Shown here piece after piece: positions 1-64,000 of a DNA stretch of 64,000 bases; within the stretch, counting starts at the first letter, position 1; each line of letters begins with the position of its first letter. The position numbers and the translations under genes are program-made. Under the pieces are notes generated by a model. The model worked only from the letters and a program-made list of their open reading frames with translations, did no database searches and was not told where the DNA came from. Origin of the DNA: Caldifarciminota bacterium (lineage in GTDB: Bacteria; Hydrothermota; Tepidihabitantia; SM23-42); contig CP070705.1 in the NCBI GenBank assembly GCA_020349965.1, positions 1,179,650 to 1,243,649 on the forward strand, in the 5' to 3' direction.

Positions 1-929
1 GAAAGGAGCAATGATTCGCCTTCTATTCCTTCGAACCGGAAATGTGCGTTGTTAGGGAGACGTAGGGTAGGGTGACCGTTGAGATACGATCTCGGCACAA
101 GATCAAGGACTTTTTCTATCAATCTGTCTCGATACCGCTGAAGGCGTTTAGTTTCCGTGGCCATCTCCTCGCCCATGATCTCTGCAGCCCTTTTCATCCC
201 GGCGATGGCGGCAATGTTCTCTGTCCCGGACCGCAGACCGCGTTCTTGTCCTCCGCCAATGATCAGGGGATTGATCCTAATACCTTTCTTCACGTACAGA
301 ACACCGAGCCCCTGGGGACCGTATATATCATTGGATGATAAAGCCATCAAGTCGATATTATCTCGCTTGACGTCGATCGGGATCAGCCCCTCCGCAGCAA
401 CGGCATCGGTATGGAATGTGATGCCCTTGTCGCGGCACAATCTACCAATGGTCTCGATCTGTTGGATCGTGCCTATTTCATTGTTCGCGTACCCTATCGA
501 TACCATGATCGTCTTATCGGTGACGCGCTCGGATATTTTTTCGATGGCGATTCTGCCGAATTGGTCGACCGGTACTCTCGAAACCGTGAAGCCGTTCTTT
601 TCGAGATACTTGGTGATGTTAAGAATCGATATGTGCTCGATCTCGGAGATAATGATGTGATTGCCTTTGTCTTTGTTTCTCAGTGCGTGACCGACCAAGG
701 CAAGGTTATTAGATTCGGTCGCGCCGGATGTGAAAATTATTTCATCTCGCTCGGCACCGATGAAGCGCGCGACTGCTGCACGTGATGCCTCGAGCACTTC
801 GGTCGCAGTGTCGCCGACCCTGTGGAGTGAGGAGGGGTTGCCGGACTTGTCGTGGAGGTATGGGAGCATTATCTCGACGACTCTCGGATCGACCGGCTTC
901 GATGACTGGTAATCAAGATAGACGCTCAT
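1..929 (-). CDS. IscS/NifS-like protein lacking the PLP lysine (partial, 3' end off window)
   Basis: About 309 codons of a class V aminotransferase-fold protein are present; the C-terminus, including the loop with the persulfide cysteine, lies beyond base 1. The fold is clear from the TSGATESNN, ANNEIGTIQ and GGGQERGLRSGTEN motifs. Active desulfurases have S-x-H-K-x-x-G-P-K-G with the Schiff-base lysine. Here the stretch reads S198 S N200 D201 I Y G P Q G, so His is Asn and Lys is Asp. The usual D-A-V-Q pair of the PLP site reads D175-A-V-A178, and the N-terminal LDNAATT motif reads LDYQSSK. From memory, the same SSND signature occurs in Archaeoglobus fulgidus IscS (Asp199), reported to have no desulfurase activity and to lend a cysteine ligand during cluster assembly. 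A similar scaffold or partner role is my inference. The gene starts 16 bases after dsrE-like and is the last visible gene of the perR operon. Confidence 0.9.
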   Translation of the reverse strand, partial: MSVYLDYQSSKPVDPRVVEIMLPYLHDKSGNPSSLHRVGDTATEVLEASRAAVARFIGAERDEIIFTSGATESNNLALVGHALRNKDKGNHIIISEIEHISILNITKYLEKNGFTVSRVPVDQFGRIAIEKISERVTDKTIMVSIGYANNEIGTIQQIETIGRLCRDKGITFHTDAVAAEGLIPIDVKRDNIDLMALSSNDIYGPQGLGVLYVKKGIRINPLIIGGGQERGLRSGTENIAAIAGMKRAAEIMGEEMATETKRLQRYRDRLIEKVLDLVPRSYLNGHPTLRLPNNAHFRFEGIEGESLLL

Positions 930-945
930 CGTTCTGGGCCTCGCA

Positions 946-1308
946 TCAGAACCACATGGTCGCCGATGCATCGAGCGCAAGGTCGTTGAGCGTACCTGCG
1001 CCTACTATCTTAAGTCCAGGCAGCAATTCTACGGTATCCCATCCTAGCATTTGCTTCGATGCTTCACATACGTAAACATCTATGCCCATCTTCATCGTCT
1101 TCGAGATCATATCGCCCAAGTTGGGGAAGGAACCGATCTTTGTCTGCGCAGCTGTATCGGGCTTCAACACGCGCAGTGCCTGTCCAAGATAGTATACCTG
1201 AGCGTCGATATCCATCGCTTTTGCAGTCTGCGCGAGGACCAACGGAGAGTATTGACGTTCAGGGTCGTCGCTTGTTTGGACATAAAGAATCCGTTTCTTT
1301 TTGTTCAT
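946..1308 (-). CDS. DsrE/DsrF-like sulfur-relay protein
   Basis: A 120-residue cytosolic protein with the DsrE/F-like Rossmannoid fold: an N-terminal ILYVQTSDDPER strand-loop, a central LAQTAKAMDIDAQVYYLGQAL helix-strand unit, and a VYVCEASKQMLGW segment near residues 80-92. Proteins of this family bind or pass on persulfide sulfur. The cysteine in the VCEAS stretch lies where family members such as TusD/DsrE carry their active cysteine, but I cannot align it exactly. ATG at 1308 is preceded by a TAGGAG Shine-Dalgarno that overlaps the stop codon of the TusA-like gene, so the two are probably translated together. The partners suggested by position are the TusA-like protein upstream and the IscS-like protein downstream. 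Confidence 0.8.
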   Translation of the reverse strand: MNKKKRILYVQTSDDPERQYSPLVLAQTAKAMDIDAQVYYLGQALRVLKPDTAAQTKIGSFPNLGDMISKTMKMGIDVYVCEASKQMLGWDTVELLPGLKIVGAGTLNDLALDASATMWF

Positions 1309-1317
1309 AGTTCACTC

Positions 1318-1560
1318 CTACTTCGTTCGTCTTAACAGGAAACGTATTATATCACGCTGCTTCTCGAATTTGACGATTTCGTGGCCGGTTCTCTTGGCGA
1401 ACCGTTTTATATCTTCTTCAGCGGCAGGATCATCGGCAAGAACTTCGAGTATTTCGCCGATCTCGATCGCGTCCATGCCCTCCCGTGTTTGGAATAGCGG
1501 TTGCGGGCAGTACAACCCAACACAGTCTACTGTTTTCTTCGGTACTTGCTCGTCGTCCAT
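1318..1560 (-). CDS. TusA/SirA-family sulfur carrier
   Basis: An 80-residue protein with the hallmark C-P-x-P motif (C18-P-Q-P) of TusA/SirA/YeeD sulfur carriers, plus a second cysteine at C13. The rest fits the two-layer alpha/beta fold, with GEILEVLADDPAAEEDIKRF before a GHEIV strand. In known members the CPxP cysteine receives persulfide sulfur from a cysteine desulfurase. I chose ATG 1560, 20 bases after the upstream ferritin-like gene; the longer in-frame reading back to 1614 overlaps that gene and adds a non-homologous tail. It belongs to the perR operon, beside DsrE-like and IscS-like genes, which points to sulfur trafficking in iron-sulfur repair or sulfane-sulfur handling. The direction of sulfur flow is not known. 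Confidence 0.88.
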   Translation of the reverse strand: MDDEQVPKKTVDCVGLYCPQPLFQTREGMDAIEIGEILEVLADDPAAEEDIKRFAKRTGHEIVKFEKQRDIIRFLLRRTK

Positions 1561-1580
1561 GGTAGCCCCGGTATCATTCG

Positions 1581-2087
1581 TCAGAGCAGAGGAGAGAACC
1601 GCTGCTCTGCCCAATAATCCTCCTTCAGCAATTCGAGTTGTCTGGTTATTGCCTCGAGATGATTTTCTTCCCAGTGCTGTAACTGCTGATACAATGCTCT
1701 TGCCGAGGGGTCATCGCTTATCTCTTTCATTTTGCGGTAGAAATCGATAGAATTCGATTCGAGCAACGCCCCGATGCTCAGGGCAGAAACCTCGAAATGC
1801 ATTTCGCCGGCACGTTTTTTCAGTTCTGCGGAGAATATCGGACTTTCACCATCGTATGCGCTAATCTTTCCAAGTTCGATCTTTTGCCACTCTTCATTGT
1901 CAAGCAATGACGAGTACTCCTTCTGCAGTGCCTTGTAGTGTTTGATCTCGTCATTGGCGAGCATCTTGAATACACGTTTACCTTTTTCGTCCGCAGTCTT
2001 TTCTGCTGCTATTCTATAAAACTCAATGCCGTTAAGCTCGGTCTGAAGGGCTATTCGCAAACCCTCGATTGATTTTGATTTTTCCAT
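1581..2087 (-). CDS. Rubrerythrin-like diiron protein without rubredoxin domain
   Basis: 168 residues forming a four-helix ferritin-like bundle with two repeats of the diiron motif: E in LNGIEFY and E-x-x-H in NDEIKH in the first half, then E in LLESNSIDFY and E-x-x-H in WEENH in the second. No cysteine pair for a rubredoxin centre is present, so an electron donor must be separate; the free rubredoxin at 5915-6076 is the natural candidate. Proteins of this type reduce peroxide or protect against oxygen. A Shine-Dalgarno (AAGGAG) precedes ATG 2087. It is one of four different ferritin-like genes in this operon, each only distantly similar to the others. Confidence 0.88.
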   Translation of the reverse strand: MEKSKSIEGLRIALQTELNGIEFYRIAAEKTADEKGKRVFKMLANDEIKHYKALQKEYSSLLDNEEWQKIELGKISAYDGESPIFSAELKKRAGEMHFEVSALSIGALLESNSIDFYRKMKEISDDPSARALYQQLQHWEENHLEAITRQLELLKEDYWAEQRFSPLL

Positions 2088-2190
2088 ACATGCTCCTTCT
2101 ATTTCCCCCTAACAGTTAGACACCTCAGAAAACGGAACATTTATTTCTCTATACCGTTACGATCTTTACCCGTTGAATGGATCATCTCCC

Positions 2191-2841
2191 TCAGCATGGT
2201 ATCGAGAGATCCTGGAGTTGCTTCACACGCGCGAGGGCTCTTTCCTTGAATTCAACAGGAAGATCATGACTCGGGATAGTTTCGCCGATACGGGCGGTCT
2301 CCTCCATGATTAATTTCATGTGCCTTTTTCTTGCTTCATTGCTGATCGGTTTCTCACCCTGTAATTTCCAACCGCCTTCCATGAAACCTTCAGGGAAGTA
2401 CCAATCTTTGAACCAGGTGAACCCGCGCGTCAGCATCTCAAAACCTAATCTGCTGAGTACGATAGGGAATCCTCTCTGTAGAAGCAGCATCGTTTCCTTG
2501 TCCGTGTAATATTCGATGAATAACTTTGCACCGGCGTTGAGGCTTGTGCTGAAAGCGTCCAGTATACCTTCTTCGAACCGGGATCCGAAATAGTCCACAA
2601 TTCTGTTCTCAATTCCTATCGATGCATTGATGTTGAATAATTCGATCCACGGAGAGTAATCGGGCGGCCGGCCAAAGAAGATTTTTGCGTTACCAATGTA
2701 TGCTCGGCCGGTTTTCGTCCGGCAGTGTAATTCCGCATTCTGTTCTTCTCGGAATCTGCCCGGTATCATTCTGTGAATATAAATTGAGTAACCATTCACG
2801 CTGATACCACTGCGCAGTGATTCTACCATTTCACGAAGCAT
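2191..2841 (-). CDS. Conserved protein of unknown function (possibly DUF1122)
   Basis: 216 residues, soluble, with no signal peptide or membrane segment. It is rich in aromatics, with a central stretch (residues about 85-150) containing ENRIVDYFGSRF, AGAKLFIEYYTDKET and RLGFEMLTRGFTWFKDWY, and an acidic-basic C-terminal helix. I have a weak recollection that it resembles the DUF1122 family of archaea and anaerobic bacteria, but cannot confirm this. No catalytic motif is evident. It sits between two ferritin-like genes in the PerR-controlled operon, so a role in the response to oxygen or peroxide is likely by association only. The gap of 103 bases to the next gene and 60 bases to the previous one contains no obvious promoter. 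Confidence 0.75.
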   Translation of the reverse strand: MLREMVESLRSGISVNGYSIYIHRMIPGRFREEQNAELHCRTKTGRAYIGNAKIFFGRPPDYSPWIELFNINASIGIENRIVDYFGSRFEEGILDAFSTSLNAGAKLFIEYYTDKETMLLLQRGFPIVLSRLGFEMLTRGFTWFKDWYFPEGFMEGGWKLQGEKPISNEARKRHMKLIMEETARIGETIPSHDLPVEFKERALARVKQLQDLSIPC

Positions 2842-2901
2842 GCGTATTAAGTGGACAATGACTCATTGGTACCGGTAGCAACGGGTGCAGCACCTTATTC
2901 C

Positions 2902-3429
2902 TCAGTATTTCGAATCCATTCTGAATTCTGCGATATCGAACCAAAACCCGGAATTCGTTATGTGATCGTGCTGTGCCTGAAGCAGGTCGTAGTGTAGCTT
3001 TTCTTCGTCGGCGATTTTCTTGAATATCTCTTTCGCCTTCTTATCCGTTGTCTTCTCTGCTGCTCCGGAGAAAAAATCGATTGCATTTCTTTCGAGATCC
3101 ATCGCAATACTTATTGCTTCGAGCTCGCTGGCTCTGCTTTCCTTTCCTGCACTTGCGACTTTTTTCGTGAGCGCTTCGATCATCGGTGCTTTCTCATTTT
3201 TTTCGAGGTCACCGACGTGTTTTCTCCAATCCTCGCCTACCATTGTTGTGAAAATGTCGCTGAAGACCTTCAGGTGTTGCGCTTCATCATTTGCCAATTT
3301 TCTGAACATCTTCTTGCCAAGCTCGTTGTGCGTAGCATTAGCGACGTTCTCGAAGAAACTCTTTCCATTCAATTCAAGTTTCAATGATTCTCTGATTATT
3401 TCAGCAATTTCGCTGGTTATTTCTGCCAT
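2902..3429 (-). CDS. Rubrerythrin-like diiron protein without rubredoxin domain
   Basis: 175 residues, a ferritin-like four-helix bundle. Diiron ligands are recognisable in E of LELNGKSFF, E-x-x-H of NDEAQH, E of DLERNAIDFF and E-x-x-H of EEKLH. The two halves repeat the same pattern, as in rubrerythrin and erythrin-type proteins. It has no rubredoxin domain, and its C-terminal tail (NSGFWFDIAEF) is aromatic. It probably acts in peroxide reduction or iron handling in the cytosol, using an external rubredoxin. A modest AGAGGTG Shine-Dalgarno precedes ATG 3429. It follows a 163-base gap with two hairpins after the bacterioferritin-like gene. Confidence 0.88.
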   Translation of the reverse strand: MAEITSEIAEIIRESLKLELNGKSFFENVANATHNELGKKMFRKLANDEAQHLKVFSDIFTTMVGEDWRKHVGDLEKNEKAPMIEALTKKVASAGKESRASELEAISIAMDLERNAIDFFSGAAEKTTDKKAKEIFKKIADEEKLHYDLLQAQHDHITNSGFWFDIAEFRMDSKY

Positions 3430-3592
3430 TCTTCACCTCTTTCTGCTTCATTGACCGTAGAAAAGACATTATGTGGGGGAGAGGGTATCGAATCCCTCCC
3501 CCTCAGCACCCCCTCCTGATTACTTGACCGCTATATGACCCGCAGGATTATCTGCGGGCTCACGGATGGGGCCGCCGATTTCTGACGTTTAC
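3430..3592 (-). other. Intergenic stretch with two hairpins inside the perR operon
   Basis: Two stem-loops lie between the bacterioferritin-like gene and the next ferritin-like gene. One is a perfect 7-bp stem (CCCGCAG at 3539-3545 and CTGCGGG at 3552-3558, six-base loop). The other is a G/C-rich imperfect stem at about 3475-3502. Neither is followed by a run of T on either strand, so an intrinsic terminator is unlikely. RNA processing or uneven expression within the operon is possible. Confidence 0.4.
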
Positions 3593-4012
3593 TTAGATCT
3601 CTTCAAGTAGACCCGAGAAAGTGTCGTGATGTTCCTCTTCATCTGCGAGGATCTTCTCGAACATTCTCTTGGTCACCGGATCGGCTGCCTTCTCGGCCAT
3701 GGCTATCGCTTGTTTGTAAAGCGCGATGGCTCCCTCTTCATCCTTTCTGTCTTGCTCTAGCATTTCCTTGAGTGTTCCGCCGACGAATATCGGTTCAGGT
3801 TTTGTCGTTGGCGTACCGCCCAGATAAGTGAGGCGTTCGGCTATCTCCTCGGCATGTTTCATTTCCGTTATAGCGGCACTTTTGAGTGCATCTTTAACGG
3901 CAAATCCCTTAACGCCTTTCCACATGACGTGCTGCCACATGTACTGTATTGTCACCTGTAGTTCCCGGGCGATAGCCTTGTTAAGCATATCGAGTATCTC
4001 TTTGGATGCCAT
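3593..4012 (-). CDS. Bacterioferritin-like small diiron protein
   Basis: 139 residues in a ferritin-like bundle of the bacterioferritin/DUF892-like kind rather than the rubrerythrin kind. Ligand motifs are E in ARELQVTIQY, E-x-x-H in EMKHAEEI, E in DRKDEEGAIALY and E-x-x-H in ADEEEHHDTF. A loop with GGTPTTKPEPIFVGG lies between helices 2 and 3. It may store iron or detoxify peroxide. It is shorter than true bacterioferritin (about 155-160 residues), and I see no clear haem-binding methionine. A strong AGGAGG Shine-Dalgarno precedes ATG 4012. It is the second ferritin-like gene of the perR operon. Confidence 0.87.
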   Translation of the reverse strand: MASKEILDMLNKAIARELQVTIQYMWQHVMWKGVKGFAVKDALKSAAITEMKHAEEIAERLTYLGGTPTTKPEPIFVGGTLKEMLEQDRKDEEGAIALYKQAIAMAEKAADPVTKRMFEKILADEEEHHDTFSGLLEEI

Positions 4013-4082
4013 TTATTCCTCCTATGTTATTCTCTAAAAGTCTTTGAACATCGGTCTAAACTATCACTGCGCCGCAATCGAT

Positions 4083-4574
4083 TCAATCCTTGCTTACGCA
4101 GGCAGCTGTACCCTCACTGCACTTGCTGAGTTTAACGAAGTGCCGCCTCTCTTCTTCTATTATCTTGTCTATGGAAGATCGCTGATTTTCCGGCACGAGC
4201 TTCTTAACTTCTTCATAATACAAAATGGAATCAAGCTCGCGATCAATAGCGAATTGGAGCGCCGACCGAGCATCGTTAATGCTCTTGATTTTTTCGTCCA
4301 TTTTCTGCGGTGTGAATATGATATTGTCCGCATACGCACGCAGATAGGCAAAGTACTCGCCGGGGTAACTTTCAATCGGTTCGTACTCTTCCATCTGTGC
4401 AGCCATGCTTTCATATATTTTTTTGTGTTTGACTTCCTCTTCGGCGAGGGCAGAGAAGAGTTTCTTAACCTCAGCGTCGGGCAATTTCTTGGCCATCTCT
4501 CGGTAGAATTTCTCCCCACCCTGCTCAATGCGAATCGCGAATTGAAATACTTCACTCGGTTCAAAAACGCTCAT
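4083..4574 (-). CDS. Rubrerythrin-like diiron protein without rubredoxin domain
   Basis: 163 residues. The N-terminal half has E of RIEQGGEKFY and E-x-x-H of EEEVKH; the second half has E of DRELDSILYY and E-x-x-H of EEERRH, giving a full diiron set. Two cysteines near the C-terminus (KCSEGTAAC) are not spaced like a rubredoxin knuckle (C-x-x-C). It probably reduces peroxide with electrons from rubredoxin. It lies directly downstream of the flavodiiron protein and the small ORF, whose end overlaps the start of this gene. A good AGGAGG Shine-Dalgarno lies ahead of ATG 4574, inside the small ORF. Confidence 0.88.
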   Translation of the reverse strand: MSVFEPSEVFQFAIRIEQGGEKFYREMAKKLPDAEVKKLFSALAEEEVKHKKIYESMAAQMEEYEPIESYPGEYFAYLRAYADNIIFTPQKMDEKIKSINDARSALQFAIDRELDSILYYEEVKKLVPENQRSSIDKIIEEERRHFVKLSKCSEGTAACVSKD

Positions 4575-4704
4575 TACTGACCTCCTTTGGTTTCATACCC
4601 TTGCCATGACCTATCTTAAATATATCAAGGCTGATTGCCCTCCAGTATCTAGGCGTTGCCTCCTTGTTGACTTTCTCATATTCTTCACGCTGGAGATCCT
4701 TCAT
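4561..4704 (-). CDS. Small hypothetical protein (47 aa)
   Basis: An open frame of 47 codons fills the gap between the flavodiiron gene and the first ferritin-like gene and ends 14 bases inside the latter, with TGA at 4563-4561. It begins MKDLQREEYEKV, is strongly charged with a central W-R-A-I-S-L-D-I-F stretch, and has a Shine-Dalgarno-like AGGTGAT ahead of ATG 4704. It could be a small redox-partner or regulatory peptide, or a leader that couples translation to the next gene. I recognise no family. Conservation of the reading frame in relatives would decide whether it is real. Confidence 0.5.
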   Translation of the reverse strand: MKDLQREEYEKVNKEATPRYWRAISLDIFKIGHGKGMKPKEVSNERF

Positions 4705-4727
4705 CAATCATCACCTGTAATCACCAC

Positions 4728-5915
4728 CTATTTGCTGATACCCAGTGCTTGGTGTTTTTCAACAATGGTATCAGCGAGCGCGTCGAGTGCCAGGTAATCT
4801 GCACTCTTCGGATGTCCTTTGATGATTACTGGTGTGATCAATTCGACTCTTAGATTTCCGATCATGCCGGTGATCTGTTCAAGCATCTTGCCGCCCCAGC
4901 CGAAAGAACCGATGACCGAGGCGTATTTCGTCTTAGGGCGCAATAGGTTTGCGAGATACGTGGCGTATACCGCAGCCGGATGCGGACCTGCCAGCACTGT
5001 CGGTGCGGCAATGACGATCGTTGCCGCGTCGACGAGCGAGATCGCGAGTTCACCGATATCGGTCTTCGTCAGGTTAAACGGTTTGACCGCAACACCTCGC
5101 TTGATGAGCGCCGCTATCAAATGGTTGACCATTGCCTCGGTGCTGCCGTGCATCGATACATAGGGGAGGATAACTTCGTTCTTCACAATATCTGATGTCC
5201 AGTCGCGGTAGGCATCGATGATAAAGGACGGTTTATTGTGCAAGGGGCCGTGGCTGGGTGCGATTATTTCGATTTTGTATCCCTCGAGTCTCTTGAGGTG
5301 TTTCTGGATCACCGTTCTAAAAGGCATCATGATCTCTGCATAGTAGCGTTTGGCGGACTCGTACACGCGTGCTTCGTCAAAAGCGTAAAGGTCGCTGGTT
5401 GCGAGATGGGAGCCGAATAGGTCGCACGGGAATAGTATCTTATCCTCACGCAGGTAAGTGAGCATGGTTTCCGGCCAATGCACCCACGGCGCGGTGATGA
5501 ATTCAAGCGTACGGTCACCAAGCGATAAAGTATCATTGTCTTCCACAACGACGAACTTCTCTTCAGGGATGTGTAACAGATCGATTAGCATATTCCTGCA
5601 TTTTCCGTTGGTCACGACCTTTGCCATGGGGTAGGTATCAACGAGTCTCCGTATTCCACCGGAATGGTCTTGCTCTGCGTGGTTCGCTATTATATAGTGG
5701 AGTTCATCGACATGGAGACTCCCCAGATTGGCGACGTGCTCTCTCTCCATTACGGGATCTACAGAATCGATCAGTACTGTCTTATTACTGCCTTTAATCA
5801 GGTATGCGTTATAAGTAGTTCCATCGGGCAGCGGTATCAGTTCATCGAAAAGCCTTCGGTCCCAATGAATTGTTCCTACCCAGTAAACGCCGTCTTTTAT
5901 TTTTCGCGCGGACAT
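4728..5915 (-). CDS. fprA: Flavodiiron protein (A-type flavoprotein, oxygen/NO reductase)
   Basis: 395 residues with the two classical parts: an N-terminal metallo-beta-lactamase-like diiron domain and a C-terminal flavodoxin domain. Diiron ligands are H79-x-E81-x-D83-H84, H146, D165 and the His of APSHGP, matching Moorella FprA with an offset of about two. The flavodoxin part begins near residue 255 (VSMHGSTEAM FMN loop). The enzyme reduces oxygen to water, or NO to N2O, in the cytosol, with electrons from rubredoxin. The rubredoxin gene directly upstream overlaps it by TGATG, so the start is ATG 5915 rather than the TTG three bases earlier. No rubredoxin is fused to it. It is part of the PerR operon. 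Confidence 0.96.
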   Translation of the reverse strand: MSARKIKDGVYWVGTIHWDRRLFDELIPLPDGTTYNAYLIKGSNKTVLIDSVDPVMEREHVANLGSLHVDELHYIIANHAEQDHSGGIRRLVDTYPMAKVVTNGKCRNMLIDLLHIPEEKFVVVEDNDTLSLGDRTLEFITAPWVHWPETMLTYLREDKILFPCDLFGSHLATSDLYAFDEARVYESAKRYYAEIMMPFRTVIQKHLKRLEGYKIEIIAPSHGPLHNKPSFIIDAYRDWTSDIVKNEVILPYVSMHGSTEAMVNHLIAALIKRGVAVKPFNLTKTDIGELAISLVDAATIVIAAPTVLAGPHPAAVYATYLANLLRPKTKYASVIGSFGWGGKMLEQITGMIGNLRVELITPVIIKGHPKSADYLALDALADTIVEKHQALGISK

Positions 5916-6076
5916 CAATCCACCTTCTCAAACTGATCCTTACCAACACCGCATACCGGGCATACCCAGTCGGCCGGGATCTGCTCGAATGGGGTGCCGG
6001 GCTCTATCCCAGAAACTGGGTCGCCTTTTTTTGGATCGTAGACATATCCACAGACTGTGCATTTGTATTTCGACAT
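5915..6076 (-). CDS. Rubredoxin
   Basis: A 53-residue protein with the two rubredoxin knuckles C6-T-V-C9-G-Y and C39-P-V-C42-G and the invariant W37 before the second. It carries single electrons in the cytosol. Its stop codon overlaps the start of the flavodiiron gene (TGATG), strong evidence that it is that enzyme's donor; it may also serve the rubrerythrin-like proteins further down, none of which carries its own rubredoxin domain. ATG 6076 follows a CAGGAGA Shine-Dalgarno. A second rubredoxin gene lies at 35902-36078. Confidence 0.97.
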
Positions 6077-6112
6077 TGAGTTGTCTCCTGCGTCTCAGTT
6101 TGATGCGAGTCT

Positions 6113-6337
6113 TTAGAAGACCTGCTCGACTGCTCGAACTTCGGGTATCTTATCCTTCAGAGTCTTCTCGATTGCCATCTTGAGCGTTAAGGTGCTCATC
6201 GGACATGTTCCACAGGCACCGGTCAGTTTCACCTTGACGACGCCATCATCAGTGACTTCAACCAATTCAACGTTTCCACCATCAGCTTCGAGGTTTGGTC
6301 TTATTTCACCTAAGACCTTTTCGACCTTTTCCTTCAT
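6113..6337 (-). CDS. NifU C-terminal domain (Nfu-type) iron-sulfur scaffold/carrier
   Basis: 74 residues comprising only the Nfu domain, with C42-G-T-C45 in the GACGTCPMS motif that binds a bridging [4Fe-4S] cluster between two subunits. The family delivers iron-sulfur clusters to target proteins. The N-terminal half starts with the usual [21 protein letters not shown] helix-strand pattern. A strong AAGGAGG lies before ATG 6337. Its place as second gene of the perR operon, with an IscS-like gene at the far end, suggests a dedicated cluster assembly or repair set that responds to oxidative damage. Confidence 0.95.
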
Positions 6338-6371
6338 GTTATTTCCTCCTTATTGAAATTAGACACGATTG

Positions 6372-6818
6372 TCACGCTTGTTGTTTACGCTGTCTCTTCA
6401 AACATTCTTTACAGAGCCCCTTAAAATAGCCGTGTACTTCCTCAATGAGATACCCCTTCATGCTCTTTCGTTCAGCAACCGGGCACTGTACGTCGACGTC
6501 CGAAATACGCCCGCACATTCTGCAGAGGAAGTGATGGTGCGGTTCGGTCAAGAAATCGTACCTCACCTCTGTTCCTGTGATCGTTATTGCTGAAACGAGC
6601 CCTGCCTTAAGGAATGAGCTGAGTGCATTGTAGACCGTTGTCATTGAAAGCAGGGGCATTTCTCCGGAGAGGGCAGTATAGATCTTTTCCACGGTTAGAT
6701 GTTCTTTCCTATGTTCCTGTAGATAGTCGAGTATCATGAGACGCTGGTAGGTGGGTTTGAGGCCCTTTTCCGCGAGGAGCTCCTTCAAGTGTTCGCTATT
6801 TGAAGTCATTTTAATCAT
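6372..6818 (-). CDS. perR: PerR-type peroxide-sensing Fur-family repressor
   Basis: 148 residues: a winged-helix DNA-binding half and a C-terminal dimerisation half. The Bacillus subtilis PerR regulatory metal ligands (H37, D85, H91, H93, D104) are all present with a constant offset of three: H40, D88, H94, H96, D107. Having Asp rather than Glu at the last position separates PerR from Fur. The structural zinc site is C99-x-x-C102 and C136-x-x-C139. PerR represses peroxide-defence genes until Fe-catalysed oxidation of its histidines. ATG 6818 falls at the predicted +1 of a consensus promoter, with no Shine-Dalgarno, so the mRNA should be leaderless; ATG 6809 is the alternative. It heads the operon that runs down to base 1. 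Confidence 0.93.
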   Translation of the reverse strand: MIKMTSNSEHLKELLAEKGLKPTYQRLMILDYLQEHRKEHLTVEKIYTALSGEMPLLSMTTVYNALSSFLKAGLVSAITITGTEVRYDFLTEPHHHFLCRMCGRISDVDVQCPVAERKSMKGYLIEEVHGYFKGLCKECLKRQRKQQA

Positions 6819-6831
6819 GGAATTATTATAA
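6817..6831 (-). promoter_or_regulatory. Candidate PerR box at the perR promoter
   Basis: Read on the minus strand the sequence is TTATAAT-A-ATTCCAT. The first half matches the PerR box TTANAAT exactly and the second half matches ATTNTAA at five of seven places. It overlaps the -10 element and the predicted start point, as expected for autorepression. This is inference from consensus; the AT-rich -10 contributes to the match. Confidence 0.45.
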
Positions 6832-6852
6832 TCGAAAACGCCACTCTGTCAA
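6825..6852 (-). promoter_or_regulatory. perR operon promoter (TTGACA-16-TATAAT)
   Basis: Perfect -35 (TTGACA, complement of 6847-6852) and -10 (TATAAT, complement of 6825-6830) hexamers with 16 bases between them. The expected +1, seven bases past the -10, is the A of the perR ATG at 6818. Confidence 0.85.
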
Positions 6853-6874
6853 GTACCTTTTCAGGGATATTTGA

Positions 6875-8596
6875 TCAGAGGATGAGGTTGAGCGTACCGC
6901 CCACGAGGAGTGTTGCACAAAGCATGATCGCACCGGCTTTGATCATACCCGCTATGCCCAGCTCTCTGAGCAGGACCACGAAGGTGGCGATACACGGAAA
7001 ACTCATGGTGAGAACGACCGAGGCAATGATGAGTTGCTTCATCGTGAGGCCGAGCGGCGCGAGCATCCCCACGGCCAGGTCCTTTCTGAGGAAGCCCATC
7101 AAAAGTGCGCCGACTGCCTCAAACGGCAGCCCGAACAACCACGTCGTCAAGGGGCCGATGGCGCGACCGGCTGCGTTTACTACACCCAGCGTATACAGCA
7201 GATTCACGATCAGTACCCCAAGGAGAACAAAAGGAACTGCTTCGCGCAGGAATGAGTAAATGCGCATCCAGATCTTCTTCATCAACGTTAGGAAATGAGG
7301 GAGTCGATAAGCGGGAATCTCAGTAAATATCTCCGGACTCTCACCCCTGACCAGCAGTCTGAGGAGGTTGCCGGTGATGAGCCACACCACGAACAGCGTG
7401 ACGAATACTGGTAGGAGACCGCGCGCCCCGTACTTCCCCAGGAGTCCGAAGATCATGGCCGTCTGTGCCACGCACGGGATCGAGATGGACATCAAGGTTG
7501 CGGCGATGAACCTCTCGCGTTTAGTCTCAAGTATCCGTGTTGCCATAACGCCCGGCACGTTACACCCACACGCCAGGAACATGGGGACGATTGCCATGCC
7601 GTGAAGACCTATGGCATGTAGCGCGTTGTCCAGGAGAATAGCCAGTCGGGGAAGGTATCCCGAATCCTCGAGAACACTCAGCACAAAATAGAAGGCGAGG
7701 ATATACGGCAATACGGCGCCGAAGGGCACATATAGACCGGTAGTGAGGATGCCGAACGACTCGCCGAAGTCGATCGACCCATCGATTAGCTGTCCGATGA
7801 TGATCTTATGAAGCAGACTATCGGACCCTAACAACATAGATATTCTCATCATGACCGGCGCCCACAGGCTATCGAAGAAAGGATCCGTAATGTATGTGAT
7901 CAAACCTTCGCCGATGAATCTGATCACGAAGAAGAGGAAGAAGAGACTCGCGACGGCGATAGGAATACCGGTCCAGGGGTGTATCGTCAGGTCACCGAGG
8001 CGCTCGCCAATCGTATGGTGTTTGTGTTTGATGATCTGAACCTTGTTGACTATCCTGCCAACTTCATGCCACCGTTCTTCATCGACGTAATGATATTCTC
8101 CTGTCTTCGCGTTGGCGAGATGGGTGACGAGTTCCTTTATTCCCTCGCCCGTAATCGCCACAGTGGGAACAACAGGAATTCCAAGTATGCTCTGGAGCGC
8201 TTCGGCGTCGATCGAGATGCCAATGTGTTTTGCTTCATCCCAGAGATTCAAAGCCACAACCAAAGGAATGTTTTTTTTCAGTAGCTGTAGCGTAAGGTTC
8301 AGGTTCCTTTCGAGGTTTGTTGCGTCGATGATATTCACAATGATGGTGTCCTTTTCTTCGATTGCCTTCTCGAGAAGCGCGACGGCCACTTTTTCAGCTG
8401 GTGAACCCGGTTCGAGACTATAGGTGCCGGGTGCATCGATGACATCGACCTTCGTTACACCGGAGCCGATGCAACCTTTGCAGAATTCTACGGTAGTGCC
8501 TGGGTAATTCGATGCAATAACCTTCACACCGGTGAGGCGCGTGAAGATTACGCTCTTGCCGACGTTCGGGTTGCCCATCAATAGGATCTTTTTCAT
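6875..8596 (-). CDS. feoB: Ferrous iron transporter FeoB (short form)
   Basis: 573 residues: an N-terminal cytosolic G domain and a C-terminal membrane domain with Gate repeats. G motifs are GNPNVGKS (G1), the NYPGTT switch (G2), DAPG (G3) and NLWD (G4). The pore signature GCNVPGVMATR is present near residue 345, and a second Gate repeat follows. It is shorter than E. coli FeoB (773) because of a brief linker and loops, as in many anaerobes. It imports Fe2+ across the inner membrane. ATG 8596 is preferred; GTG 8599, directly after the feoA stop, is possible. It is the last gene of fur-feoA-feoB, under the Fur-type operator at 9296-9322. Confidence 0.96.
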   Translation of the reverse strand: MKKILLMGNPNVGKSVIFTRLTGVKVIASNYPGTTVEFCKGCIGSGVTKVDVIDAPGTYSLEPGSPAEKVAVALLEKAIEEKDTIIVNIIDATNLERNLNLTLQLLKKNIPLVVALNLWDEAKHIGISIDAEALQSILGIPVVPTVAITGEGIKELVTHLANAKTGEYHYVDEERWHEVGRIVNKVQIIKHKHHTIGERLGDLTIHPWTGIPIAVASLFFLFFVIRFIGEGLITYITDPFFDSLWAPVMMRISMLLGSDSLLHKIIIGQLIDGSIDFGESFGILTTGLYVPFGAVLPYILAFYFVLSVLEDSGYLPRLAILLDNALHAIGLHGMAIVPMFLACGCNVPGVMATRILETKRERFIAATLMSISIPCVAQTAMIFGLLGKYGARGLLPVFVTLFVVWLITGNLLRLLVRGESPEIFTEIPAYRLPHFLTLMKKIWMRIYSFLREAVPFVLLGVLIVNLLYTLGVVNAAGRAIGPLTTWLFGLPFEAVGALLMGFLRKDLAVGMLAPLGLTMKQLIIASVVLTMSFPCIATFVVLLRELGIAGMIKAGAIMLCATLLVGGTLNLIL

Positions 8597-8599
8597 CAC

Positions 8600-8830
8600 C
8601 TAGACCTCTACGATGATGCGAGTTGCCATGCCGAAGCCTATGGCGATTTGCGTTGTGCCGACTCTTACAATAATGGGTCCGCGCATGAACTGTCCGCTGA
8701 CTTTCGTGATGTTCACTCCGGGTCTGATACCCATGGCATCCAGCCGAGCTTGCAGTCCATGTCCTCCTTCGATTGACGTCACTGAGCCTTCGCTCCCTGC
8801 TTCCATTTTAGTCAAAGAGATTTTTCCCAT
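8600..8830 (-). CDS. feoA: FeoA, SH3-like partner of FeoB
   Basis: 76 residues with the FeoA SH3-like fold: GSEGSVTSIEGGHGLQARLDAMGIRPG is the typical core, followed by GPIIVRVGTTQIAIGFGMATRI, the conserved substrate-like strand. FeoA is a small cytosolic protein required for FeoB-mediated ferrous iron uptake. I chose ATG 8830, one base after the fur stop codon (TGA-C-ATG), which indicates translational coupling; the much longer in-frame reading back to 9064 lies inside fur in another frame and is not credible. Confidence 0.95.
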   Translation of the reverse strand: MGKISLTKMEAGSEGSVTSIEGGHGLQARLDAMGIRPGVNITKVSGQFMRGPIIVRVGTTQIAIGFGMATRIIVEV

Positions 8831-8831
8831 G

Positions 8832-9281
8832 TCAAAGGGCTTTCTTCCTGCGGCATTTCTTGCAGAGGCCATACAGTTCCAAGCGATGTGCCGATACAAG
8901 AAAATCATAATTACGGGCGACGTCCTTCTGAAGTTTTTCGATTTTATCATTCTCAAACTCGATGATTCTCCCGCATTTGTTGCAGACGAGGTGATCGTGG
9001 TGTGCTGAGCTGTGCACCGGTTCGTAGCGTGAGACGGTTTCACCGAACATGGATTCGCTTGCAAGCCCGCACTTGGCCAGTAATTTGAGTGCGCGATAAA
9101 CTGTAGAGTAACTGATCTCCGGCCTCAGTTTCTTGACCTCAAAATAGAGTTCTTCTACTGTGAAATGGCGGTCGGCCTGGATAAAATGATCGACGACGAA
9201 GGAGCGCTTATCAGAACTCTTGAGACCGTGGGTTGATTTGTGCTTGGCGAACCGCGCAATCGCCTCTCCATGTTTGTTCAT
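8832..9281 (-). CDS. fur: Fur-type ferric uptake regulator
   Basis: 149 residues with a winged-helix N-terminal half (EISYSTVYRALKLL recognition helix, about 55-68) and a C-terminal half carrying metal ligands: H39, E87, the H94-H95-D-H97 cluster, and E108 where PerR has Asp. Structural zinc cysteines are C100/C103 and C140/C143. It should repress iron uptake when Fe2+ is plentiful. It heads fur-feoA-feoB and is probably autoregulated through the palindrome just upstream. No strong Shine-Dalgarno is visible (GAGAGGTG). The window thus has both a PerR and a Fur, next to each other and each heading its own operon. Confidence 0.92.
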   Translation of the reverse strand: MNKHGEAIARFAKHKSTHGLKSSDKRSFVVDHFIQADRHFTVEELYFEVKKLRPEISYSTVYRALKLLAKCGLASESMFGETVSRYEPVHSSAHHDHLVCNKCGRIIEFENDKIEKLQKDVARNYDFLVSAHRLELYGLCKKCRRKKAL

Positions 9282-9295
9282 TCAACACCTCTCAT

Positions 9296-9322
9296 TTATG
9301 AAATTGCAATTCATTTTCATAA
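9296..9322 (-). promoter_or_regulatory. Palindromic Fur-type operator upstream of fur-feoAB
   Basis: Perfect 8-bp inverted arms TTATGAAA (9296-9303) and TTTCATAA (9315-9322) flank an 11-base AT-rich centre. It covers the predicted transcription start and the 5' leader of fur. Its position and AT-rich palindromic form fit an autoregulatory Fur box, but the half-sites differ from the E. coli GATAAT consensus. Confidence 0.6.
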
Positions 9323-9326
9323 TTGT

Positions 9327-9354
9327 ATTATAGCGAAGAAACTTGGATTGTCAA
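9327..9354 (-). promoter_or_regulatory. fur-feoAB promoter (TTGACA-16-TATAAT)
   Basis: Perfect consensus hexamers on the minus strand: TTGACA (complement of 9349-9354) and TATAAT (complement of 9327-9332), spacing 16. The predicted +1 lies near 9320, within the palindrome. Confidence 0.85.
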
Positions 9355-9461
9355 GGGGGATGTGTACTGAATTTCATTTTGGTTTGCCGGCCATGGATAT
9401 TGTATAGTCTGATCCTGAAAGTCAGGTAAGCTGCTCAATTAGCCGCTGGGTGCGGAACGTT

Positions 9462-9496
9462 GCTCAAGGAATCAGGGGTTTTTCGTATTCCTGAGC
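9462..9496. other. Hairpin between the nqr operon end and fur
   Basis: Arms GCTCA-A-GGAAT and ATTCC-TGAGC form a 10-bp stem with one bulge and a 15-base loop. It lies just after the stop of the last minus-strand gene of the nqr operon (9522), so it may mark that transcript's 3' end. There is no T run on the minus strand. The rest of 9355-9521 holds nothing I can identify. Confidence 0.35.
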
Positions 9497-9521
9497 AGGG
9501 GCGAAAGTATATTGTGGTAGG

Positions 9522-9989
9522 TTACTGCTCGGTGGCGAAGATGAGTTTTATTAATGTATCGGGTTCAACCCTGTAAGGCGAGCCTTTGCCTTGGAAGAAA
9601 CCATGTTCCTTGATGAGGTGCACACTCAGGTCAGACCATCTTATCTCTTCCTTCATGAGCATGGAACGGACATAAGTAATCCTCTTTAGACAGCGCACGT
9701 GGTGAGGCCAGGGGCACGGTATCATACCTCGGTTATCATCGACCATGACCCTCAAGGTCTTGGAGATTTCCACCCAGTCGCCCAAACCCTTTACACCTTC
9801 GTCGGTAAGTTCCTTCATGCGTGCAGCGATTTCTTCCATCGTCTTACCGGCTCGTGCAATCGCCGCAGCATCTTCGTCGATGATCTCCCATAGGCTTCTA
9901 CCGTCACTGCCCATGAACCCGCATGCCGAGAACTTTGAGGATTGTAGCAACCCTTCAAGTTTTTGCTGTTGAGGTGATTTCTTCATCAT
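9522..9989 (-). CDS. Conserved hypothetical protein linked to nqrF
   Basis: 155 residues if started at the ATG-ATG pair (9989/9986), which follows a GAGAGGT Shine-Dalgarno; the longer reading to 10043 overlaps nqrF. It is soluble, with no membrane segment. Recognisable blocks are SACGFMGSDGRSLWEIIDEDAAAI, a central charged helix, GMIPCPWPHHVRCLKR with two cysteines and two histidines, and the end HGFFQGKGSPYRVEP. I do not know its function. It is the last gene of the nqrBCDEF operon, 10 bases after nqrF, so a role around Na+-NQR (assembly, or a cytosolic redox partner) is a reasonable guess from position alone. Confidence 0.8.
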   Translation of the reverse strand: MMKKSPQQQKLEGLLQSSKFSACGFMGSDGRSLWEIIDEDAAAIARAGKTMEEIAARMKELTDEGVKGLGDWVEISKTLRVMVDDNRGMIPCPWPHHVRCLKRITYVRSMLMKEEIRWSDLSVHLIKEHGFFQGKGSPYRVEPDTLIKLIFATEQ

Positions 9990-9999
9990 TACCTCTCGT

Positions 10000-11112
10000 T
10001 CACGAAAATTTATCGTAATAAATCTTATCGTCGGGAATGCCAAAACCGGTCAGTACCTTTATCGATGATTCGATCATTCCCGGACTGCCGCACAGGTAGC
10101 CCTCATACGTGCCTGCGTCCGTTTGGTTCTTCAAATACTCTTCGGCCGCCGTCGTCACCCAGCCAGTGGTTCCGCGCCAGTTGACAGTTGGTTCTGGTTG
10201 AGAAAGCACAGGTATGAATTTAAAATCGGGTAATCCTGACTCGAATCTTTTCATTTCTTCGACGAGGAATAGGTCTCTGGTCGTTCGCACTCCGAAGAAG
10301 AAAATTGCCTTGCGGGGATTTCGTCTATTCCGCATGTGGTGTAGTATGCACTTGATCGGCGCGATGCCAGAACCGCCGGCAATGAAAATGATCGGTACAT
10401 TTGTCTCGCGGAGGTAGAAATGTCCATACGGACCGTTTATGTTCAGTGACTGACCCTCTTTCAGGTAGTCGAATAGGTAGGTGGTGCAGATCCCATCCGG
10501 CACACGGCGCACGATAAGTTCGATCGCTTTCTTATCCGCAGGATCAGATGAAATGGAATAAGCGCGGTAAACTTCTTCGGTACTCTTTTCGTATTGGGGC
10601 GCAAGAACCTGTACATACTGTCCCGGAGTATACTTCATTTCCTGCCCCTCGGGGATCATCAATCTGAATTGCTTTATGTCGTAGGTGTAATCGACTATCG
10701 TTTCGCAAGTACACACGTACTGCCTTATAGACAGGAGTTCAGCTGGTATTTCGATCTTCAGATTGTTTCGCAACTTGACCTGGCATGAGAGCCTGATCCC
10801 TGCAGCTCGTTCCTCAGCATTCATGTACGGTTCCTCGGTCGGCAGCAATGGCCCTGCTCCGTCCTTCACTTTCACCTTGCAGTAGCCGCAGGTGCCACGC
10901 CCGCCGCATGCGGAGGGGATGAATATTTTTTGGTCAGTCAATGTTTCGAGTAGCGAAGCGCCGCCCCTTACCGTGAATTCTTTCTCACTATCGTTGATAT
11001 TCACTATGACTTCACCGTAATTGCTGATCACACGTTCTGCAAAGATAAGCGCTGCTGCCAACAGTGCGCTGACCCCGCTGATGATTGCTATCGGAATGAA
11101 GAAGAAGTTCAT
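10000..11112 (-). CDS. nqrF: Na+-translocating NADH:quinone reductase subunit F
   Basis: 370 residues: one N-terminal membrane helix (about 5-25), a plant-type [2Fe-2S] ferredoxin domain with C69, C75, C78 and C110, then an FAD/NADH-binding ferredoxin reductase domain (R-A-Y-S-I-S for FAD, GGSGIAP for NADH). It oxidises NADH on the cytosolic face and starts the electron path of Na+-NQR. The ATG overlaps the nqrE stop (ATGA). The length fits shorter NqrF forms (E. coli-type species have about 408). A ferredoxin-plus-FAD subunit F marks this as Nqr rather than Rnf. Confidence 0.95.
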   Translation of the reverse strand: MNFFFIPIAIISGVSALLAAALIFAERVISNYGEVIVNINDSEKEFTVRGGASLLETLTDQKIFIPSACGGRGTCGYCKVKVKDGAGPLLPTEEPYMNAEERAAGIRLSCQVKLRNNLKIEIPAELLSIRQYVCTCETIVDYTYDIKQFRLMIPEGQEMKYTPGQYVQVLAPQYEKSTEEVYRAYSISSDPADKKAIELIVRRVPDGICTTYLFDYLKEGQSLNINGPYGHFYLRETNVPIIFIAGGSGIAPIKCILHHMRNRRNPRKAIFFFGVRTTRDLFLVEEMKRFESGLPDFKFIPVLSQPEPTVNWRGTTGWVTTAAEEYLKNQTDAGTYEGYLCGSPGMIESSIKVLTGFGIPDDKIYYDKFS

Positions 11113-11711
11113 CTTCCCGAGAGGACGCCGGTGAATCCAATGAATGCGAGAGCCATTATGCCGGCAATGATGAGCGTTATCCCTGGACCCTGCAGTCCTC
11201 GCGGTATCTTCGCGTTATTCAGCCTTTCGCGTATCCCGGCCATTGCCACGATCGCCATCATCCATCCGGCGCCACTGCCGAAACCAAAAGAAATGGCTTC
11301 GATGAGATTGTACTGGCGAATTACCATGAACAGAGATGCGCCCAGGATGGCACAGTTCACCGTTATCAGAGGAAGGAATATTCCTAAATTCTGATGGAGG
11401 ATTGGGGAGTAACGTTCAATTACCATCTCAATGAACTGGACGAAAGCTGCAATAATGATGATGAAGAGTATGAACCGGAAGTATTCGATCGCATATGGTT
11501 GAAGAATATACCGATATGCCAGCCAGTCTAGTGCGATCGTAAAGGTCATGACCATTACCACGGCAAGACCCAACCCAACCGCTGTCTTCACCTGGCGCGA
11601 TACGGACAGGAATGAGCACATGCCGAGAAATCGCGCAAGCAAGATATTGTCGGTAAAGATCGCCGCAAAGAGGATGATGAGAGCGTGTAGCATCTGGCTG
11701 CCGATATTCAT
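11109..11711 (-). CDS. nqrE: Na+-NQR subunit E
   Basis: 200 residues with six predicted membrane helices. C32 (LGMCSFLS) and C120 (VNCAILG) match the two cysteines with which NqrE and NqrD jointly bind an intramembrane [2Fe-2S] cluster; the V. cholerae residue is also C120. It starts at ATG 11711, overlapping the nqrD stop as TGATG. It is an inner-membrane subunit of the sodium pump. NqrE and RnfA are close relatives, but the NqrF neighbour and gene order B-C-D-E-F favour Nqr. Confidence 0.95.
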   Translation of the reverse strand: MNIGSQMLHALIILFAAIFTDNILLARFLGMCSFLSVSRQVKTAVGLGLAVVMVMTFTIALDWLAYRYILQPYAIEYFRFILFIIIIAAFVQFIEMVIERYSPILHQNLGIFLPLITVNCAILGASLFMVIRQYNLIEAISFGFGSGAGWMMAIVAMAGIRERLNNAKIPRGLQGPGITLIIAGIMALAFIGFTGVLSGR

Positions 11712-12343
11712 CAAATCCCCACCTTCTTCTTCGGCTCTTTATCGGGTTGGATGGTTCGTGCAATCCAGACGATGATCGCAAGCGTAAAGAACGCTCCCGG
11801 TGGCATGACCATGATGATCCAGCGGTCCCACAGTGGTGTCGAGAAGAAAGGTACCTGCATACCGAGCAATGTTCCCATGCCGAGCAGTTCGCGGATAATT
11901 GCCACGCACAAGAGTACGCATGCATAACCCAGGCCTGAAAACAGACCGTCAACAAATGATAGCCCTGGTGGGTTACCATTGGCAAACGCCTCGGCGCGAC
12001 CCATGATGATGCAGTTGGTGATTATCAGACCCACATATGGACCGAGATTACGGCTCATATCAGGCCAGTATGCTTTAAGTGTTTGGTCGAAGAGGATGAC
12101 GTAGAAACCGATTATCAGCACCTCAACCATCATCCGAACGATTCGCGGTGTCCATTTGCGGAGGATCGAGACAGTCAGACTTGACAGCGCGGTCGTGAAT
12201 ATGACTGCCGCCCCCATGACCGCCGTATTGAGCACCAGGTTCGTTACGGCGAGAGCACTGCAAATTCCGAGAATTTGCCTGAAGACCGGGTTATCACCCC
12301 AGAGAGCGGCGAGGATGACATGACCAGTCTTCTGTCGGACCAC
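11711..12343 (-). CDS. nqrD: Na+-NQR subunit D
   Basis: 210 residues, six predicted membrane helices. C28 (LGICSALAVT) and C111 (ITNCIIMGRAEAFA) correspond to the cluster-binding cysteines shared with NqrE. Start codon GTG 12343, with GGGAGGA Shine-Dalgarno, right after the nqrC stop. It is an inner-membrane subunit that moves electrons across the membrane between the peripheral flavin subunits. Confidence 0.95.
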   Translation of the reverse strand: MVRQKTGHVILAALWGDNPVFRQILGICSALAVTNLVLNTAVMGAAVIFTTALSSLTVSILRKWTPRIVRMMVEVLIIGFYVILFDQTLKAYWPDMSRNLGPYVGLIITNCIIMGRAEAFANGNPPGLSFVDGLFSGLGYACVLLCVAIIRELLGMGTLLGMQVPFFSTPLWDRWIIMVMPPGAFFTLAIIVWIARTIQPDKEPKKKVGI

Positions 12344-12345
12344 GG

Positions 12346-12966
12346 CTATTCCTCCCTTTTCATCCGGTTGCGCCAGGCTACTATCGTTTCGTTCATGAAT
12401 TCTGCAAGCCGCGTTGACGTCTGTGTCGCGCCGGTGACTGCATGGACCCTGTGTTCATCGAGTACAACGGATACGGGTACGATGCTCAACGCCGGATCAA
12501 CATCCGAAAGAATTTTGCCTTTGAATTGTTCCGTGAACGCGCTCTTCACGATCTCTCCGCCCAGCCCGGGTGTTTCGTTCTGCTCGTAGAAGGCAATACC
12601 GGTAACCGTTTTCCGGTCGGCCAGGATGCCGATGATACCCTTGATCGGCGCCCAGAACCCCGGGCCCTCGAGCGGCAGGGCATAGGCGATCAGCGAATCG
12701 TCCTTAATGAACCGGAATGCCCCGGCGCTGGACTCATCTGGTTTGCGTATCAGCGTCGAATAGGCAGTGTGTATCGCAGAGGGTGAAGAGAGTTCCTGCT
12801 CCCCGATATGCAGCGCTCCGAGCACTGCACGTTCAAAGGCGATGAGTTGATTATCCTGCACGCGTTGCCGGGTCAGGCTGCCAAAGAGGATGATGATGGC
12901 GCTCGATATCAGTGTTATGGCAGCCATGTAAAGTATCGGGTACCATATCCGGTCGCGAAGGCTCAT
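12346..12966 (-). CDS. nqrC: Na+-NQR subunit C (covalent FMN)
   Basis: 206 residues: one N-terminal membrane helix (about 9-30), then a periplasmic FMN-binding domain. The flavinylation motif T178-G-A-T181 in HAVTGATQTST is present, the site to which ApbE-type transferase attaches FMN through a phosphoester bond. ATG 12966 was chosen because it lies one base after the nqrB stop; the longer frame to 13005 lacks support. No apbE gene is in this window. Confidence 0.95.
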   Translation of the reverse strand: MSLRDRIWYPILYMAAITLISSAIIILFGSLTRQRVQDNQLIAFERAVLGALHIGEQELSSPSAIHTAYSTLIRKPDESSAGAFRFIKDDSLIAYALPLEGPGFWAPIKGIIGILADRKTVTGIAFYEQNETPGLGGEIVKSAFTEQFKGKILSDVDPALSIVPVSVVLDEHRVHAVTGATQTSTRLAEFMNETIVAWRNRMKREE

Positions 12967-12967
12967 A

Positions 12968-13969
12968 TTAATCGACCTCTTTCGTATCTCTGACAGTTCG
13001 TTCACTGCGAGCTTGGTTTTTGAACGCGTAATCGAGAATCGGCGCGAACATGTTGGCCAAGAGGATAGAGAACATGAGACCGCCGTTGAAGACGGAGAAT
13101 GTTCTGATTATTGCCGTCCCGCTCGCAATGACCGCCGCATAAATGATCTTTGCTGGCTGCGTTCGTGGCGCGCTGATTGGGTCCGTTGCCATGAAGAATG
13201 CGCCAAAGAGGAACCCGCCGCCCATGAGCGCAGGTAAGATACCGGGGGTTCCGGGCATACCTGCAATCGTGAACAAACCGTTAATGAGCGCGTATACGAT
13301 GATCACCGTCACGATGATATACCGATTAGCCGTCTTCGTATAGAAGACGTAGAAACCTCCGATCAGAATGGCAAGAACGCTCGTAACACCCATTGATCCA
13401 GCAAGGCGGCCGAAGAACAACGTGGTCAATGAAGGTGGCAGAGCCTGACCAGCCTTTACGAGCGCCATTGGAGTTGCTGCCGTTAGCGCATCGGGCAGTG
13501 ATCCGGTACTCCACAGGCCGAGTGCCCCCCACGGTCCCGGCGCGGCCGACGCCCAGGTAGCAGTCATTGCTATTGGAAAACAGACGTAGAGAAATGCCCG
13601 GCCGACCATTGCCGGGTTGAAAATGTTCGAACCAAAACCGCCGAACACCATTTTGCCGAACACAATCGCAAAGACCATGCCGAATATCAAGATATGGAAA
13701 GGAATGGTCGGCGGGAGAATGAGCGCATATATGATCGCTGTGACGAATACTGCTTCACTCACCGGTTCATCACGACGTCGGGCGAAGGCATATTCAGTAA
13801 CGAATCCGGTGATGCACGATACGGCCACAATGACGAGCGAGCGCCAACCAAAAAAGTAGATCGACGCGATTACGCACGGCAAAAGCGCACGTATCATTCG
13901 GCGCATAATAGGTTGCTTGGTCATCGCCAAAGTTCTTTTCTTTGCCATTGGACGGTCAAGGTCGATCAT
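12968..13969 (-). CDS. nqrB: Na+-NQR subunit B (covalent FMN, quinone site)
   Basis: 333 residues with about ten membrane helices. The conserved NPAMVGRAFL segment (118-127) and the flavinylation motif T163-A-A-T166-P in the loop after helix 4 are visible. It is the first gene of the operon and is shorter at its N-terminus than V. cholerae NqrB (415). No Shine-Dalgarno precedes ATG 13969, and a second in-frame start at M8 is possible. An out-of-frame 7-codon mini-ORF (13956-13979) starts 10 bases upstream and overlaps the start, which might tune translation. No nqrA precedes it; the promoter lies directly upstream. Confidence 0.94.
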   Translation of the reverse strand: MIDLDRPMAKKRTLAMTKQPIMRRMIRALLPCVIASIYFFGWRSLVIVAVSCITGFVTEYAFARRRDEPVSEAVFVTAIIYALILPPTIPFHILIFGMVFAIVFGKMVFGGFGSNIFNPAMVGRAFLYVCFPIAMTATWASAAPGPWGALGLWSTGSLPDALTAATPMALVKAGQALPPSLTTLFFGRLAGSMGVTSVLAILIGGFYVFYTKTANRYIIVTVIIVYALINGLFTIAGMPGTPGILPALMGGGFLFGAFFMATDPISAPRTQPAKIIYAAVIASGTAIIRTFSVFNGGLMFSILLANMFAPILDYAFKNQARSERTVRDTKEVD

Positions 13970-13999
13970 TGAAAATCATTGCTTGGTGATTCAATTTAT

Positions 14000-14027
14000 A
14001 GCATAGCCAGCAGACGGTCGAAGTCAA
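14000..14027 (-). promoter_or_regulatory. nqrBCDEF promoter (TTGACT-16-TATGCT)
   Basis: -35 TTGACT (complement of 14022-14027) and -10 TATGCT (complement of 14000-14005), 16 bases apart. The predicted leader is about 24 bases. It lies back to back with the glmS promoter. Confidence 0.7.
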
Positions 14028-14057
14028 GTTTCTCTTCTTTGCATTGCCAAGCTTATC

Positions 14058-14085
14058 TTGACAAAATGCAGACGCTGTGTACAAT
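14058..14085 (+). promoter_or_regulatory. glmS promoter (TTGACA-16-TACAAT)
   Basis: -35 TTGACA at 14058-14063, -10 TACAAT at 14080-14085, spacing 16. Predicted +1 is 14092, the A of the glmS ATG, so the transcript should be leaderless. Confidence 0.85.
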
Positions 14086-14091
14086 TGCACG

Positions 14092-15918
14092 ATGTGCGGG
14101 ATTATCGGATATGTCGGTACGCGGGATGTTCCGAGCGTGCTCCTCGGCGGTCTTTGGCGGCTTGAATATCGCGGGTATGATTCGAGCGGCATCGCCGTGA
14201 TCGGAAACGGCGAGCTGATCATAAGAAAAGTCCCCGGCAAATTGAGTGAGCTCGAGGCGTTGATCAAGCGTCAGCCTGTCTCCGGCGGTATAGGTGTCGG
14301 GCATACACGTTGGGCAACGCACGGACTGCCTCAGGAGAACAATACCCATCCGTTGATTGATTGCAATGAGGAGATTGCTCTCGTCGTTAACGGCATCATT
14401 GAGAACTATCTGTCACTGAAGGACGATTTGGAATCAAGGGGGCACATCTTCCGTTCGGTCACGGATTCCGAGGTCATTGTCCACCTCATTGAGGAAGATC
14501 TCGATAAGGGATTGGTCGATGCTGTAAGGTCTACAGTTAAGAAATTGACGGGCAATTTCGCATTTGCGGTTATCAGTGTCAATGACCGCAGTAAGATCGT
14601 ATGCGCTCGCCACGATGCACCACTCATTTGCTGCTACAACTCGAAGGAGGCGGCTGTCGCCTCAGATATATCTGGCGTCGTTAGTATCTTCAATGATGTG
14701 ATATACATTCCTAATGATAGCATCGTTGTACTGGGGAAAGGGAAGTGCAATATCACTAATTTCCAAGGCAGAGAGGTACGCGTAACTCCACGCAAAGTGA
14801 CGATCGACGTTAAGGACATCGACAAAGGGCATTTCCCGCATTTCATGCTGAAGGAGATTTACGAACAGCCAAAGGTTCTGCACAATATCATAAATGAAAG
14901 GATTGTAGGGGGTCGCGTAACGCTCGGCAGTGAATTGGGCATTTCTGACGCCGAAATGAAGAAGGTGTCGAGAATATTGATCCAGGCGTGTGGTACATCA
15001 TGGCATGCCGGGCTCGTGGGCAAGTACATAATCGAGAAATTTGCCAGGATTCACACGGAAGTCGATATATCGAGCGAGTTCAGGTACCGTGATGCTGTTC
15101 TGGATAGTGATACGTTAGTCATGGCGGTCAGCCAGTCAGGGGAAACCGCGGATACGCTTGCGGGTCTACGTGAAGCCAAAGTGAAATTCCTTAAAGTGTT
15201 ATCATTGGTGAATGTCATCCAGTCGAGTATCCACCGCGAGTCGGACGGCATTATCGAGATCATGGCCGGTCCTGAGATCGGCGTGGCCTCGACCAAAGCA
15301 TACACGGCTGAGATCGTCCACCTGTATCTTCTGGCACTTTATTTGGGATCACTGAGAGGTTTTGTTAGCAAGGTCGACCTCGAGGAGCATATCGCAGCGC
15401 TCACGAAACTTCCGGCGCAGGTCGAGCAGGTTATCCGTCTCGACGATGACATAAGGGAAATCGCCGAAGAATTCAGCGATGCACGCGACTTTCTCTTCCT
15501 TGGCCGCGGGCTTAACTATGCAACTGCTCTCGAGGGTGCTCTCAAGCTGAAAGAGATAAGTTACATTAACGCTACAGGGTACGCTGCTGGTGAAATGAAG
15601 CATGGACCGATCGCGCTGATCGACCACAAGATGCCAATTGTGTGTGTCAATCCGCGGTCGAGCGTATATGATAAGATGTTCAATAATATACAAGAGGCGG
15701 TTGCCAGAAAGGGCATCCCCATCAGTGTCGTCACGAAAGGCGATCGCCGGACCCGCGGTATCAGCAAGCATTCAATACCGATACCCGAATGCCATGAGTG
15801 TGTATCACCTATCCTTGCCGTAATACCGCTGCAACTCCTAGCATACCACATTGCAACCCTGAAGGAATTGGACGTCGACCGTCCCAGAAATCTTGCAAAA
15901 AGCGTGACCGTCGAGTAG
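14092..15918 (+). CDS. glmS: Glutamine:fructose-6-phosphate aminotransferase
   Basis: 608 residues, the usual GlmS length. The N-terminal glutaminase domain begins M-C-G-I-I-G-Y, so Cys becomes the catalytic N-terminal nucleophile after Met removal; this fixes the start at ATG 14092, although the frame is open a little further upstream. EYRGYDSSG and HTRWATHG follow. Two SIS domains hold the sugar-phosphate site (SQSGETADT near residue 345, GRGLNYATALEGALKLKE near 470), and the C-terminal tail ends R-N-L-A-K-S-V-T-V-E, as in GlmS. It makes glucosamine-6-phosphate for peptidoglycan and lipopolysaccharide. There is no 5' leader, hence no glmS ribozyme. It heads an operon with endonuclease V, galT-like and a HAD gene. 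Confidence 0.97.
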   Translation: MCGIIGYVGTRDVPSVLLGGLWRLEYRGYDSSGIAVIGNGELIIRKVPGKLSELEALIKRQPVSGGIGVGHTRWATHGLPQENNTHPLIDCNEEIALVVNGIIENYLSLKDDLESRGHIFRSVTDSEVIVHLIEEDLDKGLVDAVRSTVKKLTGNFAFAVISVNDRSKIVCARHDAPLICCYNSKEAAVASDISGVVSIFNDVIYIPNDSIVVLGKGKCNITNFQGREVRVTPRKVTIDVKDIDKGHFPHFMLKEIYEQPKVLHNIINERIVGGRVTLGSELGISDAEMKKVSRILIQACGTSWHAGLVGKYIIEKFARIHTEVDISSEFRYRDAVLDSDTLVMAVSQSGETADTLAGLREAKVKFLKVLSLVNVIQSSIHRESDGIIEIMAGPEIGVASTKAYTAEIVHLYLLALYLGSLRGFVSKVDLEEHIAALTKLPAQVEQVIRLDDDIREIAEEFSDARDFLFLGRGLNYATALEGALKLKEISYINATGYAAGEMKHGPIALIDHKMPIVCVNPRSSVYDKMFNNIQEAVARKGIPISVVTKGDRRTRGISKHSIPIPECHECVSPILAVIPLQLLAYHIATLKELDVDRPRNLAKSVTVE

Positions 15919-15919
15919 T

Positions 15920-16561
15920 TTGTTGGATATAGAACGACTGATCGAGAATCAGCAGAAGATTCGCCGTCTGGTTAGGATTTTACCTTTGAAAAAGAAGATC
16001 ACCTTGATCGCAGGGTGCGATGTAGCTCAGAAGAGAGGTTTCCTATACGCTTCAATTGTCTTATGTTCTTTCCCGGGCATGCAGCTACTTGAAGCGCACC
16101 ATGCAAGAAAGCGTGCGGACATGCCCTACGTACCTGGTTTTCTCTCTTACCGTGAACTGCCTGTGCTGGAACGTGCGTACCGGAAGCTAGAACCAAAACC
16201 TACGGTGATCCTTGTCGATGGTCAGGGGATCGCGCACCCGCGGGGATTGGGTCTGGCATCACATCTGGGAGTAGTATTGAACGTACCGACGATCGGCTGT
16301 GCAAAATCACACCTCTACGGAAGATATACGATGCCCGGTCTCCAACGCGGTGCATGCCGCCACTTAACAGCAGCCGGTTCGAAAATAGGTTTGGTTCTGC
16401 GGACCCGAGACAATGTGAAGCCTCTCTTCGTATCACCAGGCCATCGAGTGGACCTTCAAGATTGTATGCGCATCGTGCTTGCAGCGTCGGTAAAATATCG
16501 TATCCCTGAACCGATCAGATGGGCTCACATGACCGCTGGACATCGGGCAAGATATGAGTAG
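15920..16561 (+). CDS. nfi: Endonuclease V (deoxyinosine repair)
   Basis: 213 residues. Catalytic acidic residues fit D34 (AGCDVA), E79 (SYREL) and D100 (VDGQG). The PYVPGFLSYREL wedge and VDGQGIAHPRGLGLASHLG blocks are the family signature. It cuts DNA near deoxyinosine and other deaminated bases. The likely start is TTG 15920, one base after the glmS stop, with no good Shine-Dalgarno, suggesting translation by reinitiation. The first catalytic block reads D-V-A-Q where D-V-A-Y is common. Linkage to glmS appears incidental. Confidence 0.92.
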   Translation: MLDIERLIENQQKIRRLVRILPLKKKITLIAGCDVAQKRGFLYASIVLCSFPGMQLLEAHHARKRADMPYVPGFLSYRELPVLERAYRKLEPKPTVILVDGQGIAHPRGLGLASHLGVVLNVPTIGCAKSHLYGRYTMPGLQRGACRHLTAAGSKIGLVLRTRDNVKPLFVSPGHRVDLQDCMRIVLAASVKYRIPEPIRWAHMTAGHRARYE

Positions 16562-16626
16562 TATTAATCAGCCAGGAATGGTGCGGATCGAGCTGGTGGC
16601 TCGCGCAGGAGATATGAAGGAGGCAT

Positions 16627-17640
16627 ATGTCTGAGGTCAGAAGGGATATCGTTACCGATACGTGGGTGATAATAGACACTGAGAATGATGCCATTCCCGA
16701 AGTCCCGGTCAAGGATCATGGAATTGCCGCCCGTGATTGTCCTTTTTGTGAGGGGAACGAAACGCGGACGCCTGCTGAGATCTACGCGGTGCGCGACAAT
16801 GGTTCACCAAACGGACCGGGCTGGAAATTGAGGGTGATCCCGAACATCAATCCGATTCTCAGGATCGAAGGAGAACTGGAGAAATTCGGTGTGGGTGTAT
16901 ATGATATGGTAACTGGCATCGGAGCGAACGAGGTTATAGTTGAGACGCCCAGGCATGTCACGAATTTCTTTGCGCTCGGCGAAGACGAAGTGTCCCGTGT
17001 CCTGGAAACTTACCGCCTGAGGATCGATGATCTACACAATGATAAAAGGATGCGCTACATTCTTATCTTCAAGAACCATGGACCGCTTGCCGGAGCATCT
17101 ACTATGTCCCATACCCATTCAGACCTTATTGCTTTACCGGCGACGCCGGTGCGTGTCAAACAGAAATTGAACGGTGCCCAGGAGTATTACAGCTACAAAG
17201 AACGCTGTCTATTCTGCGATATCATGCAGCAGGAGATTGAGATGGGTGACCGACTCATTTTCCAGAGCGATCATTTTGTTGTAATTGCCCCGTACGCTTC
17301 GAGGTTTCCGTTCGAAATACTCATCCTGCCTAAACGCCATATCTTTACCTACAAACTCATCAGTGGAGAGGAAATAAGTGACCTTACGATGGTTTTGAGA
17401 AAGGTATGCCAGACGATGTACGATATCCTGAAGGATCCGCCGTACAATCTTATTCTGTGCGATAGTCCAAATCTTCTACCGAGAACGGATTATTGGGCGA
17501 CGATCAGATACGATTTTCACTGGCATATAGAGATCACACCGAGAATGAACCGCACCACAGGTTTTGAGTTGGGTACTGGTTTCTACATTAACCACATCGC
17601 CCCGGAGAAAGCCGCTGCCATACTCAGGAAGAATCTGTGA
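16627..17640 (+). CDS. GalT-family nucleotidylyltransferase, paralog 1 (Gln to Asp at active site)
   Basis: 337 residues of the HIT-superfamily galactose-1-phosphate uridylyltransferase type. Zinc ligands C38-x-x-C41 and H162 are present, and H164 is the nucleophilic histidine. In E. coli GalT the motif is H-P-H-G-Q; here it is H162-T-H164-S-D166, so the phosphate-contacting glutamine is aspartate. The paralog at 33433 keeps glutamine. A second CLFCDI motif begins the C-terminal half. Strong GAAGGAGG before ATG 16627. It could be a hexose-1-phosphate uridylyl- or adenylyltransferase, or a phosphorylase; the substrate cannot be told from sequence. The HAD gene downstream overlaps it. Confidence 0.88.
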   Translation: MSEVRRDIVTDTWVIIDTENDAIPEVPVKDHGIAARDCPFCEGNETRTPAEIYAVRDNGSPNGPGWKLRVIPNINPILRIEGELEKFGVGVYDMVTGIGANEVIVETPRHVTNFFALGEDEVSRVLETYRLRIDDLHNDKRMRYILIFKNHGPLAGASTMSHTHSDLIALPATPVRVKQKLNGAQEYYSYKERCLFCDIMQQEIEMGDRLIFQSDHFVVIAPYASRFPFEILILPKRHIFTYKLISGEEISDLTMVLRKVCQTMYDILKDPPYNLILCDSPNLLPRTDYWATIRYDFHWHIEITPRMNRTTGFELGTGFYINHIAPEKAAAILRKNL

Positions 17641-18317
17641 TAAAGGCCATTGTATTCGATTTAGACAATACTCTCGTCGATTTCATGGCGATGAAGGAAG
17701 CAGCAATAGACAGCGCAGCACTTGCGATGATCGACGCGGGATTGAAGATGTCGAGGCAGAGTGTCAAGGAGAAGATCTATGAGATATACGAGGAGGAAGG
17801 GATAGAGGATCAGAAGGTGTTCGACAAATTCTTGAGCCGTGAACTCGGTACGATCGATTATCGCATTCACGCGGCTGGTATCATCGGATACCGGCGCGCG
17901 CGCGAAGCTGCACTCGTCCTTTATCCTCACGTTCAATTGGTACTGATGGAACTGATGAAGCGTGGCATCAAGCTGGCCGTATTGAGCGATGCACCGCGCC
18001 TGCAAGCCTGGCTGCGGTTATACCAGTTGAATCTCCATAACATCTTCGATTCCGTAATAACGTATGAGGACACAAATAAGAAGAAACCGGCGCCGGAACC
18101 GTTTGAGCTCGTCCTGCAAAAGCTAGACGTTGATCCGGAACAATCTATCATGGTCGGCGATTGGGCAGAGCGCGACATATACGGTGCTAAATTGTTGAAA
18201 ATGCATACGATTTTTGCGCGTTACGGAGATCGTTTTGGCACTACCCATTCTGGCGCCGATTACGAGATCGATGACATAATAGAACTCCTTGATATTGTCG
18301 GCCGGATTTCTCGCTGA
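17637..18317 (+). CDS. HAD-superfamily phosphatase
   Basis: 226 residues with the four HAD motifs: F-D-L-D-N-T (motif I, residues 8-13), VLSD (II), a K-K-P-A-P-E-P-F loop (III) and V-G-D-W-A-E-R-D (IV). A helical cap follows motif I, so this is a class I (C1 cap) enzyme of the phosphoglycolate phosphatase/pyrophosphatase PpaX type. GTG start overlaps the galT-like stop (GTGA), so the two are co-translated; a sugar phosphate made or used by the GalT-like enzyme is a plausible substrate, by inference. Confidence 0.9.
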   Translation: MIKAIVFDLDNTLVDFMAMKEAAIDSAALAMIDAGLKMSRQSVKEKIYEIYEEEGIEDQKVFDKFLSRELGTIDYRIHAAGIIGYRRAREAALVLYPHVQLVLMELMKRGIKLAVLSDAPRLQAWLRLYQLNLHNIFDSVITYEDTNKKKPAPEPFELVLQKLDVDPEQSIMVGDWAERDIYGAKLLKMHTIFARYGDRFGTTHSGADYEIDDIIELLDIVGRISR

Positions 18318-18390
18318 CAGTATTCTTTATTCAGGCGGCTGATCGTCCGACCACGTCGTATGCCAACAACTGTTCTCGGGCCTTATTAGA

Positions 18391-19002
18391 ATGATCGTCA
18401 TTTTGGCATTACTTAACATTATCCCGGCGAATGAAGTGATGGTCTATGAGACGAATGACAAGGGGAAGATTGGCACAATACATGTGACTTCGAATTTTGA
18501 TAGTCTTGGATACCATATTGTCTATGTCTCGGACCGTGTGATCGAGGTGACACTCGATAGTACGAACCTCAGCACAATTGCTGTAAGGAAGATTATCGAA
18601 AATGATACCGTGCTCGAGATCACGAAAAGAGAGAGATTCCACGTAACGTTCATGGGGCGTAAGTACAGATACGGTAATGGGCGTGCGATCTATGACCGAC
18701 ATACACTTGATTTCGCATTGCGCGGTTTTGTGTATACTCCTGGTTTCAGACATATGTTCAGATTGCACGTACCGGAGTTAACGATTGTAAACGCGGAACT
18801 TGAGGTTCTTCAAGAGGCCGTTGTTGTCACCCCAGCCGGCGAATTTCTGTGTTGGAAGCTTAAAATGAAACCAAGGATATTGTTCTTTAATTGGGTATTT
18901 TTTTTCTATATTGAAAAGGAATATCCGCATCGGTTCGTTAGATACACAGATTCATCCGGGAAGAACTCAATCATGTTGAAGAGTTACGGGATCGATCAGT
19001 GA
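18391..19002 (+). CDS. Exported hypothetical protein (possibly DUF3108-like)
   Basis: 203 residues. The N-terminus has a short hydrophobic run (MIVILALLNIIPA) that may be a weak signal sequence. The body is beta-rich, with repeated patterns such as KGKIGTIHVTSNFDSLGYHI and a C-terminal part ending RFVRYTDSSGKNSIMLKSYG. The layout of strands around a 'YxF...G...F.W' core and the final 'p.r.v.y' segment recalls DUF3108-type periplasmic lipid-binding-like proteins, but I would not name it. There is no Shine-Dalgarno in the 73 bases after the HAD gene, and no 16-base-spaced promoter. Confidence 0.7.
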   Translation: MIVILALLNIIPANEVMVYETNDKGKIGTIHVTSNFDSLGYHIVYVSDRVIEVTLDSTNLSTIAVRKIIENDTVLEITKRERFHVTFMGRKYRYGNGRAIYDRHTLDFALRGFVYTPGFRHMFRLHVPELTIVNAELEVLQEAVVVTPAGEFLCWKLKMKPRILFFNWVFFFYIEKEYPHRFVRYTDSSGKNSIMLKSYGIDQ

Positions 19003-19106
19003 AGAACCGGTGGTCGGGGCGTTCGGTTGTTTCAGAATTCCCTGACTGAATCATGTACTAGGTGGATGTACACGAGACACAGATGCGGCAACGTGCAGAA
19101 GCGTCT

Positions 19107-19448
19107 TTACTTCTTACGCCAATACAGAATCCTTCCGCAATTCGGACACGTCGTAATGTTCTGACTACGAGTTATTAGTTCGGTCGGCAATTTCTGAAAA
19201 CAACCCAGACAAAACTCACTCTCCACCGGGGCAATTGCCTGGCGGTACCGCTTCTTCAATATTTCATATATCTGGGCAATCTCCTTCGGCAGTTGCTGCA
19301 ATAGCTCATTCCTCTTCCTGATCAACACAAGGCTCGCTTCTTCCTCGAGCTGAAAACCCATCTTTTTGTAGGATGGTTCTTCGGTGTCAGCGATCAGATT
19401 ATCGAGGTCAAAAAGCAATTTAAGATGCATCTCGACGACGTCAGACAT
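19107..19448 (-). CDS. C4-type zinc-ribbon protein
   Basis: 113 residues: an N-terminal helical region likely to form a coiled coil (RKRNELLQQLPKEIAQIYEIL) and a C-terminal zinc ribbon with C-x-x-C pairs (F-C-L-G-C-F and T-C-P-N-C-G). It resembles the C-terminal part of the CdsZ/DUF164 zinc-ribbon proteins common in bacteria, though it is only half their length. Function unknown; possibly a binding or regulatory protein. It is last in the glmU-lytR_C-rsfS-argS-ptsN operon, three bases after the PTS gene. Confidence 0.8.
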   Translation of the reverse strand: MSDVVEMHLKLLFDLDNLIADTEEPSYKKMGFQLEEEASLVLIRKRNELLQQLPKEIAQIYEILKKRYRQAIAPVESEFCLGCFQKLPTELITRSQNITTCPNCGRILYWRKK

Positions 19449-19451
19449 AGT

Positions 19452-19919
19452 CTACTTCCTTTTCGTCAGGCTCTTCTCGATCTCGTTGATCATAGCGATG
19501 AACTCATCAGGTGTCTTGGCTTTTTGTATGAGATTCTTCTTCGTTATCTCCTTGGCGATCTGGACTATCTTACCCAGTGTGATGAGATACTGATTGCCAG
19601 GATCCTGCGGAGGTGCTATAATGAGGAAGATCAACGATACCGGTTTCTTATCGATGGAATTGAAGTTGATCGGCTTGCTGGTACGACCGACCGCAATTTC
19701 CAGTTTCTCCACGGCAAGCGAGCGGCAGTGTGGTATGGCAATGCCCTTCCCGATGCCGGTCGAACCCAATTCCTCTCGCTTCAGTAGCGTGGAGACGATT
19801 AGGGCGGCGTCGTTCCCCTTTTTAATCGAATAAACGAGATCGTTAATGACGTCGTCCTTTTTTCCTGGTTTTAGCGATAGGTTAACTCTATCTTTCGATA
19901 ACAGACTTGCAAGGTTCAT
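19452..19919 (-). CDS. PTS EIIA domain protein (fructose/PtsN type)
   Basis: 155 residues forming a complete PTS_EIIA type-2 domain. The phosphorylatable histidine lies in G-I-A-I-P-H-C-R (near residue 63), preceded by LLKREELGSTGIGKG, the usual signature. No EIIB or EIIC gene is nearby, so this is probably a regulatory, PtsN-like phosphocarrier in the cytosol rather than part of a sugar transporter. AAGGAGG sits before ATG 19919. It follows argS by 121 bases in the same direction. Confidence 0.9.
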   Translation of the reverse strand: MNLASLLSKDRVNLSLKPGKKDDVINDLVYSIKKGNDAALIVSTLLKREELGSTGIGKGIAIPHCRSLAVEKLEIAVGRTSKPINFNSIDKKPVSLIFLIIAPPQDPGNQYLITLGKIVQIAKEITKKNLIQKAKTPDEFIAMINEIEKSLTKRK

Positions 19920-20040
19920 GAAACCTCCTTCATTTCATTTGATGGCTCGAGAGGGGGAGAAGAGGGCTCGAGAAAGCAACACAGGCCGTTGTCTCTTAGC
20001 CATCTTTACCTTCCATTAGCCATCGTAAGCCTTTTCCATA

Positions 20041-21615
20041 TTACATCTTCTCCGGACATGAAACTCCCAATAAGTCGAGTCCTTCTTTTATTCTGGCAGC
20101 AGTGCGCTGGATCAAATAAAGCCTTGACTCGCAGAGTTGCCGTTCGTCACAGACGACGCGATGCTTCTGATAAAAGGCATGAAAATCGCGGGCTAGGTCG
20201 ATCATGTAGTAAGTAACCATATACGGCTCGAGGTTCACTGCGGCGTCGTGAAGGGTCTCTTCGAACCGTATGATGTCTTTTATCAACGTAAGCTCTTCGT
20301 CCTCTTTGAGCATGGACAAATTTGCGCTTCGCGGCACTTCGATACCTGACTGCGCCGCGCGTTCGATTATGCTATTTATCCGCGCGTGGGCGTACTGCAC
20401 GTAGTAGACGGGGTTCTCGTCGGATTGTTTCAGGGCAAGGTCAATATCGAATTCGAGATGTTGTGACGACGATCTCATCAGGAAGAAGAAGCGAATTACA
20501 TCCCTGGGAACTCTTTCGAGAAGCTCGCTAAGCGATGCGAAAGTTCCGGCACGCTTCGACATGCTGAGGATCTTGCCATGTTCTTTGATTTTCACTTCCT
20601 GGACGATAAGAATCCGAAGCGTATCCGCATCATAACCGAGCGCTTGCATGCCGCCCAGCATTCCTTTGATGTGCCCCTGATGGTCGGGACCCCAAATATC
20701 AATGAGCTGGTCGTACGCATTTCTCTCCATCTTGTTGAGGTGGTATGCAATGTCCGGTAACAAATAGGTGTTGCGTTTATCCGACGTTATTATCACGCGG
20801 TCCTTGTCGTCGCCGTATTCAGTAGTTCTGAAAAACACTGCACCATCTTCGATATAAGTCAATCCCTTTCCCGTTATGGCGCTCAGGGCCCTCTCTACGT
20901 AGCCGCCTTTGTATATGTCTGATTCCCGAGTCCAAACATCGAATGCCACGCCGAAATTTCTTAGGACATCCTGATGATTCCGTATGAAATATTCGACGGC
21001 GTAGTTCTTTATATCTTCGTCGTCTTCCAGACCTTTTTCGATCACTTCTCTTGCTACTTCCTTGATATATTCACCGTGGTATCCGCCTTCAGGGATTTCT
21101 GCACGACCGCCCTTGAGTTCTAGTGTACGCTGGTACACGCTCTCCGCAAGTAGATCCGTCTGTCGTCCCATATCGTTAACATAATACTCAGCATCTGCGG
21201 CGTACCCTGTCTTTCTCAATAACCGGATCAGGGAATCGCCAACCGCTGCGGCTCTCGCGCTCACTATGTTTATCGGTCCGGTTGGGTTTGCACTTACGAA
21301 TTCGATAAGGTATCGTCTGCCCCTTCCGATATCGAGCGTCGTATCAGCGGTCAGTTGTTGATACAGATACCCTTCACTGAGTGTGAAATTGATGAACGCA
21401 GGTCGGTATACACTTATTTGCTTGAAGATTGGGCTTCCGATTCGGGATGCGATTCTTTGTGCCGTATCCCAAGGATCTTTGCCCTCGCGCGAGGCTACCC
21501 TGAACGCCAGGTTCGTATAGTAATCGCCTTCTTTGTCTCGCGGTACATAATCGACGGCAATATCCTCGTTCGGAAAAAGGTCGAGAAGTATTGTGCGTAT
21601 GTCGTCCCTGATCAT
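20041..21615 (-). CDS. argS: Arginyl-tRNA synthetase with atypical HIGH motif
   Basis: 524 residues, a complete class I ArgRS: N-terminal Add-1-like domain, Rossmann catalytic core, and DALR anticodon-binding helices (VQYAHARINSIIERAA and on). The SANPTGP block before the first signature is intact, but the signature itself, normally H-[VI]-G-[HN], reads N116-I-V-S119 (bases 21259-21270). The second signature is S-M-S-K-R-A-G, an acceptable KMSKS variant for ArgRS. HIGH histidines stabilise the ATP transition state, so their loss is notable. The gene is intact and sits in a conserved-looking operon, so it is likely functional, perhaps as a clade-specific type. It starts at ATG 21615, right after rsfS. 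Confidence 0.95.
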   Translation of the reverse strand: MIRDDIRTILLDLFPNEDIAVDYVPRDKEGDYYTNLAFRVASREGKDPWDTAQRIASRIGSPIFKQISVYRPAFINFTLSEGYLYQQLTADTTLDIGRGRRYLIEFVSANPTGPINIVSARAAAVGDSLIRLLRKTGYAADAEYYVNDMGRQTDLLAESVYQRTLELKGGRAEIPEGGYHGEYIKEVAREVIEKGLEDDEDIKNYAVEYFIRNHQDVLRNFGVAFDVWTRESDIYKGGYVERALSAITGKGLTYIEDGAVFFRTTEYGDDKDRVIITSDKRNTYLLPDIAYHLNKMERNAYDQLIDIWGPDHQGHIKGMLGGMQALGYDADTLRILIVQEVKIKEHGKILSMSKRAGTFASLSELLERVPRDVIRFFFLMRSSSQHLEFDIDLALKQSDENPVYYVQYAHARINSIIERAAQSGIEVPRSANLSMLKEDEELTLIKDIIRFEETLHDAAVNLEPYMVTYYMIDLARDFHAFYQKHRVVCDERQLCESRLYLIQRTAARIKEGLDLLGVSCPEKM

Positions 21616-21616
21616 T

Positions 21617-21976
21617 TCAGTAGTCTATTGTGGGTGCATCACCCCATAGGCGCTCTAATCCATAAAAATCCCTTGCGTCTTTCGAAAAGACATGGACTAC
21701 GACGTCGATGAAATCCAGTAAAACCCAGCTCGAAGCCTCTAAACCTTCAATATATTGCGGGGATTCGTTTTTCATCAAATGATCAGCGATGTTCTTTACG
21801 TGAACCTCGGACAATCCGGTGGCGATGACGAAATGATCCGTAATGGGTGAAAGGCCGCGCAGATCGAAAATAATTATCTCCTCGCCTCTTTTTTCGTCGA
21901 TTATCCTTGCCAGTTTCTTAGCCAGGTCCGTACTGACGTCTTTCACCGATTCCTCTTTATAATTCCTGCTCGACAT
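21617..21976 (-). CDS. rsfS: Ribosomal silencing factor RsfS
   Basis: 119 residues of the RsfS/Iojap/DUF143 family. Signature blocks are I-I-I-F-D-L-R-G-L-S-P-I-T-D-H-F-V-I-A-T-G, H-V-K-N-I-A-D, W-V-L-L-D-F-I-D-V-V-V-H-V-F and Y-G-L-E-R-L-W-G-D-A. It binds ribosomal protein uL14 and keeps subunits apart in starved cells. The start overlaps the end of the LytR_C gene by 20 bases. Confidence 0.96.
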   Translation of the reverse strand: MSSRNYKEESVKDVSTDLAKKLARIIDEKRGEEIIIFDLRGLSPITDHFVIATGLSEVHVKNIADHLMKNESPQYIEGLEASSWVLLDFIDVVVHVFSKDARDFYGLERLWGDAPTIDY

Positions 21977-22379
21977 CGGGGAAATATTCGAGGTAGTCCA
22001 TGCCGAGTATCAAGCTGACATCGAGGTGCAGTGCCGAATCTATGTCTTTTCCTATGTTCTTGCACCGTATTCGCTTGGCAAAGTAGGCTGCGTTTTCACC
22101 TTTTTCACTGCTGCGTTCGATAACTACCGTCTTCTCAAAATCTGACCTGCCTGCATTATCGATCTTGACCACATTGAAACTCTGCCTTCTGAGTACATTT
22201 GCCACCTTTATCGCCAAGCGGGGTTCCCCGCATCCGTTGAGAATTTCGACCCGAATGGTGCTGTTACGTCGCTGTATCTGCAGCGGGTCTTCCCTCGTAT
22301 ACATCAGGACGATCGAAACGAGGAATATGCCGAGAATGACCAACAGCATATAAAGCAATACTCTGCCGCGCGCAGTCAT
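21957..22379 (-). CDS. LytR_C-domain membrane-anchored protein
   Basis: 140 residues: an N-terminal membrane helix (residues about 8-28) and an extracytoplasmic LytR C-terminal domain with the typical start I-R-V-E-I-L-N-G-C-G-E-P-R-L-A and later F-N-V-V-K-I-D-N-A-G. It lacks the LytR-CpsA-Psr catalytic domain, so it is not a ligase by itself. LytR_C proteins next to rsfS are common in many phyla and may bind cell wall. ATGA overlap with glmU upstream and 20-base overlap with rsfS downstream show tight coupling. Confidence 0.88.
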   Translation of the reverse strand: MTARGRVLLYMLLVILGIFLVSIVLMYTREDPLQIQRRNSTIRVEILNGCGEPRLAIKVANVLRRQSFNVVKIDNAGRSDFEKTVVIERSSEKGENAAYFAKRIRCKNIGKDIDSALHLDVSLILGMDYLEYFPDVEQEL

Positions 22380-23332
22380 CTCGATCCGCCAGTGGCGTAT
22401 TTGTTCAATCCTGACTTCTTACCGTTCTTGATCCAGACATAGGGTCCGACGGTCTCACCGGCACGAATGACCGTATCACCTTCGATCAGGGAGTGATGTT
22501 TTATTTGCGCGCCGTCGCCTATCTTCACGGAAAGGTCAATATCGATCGTTACCGGGTCTTCGATGTTGACTCCACGTCGTTTCAAATGTGCATACCATTG
22601 ATCCTTTACTAAAGCGCAAATCTGTGTGAGATGTTCTTGTGTGTTTACGCCAATGATCTCACTGGCGCTGGAGGTCGTGTATGCTGCGACACGTTTTCGG
22701 AGGGAGACGATATTACGAATGGCGTCGGTCAGATAATACTCTCCTTGTTTGTTATCGGTTGTTATGCCGTCGAGCGCTGCCGATAGTAATGGCGTCTTAC
22801 CGTAATACACACCAGCGTTTATTTCCCTTATCTGCCGTTGTTCCGCGGTGGCATCGCATTCCTCGATGATATTGACAACGTACCCATCCTCGTTGCGTAT
22901 GATTCGTCCATAACCGTATGGATTATCCAACTCACAGGTAAGCAGCGTGGCATCTGCCTTTTGCTGTAAATGGTATTCTATGAGAGCAAGGATTGTTTCT
23001 TTTCTCAACAGGGGTACATCGCCGCACAAAATCAAGGTGTTTTCGTATTTCGCATTTGCTAAACCTTTTTTCGCCGCATCACCGCTGCCCAATGGTTCGG
23101 CCTGAATCGCATAGGTCACTTCGTTTCCTATTAATTCCGAAATTTCATCTGACTTTGTGTTGACAACGAGAATTATCTGGCTGCTGCCGATGTCACGAGC
23201 AAGGTCTCTGACGAATGAAATAATTGGTTTACCCAGGACCCGGTGCAGGACTTTCGGGATCTTCGATTTCATGCGTTTGCCGACGCCTGCGGCGAGTATG
23301 ACCGTACTTATTTTCTCATGTAATATGGGCAT
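22376..23332 (-). CDS. GlmU-type uridylyltransferase lacking the acetyltransferase domain
   Basis: 318 residues. The N-terminal pyrophosphorylase domain is complete: ILAAGVGKRMKSKIPKVLH nucleotide loop, Q-A-E-P-L-G-S-G-D-A, I-L-C-G-D-V-P-L-L, and NPYGYGRI. Full GlmU is about 455 residues, with a left-handed beta-helix acetyltransferase; here only a short stub (about residues 250-305, SVKIGDGAQI, SLIEGDTVIRAG) remains before the stop. It should make UDP-GlcNAc from GlcNAc-1-P, with acetylation of GlcN-1-P done elsewhere. ATG 23332 was chosen over the longer frame, which adds a segment crossing the promoter. Confidence 0.9.
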   Translation of the reverse strand: MPILHEKISTVILAAGVGKRMKSKIPKVLHRVLGKPIISFVRDLARDIGSSQIILVVNTKSDEISELIGNEVTYAIQAEPLGSGDAAKKGLANAKYENTLILCGDVPLLRKETILALIEYHLQQKADATLLTCELDNPYGYGRIIRNEDGYVVNIIEECDATAEQRQIREINAGVYYGKTPLLSAALDGITTDNKQGEYYLTDAIRNIVSLRKRVAAYTTSSASEIIGVNTQEHLTQICALVKDQWYAHLKRRGVNIEDPVTIDIDLSVKIGDGAQIKHHSLIEGDTVIRAGETVGPYVWIKNGKKSGLNKYATGGSR

Positions 23333-23352
23333 TTTTGTGGTTGCCACGATTA

Positions 23353-23380
23353 AATATAACCAAATAAGCAATTCTGTCAA
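23353..23380 (-). promoter_or_regulatory. glmU operon promoter (TTGACA-16-TATATT)
   Basis: -35 TTGACA (complement of 23375-23380), -10 TATATT (complement of 23353-23358), spacing 16. Predicted leader 14 bases, without a clear Shine-Dalgarno. Confidence 0.8.
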
Positions 23381-23464
23381 GTGCAATCGGTCTGTATCAC
23401 AGAAACGTACACCGCTGCACCGCCTTGCGCAGGCAAAGTGTGCAGCGAGTAAAGAGATTGCGGC

Positions 23465-23492
23465 TTGACTTGTGTAGAAATATGATTATGAT
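23465..23492 (+). promoter_or_regulatory. Lipoprotein gene promoter (TTGACT-16-TATGAT)
   Basis: -35 TTGACT at 23465-23470 and -10 TATGAT at 23487-23492, spacing 16. Predicted +1 at 23499, one base before the ATG at 23500, so translation should be almost leaderless. Confidence 0.75.
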
Positions 23493-23499
23493 TACGTTT

Positions 23500-24576
23500 A
23501 TGAAAGCATGGGTATTCGTGGTCTGCCTCATTACGCTAGCCTGCAACGAATTGCCGGTTGGCGGTGACGAGCTTGACCAGCGCGGCGACCTCGATCCGCA
23601 GTTTCTGAATCTGTCAATTTTTTCGACGTTCACAGAATGCAAGAATGTAAACACAGGCGGTGCCTCCAACCTCGTTTTCGGTAGGAATGCCGAATACGAG
23701 TCACGGGTGCTCTTGGAGTTTGATTTCCCGGATACCACGTACACAGGACTGGATGAGATAAAACTCATTCTGAACATCGACGCAGATTTTGAGAACGATA
23801 CCGTTCCATTCAGCCTGCATCTGATGGATGAGACTTTCAGTGAATCCGAAGCCGACTGGACGCACCGAAATATAGATGAACTGTGGAGTACGCCCGGTGG
23901 CGATTACAATACCGACTCCATCAGATATGGTGTTGCCCATGGTGATTCGATAGTACTGTATTTCAATTACATCGAATTGGCGGAGATACAGGCCGCAAAA
24001 GCGATGATAATTATTCCCCGGGATACGGGATTTTGCTATCTAGGCTCGCGTGAAGGGGGATCCGGAGGAAAGATCATCCTAAAGAAGAATGAAACCTCGA
24101 TCCCGGCTTTTGTCGAGGCGGATTGCCATATTCTGACCGGCGTGGAACCACCGTTGTTGGAGGATTGGATAGGCTCTGGTTTCGTGTATCGGGATTTTGT
24201 AAGATTCAATTATGATACACTCCTCGACAGCACGCTGGCGGTCTACGCAGAACTTTCGTTCAGATGCACTGAATATTTCAGCTACCGCGATTCGCTCGAG
24301 ATCGGGGTGCGACAGCTCCTCGAGCCATTTTCCACATTCGATACGCCGACCGGACCTCTCATCGCTCTGAAGAAGATCGGTGTTGGCGATACCGTTGTGA
24401 CACTCGATATCGTGCGACACGCCCAGCACATCATCGAACATCCTGATTCCAATTTCGGCTTCTACATCGGCATAAGTCCCGAGATCAATGATATCTCACG
24501 CATAAAATTGGTCCGCGGTTCTCATAGCCTGAATATCGGTTATATCCAGCCGCCAGAACCGCGCAACATCGAATAG
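23500..24576 (+). CDS. Lipoprotein of unknown function
   Basis: 358 residues from ATG 23500. The signal sequence MKAWVFVVCLITLAC ends in a lipobox (L-T-L-A-C, cysteine about residue 15), so it should be lipid-anchored. The rest is beta-rich and acidic, with two similar halves: both have a 'SRVLLEFDFPDTTYTGLDEIKLIL'-like segment followed by long beta pairs, reminiscent of DNRLRE-type surface domains. I recognise no enzyme motif. ATG 23500 was chosen from the promoter and signal peptide; frames upstream in the track extend without support. It is followed six bases later by a barrel protein, probably in one operon. Confidence 0.82.
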   Translation: MKAWVFVVCLITLACNELPVGGDELDQRGDLDPQFLNLSIFSTFTECKNVNTGGASNLVFGRNAEYESRVLLEFDFPDTTYTGLDEIKLILNIDADFENDTVPFSLHLMDETFSESEADWTHRNIDELWSTPGGDYNTDSIRYGVAHGDSIVLYFNYIELAEIQAAKAMIIIPRDTGFCYLGSREGGSGGKIILKKNETSIPAFVEADCHILTGVEPPLLEDWIGSGFVYRDFVRFNYDTLLDSTLAVYAELSFRCTEYFSYRDSLEIGVRQLLEPFSTFDTPTGPLIALKKIGVGDTVVTLDIVRHAQHIIEHPDSNFGFYIGISPEINDISRIKLVRGSHSLNIGYIQPPEPRNIE

Positions 24577-24581
24577 GGAAA

Positions 24582-25535
24582 ATGACTGCACTCCTATTGA
24601 CCTGTTTGATTGGTTCTTCAGCCTTCTCGATCGCTGGGATAGGGGAGGATCTGAGTGTCTTCCGTATGCCCTTTGTCAGACGAGATAACGTTACACGTAT
24701 TGGGTTTACGTTGAGCCCGGAATACACCTTGCTCAGTCAATCGGGTGAATACCGCGGTGTTTTTTGGACGAACCCGTTCATGATATCTTTTTCTGTACCC
24801 ATTTCGCACGGGATTTCTCTCGTGTTGGGTAATCTCGAAAGATATAATCAATGTTTCGATATTTACCGTCAGGACAGCGCGCTGCAGGTGCATGCGCTCG
24901 GCGAGGGGGGAGTCGAAGAGGTTTACGGAGGATTGAACAAGCAGCTTGGACCTTTCGACGTGACGGTTACAGGTTCTTTCCTCTTCGGAAATACATGGGA
25001 GATTTGGACATATAACATCGGCGCCTACAGTCTTGTCGACACTTTCAACTATAAATACAGGGGGAGGATATTCAGCATCGGCTTCAGACACAATATTTTT
25101 GCGGTGACGTATGAGGGGTTGGGTGAGTTGCGCATGGTGCACATCGATGAAGACACGACGATTGTCGAATTACCTCAACGTCTGTCGATTGGTATCTATC
25201 CGCGTATAGGTGAGTGGCCATTTGGTATCGTCTATGAACGTTCGTTCTGGCAGAGCGACGCATGGCATGACAGCGCATACAGTTCGCCGAATCGTTTCAA
25301 ATTTATGGTTAGCCGCAATACCTTTGGGCTTGCCTATTATTTCAATCCCTGGTATATCGACGGCGTTTCTGAGCACGGTATTGAGATTGATTTTGCAGTT
25401 CCTCTACGAAATGTTGGTGTGGCGAATGCAAAAATGGGCTTCGCTCTGCGGACAAGGGATGGGCTATATGAATTCAAGTTTGTGCCGAAGTTGACCTTCG
25501 TGTTCAATGAGATATTCGCACGCAGACGAAAATAG
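24582..25535 (+). CDS. Predicted outer-membrane beta-barrel protein
   Basis: 317 residues, an N-terminal signal peptide (MTALLLTCLIGSSAFSIA) and then amphipathic strands alternating with turns rich in aromatic residues (EYTLLSQSGEYRGVFW, FGLAYYFNPWYID, MGFALRTRDGLYEFKFVPKL), typical of an outer-membrane barrel. No known family. It follows the lipoprotein directly and probably forms part of the same envelope unit. It ends 51 bases before the NtrC-type regulator. Confidence 0.75.
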   Translation: MTALLLTCLIGSSAFSIAGIGEDLSVFRMPFVRRDNVTRIGFTLSPEYTLLSQSGEYRGVFWTNPFMISFSVPISHGISLVLGNLERYNQCFDIYRQDSALQVHALGEGGVEEVYGGLNKQLGPFDVTVTGSFLFGNTWEIWTYNIGAYSLVDTFNYKYRGRIFSIGFRHNIFAVTYEGLGELRMVHIDEDTTIVELPQRLSIGIYPRIGEWPFGIVYERSFWQSDAWHDSAYSSPNRFKFMVSRNTFGLAYYFNPWYIDGVSEHGIEIDFAVPLRNVGVANAKMGFALRTRDGLYEFKFVPKLTFVFNEIFARRRK

Positions 25536-25586
25536 TACTAATCCTCTTCACAGTAATATTACTCTTCCCCGAAGTATAGAATAAAC

Positions 25587-26864
25587 ATGAAAACGAAGAT
25601 TCTCCTACTTGACGACGAGGAGAGCCTCATAAAATGGCTAAAGTATGCTCTTGAGCAGAAGGGTTACTCCGTTGTTGCCGCAACGGATCCGAGGGATGCT
25701 CTTGCTGAGATAAAAAACCAGCAATTCGATTTAGTGATCAGCGACATAAAAATGCCTGAGATGGATGGCTTCGGATTTCTGAAAAAGGTGCGTACTCTAT
25801 ACCCCAACATCCCGTTCATCTTCATAACGGCGTACGGCTCGATGGATTCGGTGATCAACGCAATGCGCGACCGTGCGAGTGATTACATACTGAAGCCATT
25901 TTCGGTTGAGGAACTTCTACTCCGCATAAGATCGAATATAGACAAACCTGAAGCCACGGCGCCAAAGATCATCGGGGTAAGTAAGCAGATCAATGCGACA
26001 TTGAGAATGCTCGATAAGATTGCGGCAACGGATACGACCGTATTATTACTCGGCGAATCGGGGACTGGCAAGGAACTATTCGCCCGAGAAATACACAATC
26101 GTTCGAAACGCGCCACGCACGATTTCGTTACGATTTCGTGCGCTGCGTTGCCCGAGACTTTGCTTGAAAGCGAGTTGTTCGGCTATAAACGGGGTGCCTT
26201 TACCGGTGCCACGGGTGATAAAGAAGGTCTTTTCAAATCTGCAAACAAAGGATCTTTCTTCCTCGACGAGATCGGAGAGGCCACGCCTGCGATCCAGGTT
26301 AAGATATTGCGGCTGCTGGAGGAGAAGGAGATCGTCCCGTTAGGTTCGACCAAGCCGGTACGTGTGGATGTTAGGTTGATTGCTGCGACGAACAAGAATC
26401 TCGCCAAAGAAATGGAAGAGGGACGATTCCGGGAGGATCTCTACTATCGTCTGAACGTCATACCACTCGTTCTCCCACCACTAAGGGAACGCAAGGACGA
26501 TATCCCAGTATTGGCCAAGTTTTTTCTCCAGCGCATATGCGAAAGTGAAAAGCTGGGATTTCGCGAACTGCGAAAGGGCGCGCTCAATAAGCTGCTCCAG
26601 TATGATTGGCCTGGTAATATCCGCGAACTTCGTCATGTCATAGAAAGGGCGGCGATTCTGTCCGATTCGGAGCATATAGAGCGGCAGCACCTCGGACTGC
26701 CGCATGCAAAGAGAAGGAGTTTAACACAACTCCAGTCCGAAGAAATAGAAAGGGTGGTGCAAGAGTACGGCGGCAATATGAGTGAAGCGGCGAAGATCCT
26801 TGGCGTTTCGAGGGCGACACTTTATCGTAAACTGAAACAGAAAGGTAAAAGAAGGAAGCGGTGA
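25587..26864 (+). CDS. NtrC-family sigma-54 response regulator
   Basis: 425 residues in the full NtrC layout: receiver domain with phosphorylation site D53 (ISDIKMPE), AAA+ domain with Walker A G156-E-S-G-T-G-K-E163 and the sigma-54 contact loop G203-A-F-T-G-A208, and a C-terminal Fis-type helix-turn-helix (about 385-420). It should activate a sigma-54 promoter. No histidine kinase is adjacent. The nearest target is the sigma-54 promoter 140 bases downstream, before the pilin genes, so a PilR-like role is likely. No Shine-Dalgarno; TATAGA sits six bases before ATG, hinting at a leaderless start, but no -35 was found. Confidence 0.95.
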   Translation: MKTKILLLDDEESLIKWLKYALEQKGYSVVAATDPRDALAEIKNQQFDLVISDIKMPEMDGFGFLKKVRTLYPNIPFIFITAYGSMDSVINAMRDRASDYILKPFSVEELLLRIRSNIDKPEATAPKIIGVSKQINATLRMLDKIAATDTTVLLLGESGTGKELFAREIHNRSKRATHDFVTISCAALPETLLESELFGYKRGAFTGATGDKEGLFKSANKGSFFLDEIGEATPAIQVKILRLLEEKEIVPLGSTKPVRVDVRLIAATNKNLAKEMEEGRFREDLYYRLNVIPLVLPPLRERKDDIPVLAKFFLQRICESEKLGFRELRKGALNKLLQYDWPGNIRELRHVIERAAILSDSEHIERQHLGLPHAKRRSLTQLQSEEIERVVQEYGGNMSEAAKILGVSRATLYRKLKQKGKRRKR

Positions 26865-27232
26865 TTACAGACTGTACGTGATGTACGTTATTGTGAGATA
26901 ACAAACGAGGCTTAAGTGTATCAATATGCGACAATTGAGACGGCATGAGACATGCGGCTGTCATATTTCTTTCGCGATTTAGAGACTTTGTTCAATTTAG
27001 AACGGGCACGGAAATTGCAATTATAATAAGATAAATCGATCTTTCAAAATATATTTGGATCACTCTTAAGATGGGTGTGGCTTTCTTGCCGACGGATGGG
27101 GTGTAAGCCTCAATACGCGTGCGGTCTGTGTCCTAAAGCTTCGAGGTTAAGTCGGGTTTGTTTTGAACCGTTCAATGTTCGGGGGCACATTAGACTTTTT
27201 AGTACAACCATTATTTGCTGAGGAGGCAAAAA
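26865..27232 (+). other. 368-base noncoding leader region before the pilins
   Basis: No gene is supported here. It contains the sigma-54 promoter at 27004-27019 and, downstream of the expected start point near 27030, an approximately 200-base untranslated leader. Within it GGCTT (about 27070) and AAGCC (about 27107) can pair, and further short stems follow, so the leader may be structured. It carries no riboswitch that I can match securely. The pilin Shine-Dalgarno AGGAGG is at 27221-27226. Confidence 0.5.
27004..27019 (+). promoter_or_regulatory. Sigma-54 promoter (-24/-12) for the pilin genes
   Basis: GGGCAC-GGAAA-TTGCA: the invariant GG (27005-27006) and GC (27017-27018) are exactly ten bases apart, and the flanks match TGGCAC-N5-TTGC at nearly every place. 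It lies just after a sigma-54 activator gene and ahead of pilins. Confidence 0.8.
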
Positions 27233-27763
27233 ATGAGGAACAAAGGATTTACCCTGATCGAGCTTATGGTGGTGGTCGTAATCATCGGCATCTTGGCGGC
27301 AATCGCAATACCGAACTTCATAAGCATGCAGAAGAGGGCAAAAGAAGCGTCGGTCAAGAACAACATGCATACACTGCAGCTCGCCATAGAAGACTTTGCG
27401 ACGCTGTCCGAAGGCTTCTATCCAACGGGCCTTGCTATGACAGTAGCGAATGCGTCAAATGTAGGTACCAACGCTACTACGGTCGGCGGAGCTGACCCGA
27501 TACCTTCCAATGGCGTTGTCCAACCAGCGCTCTTACCTGCGACATATAGGAACCCCGTTGTCGCGGCGAATAATGTCGCATATACCGTTGGTGATACGGT
27601 GACCGTTTGGGCTGTAGGTCTTGCAGGTACCACTGAGGTAGCTTTCCTGGATGTAGCTGGTGCAATTGCCCTTGGTACCAATCCAAGCGATGCGGTAAGA
27701 TATTACGTATACGGATATGGTGTGGATGCAAAACTCGATCTGAAACTAACTTCTGGTCAATAA
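27233..27763 (+). CDS. Type IV pilin-like protein 1
   Basis: 176 residues with a class III prepilin leader: M-R-N-K-G followed by F-T-L-I-E, so cleavage falls after G5 and Glu is at +5 as in true type IV pilins. The hydrophobic helix MVVVVIIGILAAIAIPN follows. The C-terminal domain is short, with many Ala, Val, Thr and Gly residues, and may be a major pilin of the electrically conducting or adhesive kind; there is no clear evidence for either. Start ATG 27233 with AGGAGG seven bases before. Under the sigma-54 promoter. A perfect hairpin follows 10 bases after the stop. Confidence 0.93.
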   Translation: MRNKGFTLIELMVVVVIIGILAAIAIPNFISMQKRAKEASVKNNMHTLQLAIEDFATLSEGFYPTGLAMTVANASNVGTNATTVGGADPIPSNGVVQPALLPATYRNPVVAANNVAYTVGDTVTVWAVGLAGTTEVAFLDVAGAIALGTNPSDAVRYYVYGYGVDAKLDLKLTSGQ

Positions 27764-27773
27764 GAGTGCATGG

Positions 27774-27797
27774 GGAGGGGAACTTTGGTTCCCCTCC
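27774..27797 (+). terminator. Strong hairpin between the two pilin genes
   Basis: Perfect 10-bp stem GGAGGGGAAC / GTTCCCCTCC with a four-base TTTG loop, followed by TTCTGTG. The T-run is weak, so it is better seen as partial terminator or mRNA stabiliser that lets pilin 1 be made in excess of pilin 2. Confidence 0.7.
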
Positions 27798-27821
27798 TTC
27801 TGTGCAACAACCCTCAGTGAT

Positions 27822-28382
27822 ATGAATACAAACAGCAAGAGATCTTGTTTTTTTACACACGGTTTTACGCTCATTGAATTGATGGTTGTGGTTGTTATTA
27901 TCGGCATCCTCGCCGCAATTGCCATTCCCAATTATATCGCATTAAGAAATCGAGCGCTCGAAGCGAGTGTGAAGGCGAACATGATGGCTGCCCAGATGGC
28001 AGTGGAAGAGTTTTCGACCCTGGTGCAAGGTGTGTATCCTGGCGACCTTGATACGAAGATCGATGATATCCTTGACCCAGACATGGGTCCGCCGATGGGT
28101 GAGATGTCGCTCGCGGCCGGTGTCCGTATTCCTCCATTCCCGCCCGAGGCATTTCTCAAGCCCCACCCCGGTCTGAAAAACCCATTTGAGCCAGGTAATA
28201 AAATGATCGAAAATTTGATCACTTCCCCGCCACCAGTTCCGCCTCCTACGGTCAGGGGTTGTGTTTACTATTCCACTTACATGCTCGACGGAACGACATC
28301 AGGTACTGGCGGTAGTGCTGCCTATGTTTATGTGCTTACTGCATTTGGTGATACTGATCCTCTCACCTTGACTCTGCCTTAG
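27822..28382 (+). CDS. Type IV pilin-like protein 2
   Basis: 186 residues with prepilin leader ending H-G14 then F-T-L-I-E and the same MVVVVIIGILAAIAIPN helix as pilin 1, so the two arose by duplication, but the C-terminal halves differ. This one has proline-rich segments (PPMGEM, PPFPPEAFLKPHPG, PPPVPPPTV) and a single cysteine (G-C-V-Y-Y) and ends TLTLP. It may be a minor or alternative pilin. The start region has no strong Shine-Dalgarno; ATG 27822 follows the hairpin by 24 bases. It is followed by the HAMP protein. Confidence 0.93.
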   Translation: MNTNSKRSCFFTHGFTLIELMVVVVIIGILAAIAIPNYIALRNRALEASVKANMMAAQMAVEEFSTLVQGVYPGDLDTKIDDILDPDMGPPMGEMSLAAGVRIPPFPPEAFLKPHPGLKNPFEPGNKMIENLITSPPPVPPPTVRGCVYYSTYMLDGTTSGTGGSAAYVYVLTAFGDTDPLTLTLP

Positions 28383-28400
28383 AAAGGAGATCGAAATCAA

Positions 28401-28841
28401 ATGAAACTACAGAGAAGGCAATACTTGATCCATAAGAGGTTCCAATTCAGGATGATGGGAGCGCTTCTCCTTCTTGTTCTTGCTGCCACTCTTGTGACTA
28501 CATTGGTCAACCATTTCTTCTTTCTGTCGTCAATCGTGAGTTTCACAGAAAAGTATGGTAGAACCCCGAACGGTGAGGAATTACTATTTGCTTCTGTTCA
28601 GCCGCTGATCATAATACTTCCGGTCGTGTTCGTCATCTTGGCGATTACGTGTCTGTTCATCTCGCACCGCATCGCCGGTCCTTTGCACAGATTGAAGATG
28701 TACATGGAAAAGGTCGAAAATGGCGACCATTCGGTGCGGTTGAAATTCAGGAAGAATGATGCGATCCATGACGTAGCGGAGAGTTTTAATCGGATGGTGG
28801 AAGGGATACGTAAGAGTTCCGGTAAGAATACCCAGTCTTAA
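28401..28841 (+). CDS. HAMP-only inner-membrane protein
   Basis: 146 residues: two membrane helices (about 17-40 and 70-92) around a short periplasmic loop, then a HAMP domain (ISHRIAGPLHRLKMYMEKVENGDHSVRLKFRKNDAIHDVAESFNRMVEGI). No kinase, cyclase, EAL or methyl-accepting domain follows. AGAAAGGAG precedes ATG 28401. It could pass on an envelope signal to another protein, for example to the orphan NtrC-type regulator through an unlinked kinase, or be a pilus-linked signal adaptor. HAMP-only proteins near pilin genes are seen in Deltaproteobacteria, from memory. Function unknown. Confidence 0.85.
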   Translation: MKLQRRQYLIHKRFQFRMMGALLLLVLAATLVTTLVNHFFFLSSIVSFTEKYGRTPNGEELLFASVQPLIIILPVVFVILAITCLFISHRIAGPLHRLKMYMEKVENGDHSVRLKFRKNDAIHDVAESFNRMVEGIRKSSGKNTQS

Positions 28842-28866
28842 TCAGTGGGCCGATAAGACCGTCGCG

Positions 28867-29715
28867 CTATTGCACACCCATGCTATCCAACGTAGAGTGG
28901 GTCTCGGTTCCTTTTAGGTAATAACTCCCGCCATGGGGTTCGACAGGTATGGACTCAGCGATACCGAAAGTCACTAACTCTGATAGAATTGAAGGCTTCC
29001 GTCCGAACGTGGCAATGAATTTCCCAACCGCAGCGTTTAAGAACTGTATATCCATCTTCATCTTAATATTCTTGATATAGGTCTCAGCGATCTGTTTTTC
29101 TTCGGGATTGTCCGTTCCATTGTAGAAATCCACCCAAAGGGAAAGTGCCGTCTTCAAATCACCCAGTTTGAGGTAAGTTACGAATGCAAGCCAGCGTTTA
29201 GGCATATCGGGCGCGTTCGGTTTTTGTGCCGAGATGCCGAAGTAAGTCTTTGCAGTGCGGTAATCCTTGGTGAAGATATAGTTCATAAAAGCGTACATGA
29301 ATGGTAAGCGCCACTCTTCAGGATTCTGTCGCATCCCTTTTTGAAGCAGTTTCTGCGCTTGGTCGGGGCGTGCAGCGTCATGGATCAGCATGAGCCCTCC
29401 GAGCGTGTACGCGTATGTGAATCGCGGATCGAGCGTCGTCAGTATGTCGAGAATATGGTGCATTAGGTCATAGCGCGTATCGCTCAACCTATGCTCACCG
29501 TAGTATTGAATGAACCGCAGCCATACGATGTCAGCCAGAGGCGTCTGGAAACCCATGGAAAGCGCGCGGACCGCGTAGCCCGACGGAAAATACATGAGCT
29601 CCCCAACGAGTTCATGCGGGGTTCTCTCTGCATCAAGGCGGTATGCGAAGTTGATGATGAGCGCCAGGAGGAGGAGTCCAATGGCCAGCTTAGTCAGATT
29701 CCGTGTTCTTGTCAT
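28867..29715 (-). CDS. Membrane-anchored TPR-like protein
   Basis: 282 residues: an N-terminal membrane helix (about 10-25, then R-L-D-A-E-R-T) and a periplasmic helical-repeat region with TPR-like helices (LLQKGMRQNPEEWRLPFMYAFMNYIF, TYLKLGDLKTALSLWVDFY). It may bind proteins. It is the third gene after the ABC ATPase and permease (gap 19 bases) and probably belongs to the same operon, perhaps as an accessory of the exporter. No known family. Confidence 0.8.
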   Translation of the reverse strand: MTRTRNLTKLAIGLLLLALIINFAYRLDAERTPHELVGELMYFPSGYAVRALSMGFQTPLADIVWLRFIQYYGEHRLSDTRYDLMHHILDILTTLDPRFTYAYTLGGLMLIHDAARPDQAQKLLQKGMRQNPEEWRLPFMYAFMNYIFTKDYRTAKTYFGISAQKPNAPDMPKRWLAFVTYLKLGDLKTALSLWVDFYNGTDNPEEKQIAETYIKNIKMKMDIQFLNAAVGKFIATFGRKPSILSELVTFGIAESIPVEPHGGSYYLKGTETHSTLDSMGVQ

Positions 29716-29734
29716 AGGTATGGATGAAAGTATT

Positions 29735-30502
29735 CTATTTGAATTCCCGCGTTTCGAATATGATGGTGGTCAAATAAAGGAGCAATATCGTGTAGATCAC
29801 ACCGTAACTGACCGAAAAAAGAATGCCATCGGTCTGCAGTGGAATCCCGTATGCTAGATCCGTTCGGTAGTTGAAATTCTCCAGATTTGGCAGAATGTAA
29901 TAGAAACCATAAGCGATATGCTTCAATGCCGCAACCTCTGTTGTGTCGGCAAACAACTTAAGGTCGGGCATTGCGTGGCCGACGACGAAGAAGATCGCAC
30001 CCATGATCGAAGTGAGCGTTACCGATGAAAATGATGAAAAGAGCAGGAGGATACCGAGGATGACCGATACCTCGAGGACCGTGAAGGGAAATGCTACGAG
30101 CAGATGTAGGTCGAACCTGCCCTCGTAGACAATGAGCACGATCTGATGTATTAAGAGCATCGCAAGTACGAGTATTGCAACTAGCGCACCGAGTCCCAGG
30201 AACTTACCGATCACTATCTCGCTCCTCCTCACTGGTTTTACGAGCACGGTATATAATGTCCTCTTTTCAACATCTTTATGTATGAGGGCAGAGCCGATGA
30301 TAATCGTCGTCAGGATTGCGAAAATAGAAGCCGCCGCAAGGCCGAAATCACGCATAATTTTCGATGCCTCGCCTAAAGCAAACGGTTCAAGAAAGACCGA
30401 CACTATGATAATCAGCAGGGTGAATACTATGAGCAGGACCAGAATCCTTTGTCTTAGACTCTCTTTGAACGTATTTTCAAATATAGCTCTAATTCTCTTC
30501 AT
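29735..30502 (-). CDS. ABC-2 type transporter permease
   Basis: 255 residues with six predicted membrane helices and the typical N-terminal R-I-R-A-I-F-E-N-T-F-K-E-S-L-R-Q-R start of ABC-2 permeases, plus K-R-T-L-Y-T-V-L-V-K-P-V-R-R-S-E in the first cytosolic loop (coupling helix). It pairs with the ATPase 58 bases upstream as an exporter or as a gliding/envelope-type transporter. The substrate is unknown. Confidence 0.9.
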   Translation of the reverse strand: MKRIRAIFENTFKESLRQRILVLLIVFTLLIIIVSVFLEPFALGEASKIMRDFGLAAASIFAILTTIIIGSALIHKDVEKRTLYTVLVKPVRRSEIVIGKFLGLGALVAILVLAMLLIHQIVLIVYEGRFDLHLLVAFPFTVLEVSVILGILLLFSSFSSVTLTSIMGAIFFVVGHAMPDLKLFADTTEVAALKHIAYGFYYILPNLENFNYRTDLAYGIPLQTDGILFSVSYGVIYTILLLYLTTIIFETREFK

Positions 30503-30560
30503 TTTCTTTAGAAATATCGGTTATTTTTGACGTCATATAGAAAATAGATTAGTATTATTT

Positions 30561-31307
30561 CTATTCATGTTTCTTCGCATGTCTGACAAACCAGTCTTCA
30601 AGCGATATCGCATCTGTCTCTATATCTTTTTTCAACACATCGTTTAACCTGCCGACTTCTCGCATCTGCCCTTCGATAATTATACCCACACGGTCGCAAA
30701 CCGCTTCGGCGTCCGGGAGGATGTGTGAAGAGAAGAAGATGGTCGTGCCCTTGTTCTTCTCCTCCAGTATGAGATCTTTTATGTCCTTCCGTCCTATAGG
30801 GTCGAGTCCGGTCAGGGGTTCGTCGAGGATGAGAAGATCCGGCGAGCCAACAAGCGCTTGCGCAATACCTATGCGTTGGAGCATGCCCCGTGAATACGAC
30901 CGGAGTTGGACATCCCGCGCGTCTCCAAGGCCGACCTTTTCAATAAGGCGCATGACAGCTTCCTTATCCTCGTTTGGACCGCTGAGCATCGCATGGATCT
31001 TAATGAATTCGTAACCAGTAAGGTGTTCATAGAAATACGGTGATTCTGGCAGGAATCCGATTCTGCGCTTCGCAGCGAGAGAATTCGGGTGAAGGTCGAA
31101 TATGGTGGCACGTCCCGAGTCAGGCCTTATCAATCCGGTGATTATTTTTATGGTCGTCGTCTTGCCAGCGCCGTTTGGTCCTAGAAAGCCAAAGACCTCA
31201 CCCTCTTGTATGTTCAGGGAAATCCCTTTGAGTACCTCACGGTTCTTCTGCCAGAAATGATTCCTGAAACTACGGGTGATCTTTTCGAGGGTGATTGCAT
31301 TCGGCAT
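30561..31307 (-). CDS. ABC transporter ATP-binding protein
   Basis: 248 residues. Walker A is G43-P-N-G-A-G-K-T50; the signature loop reads Y-S-R-G-M-L-Q-R (a common LSGGQ variant in drug and CcmA-type ABC-2 exporters), and Walker B is L-L-I-L-D-E-P-L-T-G-L-D. ATG 31307 was chosen because it sits one base after the predicted +1 of the promoter at 31315-31342; the longer in-frame reading (to 31409) runs across that promoter. It lacks a Shine-Dalgarno, as expected if nearly leaderless. Partner permease 29735-30502. Confidence 0.94.
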   Translation of the reverse strand: MPNAITLEKITRSFRNHFWQKNREVLKGISLNIQEGEVFGFLGPNGAGKTTTIKIITGLIRPDSGRATIFDLHPNSLAAKRRIGFLPESPYFYEHLTGYEFIKIHAMLSGPNEDKEAVMRLIEKVGLGDARDVQLRSYSRGMLQRIGIAQALVGSPDLLILDEPLTGLDPIGRKDIKDLILEEKNKGTTIFFSSHILPDAEAVCDRVGIIIEGQMREVGRLNDVLKKDIETDAISLEDWFVRHAKKHE

Positions 31308-31314
31308 GTCCCAA

Positions 31315-31342
31315 AATATACACAAATTACGTGGTTTGTAAA
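31315..31342 (-). promoter_or_regulatory. ABC exporter operon promoter (TTTACA-16-TATATT)
   Basis: -35 TTTACA (complement of 31337-31342) and -10 TATATT (complement of 31315-31320), spacing 16. Predicted +1 at 31308, one base ahead of the ATG. Confidence 0.65.
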
Positions 31343-31410
31343 GTGCTTGATACTGCACATATCCGGTAGTCTCAGTAATGCGTGGGGCTTCCCATATCAA
31401 GCGTCCCACC

Positions 31411-31438
31411 TTGACACTGGATTTTTTTTATATACAAT
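31411..31438 (+). promoter_or_regulatory. ppiC operon promoter (TTGACA-16-TACAAT)
   Basis: -35 TTGACA at 31411-31416, -10 TACAAT at 31433-31438, spacing 16. It is followed by a leader with AAAGGAGG before ATG 31462. Divergent from the ABC promoter. Confidence 0.8.
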
Positions 31439-31461
31439 AAACACTCACGAAAGGAGGCTGG

Positions 31462-33423
31462 ATGTTTATGTTTTTAGCGCTTTTCTTAGCATTACCGCAA
31501 GATTATGTAAATCTTGTGATGAATGGGCAGTATGAGGAGGCAATCGAGTATTGCGAAGGGATGATCCAGAAGAACAAGAACCCCTACCAGTGGAAATTGG
31601 AGATGGGGGACGTTTACTACAATAGATTGCATGATTTCGAAAGGGCTTCTGAGATATACAAAGACGTTGTCGAGAATTATAAGCACAGGGATGGTTGGGC
31701 CCATTATCGATTAGCTCAGGTCCTTGAGATGCTGGAGGATTATCTTAACTCGGCAAGAATGTATGAGATCGTAGCAACTCGCTTCCGGAAGGCACCGCTG
31801 GATTCCTTTTCATTAACCGGCGTTGAGCGATGCTTCAAGAAGAATTACCAGGACTATGTCGCCGTCGTCGATGGGTACAATATTACACGTCTTGAACTGG
31901 ACGAAAAGACAGGAAGGAGCGGTACGATGGCACGTAGTGACGAGCGTGCGATTCTGGACCAGATGATCATAGAACGCTTGATTTACACGAATGCCATAAA
32001 GTACGATGTAATGTCAACCGATTTCTTCAAAGAAGGATTTCCCCCCCGTGATCGGATGCTGATACTCGATGAAGTACGCGCCTATGAAGTTATGAATAGG
32101 ACAACGCCGACTGAAAAGCAAATGAAAAAGTATTATAAAGAGAATAAAGACAAGTTCAAGTTGCGCGAACATGTTATGGGTAAGGAACTCGTCGTTGAAT
32201 CGGAAAGCCTTGCTCAGGTGCTACTTGATTCTCTGAAGAAAGACGTTGCAAGTTTCGATACACTGGCAAAGCAATACTCTAAAGAACCCAATGCTCGTAG
32301 CGGCGGTAATATGGGTGCTGTCTACGCAGGGCGGAAGCCCGCTGCGGTCGATTCGGTCATCTTCAATACCGAACCGAACACCCTGAGCCCGATCGTTCCA
32401 TTTGACGGCAAATACGGGATCTACTATATTACAGCCTACAAGCCTGATCAATACCGCGAGTACAGTGAGGTGGTGAAACAGATTGAATCTCAAGTCAGGG
32501 CAGAGAATGTCACCAAGGAAGAGCAAGCGTTTACTGCCCGGTTGAAGAAAAAGGCGAAACTAAAGGTACACAAAGATTCGATCATTAAGGCTACGAAGGA
32601 TAAGACAGAGGAATCTAAAGGGGTGGTGCTCGCTGAAGTCAACGGTCGGCCGATCACCTATGGTGACATAGTCTACCGCAATGAATCAATGACACCCCAA
32701 TTCGCGAAGTTAAACCTTGCCGATCAGGAAAAAATAGAGGAACTGATTCACACCATCTTCGACGAAGAGCTCAGGTTTGAACTCGCTTGGCGGAATAAAT
32801 ACTTCCTCTATGACGGTTATTTTGTGCAGATGAAGGACCTACTGAAGGCTGTGCTCGATCAGGGATTGTATCAGAAGGTCGTTCTTGATGCTATCGTCAT
32901 CGATTCGGCAGCAGTTGAACGGCAATACAAGGACAAAATCGAAGAATTCAAAATGGCGGAATCCGCACGTGTCCTCGAGATTCTGTTTGACTCGAAAGAG
33001 GTCGCCGACAAAGTATACAAGGAGGCTGTAGCCAGGCCCGATGCATTCGATTCTCTTGCGGTCGAATACTCCATCGCACCCTCGAAGGAACGACTCGGCG
33101 AGCCAGGGTTAGTATCTCGCGGCATGCGGGGAGCTGAGTACGACAAGGAAATCTTTAAACTCAAGGTCGGCCAGATCAGCCGTGTCTTCAACGTCAATGA
33201 CAGAACGTGGACGATAGTAAAGATGGTCGAACACCAGCCTGAAGGCTATCGGAGTCTGGACGAGGTACGGCCCATGATAGAGTCGCGGATGAGGCGCCAG
33301 CAACAAGGTGAACTGGCGAACGTATTTCTTGATAAAATCAAAGAAGAAGCGGACATCCAGATTCTCTTCCCAGAGCCGGAAGAAATACCCGAAACTGAAC
33401 CCGAATCAGACGTAGAAGAATAA
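31462..33423 (+). CDS. Peptidyl-prolyl isomerase, SurA/PpiC-like, with TPR
   Basis: 653 residues. Signal peptide MFMFLALFLALP, then TPR-type helices (about 15-110: YEEAIEYCEGMIQKNKNPYQWKLEMGDVYYNRLHDFERASEIYKDVV), then a long SurA_N-like part and two parvulin-type modules: one around 200-320 (AKQYSKEPNARSGGNMGAVYAGRKPAAVDSVIF, with the G-G-x-x-G fingerprint) and one around 480-600 (AVEYSIAPSKERLGEPGLVSRGMRGAEYDKEIF). It ends in an acidic tail (EPEEIPETEPESDVEE). It likely folds or escorts outer-membrane or secreted proteins in the periplasm. AAAGGAGG Shine-Dalgarno. galT-like gene follows nine bases after. Confidence 0.92.
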   Translation: MFMFLALFLALPQDYVNLVMNGQYEEAIEYCEGMIQKNKNPYQWKLEMGDVYYNRLHDFERASEIYKDVVENYKHRDGWAHYRLAQVLEMLEDYLNSARMYEIVATRFRKAPLDSFSLTGVERCFKKNYQDYVAVVDGYNITRLELDEKTGRSGTMARSDERAILDQMIIERLIYTNAIKYDVMSTDFFKEGFPPRDRMLILDEVRAYEVMNRTTPTEKQMKKYYKENKDKFKLREHVMGKELVVESESLAQVLLDSLKKDVASFDTLAKQYSKEPNARSGGNMGAVYAGRKPAAVDSVIFNTEPNTLSPIVPFDGKYGIYYITAYKPDQYREYSEVVKQIESQVRAENVTKEEQAFTARLKKKAKLKVHKDSIIKATKDKTEESKGVVLAEVNGRPITYGDIVYRNESMTPQFAKLNLADQEKIEELIHTIFDEELRFELAWRNKYFLYDGYFVQMKDLLKAVLDQGLYQKVVLDAIVIDSAAVERQYKDKIEEFKMAESARVLEILFDSKEVADKVYKEAVARPDAFDSLAVEYSIAPSKERLGEPGLVSRGMRGAEYDKEIFKLKVGQISRVFNVNDRTWTIVKMVEHQPEGYRSLDEVRPMIESRMRRQQQGELANVFLDKIKEEADIQILFPEPEEIPETEPESDVEE

Positions 33424-33432
33424 GAGAGGGTC

Positions 33433-34434
33433 ATGCCCGAGCTCAGGAAGGACCCTGTCTTAGGCCGCTGGGTCATCATTTCGACCGAACGCGCGAAACG
33501 ACCCAAGGACTTTAAGTCAACCCCGGAAACAAAGAAGATCACGGCAAAGGAATGCCCTTTCTGTCCGGGTAATGAATCCGCAACGCCTCCTGAAATCCAT
33601 GCGATTCGGGATGGTCATTCGCAGCCCAACACTTCAGGTTGGAAACTGCGCGTCATTCCGAATAAGTTCCCCGCATTGCGGATCGAAGGAGAGATAAACC
33701 GGCGTGGTGAAGGAATCTATGATCATATGAATGGGATTGGCGCTCATGAGGTGATCATTGAGACCGCCGACCATAATCAGGACTTGGCGGACATGGACTT
33801 GAATGGATTTGGTGACGTTGTCCATGCCTATCAACAACGGATACTCGATCTCCGAAAGGATGAACGTCTGCGCTATGTGATGATTTTCAAGAACTTCGGA
33901 GCCGCGGCAGGCGCATCATTGGAACACAGCCACTCCCAATTGATAGCAACGCCGGTAGTCCCTAAAAGGGTGATGGAAGAGATGGATGGCGCAAAACGCT
34001 ACTTCGAATATCGGGAGAGATGCATCTTTTGTGACATTGTGGTTCAGGAGACGAAGAGCAGGAAGCGTTTGATCGCCGAGAACAATTCTTATATTCTTAT
34101 CTGTCCCTTTGCACCGCGATTTCCGTTTGAATGCTGGATACTGCCACGGAGCCATCGCTCAAATTTCGAAGATGCAAGCCCGGACGAACTAAAGGATCTA
34201 TCATCCATTCTTAAAGACTGCCTAATGCGTCTGAAGAAAGCCCTGAATACGCCTCCGTACAACTTCATCATACACACCGCACCAATAACGGTGAGGGGCA
34301 TCGATTTCTACCACTATCATCTGGAGATAATACCGGTCCTGACGCACATCGCCGGGTTCGAATGGGGGACAGGTTTCTATATAAACCCAACAGGCCCTGA
34401 GGATTCGTCTGCGTACCTGAAGAACATCCTCTGA
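33433..34434 (+). CDS. GalT-family nucleotidylyltransferase, paralog 2 (next to glycogen synthase)
   Basis: 333 residues. Zinc ligands C41-P-F-C44, H165; catalytic motif H165-S-H167-S-Q169, i.e. with the glutamine kept, as in classical GalT. C-terminal half has C-I-F-C-D-I and Y-H-Y-H-L-E-I-I-P. Because it lies 42 bases before glgA, a role in making or using a hexose-1-phosphate nucleotide sugar for glycogen is likely; ADP-glucose or UDP-glucose chemistry are both possible. It follows the PpiC gene by nine bases with GAGAGGG as Shine-Dalgarno. Confidence 0.9.
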   Translation: MPELRKDPVLGRWVIISTERAKRPKDFKSTPETKKITAKECPFCPGNESATPPEIHAIRDGHSQPNTSGWKLRVIPNKFPALRIEGEINRRGEGIYDHMNGIGAHEVIIETADHNQDLADMDLNGFGDVVHAYQQRILDLRKDERLRYVMIFKNFGAAAGASLEHSHSQLIATPVVPKRVMEEMDGAKRYFEYRERCIFCDIVVQETKSRKRLIAENNSYILICPFAPRFPFECWILPRSHRSNFEDASPDELKDLSSILKDCLMRLKKALNTPPYNFIIHTAPITVRGIDFYHYHLEIIPVLTHIAGFEWGTGFYINPTGPEDSSAYLKNIL

Positions 34435-34475
34435 CGATCATGTGGAATTGAGGATTGCGTTGGCATGTGAGTAAA

Positions 34476-35852
34476 ATGAGAGTGGCATTCGTCGCATCCG
34501 AAGCCGTTCCATACGCAAAGACCGGTGGCCTCGCAGATGTCGTCGGTGCATTGCCGAAATACCTGAAAGATCTGGACATCGAAGCGACGGTCATCATGCC
34601 GCGTTACAAAGACATCGAAGGAAAGATAGAAAATACCTTTGACGTGAACATGCAGGGCTCTCATCAGGTAGGCCTTCTGCGCAGTGAAGGTTTCATCTTC
34701 GTCGATTATCCCCGCTATTTCGACCGTAACGGTTTGTATGGAGACGTAAGTGGTGACTATATGGACAATTGCGAACGTTTCACTCTCTTCTGCAAAGCGG
34801 TGGGCAAAATAGTCGAGAGCGGCAACTACGATCTCGTTCATTGCCACGATTGGCAGTCTGGTTTGGTGCCTTTGTACCTGAAACTAGGCAAGATCCGAAC
34901 GAAGAGTCTTTTCACGATCCACAACCTCGGTTATCAGGGGAAGTTCCCGAAGACAGAATTGCCTCTGTTGGGAATTGATGAACGGTTTTTCTCGCCGGAA
35001 GGGTTGGAATTCTTCGGAGATATCAGTTTCCTCAAGGCTGGTATAGTGTACAGTGACGCTGTGACCACAGTATCACCGAATTATGCGCAGGAGATCCAGA
35101 CACAGGAACTGGGATTCGGCCTTGACAGTGTCCTCAGAATGCGTGCGAGCGATCTGCATGGGATCCTTAACGGGATCGACTATTGCCAATGGGATCCTGC
35201 ATCGGATGAGCTGTTATATGAAAAATACAGCAACTTTGCAGGTAAAACCGTAAACAAGACACGACTCTGTGCGGAATGCTGCCTCGATGCCAAGAGACCG
35301 CTGATCGGAATGGTCTCACGCATTGCCGGGCAGAAGGGGTTCGACATACTTGTGTGCGCCATGGATGAAATCATCGGACTTGGCTATAACGTGATAATTC
35401 TCGGATACGGTGAGGAATCATATCATGATAAACTCATGCAACTCCATAACGTCTACCCCAACCGTCTATCGGTCAATATAAAGTTCGATAATAGACTTGC
35501 TCACCGCATCTATGCCGGTAGCGATTTCTTCCTGATGCCGTCAATGTACGAACCCTGTGGTTTGGGGCAGTTGATCAGTCTCCGCTACGGAACCGTGCCG
35601 ATCGTCCGAAGGACGGGTGGACTCGCCGATACCGTGGTCGAGTTCGACGGAGAATCCATGTCAGGCAACGGGTTCCTTTTCTCTGCGTATAAAGGCGAAG
35701 CACTGGTTTCGGCCGCTGTAAGAGCGCTTGGAGTATTCGTCGAACAGAAGAAATTCGAAAGCCTTTCCGAGCGGTGCATGGAGTACGACTATTCCTGGAA
35801 TAGATCAGCAAGAGAATATTCCGAATTGTACGGACGCGTCTTGAACCCTTGA
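34476..35852 (+). CDS. glgA: Glycogen/starch synthase (GT5)
   Basis: 458 residues, the usual length for bacterial GlgA. The N-terminal K-T-G-G-L nucleotide loop (residues 16-20, MRVAFVASEAVPYAKTGGLADVVG context), H-D-W-Q-S-G, F-T-I-H-N-L-G-Y-Q-G, and C-terminal P-S-M-Y-E-P-C-G-L-G-Q and R-T-G-G-L-A-D-T motifs are all there. It transfers glucose from ADP-glucose to alpha-1,4-glucan. ATG 34476 is the natural start, since the canonical M-R-V-A-F begins there; the ATG 21 bases earlier is less likely. It lies downstream of a GalT-like gene. Confidence 0.96.
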   Translation: MRVAFVASEAVPYAKTGGLADVVGALPKYLKDLDIEATVIMPRYKDIEGKIENTFDVNMQGSHQVGLLRSEGFIFVDYPRYFDRNGLYGDVSGDYMDNCERFTLFCKAVGKIVESGNYDLVHCHDWQSGLVPLYLKLGKIRTKSLFTIHNLGYQGKFPKTELPLLGIDERFFSPEGLEFFGDISFLKAGIVYSDAVTTVSPNYAQEIQTQELGFGLDSVLRMRASDLHGILNGIDYCQWDPASDELLYEKYSNFAGKTVNKTRLCAECCLDAKRPLIGMVSRIAGQKGFDILVCAMDEIIGLGYNVIILGYGEESYHDKLMQLHNVYPNRLSVNIKFDNRLAHRIYAGSDFFLMPSMYEPCGLGQLISLRYGTVPIVRRTGGLADTVVEFDGESMSGNGFLFSAYKGEALVSAAVRALGVFVEQKKFESLSERCMEYDYSWNRSAREYSELYGRVLNP

Positions 35853-35876
35853 CAGTATATTTAGATTCTGTAGAAT
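35849..35876 (+). promoter_or_regulatory. Rubredoxin gene promoter (TTGACA-16-TAGAAT)
   Basis: -35 TTGACA at 35849-35854 (overlapping the glgA stop), -10 TAGAAT at 35871-35876, spacing 16. Predicted leader about 19 bases with GGGAGG. Confidence 0.75.
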
Positions 35877-35901
35877 TCGAAGGTTTTAGAAAGGGAGGCA
35901 T

Positions 35902-36078
35902 ATGATAGTCAAATGGCAATGCACGGTATGTGGCTACATTTATGACCCTGAATTTGGCGATCCTGATAACGGTATTCAAGCTGGAACATCGTTTGAAGAT
36001 CTCCCGGATGATTGGGTCTGCCCTGAATGCGGCGCCGAAAAGGATCAGTTTGAGCCGTATACTGAAGAAGAGGAATAG
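35902..36078 (+). CDS. Rubredoxin
   Basis: A 58-residue rubredoxin with C7-T-V-C10-G-Y and C40-P-E-C43-G, W38 before the second knuckle, and an acidic tail (TEEEE). GGGAGG precedes ATG 35902. It has its own promoter and no redox enzyme next to it, unlike the operon-bound rubredoxin at 5915-6076. It may serve other diiron or flavodiiron enzymes in the cell. Confidence 0.97.
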
Positions 36079-36101
36079 CCAGCGCGATTATTAGAGATTT
36101 G

Positions 36102-36117
36102 CTCTCCGCCCGGAGAG
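36102..36117 (+). terminator. Possible terminator hairpin after rubredoxin
   Basis: CTCTCC (36102-36107) and GGAGAG (36112-36117) form a perfect six-pair stem with a GCCC loop. No T run follows, so it is a weak candidate. It separates rubredoxin from the ECF sigma factor. Confidence 0.4.
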
Positions 36118-36182
36118 TGGAGCATCAGGAATGAGCCCTTGTTAATCGTTAAACCATTTGACAATTCCACGCGTCAAAAATA

Positions 36183-36704
36183 GTGAATGACCTGGAAGAT
36201 CAAGATCTAGTCAGGCGATTCAAACATGGCGAAGATGATTGTTTCAACCGCATTTATGATAAATACAAAGTACCTATTTACAGCATTTGCTATAGGTACA
36301 CACGAAATGGGGCAGATGCCAGTGAGCTTACCCAGGATGTTTTCATCAAAATATACAGGAATCTCCACCGGTTCAATGAGCGCGCGAAACTATTCACCTG
36401 GATATATAGGATTACAGTCAATGCCTGCATATCGTTCAAGCGAAGGGAGAGAAACGTCCATCAAGCACCACCAGTGGTCTCGCACGGTGTTCCGTTAGGG
36501 GAGAGAATAGCATTGAAGAAGGCAATAGACGATGCGCTTCAGCGACTCCCGCCCAGGCAGAGGCTTACGTTCATCCTGCGCCACAATCTTGGATACTCAT
36601 TTGGGGAAATAGGGAGCATAATGGGCATTACAGCGGGTGCGGCAAAAGCTAACCACCACCAAGCAGTAAAAAAGATGCGCAAATCCCTGAAGGATTGGCT
36701 GTGA
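36183..36704 (+). CDS. ECF-type RNA polymerase sigma factor
   Basis: 173 residues with sigma region 2 (about 20-90: D-A-S-E-L-T-Q-D-V-F-I-K-I-Y-R-N-L-H-R-F and W-I-Y-R-I-T-V-N-A-C) and region 4 (about 115-165: L-P-P-R-Q-R-L-T-F-I-L-R-H-N-L-G-Y-S-F-G-E-I-G). It resembles RpoE-type sigma factors. GTG 36183 is the start. The anti-sigma gene overlaps its end by four bases (GTGA), and a Spy-like gene follows, so it likely governs an envelope stress response. Confidence 0.94.
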   Translation: MNDLEDQDLVRRFKHGEDDCFNRIYDKYKVPIYSICYRYTRNGADASELTQDVFIKIYRNLHRFNERAKLFTWIYRITVNACISFKRRERNVHQAPPVVSHGVPLGERIALKKAIDDALQRLPPRQRLTFILRHNLGYSFGEIGSIMGITAGAAKANHHQAVKKMRKSLKDWL

Positions 36705-37246
36705 TAACCTGCGGCAGGACAGCAGATCTCATCATTGAATATCTCGAAGGAGCGTTGAGCGAATCTGACAAGCACGACTTGCTGTATCACCTATCCCGGT
36801 GCCCTCGATGCAGTCACGAGTACGAGAAGAATATGAAATTGTATCGAATCATGCGTGAGGATACGGTTATCTTCCCTCCGGCTGCGGTGTTCGATCGTAT
36901 TAAGGAGAATGCCCGGCAGGCAGTAGGTGGTCACGTCCGGGTTACGTTCAGGAGGACATTGAGATTCTTGGTGCCGGCAACGGCGGCAGCCATAATGTTA
37001 CTGGTGGTCTTTTGGCCACGTGGTAGAACAGTGGAATTTGGTGTACCAGTGGCTACGCTCATCGAAGATGTTGACATCGCATCCATTGCAATGGCAGCCG
37101 TGATCGATGAAGATATGGCCCATGATCTTTCGACAATCGAACACTATCTGTTGCCGGAGATAGAACAAGCTATTGACGAACTCACCGCTGATGAGAGGAA
37201 TGAACTCGTTAATTCCCTTCAAGAGCGGTACCCGGCAGGTACGTAG
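36701..37246 (+). CDS. Anti-sigma factor with zinc-finger (ZAS) domain
   Basis: 181 residues. The N-terminal half is a zinc-anti-sigma domain, H-L-S-R-C-P-R-C (H-x3-C-x2-C), preceded by a helix LIIEYLEGALSESDKHDLLYH. A membrane helix lies at about 86-105 (LVPATAAAIMLLVVFWP), followed by a short extracytoplasmic acidic part. It should hold the ECF sigma factor at the membrane until a signal releases it. Start GTG 36701 overlaps the sigma-factor stop. Confidence 0.93.
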   Translation: MITCGRTADLIIEYLEGALSESDKHDLLYHLSRCPRCSHEYEKNMKLYRIMREDTVIFPPAAVFDRIKENARQAVGGHVRVTFRRTLRFLVPATAAAIMLLVVFWPRGRTVEFGVPVATLIEDVDIASIAMAAVIDEDMAHDLSTIEHYLLPEIEQAIDELTADERNELVNSLQERYPAGT

Positions 37247-37278
37247 TATATGTAGTGGCAATCGCCTTAGGAGGTATG

Positions 37279-37731
37279 ATGAGAATTATGTTATTAGTGC
37301 TGTCAATTATCATGACCGTTGGCCTTGGTCAAGAGAACGATCCCAGGGATCCTCGTGCAATAATAGAGAAGGTACGGATTTATCGTCTCACCAAAGAACT
37401 GGATTTAACGACAGAAGAGGCGGTAAAACTTTTTCCTAAATTGAGTGAATTACAGAAGATAGAAAGAGAATTCCGCAATCAGCAGCTGGAGATTATCGAA
37501 GACCTCAAGAAGCAGGTCGGCGGCAACGCTCCAGATGTCGATATCATAAAATCACTCACCAAGTACGAAGGTATTTTCAGGGAAAGGCTTGAGCGCCAAC
37601 TCAGCAAAATGGGTGAAATTCGAAAAATGTTGACTCCGAGCCAACAGGCCAGATACATCATATTCCAGGATGAGTTTGAACGTGAGATAAGGGAAATGAT
37701 AAAGGAAGTTAAGAAACTGAGGCCCCGTTAA
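37279..37731 (+). CDS. Spy/CpxP-like periplasmic protein
   Basis: 150 residues: signal peptide (MRIMLLVLSIIMTVGLG), then a helical body with L-T-T-E-E-A-V-K-L-F and L-T-P-S-Q-Q-A-R-Y-I-I-F, matching the LTxxQ helical repeats of Spy, CpxP and ZraP proteins. These chaperones or sensors curb envelope stress. Start ATG 37279 by Shine-Dalgarno spacing from TAGGAGG (37268-37274); 37276 is possible. It is probably a target and partner of the sigma/anti-sigma pair upstream. Confidence 0.85.
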   Translation: MRIMLLVLSIIMTVGLGQENDPRDPRAIIEKVRIYRLTKELDLTTEEAVKLFPKLSELQKIEREFRNQQLEIIEDLKKQVGGNAPDVDIIKSLTKYEGIFRERLERQLSKMGEIRKMLTPSQQARYIIFQDEFEREIREMIKEVKKLRPR

Positions 37732-37754
37732 GTAATAAGGAAGATCCTGGTCGA

Positions 37755-38699
37755 TTATTGTTGAATCTTGTCGATCAATGCCCTGACGTCATTATTCAGG
37801 CTTTCGTATAATTTCACAAGCTCGGTAACGCTGTTCGTTCTCCTGGCGACTTCTGTCTTGTCCTTTACGTTCTTGAGGGTGACCGTGTACTCGATCTTTG
37901 TACTTATCTTTGAAACGCGGCCCGTGATGATGTAATCACACAGCAATGATGATCCGATCTCGTACGCCTGGTTATCATCGATAGCGTTCACTCCGAGATT
38001 TCTCTTGACTATTTCCATGTTAATCGTCGTTCTGTCGATGATGGTGAAACGTCCGCTGAACGTCCTAATCGTTCGGTATAATTCGTTTTGGCAGATCTGA
38101 CCTAATTCAGCGTTGCTTGCCTCAGGATTCTCTTCTCGGAAAGGAAACACTACGAGTACTTTTTTGACAACTCCCGTGGGAAGCGTCGTCGGCCCGTACT
38201 CGAGATTCAATTCATTGACCACGAGGTCGGTGATGTCGAGATCGCTCGAAGCATAGTACACACCCTCTGCCAGTTCAAGAACGATCTGGAATCCCTCCTG
38301 CTCGGCGATCTTGGCAATCGCGGTATTTATTTTCTGTAGCAGAGGTGCCATCAATTCGTCATTCTTTTGTTCGACCTTTCCGCCAGCACCGAAGATAGTC
38401 TGCAGAAATTGGTTGTATGATGCAGTAAGCGCTTCTATCTCATCGACCTTTCTCAATCTCGCTTCCTCGGAGAGGAGAAGTTTCTGTGTTTCCACCTCCG
38501 ACTTCAGGTCATCGATCCTTCTCTTCAGTACGGCAGCCGAATCACGATACTGCGACACAAATTGATTGAATTCAGCTGTGGCCACAGCCGTTGCCTGGTA
38601 TTCGTTCATGATCCGTTCGGCGTCGATGAGGCCGATCGTTTGTTCCTTCGCCGCCATCATGCTCAGTATCGTGATTACCAGGAGTAAATATCTTCTCAT
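37755..38699 (-). CDS. Skp/OmpH-like chaperone fused to a CsgG/TolB-N-like domain
   Basis: 314 residues: signal peptide (MRRYLLLVITILSMMAA), an OmpH/Skp coiled-coil part (about 25-165: IGLIDAERIMNEY, then DSAAVLKRRIDDLKSEVETQKLLL), and a C-terminal extension (about 190-314: VVFPFREENPEASNAELG, IIDRTTINMEIVKRNLG, ITGRVSKISTKIEYTVTLKNVKDKTEVA) resembling the alpha/beta domain shared by CsgG, LpoB and TolB-N. Skp alone is about 165 residues. The tail is absent from ordinary Skp. Start ATG 38699 (MRRYLL); the frame upstream has no support. Last gene of clpC-bamA-skp, next to BamA as in most didermic bacteria. Confidence 0.88.
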   Translation of the reverse strand: MRRYLLLVITILSMMAAKEQTIGLIDAERIMNEYQATAVATAEFNQFVSQYRDSAAVLKRRIDDLKSEVETQKLLLSEEARLRKVDEIEALTASYNQFLQTIFGAGGKVEQKNDELMAPLLQKINTAIAKIAEQEGFQIVLELAEGVYYASSDLDITDLVVNELNLEYGPTTLPTGVVKKVLVVFPFREENPEASNAELGQICQNELYRTIRTFSGRFTIIDRTTINMEIVKRNLGVNAIDDNQAYEIGSSLLCDYIITGRVSKISTKIEYTVTLKNVKDKTEVARRTNSVTELVKLYESLNNDVRALIDKIQQ

Positions 38700-38751
38700 G
38701 GTACCTCCAAATAAAAGTGACGTGGGTGATTGCCCGAATTCATTGGTGGAA

Positions 38752-40950
38752 TTAGAACATGCCAAAAGGATTGATCTGGAAATGAGGCTCGAACCCCGGA
38801 TTTTCGCGATCAAAACCGTACCCCAGATCAAACCCCATCACGCCGATCATAGGTACTTCCACTCTTATCCCGGCTCCGGCGCCGCGATAGAGATTGTGAA
38901 CATTTATGTCGTGGTATGACGTGAAAGTGTTGCCCATATCGAAGAAAAGGATGAAGGCCATCGTTTGAGAGAGTTTCATCTTTAACTCGATATTGTTAAT
39001 TAGAATGGCGCTACCGCCAACTACCCTGCCATCCTCTATCGGTGATAGTGATCGGTCAGGGTAACCGCGTACTCCTTCTGAACCCGCTCCCCCGGCGTAG
39101 AACCTCTTGTATATGGGTACTTCATCATTGCTGGTCACGACGCCGGCGTTCAGTCTTGTCATGAGAACAATCTTCCAGACTATAGGAAAGTAGGTTCGCA
39201 CGTCCAGCGTGTAGCGGTTATAGTCGACGTTGGCAAAGAGAACTTTTTTTGCGAATTCCGCGCCGAACGAGATAAGTGAGCCGCTCGAGGCGTTGAATAT
39301 ATAGTCGCGAGAATCTCTGGTTATAGAAAATGAATTAGCGATCGTCCACTTGGGTATTGTGTCGTCATACAAGCTGTATCCTGTCTCCGGTGGTGTGTAG
39401 GACCTGGCAATATCGAGGATTTGCGTGCGTTCGGTTCTAAATCCGTAGCTGAATCTCGTATAATCAAGGTGAAATGGCAGAGATACCCGCGTGGCGAATC
39501 CAATGTCCCTCTTTGTGTAGTATTCCCATAATCGGTTGACGTAATACAGATCGACACCTGCAGATGTTCTTGTGTCGAACAACCAGGGTTCAGTGAAGCC
39601 AACCTGAACATTGGTGAGCCGCCCGCCCAACTCGAGTTTCGTATACAATCGCTGACCTCGACCGAAGAGATTGGGATGAGAGAATTCAACGTAACCCGTC
39701 ATCCTGTCCTGCGGCGAATATGCGACCCCGCCGCCTATCGTGCCAACACCCTCCTTTTCCTTGACATCGTAGATGATGTCAATGTTGCCATTCTCGTCGG
39801 GATTCCCGGGCAGGATCTGTATGTCTTCGAAAAACCCAAGGTTGAAGATCTCGCGTTGACTCCTTATCACATCAGACCGCCGGTATCGTTGCCCTGGTAT
39901 GGTTACTATTTCTCGCCGTATGACCTTCTCGCGCGTCCGGTAATTACCGGTTATCGTGACGAGTTTGACATTTGCGGGTGAGGATTCGGTGAACTTATAG
40001 GCGATATCAATGACGCTGTCCTTCACGTCTTCGACCGGTACGATAGAACAATATATGTAACCCTCGTCCGCGTAGAGAGAATACATATTCTGCATGCTCT
40101 CCTCGGCATAAACAAGGTTGTATATGTCGCCGGTCTTTATCTTCATTACGTTTCGCAGCGCTGTCTCTGTGAAAACTGTATTACCCTCGAGGGTTATCTC
40201 ACCGACGTAGTATTTCTGATTCTCTTGAACGTCGATGGTAATCGTAAATCTATTATCGATAACCTCGATGACGGGTTCATTGACGACTACATTGAGGAAT
40301 CCATTTTCCTTAAACAACGCAGTGATGTTGTCGATGTCCTCTTCGAGTTTCTCCTCGACGAGTTTGCCAGTTCTGAGGAATCCTTTTTCCTTGGTCGACA
40401 TCTTACTTTTGATCTTCTTATCGGTTATTGATTCATTGCCATTTATTATTATCTTGCCAATGCGTGGCTGAATGCCTTCGTCGATGAAGAAATAAATCTT
40501 TGCTTTGTTCAGCGTATCGACAACCAGACTGTCCTGGACCGTGGTTTCATAGAAGTATTTCTCTTTATATAAGTCGAGTATTTTGCTTCTAACCTCGAAA
40601 ATCGCTTTGTCGGTAAGCACCTGACCTGCCCGCAACTCAACCTTCTTGTTGAGGTCGCTATCTTTCACCTTCGTGTTACCGATGAATTCGGGTATGCCTT
40701 TCAGAAAGGGAGCTTCTTCGACGATTATCTTCACGAATATGCCATCACCCACGATCGTCGTATCTATTGCGATGAAATTGAAGAGCCGTAATCTTGAAAG
40801 ATTGTCAATGGCTTTGGGCACCATGGCATTGTCAAAGGTATTGCCGACTCTGATGCCGCTCGATTCAATAACCAGTTGATGGTCGGTCCAACTTGCCTGG
40901 ACGTCAACATCGACTATCGTATAGGTCAGGAGAAATAGAAGCAGTATCAT
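38752..40950 (-). CDS. bamA: Outer-membrane protein assembly factor BamA
   Basis: 732 residues. Signal peptide ([19 protein letters not shown]), five POTRA-like repeats up to about residue 410 (e.g. LIFFIDEG-type strand-helix units and VRGNTVF-like E-G-N-T-V-F-T-E-T), and a C-terminal 16-strand barrel ending in F (last residues F-G-M-F). Conserved motifs include VRGYPDRSL (VRGF lid-lock region) and the final Phe needed for insertion. It inserts beta-barrel proteins into the outer membrane. ATG 40950 overlaps the clpC stop (AATGA). It is the best proof that the host has an outer membrane. Confidence 0.95.
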
Positions 40951-43346
40951 TTCTGGGTGAACTCTATTCTTTCCCCTGATCTCACGAGTTTGATGCGCTT
41001 TCCCTCTTTGATGTTGCCCTTGAGTATCTCTTCAGAGAGCGGGTCCTCGATCAATTTTCTGATCGTCCTCTTGAGCGGGCGTGCACCGAATTCAGCATCG
41101 AAACCGGTTTCGACGAGCAATTCTTTGCTCGTTTCGTCCAATTCGAGTCTCATATTTTTCTCATGGAGCCTTTCTTCGACCTCCCTTATGAGGATATCAA
41201 TGATCTGTTTCATATCGCTCCTGTTCAATTTCTTGAATACGATGATCTCATCAATGCGGTTGAGAAATTCGGGGGAGAAGAGTTTTTTCACTTCCTCCAT
41301 GAGCCTGTTTTTCATCTTTTCGTATGATACAGCATCATCGAGCTTCGTGAAGCCCATGCCGTCGCTTCTTTTAATCTCCGACGTTCCGATGTTAGATGTC
41401 ATAATGATAACCGTATTTTTGAAATCCACGCGACGGCCGTAGGAATCAGTGAGTTGGCCGTCCTCGAGTATCTGGAGCAAGATATTGAAGACATCGGGGT
41501 GCGCTTTCTCGATTTCGTCAAACAGTACTACCGAATACGGTTTTCTCCTGACCTTCTCGGTCAGTTGGCCGCCTTCTTCATACCCCACATATCCAGGAGG
41601 CGCTCCGATGAGTCTCGAGACGTTGAATTTTTCCATGAATTCAGACATGTCGAGACTGATGAGGGAATTTATGTCACCAAATAGAAACTCAGCGAGGCGC
41701 CTTGCCAGTTCTGTCTTACCGACGCCAGTAGGGCCGAGGAATATGAAGGAGCCGATTGGTCGGCGTGGATCTTTTATGCCTGCCCTGCTCCTCCTGACCG
41801 CTTTAGCGACGGCCGTGATTGCTTCATCCTGACTGACGATCTTCTTTTTCAGTTCTTCTTCCATCTTAAGTAATCTCTTGGATTCGCCCTCTTCGATCCG
41901 GGATACAGGAATGCCGGTCCAGCGGGAAACGACGAAAGCAACATCCTCCTCGCTCACGCTGGGCCTCGTTACCGTGCTCGTTTCGCTCTTCTGACGCAAT
42001 TCGTCGGTCAGCTTTCTTTGCTCGTCGCGCAATCGGGCGGCCTCTTCGAACTTCTGCTCGGCTACGAGTTTCTCTTTCTTGACCTTCACTTCGCTAATCT
42101 TTAGCTCCAGCTCAGCTGTGGCGTCGTTCTTGATAATCTTCGACAATTTAACCTTCGCACCGGATTCATCGATGACGTCGATCGCTTTATCCGGTAAGAA
42201 GCGATCGGTTATGTAACGGTTTGACAGACGGGCTGCTGCTTCGAGCGCATCGTCACTGTAAGTGATCAGATGGTGGTCTTCATATCTCTTACGTAATCCT
42301 TGCAGGATATTGATCGTTTCCTGAACCGTCGGCGGGTTAACCATGATCGGCTGGAAACGTCGCTCCAATGCGCCATTCTTTTCGATGTAGCGCCGGTAAT
42401 CCTCAAGCGTCGTTGCTCCTATGCACTGTATCTCACCCCGTGCAAGAGCAGGCTTGAGTATGCTCGATGCGTCTATTGCACCCTCGGCAGCGCCCGCACC
42501 GACGATCGTATGCAGTTCATCGATGAAGAGGACGACATCCTTGCTGCGTGTCACTTCATTTATTACCGCCTTCAATCTTTCTTCGAACTGGCCCCGATAT
42601 TTTGTCCCTGCGACTACCGAAGCCATATCGAGCGCGACCACGCGTTTGTTTTTAAGCGAATCTGGTATGTTGCCGGCGATGATATCTTGCGCCAATCCTT
42701 CTACGATTGCCGTCTTGCCGACGCCAGCTTCGCCGACGAGCACAGGATTGTTCTTCTTTCGACGGGAAAGAACCTGAATGACCCTTTCGATTTCATTCTC
42801 ACGGCCGATGATAGGATCGAGCTTCTCTTCACGCGCCATTTGGGTCAGATCTCTCGAAAAAAGATCGAGTGCCGAACCCCGTTGCCGTCCCCGTGCCTTG
42901 CTCGTCATCACGCCTTCGGGCCTGAGCAGTTGTATGATTTCGTTTTTGACCGTATCATAGTCAACGCCAACGGATTCCAGCACCTGAGCACCAAGGCTTT
43001 CCGGCGTTCGTATGACGCCGAGCAGAAGGTGTTCTGTGCCCACGTAGGAGTGACCAAAATTCTTTGCTTCCTCCATTGCGTAGTTTAGGCAGACGCGTGC
43101 TTCGTTGCTGAAGGGGACGTCTATCTTACCTCCGGGTCCGCTTTGAATCGAATTCTCAATATTCTTGCGTAATTCGTTGAGTTCTACACCCAAATTGATC
43201 AGGACCATGGCACCAACTCCTTCCCCTTCCTTTATCATTGCGAGGAGGAGGTGTTCGGTGCCAATGAAGTTATTTTTAAATCTCAGTGCTTCATCATGGG
43301 CAAGGTGCAGTATCTTTCTTACCCTTTCCGTAAATCGTTCCTGCAA
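40947..43346 (-). CDS. clpC: AAA+ unfoldase ClpC
   Basis: 799 residues: N-terminal Clp_N repeats (1-145), first AAA+ (Walker A G-E-A-G-V-G-K-T), UVR/coiled-coil middle ([16 protein letters not shown]), second AAA+ (G-P-T-G-V-G-K-T), and C-terminal D2-small domain. Presence of the UVR motif identifies ClpC rather than ClpA/ClpB. Works with ClpP to degrade proteins. Start is UUG: TTG 43346 (or 43349), spaced five bases from AAGGAGG. No mcsA, mcsB or ctsR neighbours. It overlaps bamA by four bases, an unusual pairing of a cytosolic protease with envelope genes. Confidence 0.96.
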
Positions 43347-43367
43347 CAAAACCTCCTTACTAATCCC

Positions 43368-43395
43368 ATTCTATTCAAAATTGCGTAATTGTCAA
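43368..43395 (-). promoter_or_regulatory. clpC-bamA-skp promoter (TTGACA-16-TAGAAT)
   Basis: -35 TTGACA (complement of 43390-43395), -10 TAGAAT (complement of 43368-43373), spacing 16; predicted leader about 15 bases with AAGGAGG. Confidence 0.8.
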
Positions 43396-43408
43396 TAATT
43401 TTGACAAT
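43388..43408. promoter_or_regulatory. Inverted repeat over the clpC -35 element
   Basis: Perfect 8-bp arms ATTGTCAA (43388-43395) and TTGACAAT (43401-43408) with a five-base TAATT centre. One arm contains the -35 hexamer. It could be a repressor operator for clpC; it is not a CIRCE or CtsR site. Chance palindromy around TTGACA cannot be excluded. Confidence 0.45.
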
Positions 43409-43464
43409 CTGAGCATTGTCTGGGTTTAATCAGTGTCAATATCCGGGTTTTCGACGGGATTACT

Positions 43465-44730
43465 CTAAACCTTCCTTTGAGCAATTTCCGTGAACCGTGC
43501 GAAAAAATTGTAGAATTCACTTGGTTTGTGGACAAGCCGCAAGTGCGGCAGATCCTTATGGTATACTCTAGAGACTGTTTGGGCTGTATATGCGAGGTGT
43601 TTGTCAGTATAGACGCGGCGCGGAACAGCCAGCCTCACGGTGTCGTCAAAGACACCAACGCGTATACCGGATTCCAAGTAGATCGCAGCAGCCAAAGCAA
43701 AGGCTGCGTGGCGGTCAGGGGCTTTCTGCACAATGACGACGGCGTGACCGCCGACTGGTTCAAAGACCTCGACACCATTCTGCTTAAGAGCATACGCCAA
43801 CGAGCGCACCTGCCCGATATGCGCACGCAGTAAATCCTCTTCCATGCTGTCAACGAGGCCTGTTGCCATTGCAGCGACGTCCCGTGCAGCGAGTCCTCCT
43901 GAGGTCGGATATGCTTCCTGGCGGATTATCTCCTGAGACAATCTGTCGTACAGGTCCTTGGTCCGCACGCAGATGAGACCTCCGATGTTCGAAAGGCCGG
44001 TCTTCTTGCTACTCAGGTAAAGAATATCCGCTGCTCTGAACATACGTCGGCAGATCTGTCCGATACTGTTTCTCGATTTTGTGTATTCCTTTATCAGGTA
44101 GGCATTGTCTGTGAACCTACTTGCGTCGAAGACGAGCAACGTGCCCGACCTTCTCGCTGCGATTTTTGCGTCGTCGATATTCTCCATCGATACGGGTTGC
44201 CCGCCTTTGATGTTGTTTGTTAGAGTCATGACCAGGATCTTGACCTTTGACCGTCCTCTGTTCAGTTTTTCGAAGGCTCCAACATCCACATTGCCGAGAA
44301 AGGGCGGTTCATCTGAAGGCAGGTCGATTGCCCGGCATCCTATTGATTCTATATTGCCGCGAGTTGTCTCGAAGTGCGTGTTTGCGGCTACCGTGTCGCC
44401 CGGCTCGAGAAGTGTTTTGAAGAGAATATTCTCTGCTGCCCTGCCTTGATGTACGGGCAGTACGTGCGGGAATCCGGTTATCGATCGTGCTTTCGTAACG
44501 AAATCCTCATGTGATGTCTGCCCTGCGAAATCCTCGCGTGCCTGGAACATTGCTGCCCACTGCGATGATGTCATCGCCCCGGTCCCGGAATCAGATATCA
44601 GATCGATCGTCACGAATTCTGCCGGGATGCCAAACGGATTGTAGCCAACGCGCTTCAAGATCCTTTTCCTTTGCCTTCGTGTAGTGTGGAGTAAGGGTTC
44701 CACGACCTTTATACGGTAGGGTTCGTACAT
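43465..44730 (-). CDS. Tryptophanase / tyrosine phenol-lyase family protein
   Basis: 421 residues of the beta-eliminating lyase (PLP fold type I) family. Motifs: D-L-I-S-D-S-G-T-G-A-M near residue 50, H-Q-G-R-A-A-E (aromatic binding region), and S-S-K-K-T-G-L-S-N-I-G-G, with the PLP lysine in the S-K-K. It should split tryptophan to indole, pyruvate and ammonia, or tyrosine to phenol and the same products; which one I cannot tell. It is slightly shorter than E. coli TnaA (471) and lacks a TnaC-like leader. Last gene of the lolA operon, starting right after the TPR gene stop. Confidence 0.92.
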   Translation of the reverse strand: MYEPYRIKVVEPLLHTTRRQRKRILKRVGYNPFGIPAEFVTIDLISDSGTGAMTSSQWAAMFQAREDFAGQTSHEDFVTKARSITGFPHVLPVHQGRAAENILFKTLLEPGDTVAANTHFETTRGNIESIGCRAIDLPSDEPPFLGNVDVGAFEKLNRGRSKVKILVMTLTNNIKGGQPVSMENIDDAKIAARRSGTLLVFDASRFTDNAYLIKEYTKSRNSIGQICRRMFRAADILYLSSKKTGLSNIGGLICVRTKDLYDRLSQEIIRQEAYPTSGGLAARDVAAMATGLVDSMEEDLLRAHIGQVRSLAYALKQNGVEVFEPVGGHAVVIVQKAPDRHAAFALAAAIYLESGIRVGVFDDTVRLAVPRRVYTDKHLAYTAQTVSRVYHKDLPHLRLVHKPSEFYNFFARFTEIAQRKV

Positions 44731-46359
44731 CTATTTCACCGAATCCAGTTTTTTCTTTATCGATTTGTTGCCGGCATCCAGTTCCGCAGCCCTCTTATAC
44801 GCCTCACGGGCTGCTTCACGATTTTCCAATTTCATGTATACATCGCCAAGATGCTCCAGTATGACCGCATCTTCGACGATCTCATTTGCTCTCTCAAGTT
44901 CCCGTAATGCTTCCTCATACCGACCCATCTTATAGAAAACCCAACCGCGCGAATCAATATAGTATCCATTGTCGACGTCGATCTCCAACGCCCGATCGAT
45001 AAGCTGGAGTGCATAATCAAGACTGTCGTTGCGCTCGGCATACGTGTACCCGACGTAATTGAGTGCGACGGCATTGAGCGTATCGATCTCGAGAATCGCG
45101 CGAAAGATCTCCAGTGTCTCATCATCTCTGCCGATGCGCGAGGAGAGGCTTGCCAGTGCTTGGAGTGTCGCTACGTTAGTGGGATTTTCCTTCAACGCTT
45201 TTTTGTAGTAAAAATATGCGTCTCGATCCATTTCTCGGGTTTCCATGACCGCGCCCAGCAGGTAGTAGATCTGAGCGAGATCACCGCCGCGATAAGCGGC
45301 TTCAGTGAAAGCGTGCTGTGCAAGTTCATAATCTTCCTTTTCGACCGCAACGAATCCGAGATAAATCCATAACTCGATGAAGTCGGGATTGATCCTGAGG
45401 GCGCCCTTGATTTCTCTGAGCGATCTGTCATATTCGCCTTGTTCGAGATATATGCGAGCGAGGTAGAATGCGGAATAGGTATCGCTTGGATCCTGTCGTA
45501 AAGCGACGTGGAATTCGTTAAGTGCGGACAGGAAATCACCGCGCTTGTAGTACGCAAAACCGAGGCTACGCCGGACATGGTTATTGTATTCATCGTGTTT
45601 TAGGATTTCAGCGGCAAGACGCATGACGTCATCATACCTGTCCTTCTCCGTATAGAGGTCCATGAGCCGTTGCGCGACATTGATGATGATGGTGTCGGAA
45701 TGCACCTTTTCGTAGTAGAATATCGACGAATCCTGTATACCCAGCATTTCAAAACCAGTCGCCATGCCTATCATCGTAGTGATGTCCGTTGTATCGAGAG
45801 CATACCCCTGCCGATAGTAATCGACTGCTGACATGTGATCGTTCATTCTACCTGCCAGCGCTGCGAGTCTGACATAGCTTTCCGGGCTCCTGATATCCTC
45901 GGGCATGCGTTCGAGCAAGGATATGGCTTCAGGTACCTGCCTGCTCGCCTCGAGGAGCGTTGCGACGGCAAAGTAGAGGTCCTGATTTCTGGGGGCATAT
46001 TCAAGGGCCTGTTCATAGTATTTCAAAGCTTCGATAAGGTCGCGCTTGCCGACATAACCGAGCGCGATCATCTGATGCAGCCGGATGTTATCCGGCTGCA
46101 TTTCCAATGCCGCTTTGGCAAAGGCAATGCCCTCGTCGAATTCCTGAACTGAGTATAGAGCACCGGCTAGTGAGATGTTGATTTCGACCGAGCGCGGTTC
46201 GATGGCATGCGCCATTTTGTAGTATTCGATCGCCTCGTTCGTCTTGCCCTCTAACTCGAGCTGACTGCCGATGCTGAATAATTCGTAGGCGCCGTCGCCT
46301 TTACCACTCAATAGTAAGAAGGACAGCGCTAATATTCTAAGTATATTGACAATAGCCAT
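44731..46359 (-). CDS. Exported TPR-repeat protein
   Basis: 542 residues: signal peptide (MAIVNILRILALSFLLLS), then about thirteen TPR repeats of 34 residues through to the end (e.g. AIEYYKMAHAIEPRSVEINIS, ALEYAPRNQDLYFAVATLLE, ALEIDVDNGYYIDSRGWVFY), a typical scaffold for protein-protein contacts. The final repeats (EHLGDVYMKLENREAAREAYKRAAEL) are good consensus. It could help assemble envelope complexes. Its start overlaps the end of the barrel-protein gene by 31 bases. Confidence 0.92.
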   Translation of the reverse strand: MAIVNILRILALSFLLLSGKGDGAYELFSIGSQLELEGKTNEAIEYYKMAHAIEPRSVEINISLAGALYSVQEFDEGIAFAKAALEMQPDNIRLHQMIALGYVGKRDLIEALKYYEQALEYAPRNQDLYFAVATLLEASRQVPEAISLLERMPEDIRSPESYVRLAALAGRMNDHMSAVDYYRQGYALDTTDITTMIGMATGFEMLGIQDSSIFYYEKVHSDTIIINVAQRLMDLYTEKDRYDDVMRLAAEILKHDEYNNHVRRSLGFAYYKRGDFLSALNEFHVALRQDPSDTYSAFYLARIYLEQGEYDRSLREIKGALRINPDFIELWIYLGFVAVEKEDYELAQHAFTEAAYRGGDLAQIYYLLGAVMETREMDRDAYFYYKKALKENPTNVATLQALASLSSRIGRDDETLEIFRAILEIDTLNAVALNYVGYTYAERNDSLDYALQLIDRALEIDVDNGYYIDSRGWVFYKMGRYEEALRELERANEIVEDAVILEHLGDVYMKLENREAAREAYKRAAELDAGNKSIKKKLDSVK

Positions 46360-47156
46360 AGTTTATCAGGGCTCTTGAGCGGATCGTTGACATACAGATT
46401 GTAGTCGAGAGAGAGCCCGATGCGCCGTGTTGCCTTCTTATGATAACACTGGAGGCTCAGAACGTGCCGGTGGTAGAAAGAAGTATCTCCTCTGGCTATG
46501 GTAAAAGTCGGCCTTGTGTCCAAACCGAACGGTCCGGCTGCAAGAATATTAAACCTTGTCTCTAATGTACAATCGTAGACGTAATCCGCACCGGCATTAA
46601 TGTCCCATCCATGGAAATTCCAGTGGGGGTAGAAACCCACATCTATTGCATAGAGGAAGCGTTCGGCCGATTCCAACCGCGTCGAATAGTGGTAGTTGCG
46701 CGGCGAGAACCGCAGCCTGAATCTGTTGAACACAGGGGTCCCTTCAACGTCATAGTCGATGTCATGGATACAATCATGGACAAAATAGGCGGTAACGACA
46801 TAATTGCTGAAAAAATAATCGATGCCCGCAGCAAGATAATAGTGCGCATACCTGGGGTCGATTGATACGCCGCCGGTTTGTTGCGCCATATCGAGATCGT
46901 CGCGGTAGTATATATACATTGAAAAAGGTAGGTGCCTCAGGGTAGTACAATATATGTCAACTGATGCATCGAAATTGAAGCGGGAAGTATCACTATTCAA
47001 ATACTTACCGAAAAATCCACGCCCGTAAAACTCAAGTGGAACTTCGACTGCAGTGAGCATAGAGCAGGGGAGGAGGAGTCCGAGAAAAAGGAGAGCCGCA
47101 TAAGCACTCAAACGGAATCGATTACTAAGTTTCACTTCGGGTGCCTCTTTTTTCAT
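46329..47156 (-). CDS. Predicted outer-membrane beta-barrel protein
   Basis: 275 residues: N-terminal signal sequence (hydrophobic run LSAYAALLFLGLLLPCSMLTA), then strands with alternating aromatic residues (FYGRGFFGKYLNS, AHYYLAAGIDYFFSNYVVTAYFVHDC, YHYSTRLESAERFLYAIDVGFYPHWNF) ending LLSIYLEY, as in barrels that end in an aromatic. No known family. Overlaps rimO at its start by 32 bases and the TPR gene at its end. Confidence 0.78.
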   Translation of the reverse strand: MKKEAPEVKLSNRFRLSAYAALLFLGLLLPCSMLTAVEVPLEFYGRGFFGKYLNSDTSRFNFDASVDIYCTTLRHLPFSMYIYYRDDLDMAQQTGGVSIDPRYAHYYLAAGIDYFFSNYVVTAYFVHDCIHDIDYDVEGTPVFNRFRLRFSPRNYHYSTRLESAERFLYAIDVGFYPHWNFHGWDINAGADYVYDCTLETRFNILAAGPFGLDTRPTFTIARGDTSFYHRHVLSLQCYHKKATRRIGLSLDYNLYVNDPLKSPDKLWLLSIYLEY

Positions 47157-48414
47157 GCACGTTCGTTACTTCACCACGCAGATCAGTGCCAACTGTATCC
47201 GTTATTTGAATATCGTATGTTCTGCCCAACGCCAAATTACCCTGGTGAATGAGTATGCGGCTATCTATCTCCGGCGCACAGAATTTTGCGTGGCCGACAA
47301 ATTGGCGATCGCGCGCGTGGATGAGTGTTTGGTAGGTCTTTCCGCAGCGTTCTGTATTTTTCCTTTTCAGTAATTCCTGCTGCAATGCCAGTGCCATTTC
47401 GTAGCGATCGGTGATCACCTCGTCCGGAAGCTGAGGCAATTGAGCCGCCCGAGTGCCGGGTTCGCGATAGTACGGGAATACACCGAGCCAGTCGAAATAT
47501 CCCTGACTGAGGAACTCCATGAGTTCGCTGAATTCATCGTCGGTTTCAGTGGGGTAGCCGACAATTATCGTCGTCCTGAGCGCAATGTCGGGAATGCTTT
47601 TCAGTTCTCTGACGACCTCAACGATCCTATGGCGGTCTACGCCGCGATTCATTGATTTCAGTATCCGTGAGTTGATATGCTGGATCGGCAGGTCTATATA
47701 CTTACATATTTTCGGGTTACGCGTGATCTCCTTGATCACGCTTTCGTCTATGGTCCGCGGATGTGCGTACATCAGTCTCAACCATTCGATACCTGGAATC
47801 CCGGCCAGCCGGTTCAGGAGGGGAATGAGCATGGGCTTGCCGTAGACATCGATTCCATAACGGGTCGTATCCTGGCCGATCAGTATGAGTTCGGTGAATC
47901 CTAAAACAGCCAATTCATTGGCTTCTGCCACAAGATCGTTTATGTCAAAACTACGATGAGGCCCCTTGATCGACGGTATCGTACAATACGAGCAGCTGTT
48001 AGAGCAGCCGTCCGATATCTTCAAATAGGTGAACCCATGCGTCGTCGGCAGGCGCGTACGCAGGTTCAATGCGGCCCCCGGCGCAAGCTTCTTAATGAGT
48101 GCAGGTACATCCTCTAGACTGTACCAACCAGCTACAGTTGGGTACCTCTGTTTCAACTCATCCCCGTATCGGTTGACCGCACAACCGACAACGAAAAGTC
48201 TCCTGCCGTCAGTGGCAAGACCAAGACACTTTTGAATTTCGCTCTCGGTCTCATCCATTGCCGGAGAGATGAAAGCGCAGGTGTTGAGGATCATTGCATC
48301 ACAGTCTTCGGCAGAATCGCTGATCTCAATGCCAGCGGTGCACAGCGCGCCGAGAATCTTTTCCGAATCGACCAGGTTCTTCGGACAACCGAGCGAGACC
48401 ATATTGATCTTCAC
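47125..48414 (-). CDS. rimO: Ribosomal protein S12 methylthiotransferase RimO
   Basis: 429 residues. N-terminal UPF0004 cluster cysteines: C10 (S-L-G-C-P-K-N), the T-C-A-F and G-C-A-V positions; radical SAM C-S-Y-C-T-I-P; C-terminal TRAM domain (about 370-429). The S-L-G-C-P-K-N-L-V-D-S-E start is the RimO form, not MiaB. It adds a methylthio group to Asp88 of S12. It needs a long-lived [4Fe-4S] pair, so it links to the iron-sulfur and sulfur-carrier genes elsewhere in the window. Between thioesterase and barrel gene. Confidence 0.97.
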   Translation of the reverse strand: MKINMVSLGCPKNLVDSEKILGALCTAGIEISDSAEDCDAMILNTCAFISPAMDETESEIQKCLGLATDGRRLFVVGCAVNRYGDELKQRYPTVAGWYSLEDVPALIKKLAPGAALNLRTRLPTTHGFTYLKISDGCSNSCSYCTIPSIKGPHRSFDINDLVAEANELAVLGFTELILIGQDTTRYGIDVYGKPMLIPLLNRLAGIPGIEWLRLMYAHPRTIDESVIKEITRNPKICKYIDLPIQHINSRILKSMNRGVDRHRIVEVVRELKSIPDIALRTTIIVGYPTETDDEFSELMEFLSQGYFDWLGVFPYYREPGTRAAQLPQLPDEVITDRYEMALALQQELLKRKNTERCGKTYQTLIHARDRQFVGHAKFCAPEIDSRILIHQGNLALGRTYDIQITDTVGTDLRGEVTNVHEKRGTRSET

Positions 48415-48423
48415 AGGCGTGCC

Positions 48424-48825
48424 TCAGGATTCTGTCCGCAGCAATTTGACATGGGCAAGGGCGACGCGCGCGTTTTTATTGTCTAATATCTCTGACTCGG
48501 CTTCGATGAGCCGGTGTTTAATATTGCACACCCTTGCCAATGCGGTGTATATCTTCTCGGTATTCATCGACCCTTTGATGCGCATGCTGAATTCGGCGGT
48601 GACCGATCTGTAACCCTTCTTGAACGCCGCCCACACTGCTAGCTCGTCGAGTATAGTGGCAATTATGCCGCCATGGACGACATTGGGATATCCTTGGGAC
48701 CACGCTGGCGGCTCGATTCTTGCACGAACGCCATCATCGGCTTCGATTATCCTGAGTTTCAAACCGTTTTCATTGCGCGGGCCGCAGGCAAAACAGTACT
48801 CATCCATCAGGAATTCAGTACTCAT
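48424..48825 (-). CDS. PaaI-like hotdog thioesterase
   Basis: 133 residues in the hotdog fold. The H-G-G-I-I-A-T-I-L-D-E motif (residues about 50-60) marks the PaaI/YbgC-like thioesterases. Four cysteines lie in the N-terminal part (E-Y-C-F-A-C-G-P), which resembles the C-F-A-C-G start of thioesterases in other bacteria. It likely hydrolyses an acyl-CoA. Its end is ten bases from rimO; its start overlaps the end of lolA. Confidence 0.9.
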   Translation of the reverse strand: MSTEFLMDEYCFACGPRNENGLKLRIIEADDGVRARIEPPAWSQGYPNVVHGGIIATILDELAVWAAFKKGYRSVTAEFSMRIKGSMNTEKIYTALARVCNIKHRLIEAESEILDNKNARVALAHVKLLRTES

Positions 48826-49429
48826 CGACCTGCACCCCTTCGGGCGGGTTGAATGTGAACATCTTCTTTGATATCTTCTTGTTTATTTCCATTTTTGTGA
48901 ATTCAAACTTGCTTTCGGTCCCTGCTTCATCTATCACAGAGATCGCCATGATATCGAATTTCTTTTTTCGTATTTGTACGGTTATCGTTCGGTACATCCC
49001 GCTTTCCTCTTTTGGTGTAAGCAGGATCTCATAGTATTCATCTTCGTCCTTCGCGATGGACGGTTCGTATTCCTCCTCGTAATTGGCAAAGACGGCATCG
49101 GGGCTGATCTGAAAAGGGATCTGCTCGAGTTTCTGCCTGACCGCTCTCTTTTCATCAGGCATGTAGATCCAGAGCGAGACACTGTCGCCAACGTATACCT
49201 GGTTCGGTTGTGCGATTTCCATTCTGAAGAAATTTGGCTTCATATAGTAGGTCTTACCCTCGAATCGCTGGCAGATCCCAGCTTCCTCGTCGCAATATAC
49301 CTGTTCGAATTCGGCGTAGAAGCTGTCCATATTCCTATATTTTTCCTTCGTTCTTTCGAGTATTTCAGTCGCCTCGAGCGCAAGCAATTGGGAAATAAGT
49401 GCCAGCAGTGCAACAGAGATTATTCTCAT
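48815..49429 (-). CDS. lolA: Outer-membrane lipoprotein carrier protein LolA
   Basis: 204 residues: signal peptide (MRIISVALLALISQLLALEA), then the LolA-type unclosed barrel (Y-R-N-M-D-S-F-Y-A-E-F-E-Q-V-Y as the conserved N-terminal block; SLWIYMPDEKRAVRQKL; GTESKFEFTKMEINKKIS). It carries lipoproteins across the periplasm. AAAGGAG before ATG 49429. First gene of an operon that runs through to the tryptophanase-type gene. Confidence 0.93.
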   Translation of the reverse strand: MRIISVALLALISQLLALEATEILERTKEKYRNMDSFYAEFEQVYCDEEAGICQRFEGKTYYMKPNFFRMEIAQPNQVYVGDSVSLWIYMPDEKRAVRQKLEQIPFQISPDAVFANYEEEYEPSIAKDEDEYYEILLTPKEESGMYRTITVQIRKKKFDIMAISVIDEAGTESKFEFTKMEINKKISKKMFTFNPPEGVQVDEY

Positions 49430-49448
49430 TGTTTCTCCTTTTTTAACA

Positions 49449-49476
49449 ATCTTATCTAATATCGAGATTATGTCAA
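49449..49476 (-). promoter_or_regulatory. lolA operon promoter (TTGACA-16-TAAGAT)
   Basis: -35 TTGACA (complement of 49471-49476), -10 TAAGAT (complement of 49449-49454), spacing 16. Leader about 13 bases with AAAGGAG. Confidence 0.75.
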
Positions 49477-49570
49477 CAGCGCGACCGACGGAGAGCCGAT
49501 GGACTTATAATGCTCCTTCAGTGAAAACATTTCGTTTCGATGCTCAACCGGGATCTCTGTGCGCGGATAC

Positions 49571-49598
49571 TTGACAAGAGTTGCATTTTTTAGAGAAT
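49571..49598 (+). promoter_or_regulatory. Promoter for lamin-tail protein (TTGACA-16-GAGAAT)
   Basis: Consensus -35 at 49571-49576, spacing 16, -10 GAGAAT (4 of 6 with TATAAT) at 49593-49598. The leader is about 48 bases with AAAGGAGGG. Confidence 0.6.
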
Positions 49599-49652
49599 AG
49601 GGTGTTCATGTGTTAACGGATGAACTGTGTTCACTTCAACAAAGGAGGGTTC

Positions 49653-51209
49653 ATGAAAATAAGAATTATTGTCATGTTGGTGGCAATGCTCACGCTGGGC
49701 ACATCCCAGAACCTCTTGCAGAACCCGGGTTTCGAGACGTGGGCTGGCGGCATACCCGAGCATTGGATGAAGGGCGATTCAGTTGAACTTTTCCAGGAAG
49801 ATATGATAGTACACGCTGGGACGTTTTCGGCCAAGGATAGTTTCTACTCAACGGAAGCCGGCGAGGCCGAATTGTATCAAGGCATGTATGCACAGCCCAA
49901 TACACTGTACAGGCTCTCTTTTTGGGTTTACGACAATGACCCGGCCGGCAGAGCACGCGGTGGAGTACAGTGGTTTGGCAACAGTTCATACATATCTAGC
50001 GAATGGCCGAACTTGTATACAGTAGACCAGCCTTCCTGGCAACTTTGGACATATGATCTTCCGATATCGCCTTCGAATGCCGACTCGGTACGGTTTATCA
50101 TCCGCGGCTACGATGTAGGTTCGCCATGGGTCAGTGCGATTTTCTATGTCGACGATGCGTACTTCGGCCCGCCAGCAACGCAACCGCCGTCCGTACTTCG
50201 AGCGTGGCATATGCCGTTCAATCCAGAACAAGGAGTTGTATCTGATATCTACGTGCACGTAGTAGATAACGGTACGATCGATCATGACACTCTGTTCTAC
50301 GGTATCAACGATCTGATTTCACCCATTGCGCTTACGCACACTGCGGCCGCTAATGACACATTCCGCTTCCAGATTCCTGGACAAACATCGGGCGATACTG
50401 TTTTCTACTACGCGAAATTCGTCGACAATGACGGACTCTCTGTCACGTCAGATACGCACGCCTACTATGTGGGTGTTCTTGGAGTGTACGTGAACGAGAT
50501 CTATTACGATGCGCCTGGGACCGATTCTCTATGCTTCATTGAGATCTTTGGACCCGGCGCAATGAGCCTTGACGGGTTCACATTGGTCGGTGTAAACGGT
50601 AACGGCGGAGTGGATTACGCGACCTTTGATCTGACCGGGTATTCGATTCCTGGCGATGGATTTTTTGTCATTGGCGACAGGGCTGCAGTCGCAAACGTCG
50701 ACCTAGTGGATCCGCTCGCAAATCTGCAGAATAGTCCGGACAACGTCGAAATAAGGTACCATGGCATTCCGGTCGATGCGGTCGGTTACGGTGTGCTGAA
50801 TGGCTGGGTATTTACCGGTGAGTGGTTACCGGCTGCAACCGTTTCATCAGGGCACAGCCTTGGCAGGTACCCGGACGGTAATGACACAGATAACAACGAG
50901 GTTGACTTCCATGACTATGAGATACCTAGTCCAGGCGTCGCTAATCCGCCGACCGGCATAGAGGAGAGCGACCGCATAACTGAAATCATACCGCTGCCGA
51001 TAATTCCGAACCCGGTACGGTCGGGCGTATCCTATGGCATAATCGTACAGAACGCTGCGTACTATCCTCTTATTGTTTACAACACGATGGGACAGGTGGT
51101 CCATACGATAGACAGTCCCGAGCGCCGGCTAGTGTTGCCGACGGGTGTTTATTTCGTGAGATTGAACAGGGTTACCGACACATGCGCAAAAATCATCGTC
51201 GTTGACTGA
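49653..51209 (+). CDS. Secreted lamin-tail protein with T9SS-type sorting domain
   Basis: 518 residues. Signal peptide (MKIRIIVMLVAMLTLGTSQ), a carbohydrate-binding-like N-terminal region (NLLQNPGFETWAGGIPEHW, a CBM4/9 or DUF-like jelly roll), a fibronectin-like central section, a lamin-tail domain (about 300-440: VNEIYYDAPGTDSLCFIEIF, DGFTLVGVNGNGG) and a C-terminal sorting-type domain (PLPIIPNPVRSG, IVYNTMGQVVHTIDS, LPTGVYFVRL). The last is the PxPNP...GxxxxxxL...GxYF pattern of T9SS type A tails. Start ATG 49653 is by the AAAGGAGGG six bases before. Confidence 0.86.
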   Translation: MKIRIIVMLVAMLTLGTSQNLLQNPGFETWAGGIPEHWMKGDSVELFQEDMIVHAGTFSAKDSFYSTEAGEAELYQGMYAQPNTLYRLSFWVYDNDPAGRARGGVQWFGNSSYISSEWPNLYTVDQPSWQLWTYDLPISPSNADSVRFIIRGYDVGSPWVSAIFYVDDAYFGPPATQPPSVLRAWHMPFNPEQGVVSDIYVHVVDNGTIDHDTLFYGINDLISPIALTHTAAANDTFRFQIPGQTSGDTVFYYAKFVDNDGLSVTSDTHAYYVGVLGVYVNEIYYDAPGTDSLCFIEIFGPGAMSLDGFTLVGVNGNGGVDYATFDLTGYSIPGDGFFVIGDRAAVANVDLVDPLANLQNSPDNVEIRYHGIPVDAVGYGVLNGWVFTGEWLPAATVSSGHSLGRYPDGNDTDNNEVDFHDYEIPSPGVANPPTGIEESDRITEIIPLPIIPNPVRSGVSYGIIVQNAAYYPLIVYNTMGQVVHTIDSPERRLVLPTGVYFVRLNRVTDTCAKIIVVD

Positions 51210-51300
51210 AAAAAGATAGAAATTACTTTATCTAAGCTTTATATATTACTAATTACTGGAAGATATCGTTAATATTGATGTAATGACTCAAGTTGCTATT

Positions 51301-51975
51301 CTATTGAGATACAAACGTCTCGTATCGCTGCGCTGATATGAGCAGCCCCGCGCTGAATTTCTCTTCTTCGTAGGAATACATGCCACATATCTTTGCGTAG
51401 CCCAAGGATATCTCAATGCCTGCGTGCCAATAGAAGTCCTCGTCGGCAATGAAACATGCGCTCATTCCTTTATACGGCTTAATGCGCGCGCCGTAGTGGA
51501 AAGTGAAGATGCTGTCGTTGCCCTCATACTCAAGCTCGAGGCTGAGTGTAATGTAATCACCGTAGGGGAGGATGCTAATGCCTCCGAACATATAGTTGGT
51601 TTCACCGAGGGTCGTCTTGTAGCCGAGCAAGAATTGTCCGTTCGGACGGCATTCGACACCAAGAAGGTGGATCGAGGTGTCGCCGAACTCGTATGAGTAA
51701 CCGAAAGAGAATGCACCGGGCAGCTTGTATCCGACACCGACTTGATAGAAATCGAGCGTGTCATTCTTTCTATAACCAAAACCAAGGTTACCCATGCTCG
51801 CGCCTGTTGTTATGATGTCCGAATCCAGATAGTAGGTCGCAAATGCCTCGGCGCCCGTATTGACTCCCAGTCCTGCAGGATTGGAGAAAAGACTTACCGA
51901 TCGCGCCGGGAGTGACGTGAAATTAGCGTCATAAAAAGGACTGATCAGAAAACCGAATGTCAACAACAATATCAT
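51301..51975 (-). CDS. PorV-like outer-membrane barrel protein (small)
   Basis: 224 residues: signal peptide (MILLLTFGFLISPF), an A-R-S-V-S-L-F-S-N-P-A-G-L-G motif typical of PorV/PorQ and UPF0164-like barrels, then long amphipathic strands. It is smaller than PorV (about 390) but of the same style as the barrels at 56209 and 60086. It could be a partner of T9SS secretion, or a general barrel. GGAGG precedes ATG 51975. Convergent with the lamin-tail gene. Confidence 0.75.
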   Translation of the reverse strand: MILLLTFGFLISPFYDANFTSLPARSVSLFSNPAGLGVNTGAEAFATYYLDSDIITTGASMGNLGFGYRKNDTLDFYQVGVGYKLPGAFSFGYSYEFGDTSIHLLGVECRPNGQFLLGYKTTLGETNYMFGGISILPYGDYITLSLELEYEGNDSIFTFHYGARIKPYKGMSACFIADEDFYWHAGIEISLGYAKICGMYSYEEEKFSAGLLISAQRYETFVSQ

Positions 51976-52024
51976 TTTGCCTCCAGATGCTTCGTTGTCA
52001 ATTCGTCGTTCCTTTGGTGCATTA

Positions 52025-53344
52025 TTACATCAAGAAGATGTAGCGAAGGATGAATAGAACGGCGAAGACAATTAGAACGGGATGAACTTCTCTAATCTTT
52101 CCGGTCACCAGTTTGAGCAAAGTATAGAAGATGAATCCGACGGCGATGCCCTCTGTTATCGAATAGGCATAGGGCATGATAACGATCGTCAGAAACGCAG
52201 GGATTGCTTCAGTGAAGTCGTGCCAGTCTATTTTTGTAACACCGGACATCATCAGAGTACCGACGATAATGAGCGCAGGTGCGGTAACGGGGTACAGTAC
52301 AGTGCCGTCTGCGGCATAGCCGCCGCCAATCATCCTTACCAAGGGATAGAATAGGAGAGCGATCAGAAACAGTACCCCGGTTGTGACATTAGCCAGACCG
52401 GTTCGCGCTCCGCTTGCCACACCGGTCGAGCTCTCGATGTAGCTAGTTACGGTCGAAGTACCCATCACCGTACCGGTAATGGTTCCTATTGCATCTGAGA
52501 GCAGTGCCTGGCGGGCACGCGGTAATTTGCCATCCTTGACAAAACCAGCTTGTTCGCTGACCCCAATCAGTGTGCCGACAGTATCAAAAAGATCAAGGAA
52601 GAAAAGGATGAAGATTGTCGGCAGCAGAGAGAGTGTAAGGGCTGCGCCGATGTTCAACTTGAAAAAGGTGGGAGCCACAGAAGGCGGAGCGCTGAGGATA
52701 CCGTAGTATTTGACGATGCCCAGAGGAACACCGATTACGGCAGTGACAAGAATGCCGATGACAATAGCACCCTTTACTTTCAGGGTATACAGGACCGTGA
52801 TGATGACAAGCCCGATGATGGCGAGGAGTACGGGAGGGCTATGCAGGTCACCCATACCGACGATGGTGCCAGGCGTGTACGTAACGATACCTGCCCACTG
52901 GAAACCGATGAGAGCAATGAACAACCCGATGCCCACGGCGATTGCCTGTTTCAAGGAATTAGGTATTGAATTCACCAACGCTTCACGAAACCCGAAAAAG
53001 GATAGAAGAATGAATACGGCACCCGAGATGAAATTCGCACCGAGCGCAGTCTGCCATGGTATGCCCATGGCAAGACATACAGTATAAACGAAGAAAAAGT
53101 TATGTCCCATTGCTGGAGCAAGTGCGATCGGGTAGTTGGCGAGAATCGCCATGAGAAATATCGCCACTGCGCTTGAAACGCAGGTCGCAACCATGACCGC
53201 TCCAAAATCCATGCCCGAGGCCGACAGCACGGCGGGCTGCACAAAGATAATGTATGCCATCGTCATGAACGTAGTCAGCCCGCCGATCATTTCTTGACCG
53301 ACCGTTGTGCTGTGTTCTCTGAGTTTGAATATTCTTTCCAGCAT
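52025..53344 (-). CDS. AzgA-type purine (guanine/hypoxanthine/adenine) permease
   Basis: 439 residues, twelve or more predicted membrane helices, of the NCS2/AzgA family. Family markers: E-R-I-F-K-L-R-E-H-S-T-T-V at the N-terminus, A-P-A-M-G-H-N-F-F-F near residue 80, F-D-T-V-G-T-L-I-G-V-S and S-S-T-G-V-A-S-G-A-R-T-G-L-A. Imports a purine with protons. No purine riboswitch fits in its 43-base leader. Start ATG 53344 (or 53347) by GGGAGG spacing. Near a UshA-like nucleotidase and a nuclease, which suits purine salvage. Confidence 0.94.
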   Translation of the reverse strand: MLERIFKLREHSTTVGQEMIGGLTTFMTMAYIIFVQPAVLSASGMDFGAVMVATCVSSAVAIFLMAILANYPIALAPAMGHNFFFVYTVCLAMGIPWQTALGANFISGAVFILLSFFGFREALVNSIPNSLKQAIAVGIGLFIALIGFQWAGIVTYTPGTIVGMGDLHSPPVLLAIIGLVIITVLYTLKVKGAIVIGILVTAVIGVPLGIVKYYGILSAPPSVAPTFFKLNIGAALTLSLLPTIFILFFLDLFDTVGTLIGVSEQAGFVKDGKLPRARQALLSDAIGTITGTVMGTSTVTSYIESSTGVASGARTGLANVTTGVLFLIALLFYPLVRMIGGGYAADGTVLYPVTAPALIIVGTLMMSGVTKIDWHDFTEAIPAFLTIVIMPYAYSITEGIAVGFIFYTLLKLVTGKIREVHPVLIVFAVLFILRYIFLM

Positions 53345-53393
53345 CATTCCTCCCGCTTTTCTCCCATGTATCATTGCTAAGACCAGATTTTCT

Positions 53394-53421
53394 ATTCTAG
53401 TGAATTCAATAACATTGTCAA
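53394..53421 (-). promoter_or_regulatory. azgA promoter (TTGACA-16-TAGAAT)
   Basis: -35 TTGACA (complement of 53416-53421), -10 TAGAAT (complement of 53394-53399), spacing 16. Leader about 43 bases with GGGAGG. Confidence 0.75.
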
Positions 53422-53532
53422 CTACACAAAAAAGTGGTCCAGGCGGAAAGCCGAATCTCGCTTGAAAATAATCGTCCTATCGTAAGTAGCAGGCGGGCAG
53501 GAAGAAGCCAATCATACACCGGTATGTCCATG

Positions 53533-53560
53533 TTGACTTTGATCAATACTGAGGTATAAT
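53533..53560 (+). promoter_or_regulatory. tRNA-Gly promoter (TTGACT-16-TATAAT)
   Basis: -35 TTGACT at 53533-53538, -10 TATAAT at 53555-53560, spacing 16. The tRNA 5' end follows eight bases after the -10. Confidence 0.8.
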
Positions 53561-53567
53561 TGGCTGT

Positions 53568-53639
53568 GCGGGGGTAGCTCAATGGTAGAGTCACGGCCTT
53601 CCAAGCCGTTGGTTGCGGGTTCGAATCCCGTCCCCCGCT
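53568..53639 (+). tRNA. tRNA-Gly (anticodon TCC)
   Basis: The acceptor GCGGGGG pairs with CCCCCGC; the D-loop is GCTCAATGGTAGAG; the anticodon stem ACGGC/GCCGT holds the CTTCCAA loop, giving anticodon TCC; the T-arm is GCGGG-TTCGAAT-CCCGT. The discriminator is T. CCA is not encoded. It reads GGA and GGG codons. Confidence 0.97.
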
Positions 53640-53660
53640 TTTAGTCTACAGGGAGGCAGG

Positions 53661-54098
53661 ATGATCGCTCTCGTCCAGAGAGTCGCTGAAGCAAATGTGT
53701 CCGTTGGCAACGAGACCGTTTCGGATATCAGTGAAGGAATACTTGTCTTACTCGGCATAAAGAAGGGTGACACAGAAGAGAAATCGAAGCGTCTCGCAGA
53801 ACGCTGCGTGCATTTAAGGATATTTGAGGACGAAGAGGGTAAGTTCAACTATTCTTTGAAGGACGTCGGTGGTTCCGCACTTGTCGTTTCACAGTTCACT
53901 CTTCTCGCAGATACTTCGCGCGGCCGAAGACCCTCATTCACCGATGCGGAAGTACCTGAAAGATCGAGACATCTCTACGAGGTCTTTGCCAGGACACTTA
54001 ACACCTGGGGCATCCAAACGAAAACCGGGTCGTTTGGAGAGCGGATGCGCATACGATTAGTTAACAACGGACCCGTAACGATTATCTTGGAGGAATAG
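53661..54098 (+). CDS. dtd: D-aminoacyl-tRNA deacylase
   Basis: 145 residues, the usual size. S-Q-F-T-L-L-A-D (residues about 77-84) and the N-N-G-P-V-T cross-subunit motif near the end are DTD signatures; S-R-G-R-R-P-S-F substitutes for the usual S-G-x-R-P-S-F. It removes D-amino acids from mischarged tRNA. ATG 53661 with AGGGAGG; upstream frame to 53613 runs through the tRNA and is not used. Starts 22 bases after tRNA-Gly and may be co-transcribed. Confidence 0.96.
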   Translation: MIALVQRVAEANVSVGNETVSDISEGILVLLGIKKGDTEEKSKRLAERCVHLRIFEDEEGKFNYSLKDVGGSALVVSQFTLLADTSRGRRPSFTDAEVPERSRHLYEVFARTLNTWGIQTKTGSFGERMRIRLVNNGPVTIILEE

Positions 54099-54973
54099 TG
54101 GCTTATAGCATGACAGGTATCGGCCGCGCGAGCGGCGACATCAAAGATCCTTTAATGAAATTCGATGTGGAGATCAGATCATATAACCACCGCTTCCTCG
54201 ACATATCGATTAAACTTCCCAGTTGCCTCCAGCCGTGCGAGACCGATATCAGAAGAGAAGTACAGAGTGTCGTGACCCGGGGACATGTCGTGGTCGTTAT
54301 CCAGCAGGACCGGGAGGTCTTGGCTACCAAGATCGAAGTGGATCGTACACTTTTGAAATCTTATCTCAAACTCGCTGATGAATTGCGTGAGACTCAAGGC
54401 ATAAGCGGTGAGGTCGATATAAATACATTGCTTTTGATCCCCGGTTTGATAAAATTCAGTCAACCGCAGACAGAGTCCGAAAGTATCTATAAAGAATTCA
54501 ATACCATCCTGAAACGGGCGCTCAAGAACCTGATGCAAATGAAGCAAGAGGAGGGATCGAATATCGCCCGCGAGTTAAGCGATTCGATCAAAAAGATAGA
54601 AAAATACCTAAGGGAGACTGAAAGCACTATCCAGGAACGGGATGCTTACTACAAGGAGCACCTGCTTTCGATTATTAAACCGGTTCAGAAAGAACTCAAC
54701 GAAGACCGTCTTTACCAGGAACTTCTCTATATTGCCGAGCGGACCGATGTCACCGAAGAATGCAAGAGGCTTGGCAGCCACCTTCAGCTGTTCAAAGATG
54801 CCCTGAAGGATGAAAACCACCCTGGTCGGAAATTGAATTTTCTTCTCCAGGAGATGCAACGCGAAGCGAATACATTGAGCGTAAAGGCGAACTATCTGCA
54901 GATCAGCAAGACCGTAGTAAAAATCAAAGAAGAAATCGAAAAGATCAGAGAACAGGTACAGAACCTTGAATAG
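54098..54973 (+). CDS. YicC-family endoribonuclease-like protein
   Basis: 291 residues of the YicC/YloC (UPF0701) family: M-A-Y-S-M-T-G-I-G-R-A at the N-terminus, R-S-Y-N-H-R-F-L-D-I-S-I-K, and a C-terminal K-L-N-F-L-L-Q-E-M-Q-R-E-A-N-T-L-S-V-K-A block. Members are RNases acting on small RNAs. Start GTG 54098 overlaps the dtd stop (TAGTG). Beside gmk, as usual for this family. Confidence 0.95.
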   Translation: MAYSMTGIGRASGDIKDPLMKFDVEIRSYNHRFLDISIKLPSCLQPCETDIRREVQSVVTRGHVVVVIQQDREVLATKIEVDRTLLKSYLKLADELRETQGISGEVDINTLLLIPGLIKFSQPQTESESIYKEFNTILKRALKNLMQMKQEEGSNIARELSDSIKKIEKYLRETESTIQERDAYYKEHLLSIIKPVQKELNEDRLYQELLYIAERTDVTEECKRLGSHLQLFKDALKDENHPGRKLNFLLQEMQREANTLSVKANYLQISKTVVKIKEEIEKIREQVQNLE

Positions 54974-55541
54974 GGGAAGGATCATCGTACTCTCCGGACC
55001 TTCCGGTGTGGGGAAGACTACCATATGTGAAAGACTACTGTCTGGCCGTTCCGACCTCCGCTACTCGATATCAGCCACGTCGAGGCCCAGACGCCCCGTT
55101 GAAGTTGACGGGAGAGAATACATTTTCATCAGTATCGACGAATTCAAAGAATGGATCGCAAATGGGTTATTCGTTGAGTACGCCGAAGTATACGGCAATT
55201 TCTACGGTACTCCAAAGAAATCACTGGAGGCCGGACTTTCGGCAGGATACAATATTCTAATGGATGTTGATGTTCAAGGTGCGAGAGAACTCATGAATCT
55301 GTATCCCGATGGCATCTTCATCTATATAATGCCTCCGGACATTGCCGAATTACAGCGGCGTTTGAAGAAGAGAGACACCGATCGGGACGAAGTGATAAAG
55401 AGCCGCGTCGCGAAGGCCCGGCAAGAATTGGCATACAAGAAAGACTACAAGTACACGATAGAGAACAGGGAACTTGATGCCACGGTCGCCACGATACTCT
55501 CGATAATCGAGCAGGAGATCGGCAGTCCGCCTGTCAGATGA
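54966..55541 (+). CDS. gmk: Guanylate kinase
   Basis: 191 residues. P-loop G-P-S-G-V-G-K-T (11-18), GMP-binding S-x-R-P-R-R-P-V-E-V-D-G-R-E-Y, and D-V-D-V-Q-G-A-R-E-L. Phosphorylates GMP to GDP. The start is TTG 54966, overlapping the yicC stop by eight bases; no ATG or GTG is available near the P-loop. Links purine metabolism to the azgA permease nearby only loosely. No rpoZ follows. Confidence 0.95.
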   Translation: MNRGRIIVLSGPSGVGKTTICERLLSGRSDLRYSISATSRPRRPVEVDGREYIFISIDEFKEWIANGLFVEYAEVYGNFYGTPKKSLEAGLSAGYNILMDVDVQGARELMNLYPDGIFIYIMPPDIAELQRRLKKRDTDRDEVIKSRVAKARQELAYKKDYKYTIENRELDATVATILSIIEQEIGSPPVR

Positions 55542-55544
55542 ATG

Positions 55545-55572
55545 TTGACACATATAGGGATTTTGCTATAAT
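55545..55572 (+). promoter_or_regulatory. tRNA-Ala promoter (TTGACA-16-TATAAT)
   Basis: Perfect hexamers: -35 TTGACA at 55545-55550, -10 TATAAT at 55567-55572, spacing 16. It also reads into the arginine decarboxylase operon. Confidence 0.85.
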
Positions 55573-55584
55573 CACAACAAATGA

Positions 55585-55657
55585 GGGGCAGTAGCTCAGT
55601 TGGGAGAGCGTCTCGTTCGCAGCGAGAAGGTCGCCAGTTCGACTCTGGTCTGCTCCA
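55585..55657 (+). tRNA. tRNA-Ala (anticodon CGC)
   Basis: The acceptor GGGGCAG pairs with CTGCTCC and contains the G3-U70 wobble that marks alanine tRNA. The anticodon stem TCTCG/CGAGA holds TTCGCAG, giving CGC; the T-arm is GCCAG-TTCGACT-CTGGT. The discriminator is A, and CCA is not encoded. It reads GCG codons. The gene ends 12 bases before the arginine decarboxylase start. Confidence 0.97.
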
Positions 55658-55669
55658 TGATTTGCAGCC

Positions 55670-56212
55670 ATGATACCAAAAAGAATATTTCTCACCAAAG
55701 GTGTAGGAAAGCATAGAGAAAAACTCACCAGCTTCGAAGCGGCATTGAGGGACGCTGGCATCGCTCCCTTCAATATCGTGAGGGTGTCCAGCATTTTGCC
55801 TCCCGGGGCAAAGATACTGGCAAGGAGCAAGGGCATACAACAACTCTCGCCCGGTGAGATCATTTATGCTGTTGTCGCTGAATCGAGTGCGAATGAACCG
55901 CACCGGCTACTTGCTGCTTCTATCGGCGTGGCCATACCGAGCGACCGGTCTCAATACGGATATCTTTCCGAGTATCACTCATACGGTGAGACCGAAACGA
56001 GAGCGGGCGACAAAGCTGAGGATCTCGCCGCACAAATGTTGGCGACGACCCTGGGTGTGCCCTTTGATCCCGACATCAGTTATGACGAACGAAAAGAAAT
56101 CTGGAAGATCTCGACGAAGATTGTGAAAACGATGAACATAACACAGACGGCAATAGGGGACAAGTACGGTCTCTGGACGACTGTGCTTGCCGCTGCCGTC
56201 ATGATCGAATGA
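55670..56212 (+). CDS. Pyruvoyl-dependent arginine decarboxylase
   Basis: 180 residues. The self-cleavage site is V-S40-S41-I-L-P-P in N-I-V-R-V-S-S-I-L-P-P-G; cleavage between S40 and S41 makes the pyruvoyl group, as in Methanocaldococcus PvlArgDC. S-I-G-V-A-I-P and E-Y-H follow. It converts arginine to agmatine, for polyamine synthesis or acid and arginine handling. The family is widespread in archaea and also in Chlamydiae and some anaerobes. No agmatinase gene is adjacent. ATGA overlap with the barrel gene after it. Confidence 0.94.
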   Translation: MIPKRIFLTKGVGKHREKLTSFEAALRDAGIAPFNIVRVSSILPPGAKILARSKGIQQLSPGEIIYAVVAESSANEPHRLLAASIGVAIPSDRSQYGYLSEYHSYGETETRAGDKAEDLAAQMLATTLGVPFDPDISYDERKEIWKISTKIVKTMNITQTAIGDKYGLWTTVLAAAVMIE

Positions 56213-57291
56213 TGTTGGCATTTCTGGTTTTCATCGTCAACTTGACCCTTCCTGGAATATCTAGCCAGGGCGATAGAATATTCTACGACGATGCCCGGTC
56301 GATGGCGCTGGGAGGAGTAACGATCGTTCTCGAGAATACAGGCAACCCGGCATCGATGGGTCTATACGAAAGGAGCACAGTGGCGTTATCGGGTATCGCT
56401 GCGATTCAGAATGAACGCCGCGGCCTGCGCGTCTATGATTCGTTCGGGAACAATATCGGTATCGCGACCATTGCCAACAACACATCAACGTATCTCAACC
56501 CCGGTCCATGTTCATTCGTCTTTCCGCTCAAAGGATTGCGTGTTGGTCTACGCTATACGCGGGTCTGGGATCTTAACTACTTTTACCTTGAAGAACACCG
56601 TGACGACTTCTATCAGTTAGTACGCACGGACGAACTTTCATACAAAGGTTATGTACAAGCCATTTCACCTTTGTTATCGTTCACCCATGGATTCATTAGC
56701 CTCGGAATCGAACACGGCTTCCTTTTCGGTAAGGAACTTATGGAACGGATCGTTATAATCCCCGACCAACCTGATTCGGTCGAGCGCGATGAGACTGATT
56801 ACAGCGGCAACAAGACGAAAGTCGGGGTATCGATCGTGCCTAACGTGAACCTGCGTATTGCCTACACGTACAGCCTTGAATACGAATTTACCGACCAAGA
56901 CGTCGGATATCCGGCAACCCATTCGGTGGGCGTAATGTACCAACCTCCGGGCAGAATCCCGACGAAATTCGTAGGGCAATTCGACCTCGAAACGTGGCAG
57001 GATGAATATATATATATATATCGATTGGGCGTCGAACATTCAATATTAATGAAATATAATCTTCGGTATGGATTCTGCATATTCCCCGACTATACGCAGA
57101 GTGCGATTTGGACTACAAACCTGACTCTGGGATTTGGCATCAAGACAGGCATGTACTCGTTTGATGTGGGCTACATATACGGGAAGCGCGATTATCTCGC
57201 GTCGGATTTCACCACTCTGAATTTCACCGAGAATTACAAGTTCGACGAAACAAGCCATCATATCTCGGTGACTACCAGGATTCAGTTCTGA
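56209..57291 (+). CDS. PorV-like outer-membrane beta-barrel protein
   Basis: 360 residues. Signal peptide (MMLAFLVFIVNLTLPGISS), then D-D-A-R-S-M-A-L-G-G-V-T-I-V-L-E-N-T-G-N-P-A-S-M-G-L, the start pattern of PorV/PorQ and related barrels, then strands to the end (TTRIQF). The final F is typical. It may be a T9SS outer-membrane partner or a barrel of the UPF0164 kind. ATGA overlap with the decarboxylase; UshA-like gene starts six bases after. Confidence 0.8.
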   Translation: MMLAFLVFIVNLTLPGISSQGDRIFYDDARSMALGGVTIVLENTGNPASMGLYERSTVALSGIAAIQNERRGLRVYDSFGNNIGIATIANNTSTYLNPGPCSFVFPLKGLRVGLRYTRVWDLNYFYLEEHRDDFYQLVRTDELSYKGYVQAISPLLSFTHGFISLGIEHGFLFGKELMERIVIIPDQPDSVERDETDYSGNKTKVGVSIVPNVNLRIAYTYSLEYEFTDQDVGYPATHSVGVMYQPPGRIPTKFVGQFDLETWQDEYIYIYRLGVEHSILMKYNLRYGFCIFPDYTQSAIWTTNLTLGFGIKTGMYSFDVGYIYGKRDYLASDFTTLNFTENYKFDETSHHISVTTRIQF

Positions 57292-57297
57292 GATACG

Positions 57298-58806
57298 TTG
57301 CATAGCATTCTATTCTTTTTATTACTGTTAACGCCGCAAAACTTTGACCATATATACATTCTTCACACCAACGATATTGAAGGTGCTCTTTCACCCTCTA
57401 CCGCTTGGTGGATGAACCCATACTTTCCTCCTCCCATTGGCAATGCCGCGGCAGCGGCTACGTTCATCGAGGAAAAGAGGTCCGAAGCGGACAGCCTCGG
57501 ATATGCATTCCTGCTGTTCGACGCCGGTGATATGTTCGTTGGTTCGCCGGTCGGTGAATTCTCACACGGCAAGGCCGTTGCCGAATATTTCAACTATTGC
57601 GGCTATGACGCCGTAGCACCGGGAAATCACGATTATGATCAGGGTGTCGATGTCTTTCGGGAATTTGTCGAGAGTATTGATGCTACGTTCCTTGGGTCCA
57701 ATATTGTATACAAAGAGACGAAGCGCGTCGTCGATTACCTTCAACCTTACTTAGTGATCGAGAGAAAAGGTATGCGAATCGGGATCTTCAGTCTGCTGAC
57801 CGAAAACATGCTGGGAATGACGACGCCAGAAAGGTTCGAGAATCATGATGTACTACCGGAGATCGAAACGGCTGCAAGGTACGTGGACTCACTGAGGGGG
57901 AAAGACGTCGACCTTATCATCGCCATTACCGGCATTGGGTTGCGCCACGACAAGCGGCTCGCCATCGCTGTACCGGGCATAGACGTCATCATCGGTTCAC
58001 ACAGTGCCACGGCCCTCGAGGAGCCTTTTGAAGACTCGCTGAATCATACGATAATCTGCCAGGCATACGGACATCTCAGCAGCATCGGATTTCTCGATCT
58101 GTGGATCGATAAAGAGACCAAGAGAATAGCAGGGTACCGCGGACAACTCGTCGATCTGCTGAGCGAGGAAATCGATGACGACACCGCCATGGTTCGGATC
58201 GTTGAGAAGTGGGAGAGAACAACCCAGAAGGATTTCGATGAAGTGATCGGATTTTCAGAATACGAACTCGTTCGTGAAGGATTCGAGGAAACTGCGATCG
58301 GCAATCTAATAACCGACGCGATGCGAGAATACACGAATGCCGATATAGGAATCCACAATTCAGGAGGTATACGTGCGAATATGCCGAGAGGAGAAATAAC
58401 TTACCGGGATTGCTACAACATCGATGCCCTTTCCAATACCGCAGTCACAATGTACTTGACCGGGAGTCAGGTCGTAGAAGCTCTCGAGATCGGAGTCAAC
58501 GGCCATCACGCGATATTCCAGATATCTGGACTGAAGATGAAATATGATTCGAAGAAACCGATCGGCTCACGTGTCCTTGAGGTCTATCTTGAGGGCGGCT
58601 CTGTGATCGACCCACAGGCACGTTATTCAATAGTCACCAATTCGTTCCTGGCAGCCGGGGGTGGTGAGTACGTGATATTCAAATCCGGTGAGAATATCCA
58701 GAATTCTTTCTACCACCTGAGGAACATCATCGCCGATTATGTAAAAAGACATTCACCGATCGAAGGGCGTGTCGAGGGCAGGATACTGGACATTGCCCGT
58801 CGATGA
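57298..58806 (+). CDS. UshA-like 5'-nucleotidase
   Basis: 502 residues. Short N-terminal signal (MHSILFFLLLLTPQ), metallophosphatase domain with H-T-N-D-I-E-G, F-D-A-G-D-M-F, P-G-N-H-D-Y-D-Q-G and G-S-H-S-A-T metal-binding blocks, then the 5'-nucleotidase C-terminal domain (N-S-G-G-I-R-A and F-Q-I-S-G-L-K-M-K-Y-D). It should hydrolyse nucleotides in the periplasm or outside. TTG 57298 is the start. Downstream nuclease overlaps by four bases. Together they suggest extracellular nucleic-acid and nucleotide breakdown. Confidence 0.94.
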   Translation: MHSILFFLLLLTPQNFDHIYILHTNDIEGALSPSTAWWMNPYFPPPIGNAAAAATFIEEKRSEADSLGYAFLLFDAGDMFVGSPVGEFSHGKAVAEYFNYCGYDAVAPGNHDYDQGVDVFREFVESIDATFLGSNIVYKETKRVVDYLQPYLVIERKGMRIGIFSLLTENMLGMTTPERFENHDVLPEIETAARYVDSLRGKDVDLIIAITGIGLRHDKRLAIAVPGIDVIIGSHSATALEEPFEDSLNHTIICQAYGHLSSIGFLDLWIDKETKRIAGYRGQLVDLLSEEIDDDTAMVRIVEKWERTTQKDFDEVIGFSEYELVREGFEETAIGNLITDAMREYTNADIGIHNSGGIRANMPRGEITYRDCYNIDALSNTAVTMYLTGSQVVEALEIGVNGHHAIFQISGLKMKYDSKKPIGSRVLEVYLEGGSVIDPQARYSIVTNSFLAAGGGEYVIFKSGENIQNSFYHLRNIIADYVKRHSPIEGRVEGRILDIARR

Positions 58807-60089
58807 CCAGTCGGCGTGGATTACTGCTCACACCGTCAGTCAAAAACGATCACATAGAGCAAATGGCACCGTTGCCACTGCAATTATTGGCCATCTTTGT
58901 GACGCTACTCCTTCCAATGACTGCAGGCGCGGCAACGTTCCGCGTCGCGACATACAACATACTGAACTTTCCCGATGCACTGGGCTATCAACGGATAGAT
59001 GACTTGAGAGCCGCCGTTGGTTTCATCGACCCTGATATTCTTGTCGTGCAGGAAATGCAAAGCCAGGCTGGCATCAATCTCTTCCTCGATTCGGTCATGC
59101 ACACGATCAGTCCATCCTTTTCAAGCGTACCATTCAATGACGGACCGGATACCGACAACGCACTCTTTTTCAGAAATGACAGAATGGACATTGTAGGCAT
59201 TCAATATCTTACAACTCCTAACCGCAACATCGCCGAATACAGACTCATGCTGTCAGATACCCGTAGCGAGTTATACCTTTTCTCTATCCACCTGAAGGCA
59301 TCGGAAGGATCGTCCAATGAGATCATGAGGCTTCAAGAAGCAACGATCCTGCGCGACCGGTTGAATCTTCTTCCACCTGGCACGAATTTCATCGTTGCCG
59401 GTGATTTCAATATCTATTACAGCGATGAACCAGCATTTCAAAAGCTAATCGACAGCGTACAGAACACCAGCGGAAAGCTCATAGATCCGCTTGCGCTGTT
59501 GGGTTACTGGCACGAAAACGTTTCTTTCGCCGACGCGCACACGCAGTCGACGAGAACAAACCAGCTGCCGGACGGCGGTGCAAGTGGTGGAATGGATGAC
59601 CGCTTCGACATGATACTCTGTTCGGAAGGTATCATGTCCAGTGGAGGCCTATTCCTCATTAGTAATTCCCACACCATCCTCGGCAATGATGGAGCGCACT
59701 TCAATCTTGCGATCAATGACGGTATAAACAATGCAGTGCCAGCCGAGATCGCCGATGCCCTGTACTGGGCGTCCGATCATCTGCCCCTGTATGTTGACTT
59801 GAGTGATGAAAGCGGTCCCGTTATCGATAGACCCGAAGTTCGAGTCTGGCCCAACCCAATGCAGAGAATCGCGGAAATTACGCTGCCATGGCACGAAGGG
59901 TTCATCAGTGCACGTGTCTGTATGACGAACATACTGGGCCAGCGCGTATTCGAGGACATCATCTATGAATCAGAAGGATTCACGCTACAGAGGGGAGATC
60001 TGCCAGTCGGTGTCTACTTCTTACACGTCTTCATTAAAACGGAATACGATGAGCATAAGTACCGGACTACGGTGGCAGTTGTGAGATGA
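58803..60089 (+). CDS. Secreted endonuclease/exonuclease/phosphatase-fold protein with T9SS-like tail
   Basis: 428 residues. EEP-fold motifs: A-T-Y-N-I-L-N-F, V-V-Q-E-M, G-D-F-N-I-Y-Y and S-D-H-L-P-L. After residue about 340 comes a tail V-W-P-N-P-M, T-N-I-L-G-Q-R-V-F, L-P-V-G-V-Y-F-L-H-V, the T9SS type A sorting pattern. A signal peptide sits at residues 21-45 from a start at ATG 58863 (MAPLPLQLLAIFVTLLLPMTAGA). The frame opens at ATG 58803, with ATGA overlap of the UshA-like stop, so either start is possible. It probably acts on DNA or RNA outside the cell. Confidence 0.88.
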   Translation: MTSRRGLLLTPSVKNDHIEQMAPLPLQLLAIFVTLLLPMTAGAATFRVATYNILNFPDALGYQRIDDLRAAVGFIDPDILVVQEMQSQAGINLFLDSVMHTISPSFSSVPFNDGPDTDNALFFRNDRMDIVGIQYLTTPNRNIAEYRLMLSDTRSELYLFSIHLKASEGSSNEIMRLQEATILRDRLNLLPPGTNFIVAGDFNIYYSDEPAFQKLIDSVQNTSGKLIDPLALLGYWHENVSFADAHTQSTRTNQLPDGGASGGMDDRFDMILCSEGIMSSGGLFLISNSHTILGNDGAHFNLAINDGINNAVPAEIADALYWASDHLPLYVDLSDESGPVIDRPEVRVWPNPMQRIAEITLPWHEGFISARVCMTNILGQRVFEDIIYESEGFTLQRGDLPVGVYFLHVFIKTEYDEHKYRTTVAVVR

Positions 60090-60898
60090 GCATATTCTTC
60101 TGTATAGTAACCCTCGCCTCCGGTCAGTTCCTCAGGTTGTCACCGGGAGTTCTTTCACAGGGTCTTGGTGGCGCATCGGTCGTCATCAACGAAGGTTTAT
60201 CGATATTCCATAATCCTGCATACACCCGGGATCGTGAATTCAACTTCACGCTCTCGCGCTGGTTGTATTCGACGGACTACTTGACAGTCGGCGCAGCTTA
60301 CGCCAATTATATTCTTGGAATAACGTATATGAACTACGGACGCATCCAGGGTTATGACGAACTCGGCAATCCGACCGCCGCCTTTACACCCTACGACGTC
60401 TGCGCGGGGATTGGTCGCAAAATAGGCCCGATCGGGTTGGCTGTCAAGGTATTTAACGAACGAATCGAGGACGAGACTCTCTACGGTGTTTGTGCTTCGG
60501 CAGGTCTATTCATCGATAACGAGCGGCTCGCTTTCGGCCTGAAGGTTGACAATTTTGGTAAAGAATTATCACAAAATACCTCAATACCGATGTTTATGGC
60601 ATGTGGTTTACGTTATCGTTTAATTGAAGATCTGGACGTATTGGCCGAAGCAAAGCTGCCAATACTCGAAGCGAACGGTGGATTCATCTACACCTACCAT
60701 GACCTCAGGGTATTCATGGGTGCTAAGTACATTCTTCCAGCAGATCTTGCGGGCGATTCGGATATCAGTTCTCGAAAAGAAGACTTATATTTTACGGGAG
60801 GCGTCCTCGTCCGTATCGACCGGTACGATATCGGCTATTCTATCGTTTATGGACCACTGTCAGCTGCGCATCAATTCTCGGTGGCGATCAGCCCTTGA
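60086..60898 (+). CDS. PorV-like outer-membrane beta-barrel protein
   Basis: 270 residues. Signal region MSIFFCIVTLASG, then L-R-L-S-P-G-V-L-S-Q-G-L-G-G-A-S-V-V-I-N-E-G-L-S-I-F-H-N-P-A, the best PorV/PorQ match in the window, followed by long strands (VGAAYANYILGITYMNYG, YGVCASAGLFIDNERLAFGLKVDNFG). PorV shuttles T9SS cargo at the outer membrane. It overlaps the nuclease stop by four bases (ATGA), so cargo and a possible carrier are co-translated. Its end overlaps the convergent YhfC-like gene by 11 bases. Confidence 0.84.
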   Translation: MSIFFCIVTLASGQFLRLSPGVLSQGLGGASVVINEGLSIFHNPAYTRDREFNFTLSRWLYSTDYLTVGAAYANYILGITYMNYGRIQGYDELGNPTAAFTPYDVCAGIGRKIGPIGLAVKVFNERIEDETLYGVCASAGLFIDNERLAFGLKVDNFGKELSQNTSIPMFMACGLRYRLIEDLDVLAEAKLPILEANGGFIYTYHDLRVFMGAKYILPADLAGDSDISSRKEDLYFTGGVLVRIDRYDIGYSIVYGPLSAAHQFSVAISP

Positions 60899-62036
60899 GT
60901 CCTTCATCTTGAGGCGGATTTTGCCACTTGCGGAAACACCATTTGATTATGGGTATGCTTACAACCGCAACTGGCAACAATAGCAGTTCAATCCACCAAG
61001 ACGAGACCTTATTTATCAAGCCGGAAAGGTGATAGTAGCCGGCGATCGAATCGATTAGGGTGAGGATGAGGAATCCTGTCCAGAAATAACGCTGCTTGCG
61101 GTGCGCCACGGCGAATATCACAAGGGTGCGCGAGGAAGCATGACACGCTACCGCTATCATTCTTTCGACGGAGCTTATCAGCCATATGAACGGTGTCAGT
61201 ACTGCTGCTTGTGCAACTGCACCTGTAATCGCGTTACTGCCTGTTGCTCCCACCATGGCAGTAACAAAGCTTCCGACCGAGGAAAGACCGATGAGTAGTG
61301 CTTCGATGAGGCCTGCGCCGAGTCCAACACCTAGAGCGTATTCCGGTTTCTCCAGCATCTGCCTGACCAGTAACGCAAAGACAAGCGTCATACCGATTTC
61401 GAAGACACCGGTCAGTAGTCCAATGTAAACACCGCCCAACGGCGCGTAGCAGAAATCTCCAAATGAAGACTTAATGATCTGGAGAAGCGGAGCATTGGCG
61501 AAATATGCGGTTACGAATTTGAAAATGACGCCGACGACCCACGTGCCGGCACCCACGAGAAGCCACTTCCAGGAGATTGATAGATGCCTCTTCGCCCAGA
61601 CTGTAATCGCTGCAGTCAGAAGCACAACGAGGCAACCCGAGACCAACAAAGAGAAGAGCATTGCGCTTCTCGGGATCTCTCGGAAATCGAGCAGCCATTC
61701 GCCTGCGGCTTGCCGGATGGTTATTCGTACGGTCACCGGTTGCGCATTACTTAAAGGCCCGAAAATTTCCCGGGTATAATGAAAAGAACCACTGCCTGTG
61801 TAATCACCAATTACCTGATAGCCAGCGCCTCCGAACCATATGTTCAATTCCCCATGATCCAGTTGGCTGTTCAGGTCCATGACCATCATGCTACCGTTCT
61901 CAGATATGGAAAATTCGAATTCGTAATATGATGTGTCCTGCCCGCCTGTTTCTGTTCCTTCGTAGTGCAAGAGCGTCCGTCCAAGAGCCGGCGATTGTAT
62001 CATGCAGAAGAGCAACGCGATCAATGCTCGTACCAT
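60888..62036 (-). CDS. YhfC-like membrane protein with extracytoplasmic N-terminal domain
   Basis: 382 residues: signal peptide (MVRALIALLFCMIQSPALG), a beta-rich exported domain to about residue 125 (EGTETGGQDTSYYEFEF, GSGSFHYTREIF), then about eight membrane helices. The helices match the YhfC (DUF2324) family: F-A-L-L-V-R-Q, then G-V-G-L-G-A-G-L-I-E-A-L-L-I-G and V-E-R-M-I-A-V-A-C-H. YhfC proteins are predicted intramembrane proteases related to CPBP; here the 'G-H-G' block reads G-A-G, so activity is uncertain. Promoter predicts a two-base leader. Confidence 0.8.
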   Translation of the reverse strand: MVRALIALLFCMIQSPALGRTLLHYEGTETGGQDTSYYEFEFSISENGSMMVMDLNSQLDHGELNIWFGGAGYQVIGDYTGSGSFHYTREIFGPLSNAQPVTVRITIRQAAGEWLLDFREIPRSAMLFSLLVSGCLVVLLTAAITVWAKRHLSISWKWLLVGAGTWVVGVIFKFVTAYFANAPLLQIIKSSFGDFCYAPLGGVYIGLLTGVFEIGMTLVFALLVRQMLEKPEYALGVGLGAGLIEALLIGLSSVGSFVTAMVGATGSNAITGAVAQAAVLTPFIWLISSVERMIAVACHASSRTLVIFAVAHRKQRYFWTGFLILTLIDSIAGYYHLSGLINKVSSWWIELLLLPVAVVSIPIIKWCFRKWQNPPQDEGLKG

Positions 62037-62044
62037 ACGTAGTA

Positions 62045-62072
62045 ATTATACTATAATCTACCGTCGGGTCAA
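62045..62072 (-). promoter_or_regulatory. YhfC-like gene promoter (TTGACC-16-TATAAT)
   Basis: -35 TTGACC (complement of 62067-62072), -10 TATAAT (complement of 62045-62050), spacing 16. Predicted +1 at 62038, two bases before ATG 62036. Confidence 0.75.
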
Positions 62073-62082
62073 TGTATGATGG

Positions 62083-62110
62083 TTGATTCACACCGCTATT
62101 CGGCTACAAT
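62083..62110 (+). promoter_or_regulatory. EamA transporter promoter (TTGATT-16-TACAAT)
   Basis: -35 TTGATT at 62083-62088, -10 TACAAT at 62105-62110, spacing 16. Divergent from the YhfC promoter, ten bases away. Leader about 51 bases. Confidence 0.6.
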
Positions 62111-62167
62111 ATGGGCTGATGACGAACAATCGGTTCTATAGGCCGGAGAAGTTGGAGGCGTAAGGCA

Positions 62168-63037
62168 GTGAAAGATAAGAAGATCGGCATGGCAGTGGTC
62201 TTGGGAGCGAGTATTATGTGGGCAATTGAACCGACGCTCGCCAAGTTATCATACCAGACCACCAGCCATCTGGACACGTTCGCAACGCGGTCGGTATTCA
62301 GCCTGCTAACGATCGGTGCGTATCTGCTCGTTGTGCGTCGCAATGGTCTGTGCGTTAAGATGAGATACCTGCCGAAATTGATATACGTTTCGTTGGTTGC
62401 TACGTTGTTCGCCGATCTCATGTATATCTTCGCGCTGACAAAGGTCGCAGTCACAAATGCCGTTTTTATCGGCCATATGCAGCCGATCTTCATCGTCTTC
62501 ATGGGATTCATTCTGCTGAAAGAAGATAGGATTACGAGATTCGATTACCTTGGCATTCTGTCGATGATGGTCGCCGGATTGCTTGTGACGAGCAAGACCT
62601 TATCGAACCTCTTAAGTTTGAAGATCGGCACACTCGGCGATCTCTATGTCCTGCTGGCCACCATTGCCTGGGCGACGACAGCGGTCGTTGTGCGGAAATA
62701 CCTGCGCCAATTGCATGCAGGGATCATCGCATTCTATCGATTCTTCTTTGCCACCGTCATCTTCGTGATCTACATGATAACCACGGATGGCATAGACGTC
62801 GCGAATATTTATCAAATCCTCCTTGGTGTCGTAATAGGAGCCGGTACGATCATGTATTACGAGGGTCTCAGGTTGATCAAGGCCGCGCAGGTATCTGCAC
62901 TTGAGCTCTCAACACCGTTCTTCGCTACGGTATTCGGCATTGTGGTACTGAAAGAGTATATTACACCAATGCAATTTTGCGGTTTCCTTTTTCTGATATC
63001 CGGTATGTATTTCCTGTCACGTAGAGAAAGAGAGTAA
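62168..63037 (+). CDS. EamA/DMT-family transporter
   Basis: 289 residues with ten predicted membrane helices in two EamA repeats (first about 10-140, second about 155-288). Family signs: G-A-S-I-M-W-A-I-E-P at the N-terminus and E-L-S-T-P-F-F-A-T-V-F-G-I-V-V-L-K-E near the end. Probably exports or takes up a small metabolite; substrate unknown. Start GTG 62168; GGAGG lies ahead but about eleven bases away, so the exact start is a little uncertain. Confidence 0.92.
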   Translation: MKDKKIGMAVVLGASIMWAIEPTLAKLSYQTTSHLDTFATRSVFSLLTIGAYLLVVRRNGLCVKMRYLPKLIYVSLVATLFADLMYIFALTKVAVTNAVFIGHMQPIFIVFMGFILLKEDRITRFDYLGILSMMVAGLLVTSKTLSNLLSLKIGTLGDLYVLLATIAWATTAVVVRKYLRQLHAGIIAFYRFFFATVIFVIYMITTDGIDVANIYQILLGVVIGAGTIMYYEGLRLIKAAQVSALELSTPFFATVFGIVVLKEYITPMQFCGFLFLISGMYFLSRRERE

Positions 63038-63045
63038 ATCTTTAC

Positions 63046-63073
63046 TTGATTCGTCCTATCACGTTTGTATAAT
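63046..63073 (+). promoter_or_regulatory. DASS transporter promoter (TTGATT-16-TATAAT)
   Basis: -35 TTGATT at 63046-63051, -10 TATAAT at 63068-63073, spacing 16. Predicted +1 at 63080, three bases ahead of ATG 63083. Confidence 0.65.
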
Positions 63074-63082
63074 ATAGTATCT

Positions 63083-64000
63083 ATGCGCGCAAAGATCGGG
63101 TTATTCCTTGGCCCGCTGCTTTTCGCTTTATGCATTGCGTTACCTGCTTTCGCGGGTTTTTCCGGACAGGCAAAGGGCACGGCCGCTGTTGCGGTGCTCA
63201 TGGCAACATGGTGGATCACCGAGGCTATCCCAATACCGGTTACCGCACTCCTGCCACTATTACTATTCCCTCTCTTGGGTATAATGACCGCAAAAGACGT
63301 GTCGATGCGCTATGCCGACCAGAACATCTTCCTCTTCATGGGTGGTTTCTTCATCGCTATGGCTATGCAGCGCTGGAACCTTCACAAACGCATCGCTTTA
63401 TACATCGTAAGATTGCTCGGGACCTCACCCAATAGGATTATTCTCGGCTTCATGGTTTCCACTGCTTTCCTCTCGATGTGGATCTCGAACACCGCCACGG
63501 CAATGATGATGTTTCCCATCGGACTCGCGGTCATATACCATGCCGCGAGCATGCTCGAACGGGATAAGACGGAGATCGACACTACGCCGGGCCATTTTAA
63601 TTTCGGGACCGGATTAATGCTCGGCATTGCATATTCGGCGAGCATAGGCGGCATTGCTACACTTGTCGGGACACCACCCAATATCGTATTTGCCGGAATT
63701 GTCAAGTCGATGTTCCCAAAAGCACCGGAAATAGGTTTCTTAGATTGGCTCAAGATCGGCTTTCCACTGGTATTGGTTCTCTTACCTCTAACCTGGTTCT
63801 ACTTAACACGTATTGCAGTACCTCCAAAGATCAAGCGCATACCAGGTGGCAAAGATGTCATTGAGCGAGACCTGCGCGAGCTGGGCAGGATAGGACCTGG
63901 CGAGAAACTGACACTCTTCGTCTTCATCGCCGTTGCGCTTGCGTGGATCTTCCGGGGAAATATCGACATTGGTGTTTTCGTCGTCCCTGGCTGGACGGAT
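63083..64000 (+). CDS. DASS-family (SLC13/CitT) anion:sodium symporter, partial
   Basis: The first 306 codons of a multi-helix transporter; the 3' end is off the window. Marker blocks are W-W-I-T-E-A-I-P-I-P-V-T-A-L-L-P, M-G-G-F-F-I-A-M-A-M-Q-R-W-N-L-H-K-R-I-A, F-L-S-M-W-I-S-N-T-A-T-A-M-M-M and G-I-A-Y-S-A-S-I-G-G-I-A-T-L-V-G-T-P-P-N, the S-N-T motif and G-T-P-P-N motif of the DASS/ArsB-like fold. It likely moves dicarboxylates or sulfate with sodium, which would fit a cell with a Na+-pumping NQR. No Shine-Dalgarno; nearly leaderless. Confidence 0.93.
   Translation, partial: MRAKIGLFLGPLLFALCIALPAFAGFSGQAKGTAAVAVLMATWWITEAIPIPVTALLPLLLFPLLGIMTAKDVSMRYADQNIFLFMGGFFIAMAMQRWNLHKRIALYIVRLLGTSPNRIILGFMVSTAFLSMWISNTATAMMMFPIGLAVIYHAASMLERDKTEIDTTPGHFNFGTGLMLGIAYSASIGGIATLVGTPPNIVFAGIVKSMFPKAPEIGFLDWLKIGFPLVLVLLPLTWFYLTRIAVPPKIKRIPGGKDVIERDLRELGRIGPGEKLTLFVFIAVALAWIFRGNIDIGVFVVPGWTD

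Follow-up and report, generated by a model that had tools for sequence, protein, structure and literature searches.

A bacterial lysine-less IscS encoded in a conserved tusA-dsrE-iscS-iscU module: a candidate sulfur relay for iron-sulfur cluster assembly

Introduction

The account of Archaeoglobus fulgidus IscS that PMC7585200 gives, citing Pagnier 2014, describes a protein that has no desulfurase activity because aspartate replaces the PLP lysine, and one of whose cysteines ligates the IscU-bound cluster. The first-pass annotation of the DNA analysed here had likewise stated both the inactivity and the cysteine ligand. The A. fulgidus structure features a dead IscS holding a cluster, without showing where its sulfur comes from. 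Methanosarcina IscS1 has also been reported to lack the PLP lysine (PMC7585200), and four neighbouring genes of unknown function are listed in the literature for the isc1 cluster. Among the potential sulfur-handling partners, TusA Cys19 of E. coli lies about 4 Å from IscS Cys328 in a crystal (PMC2854127), a TusA and an IscU can be bound together on a single IscS dimer (PMC11302665), and there is precedent for directed transfer, of thiosulfate, from DsrE to TusA (PMC4175335). The gene module described below addresses the question of how sulfur is supplied to IscU without a working cysteine desulfurase.

Results and Discussion

The 64,000-nucleotide stretch of DNA analysed here (the window; C1:1179650-1243649 of a 2.30 Mb genome) begins within a minus-strand ORF that translates as MSVYLDYQSSK...HTDAVAAEG...LMALSSNDIYGPQG (Table 1). 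The window edge cuts this gene, whose complete ORF of 387 aa spans C1:1179415-1180578; the off-window remainder (C1:1179415-1179649) encodes the persulfide-loop Cys324, which is kept within STGSACSS. The lysine that forms the PLP aldimine in catalytic IscS/NifS (S-x-H-K) is absent from this protein and Asp201 is found at its position, and Ala178 occurs where active enzymes have Gln. Asn200, Asp201, Ala178 and the LDYQSSK segment, all picked out in the first-pass annotation, are each present in the translation, and the extension of the contig that it had proposed places the iscU start 1 bp past the iscS stop and recovers the loop cysteine.

Table 1. Features of the lysine-less iscS locus (window positions unless prefixed C1).
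Feature	Position	Strand	Evidence and remarks
IscU fused to half thioredoxin reductase	C1:1178640-1179413, off window		PF01592 E 4e-49; next gene downstream of iscS
iscS homolog, Asp201 for PLP lysine	1..929	(-)	PF00266; N-terminal 309/387 residues inside window
Asn200-Asp201 codons (His-Lys in active IscS)	327..332	(-)	ATG 929-927; N200 = 332-330, D201 = 329-327
DsrE-family sulfur carrier, Cys motif VCEAS	946..1308	(-)	PF02635 E 9e-16; 16 bp upstream of iscS
TusA-family sulfurtransferase, CPxP cysteine (CPQP)	1318..1557	(-)	PF01206 E 7e-24; 9 bp upstream of dsrE
Rubrerythrin/ferritin-like protein	1581..2087	(-)	PF02915; 23 bp upstream of tusA; first upstream stress gene; order conserved in family
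Nfu-type cluster carrier (NifU C-terminal domain)	6113..6337	(-)	PF01106 E 4e-29; farther upstream
Fur-family protein, putative PerR-like	6372..6818	(-)	PF01475; Asp in CGRISDV

The best PDB match is A. fulgidus IscS2 (4eb5, E 1.8e-98), with all lysine enzymes ranking below it. An entry for the same A. fulgidus protein, 4r5f, reads SSNK at the SSND site in the alignment, which presumably reflects an engineered Asp-to-Lys variant. The window IscS misses the NifS/IscS equivalog cut-offs (TIGR03402, 474.5 vs 530.75; TIGR02006, 404.6 vs 643.2) and barely passes that of the broad PRK02948 subfamily (304.9 vs 304). Judged from its active-site residues, the protein would form no internal PLP aldimine and would therefore not desulfurate cysteine. 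A protein that still binds PLP without a Schiff base and performs residual or different cysteine or selenocysteine chemistry would be consistent with the PLP-contacting Thr71, His99, Asp175 and Ser198, which are retained in nearly all sampled Asp-type proteins, but we consider this very unlikely, as fold-type I enzymes cannot work without the lysine, the equivalents of His205 and Gln183 are lost too and the A. fulgidus relative is reported to be inactive.

Full-length orthologs from 17 other genomes of the window's family (67-94% identity) also read SSND, and [ST]TGSAC-type loops are present in all full-length family orthologs; the G011 and G013 proteins are cut short where their contigs end, and the family genomes G008 and G017 yielded no ortholog. 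This conservation in practice rules out a sequencing error or a pseudogene as the source of SSND. Across the sampled Asp clade, the PLP-lysine column is Asp in 52/52 sequences (Lys in 47/47 Lys-type IscS), the preceding column is Asn in 51/52 (His in 47/47) and the Gln column is Ala in 48/52 (Gln in 47/47), while the loop cysteine is present in all 51 Asp-clade sequences that cover that site. A degenerate DNA pattern for SSNDxYGP matched in 29 of 147 genomes of the window's phylum and in 47 of the 393 genomes from the phylum to which the ANME-2 locus L045 belongs, a few of them by chance; the matches L235, L242 and L260 were rejected as IscS and are chance matches only.

In quick trees without bootstrap, Asp-type IscS proteins form one clade (SH-aLRT 96-100) with A. 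fulgidus, actinobacterial, WOR-3 and archaeal members. Such a tree of IscS with and without the lysine had been called for in the first-pass annotation, and the kinship with A. fulgidus that it had claimed is borne out: the window IscS shares both the clade and SSND with 4eb5. The window protein is a bacterial member of the described lysine-less IscS type. WOR-3 genomes contribute two separate Asp-type branches, that of the window's family near the actinobacteria and another amid archaeal sequences, an arrangement that suggests inter-domain transfer. A bacterial-like version with 68% identity and a half-thioredoxin-reductase IscU fusion was also found on a 4.9 kb contig labelled Thorarchaeota (L041), which is probably misbinned.

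The window genome also encodes a SufS-like protein and, near a gene identified from its sequence as that of an Rrf2-type regulator, a Lys-type IscS-IscU pair. The loss of catalytic residues next to an active-looking lysine IscS in the same genome could reflect a degenerating paralog without selected function, but this is extremely improbable and already strongly disfavoured by the 67-94% identity, with the whole operon kept in most family genomes and in archaea, and by the retention of the loop and partner cysteines.

The gene order at the window locus is tusA, dsrE, iscS, iscU, with gaps of 9, 16 and 1 bp. A lone orphan iscS within a stress operon is ruled out by the adjacent iscU, and the contrast with a plain isc operon that had been drawn earlier does not stand, as iscU is the very next gene after iscS. 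The tie to sulfur carriers claimed at the same time holds clade-wide. HMM searches of neighbourhoods detected tusA and/or dsrE just upstream in 74 of the 77 Asp-type loci for which 900 bp or more of upstream sequence was available (tusA in 69/77), which come from WOR-3/Stahlbacteria, actinobacteria, archaea and Bacillota, and iscU near 76 of 81 Asp-type iscS genes. No upstream tusA or dsrE was detected at any of 106 distinct Lys-type loci, which comprise 70 mostly bacterial loci (0/70) and 37 taxon-matched archaeal (including Halobacteriota) and WOR-3 loci with flanks of mostly only 1.5 kb (0/37), one locus belonging to both sets. TusA linkage as a general trait of IscS loci is ruled out by these controls. 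The difference between Asp-type and Lys-type loci, calculated over 107 Lys-type entries with the shared locus entered twice, has a Fisher p of about 1e-48 when kinship is ignored, and the trait changes just one to a few times on the tree; the linkage goes back to one or two evolutionary events, and its strength is long persistence across phyla, not repeated origin.

The active cysteines of the carriers are kept in the clade (TusA CPxP, 70/70; DsrE Cys motif, 55/56), as are the IscU Cys/Asp sites in nearly all loci. The position of E. coli TusA Arg31 is Glu or Asp in 68/70 TusA proteins of Asp-type loci, and the TusA docking surface is therefore only partly conserved and is a mixed discriminator of Asp-type loci. 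An A. fulgidus-like genome has two Asp-type isc loci (L211 and L212) whose IscU ORFs are identical, one with tusA-dsrE upstream and the other with dsrE and no tusA found.

At 257 aa, the IscU of the window locus is not a stand-alone scaffold of about 14 kDa. All cluster ligands are present (NPVCGD, FGCGS and HCSN; three Cys and one Asp), and over its last 110 residues the protein matches a thioredoxin reductase NADPH domain (TIGR01292, E 4e-14). The corresponding domain of the ortholog at L042 matches PDB thioredoxin reductase sequences (E 1e-7), and a Foldseek search with an AlphaFold2 model of this ortholog (mean pLDDT 75, linker disordered) returned NADP-bound 3f8r at 2.3 Å over 108 columns. 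All bacterial IscU fusions lack CxxC and the Gly-rich nucleotide motif, and the FAD domain is missing from them as well. At ANME-2 loci, IscU is fused to a full FAD-type protein (NifU_N plus Pyr_redox_2) that has lost CxxC, and full flavoprotein fusions also occur at two further archaeal loci. These complete, thioredoxin-reductase-like fusions include those at L045:7163-8512, L047:4419-5747, L239 and L240, with CxxC lost in 4/4 and the FAD-binding Gly motif kept. Three archaeal loci feature a separate, CATC-bearing thioredoxin reductase directly upstream of tusA. This repeated link between IscU and a reductase suggests that a reductase originally served the IscU of Asp-type loci.

Two features appear to be new: the tie of a lysine-less IscS to sulfur carriers in the order tusA-dsrE-iscS-iscU, and an IscU fused to half a thioredoxin reductase without CxxC and the Gly-rich motif. 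In the open-access literature we found neither a paper linking lysine-less IscS with TusA/DsrE nor a description of an IscU-thioredoxin reductase fusion.

Analysis of other lysine-less forms revealed that Methanosarcina IscS1 (L315:779-3519) carries a Lys-to-Thr change (SAHTIHGP or close to that) and has tusA-dsrE upstream in 5/5 genomes; no tusA-dsrE is found at the Lys-type iscS copies of those same five genomes. In its IscU1 the fusion partner is a MIP18-like FeS_assembly_P domain (PF01883), unlike the one in the window's IscU. A common clade of Asp and Thr forms is not rejected in trees, and with only one or two independent pairs a separate gain of carriers with each lysine loss is unsupported. 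A Ser-type IscS (SAQS[VI]YGPKG) occurs in two genomes of the window's class (L141:5995-7218 (+) and L142), on long branches within the Asp clade in the quick trees. At both loci, an IscU with a C-terminal zinc ribbon is followed by a glutaredoxin and an FTR-beta/rubredoxin protein (FTR, ferredoxin-thioredoxin reductase) resembling their counterparts in the window operon, and no tusA or dsrE was found; lysine loss is therefore not always accompanied by the carriers. The Asp form is the sole IscS/SufS-like PF00266 protein in six archaeal genomes, the next best matches being aminotransferase-like; one of the six is that of A. fulgidus (G187, recognised by an IscS that the tree places as practically the same protein as 4eb5). 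G107, G115 and G141 also encode a high-scoring SufS-like protein (checked by NCBIfam for G107 and G141).

The window operon places the module among stress genes, with rubrerythrins, ferritin and an FprA flavoprotein upstream and a copper ATPase, glutaredoxin, FTR, desulfoferrodoxin and peroxiredoxin downstream. At L006:13115-16607, outside the window, a copper ATPase with a YHS domain, a glutaredoxin and an FTR-beta-rubredoxin protein follow iscU in the same direction, and this set is kept in much of the window's family. A DUF1122 protein (window 2191-2841) lies amid the rubrerythrin genes in some relatives and is missing in others. Gaps of 150-190 bp between the upstream genes leave room for separate promoters; a promoter and terminator scan of the core genes gave results near shuffle expectation. 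The Fur-family protein, which we take to be PerR-like from the Asp in CGRISDV, lies about 5.4 kb upstream and by proximity is a possible regulator of the iscS module; the PerR control put forward in the first-pass annotation goes no further than this proximity.

This setting, together with the fact that TusA normally accepts sulfur from IscS, could reflect a reverse or repair function, in which IscS(D)-IscU would bind or dismantle damaged clusters or reactive sulfur during oxidative stress and pass sulfur out to TusA/DsrE. We regard such a function as quite unlikely, because the archaeal Asp-type core largely lacks these stress genes and because a purely repair role would leave A. fulgidus, with the Asp form as its sole IscS/SufS-type homolog, without IscS-based assembly.

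The occurrence of lysine-less IscS almost always after TusA/DsrE and before IscU suggests that the protein assembles iron-sulfur clusters from sulfur obtained otherwise than by desulfurating cysteine itself. A mechanism is tentatively proposed, to which we give close to an even chance, where the lysine-less IscS acts as a sulfur relay and cysteine-ligand platform within the tusA-dsrE-iscS-iscU module. DsrE and TusA would carry sulfane sulfur from sulfide, polysulfide or thiosulfate, and TusA would dock on the lysine-less IscS as it does in E. coli and hand the sulfur to loop Cys324, or directly onward; the loop would then deliver it to IscU. Once the PLP lysine is lost, the obvious exchange point between sulfur-bearing TusA and IscU would be the loop cysteine, and Cys324 might also ligate the cluster, in line with what is reported for A. 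fulgidus. The thioredoxin-reductase-like domain on IscU may once have been an electron-supplying reductase that in the window's family has been reduced to a probable docking domain. In this scheme, which way the sulfur flows, its origin and the requirement for Cys324 are inferred. Because the window's organism also has an ordinary, lysine-bearing IscS-IscU pair, the module is probably a second pathway there, used under oxidative, metal or sulfur stress. The broader proposal of a widespread, cysteine-independent ISC variant, in which TusA/DsrE load sulfur onto a catalytically dead IscS that feeds IscU, sometimes with a fused flavoprotein reductase, is plausible but somewhat doubtful.

Several points speak against the relay. 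In E. coli, TusA is an acceptor of sulfur from IscS, the opposite of the proposed flow; TusA and DsrE could instead be acceptors or redox sensors; the Ser-type lysine-less IscS occurs without tusA/dsrE; and the Arg31 change leaves the docking surface only partly conserved. The main rival is a sulfide-fed scaffold, where the lysine-less IscS merely provides the Cys324 ligand and shields the IscU cluster, free sulfide is the sulfur source and TusA/DsrE have another task. This is the published reading of the A. fulgidus IscS-IscU structure, as cited in PMC7585200, and is consistent with the sulfide feeding of IscU in anoxic E. coli lacking IscS (PMC13015791) and of SMS in M. jannaschii (PMC12192291), and with host organisms that look anaerobic. 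It leaves unexplained, however, why tusA/dsrE lie beside the lysine-less and not the lysine IscS across bacteria and archaea, and we consider it a serious but unlikely explanation. Of the "non-catalytic scaffold partner" suggested in the first-pass annotation, the non-catalytic part is retained, as a reading of the residues, but a structural role alone does not account for the conserved TusA/DsrE.

The conserved gene order provides a concrete candidate for the sulfur source, within reach of experiments on four small proteins, and a possible electron donor is indicated by the fusion of IscU to a flavoprotein. If the proposed relay is true, the module would replace a cysteine desulfurase in Archaeoglobi and would be an added stress pathway in WOR-3 bacteria.

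Comparison with known systems

The closest described system is A. fulgidus IscS2-IscU (4eb5, 4eb7, 4hvk), which shares with the window locus SSND, Ala for Gln, the loop Cys, an adjacent IscU and the same clade (49% identity over 305 residues between the IscS proteins); the A. fulgidus-matching genome likewise has dsrE upstream at one locus and tusA-dsrE at the other. Unlike A. fulgidus, the window system is bacterial, lies in a stress-gene operon, has an IscU with a thioredoxin-reductase-derived domain and coexists with a lysine IscS. M. acetivorans IscS1-IscU1 (MA0808-MA0807) also combines a lysine-less IscS, upstream tusA-dsrE and an extended IscU, but has Thr in place of Asp, keeps the His and has the MIP18-like PF01883 domain as its IscU1 extension. 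A minimal ISC system (MIS), for which MisS and MisU clades have been published, is mentioned in PMC12192291.

E. coli IscS belongs to the same fold family and has the same TusA/IscU partner set, both partners docking around Cys328 (PMC2854127), but it is an active PLP desulfurase that donates sulfur to TusA. The DsrE/TusA modules of sulfur oxidisers such as Metallosphaera cuprina resemble the window's in clustering TusA with DsrE and passing on sulfane-level sulfur (PMC4175335); they are tied to dissimilatory Hdr-like enzymes, whereas those of the window adjoin iscS-iscU. Finally, thioredoxin reductase (S. solfataricus TrxB3, 3f8d; M. mazei, 4zn0) has an NADPH domain that the C-terminal domain of IscU matches in sequence (E 1e-7) and fold, but the CxxC, Gly-rich nucleotide motif and FAD domain of that enzyme are missing from the bacterial IscU fusions.
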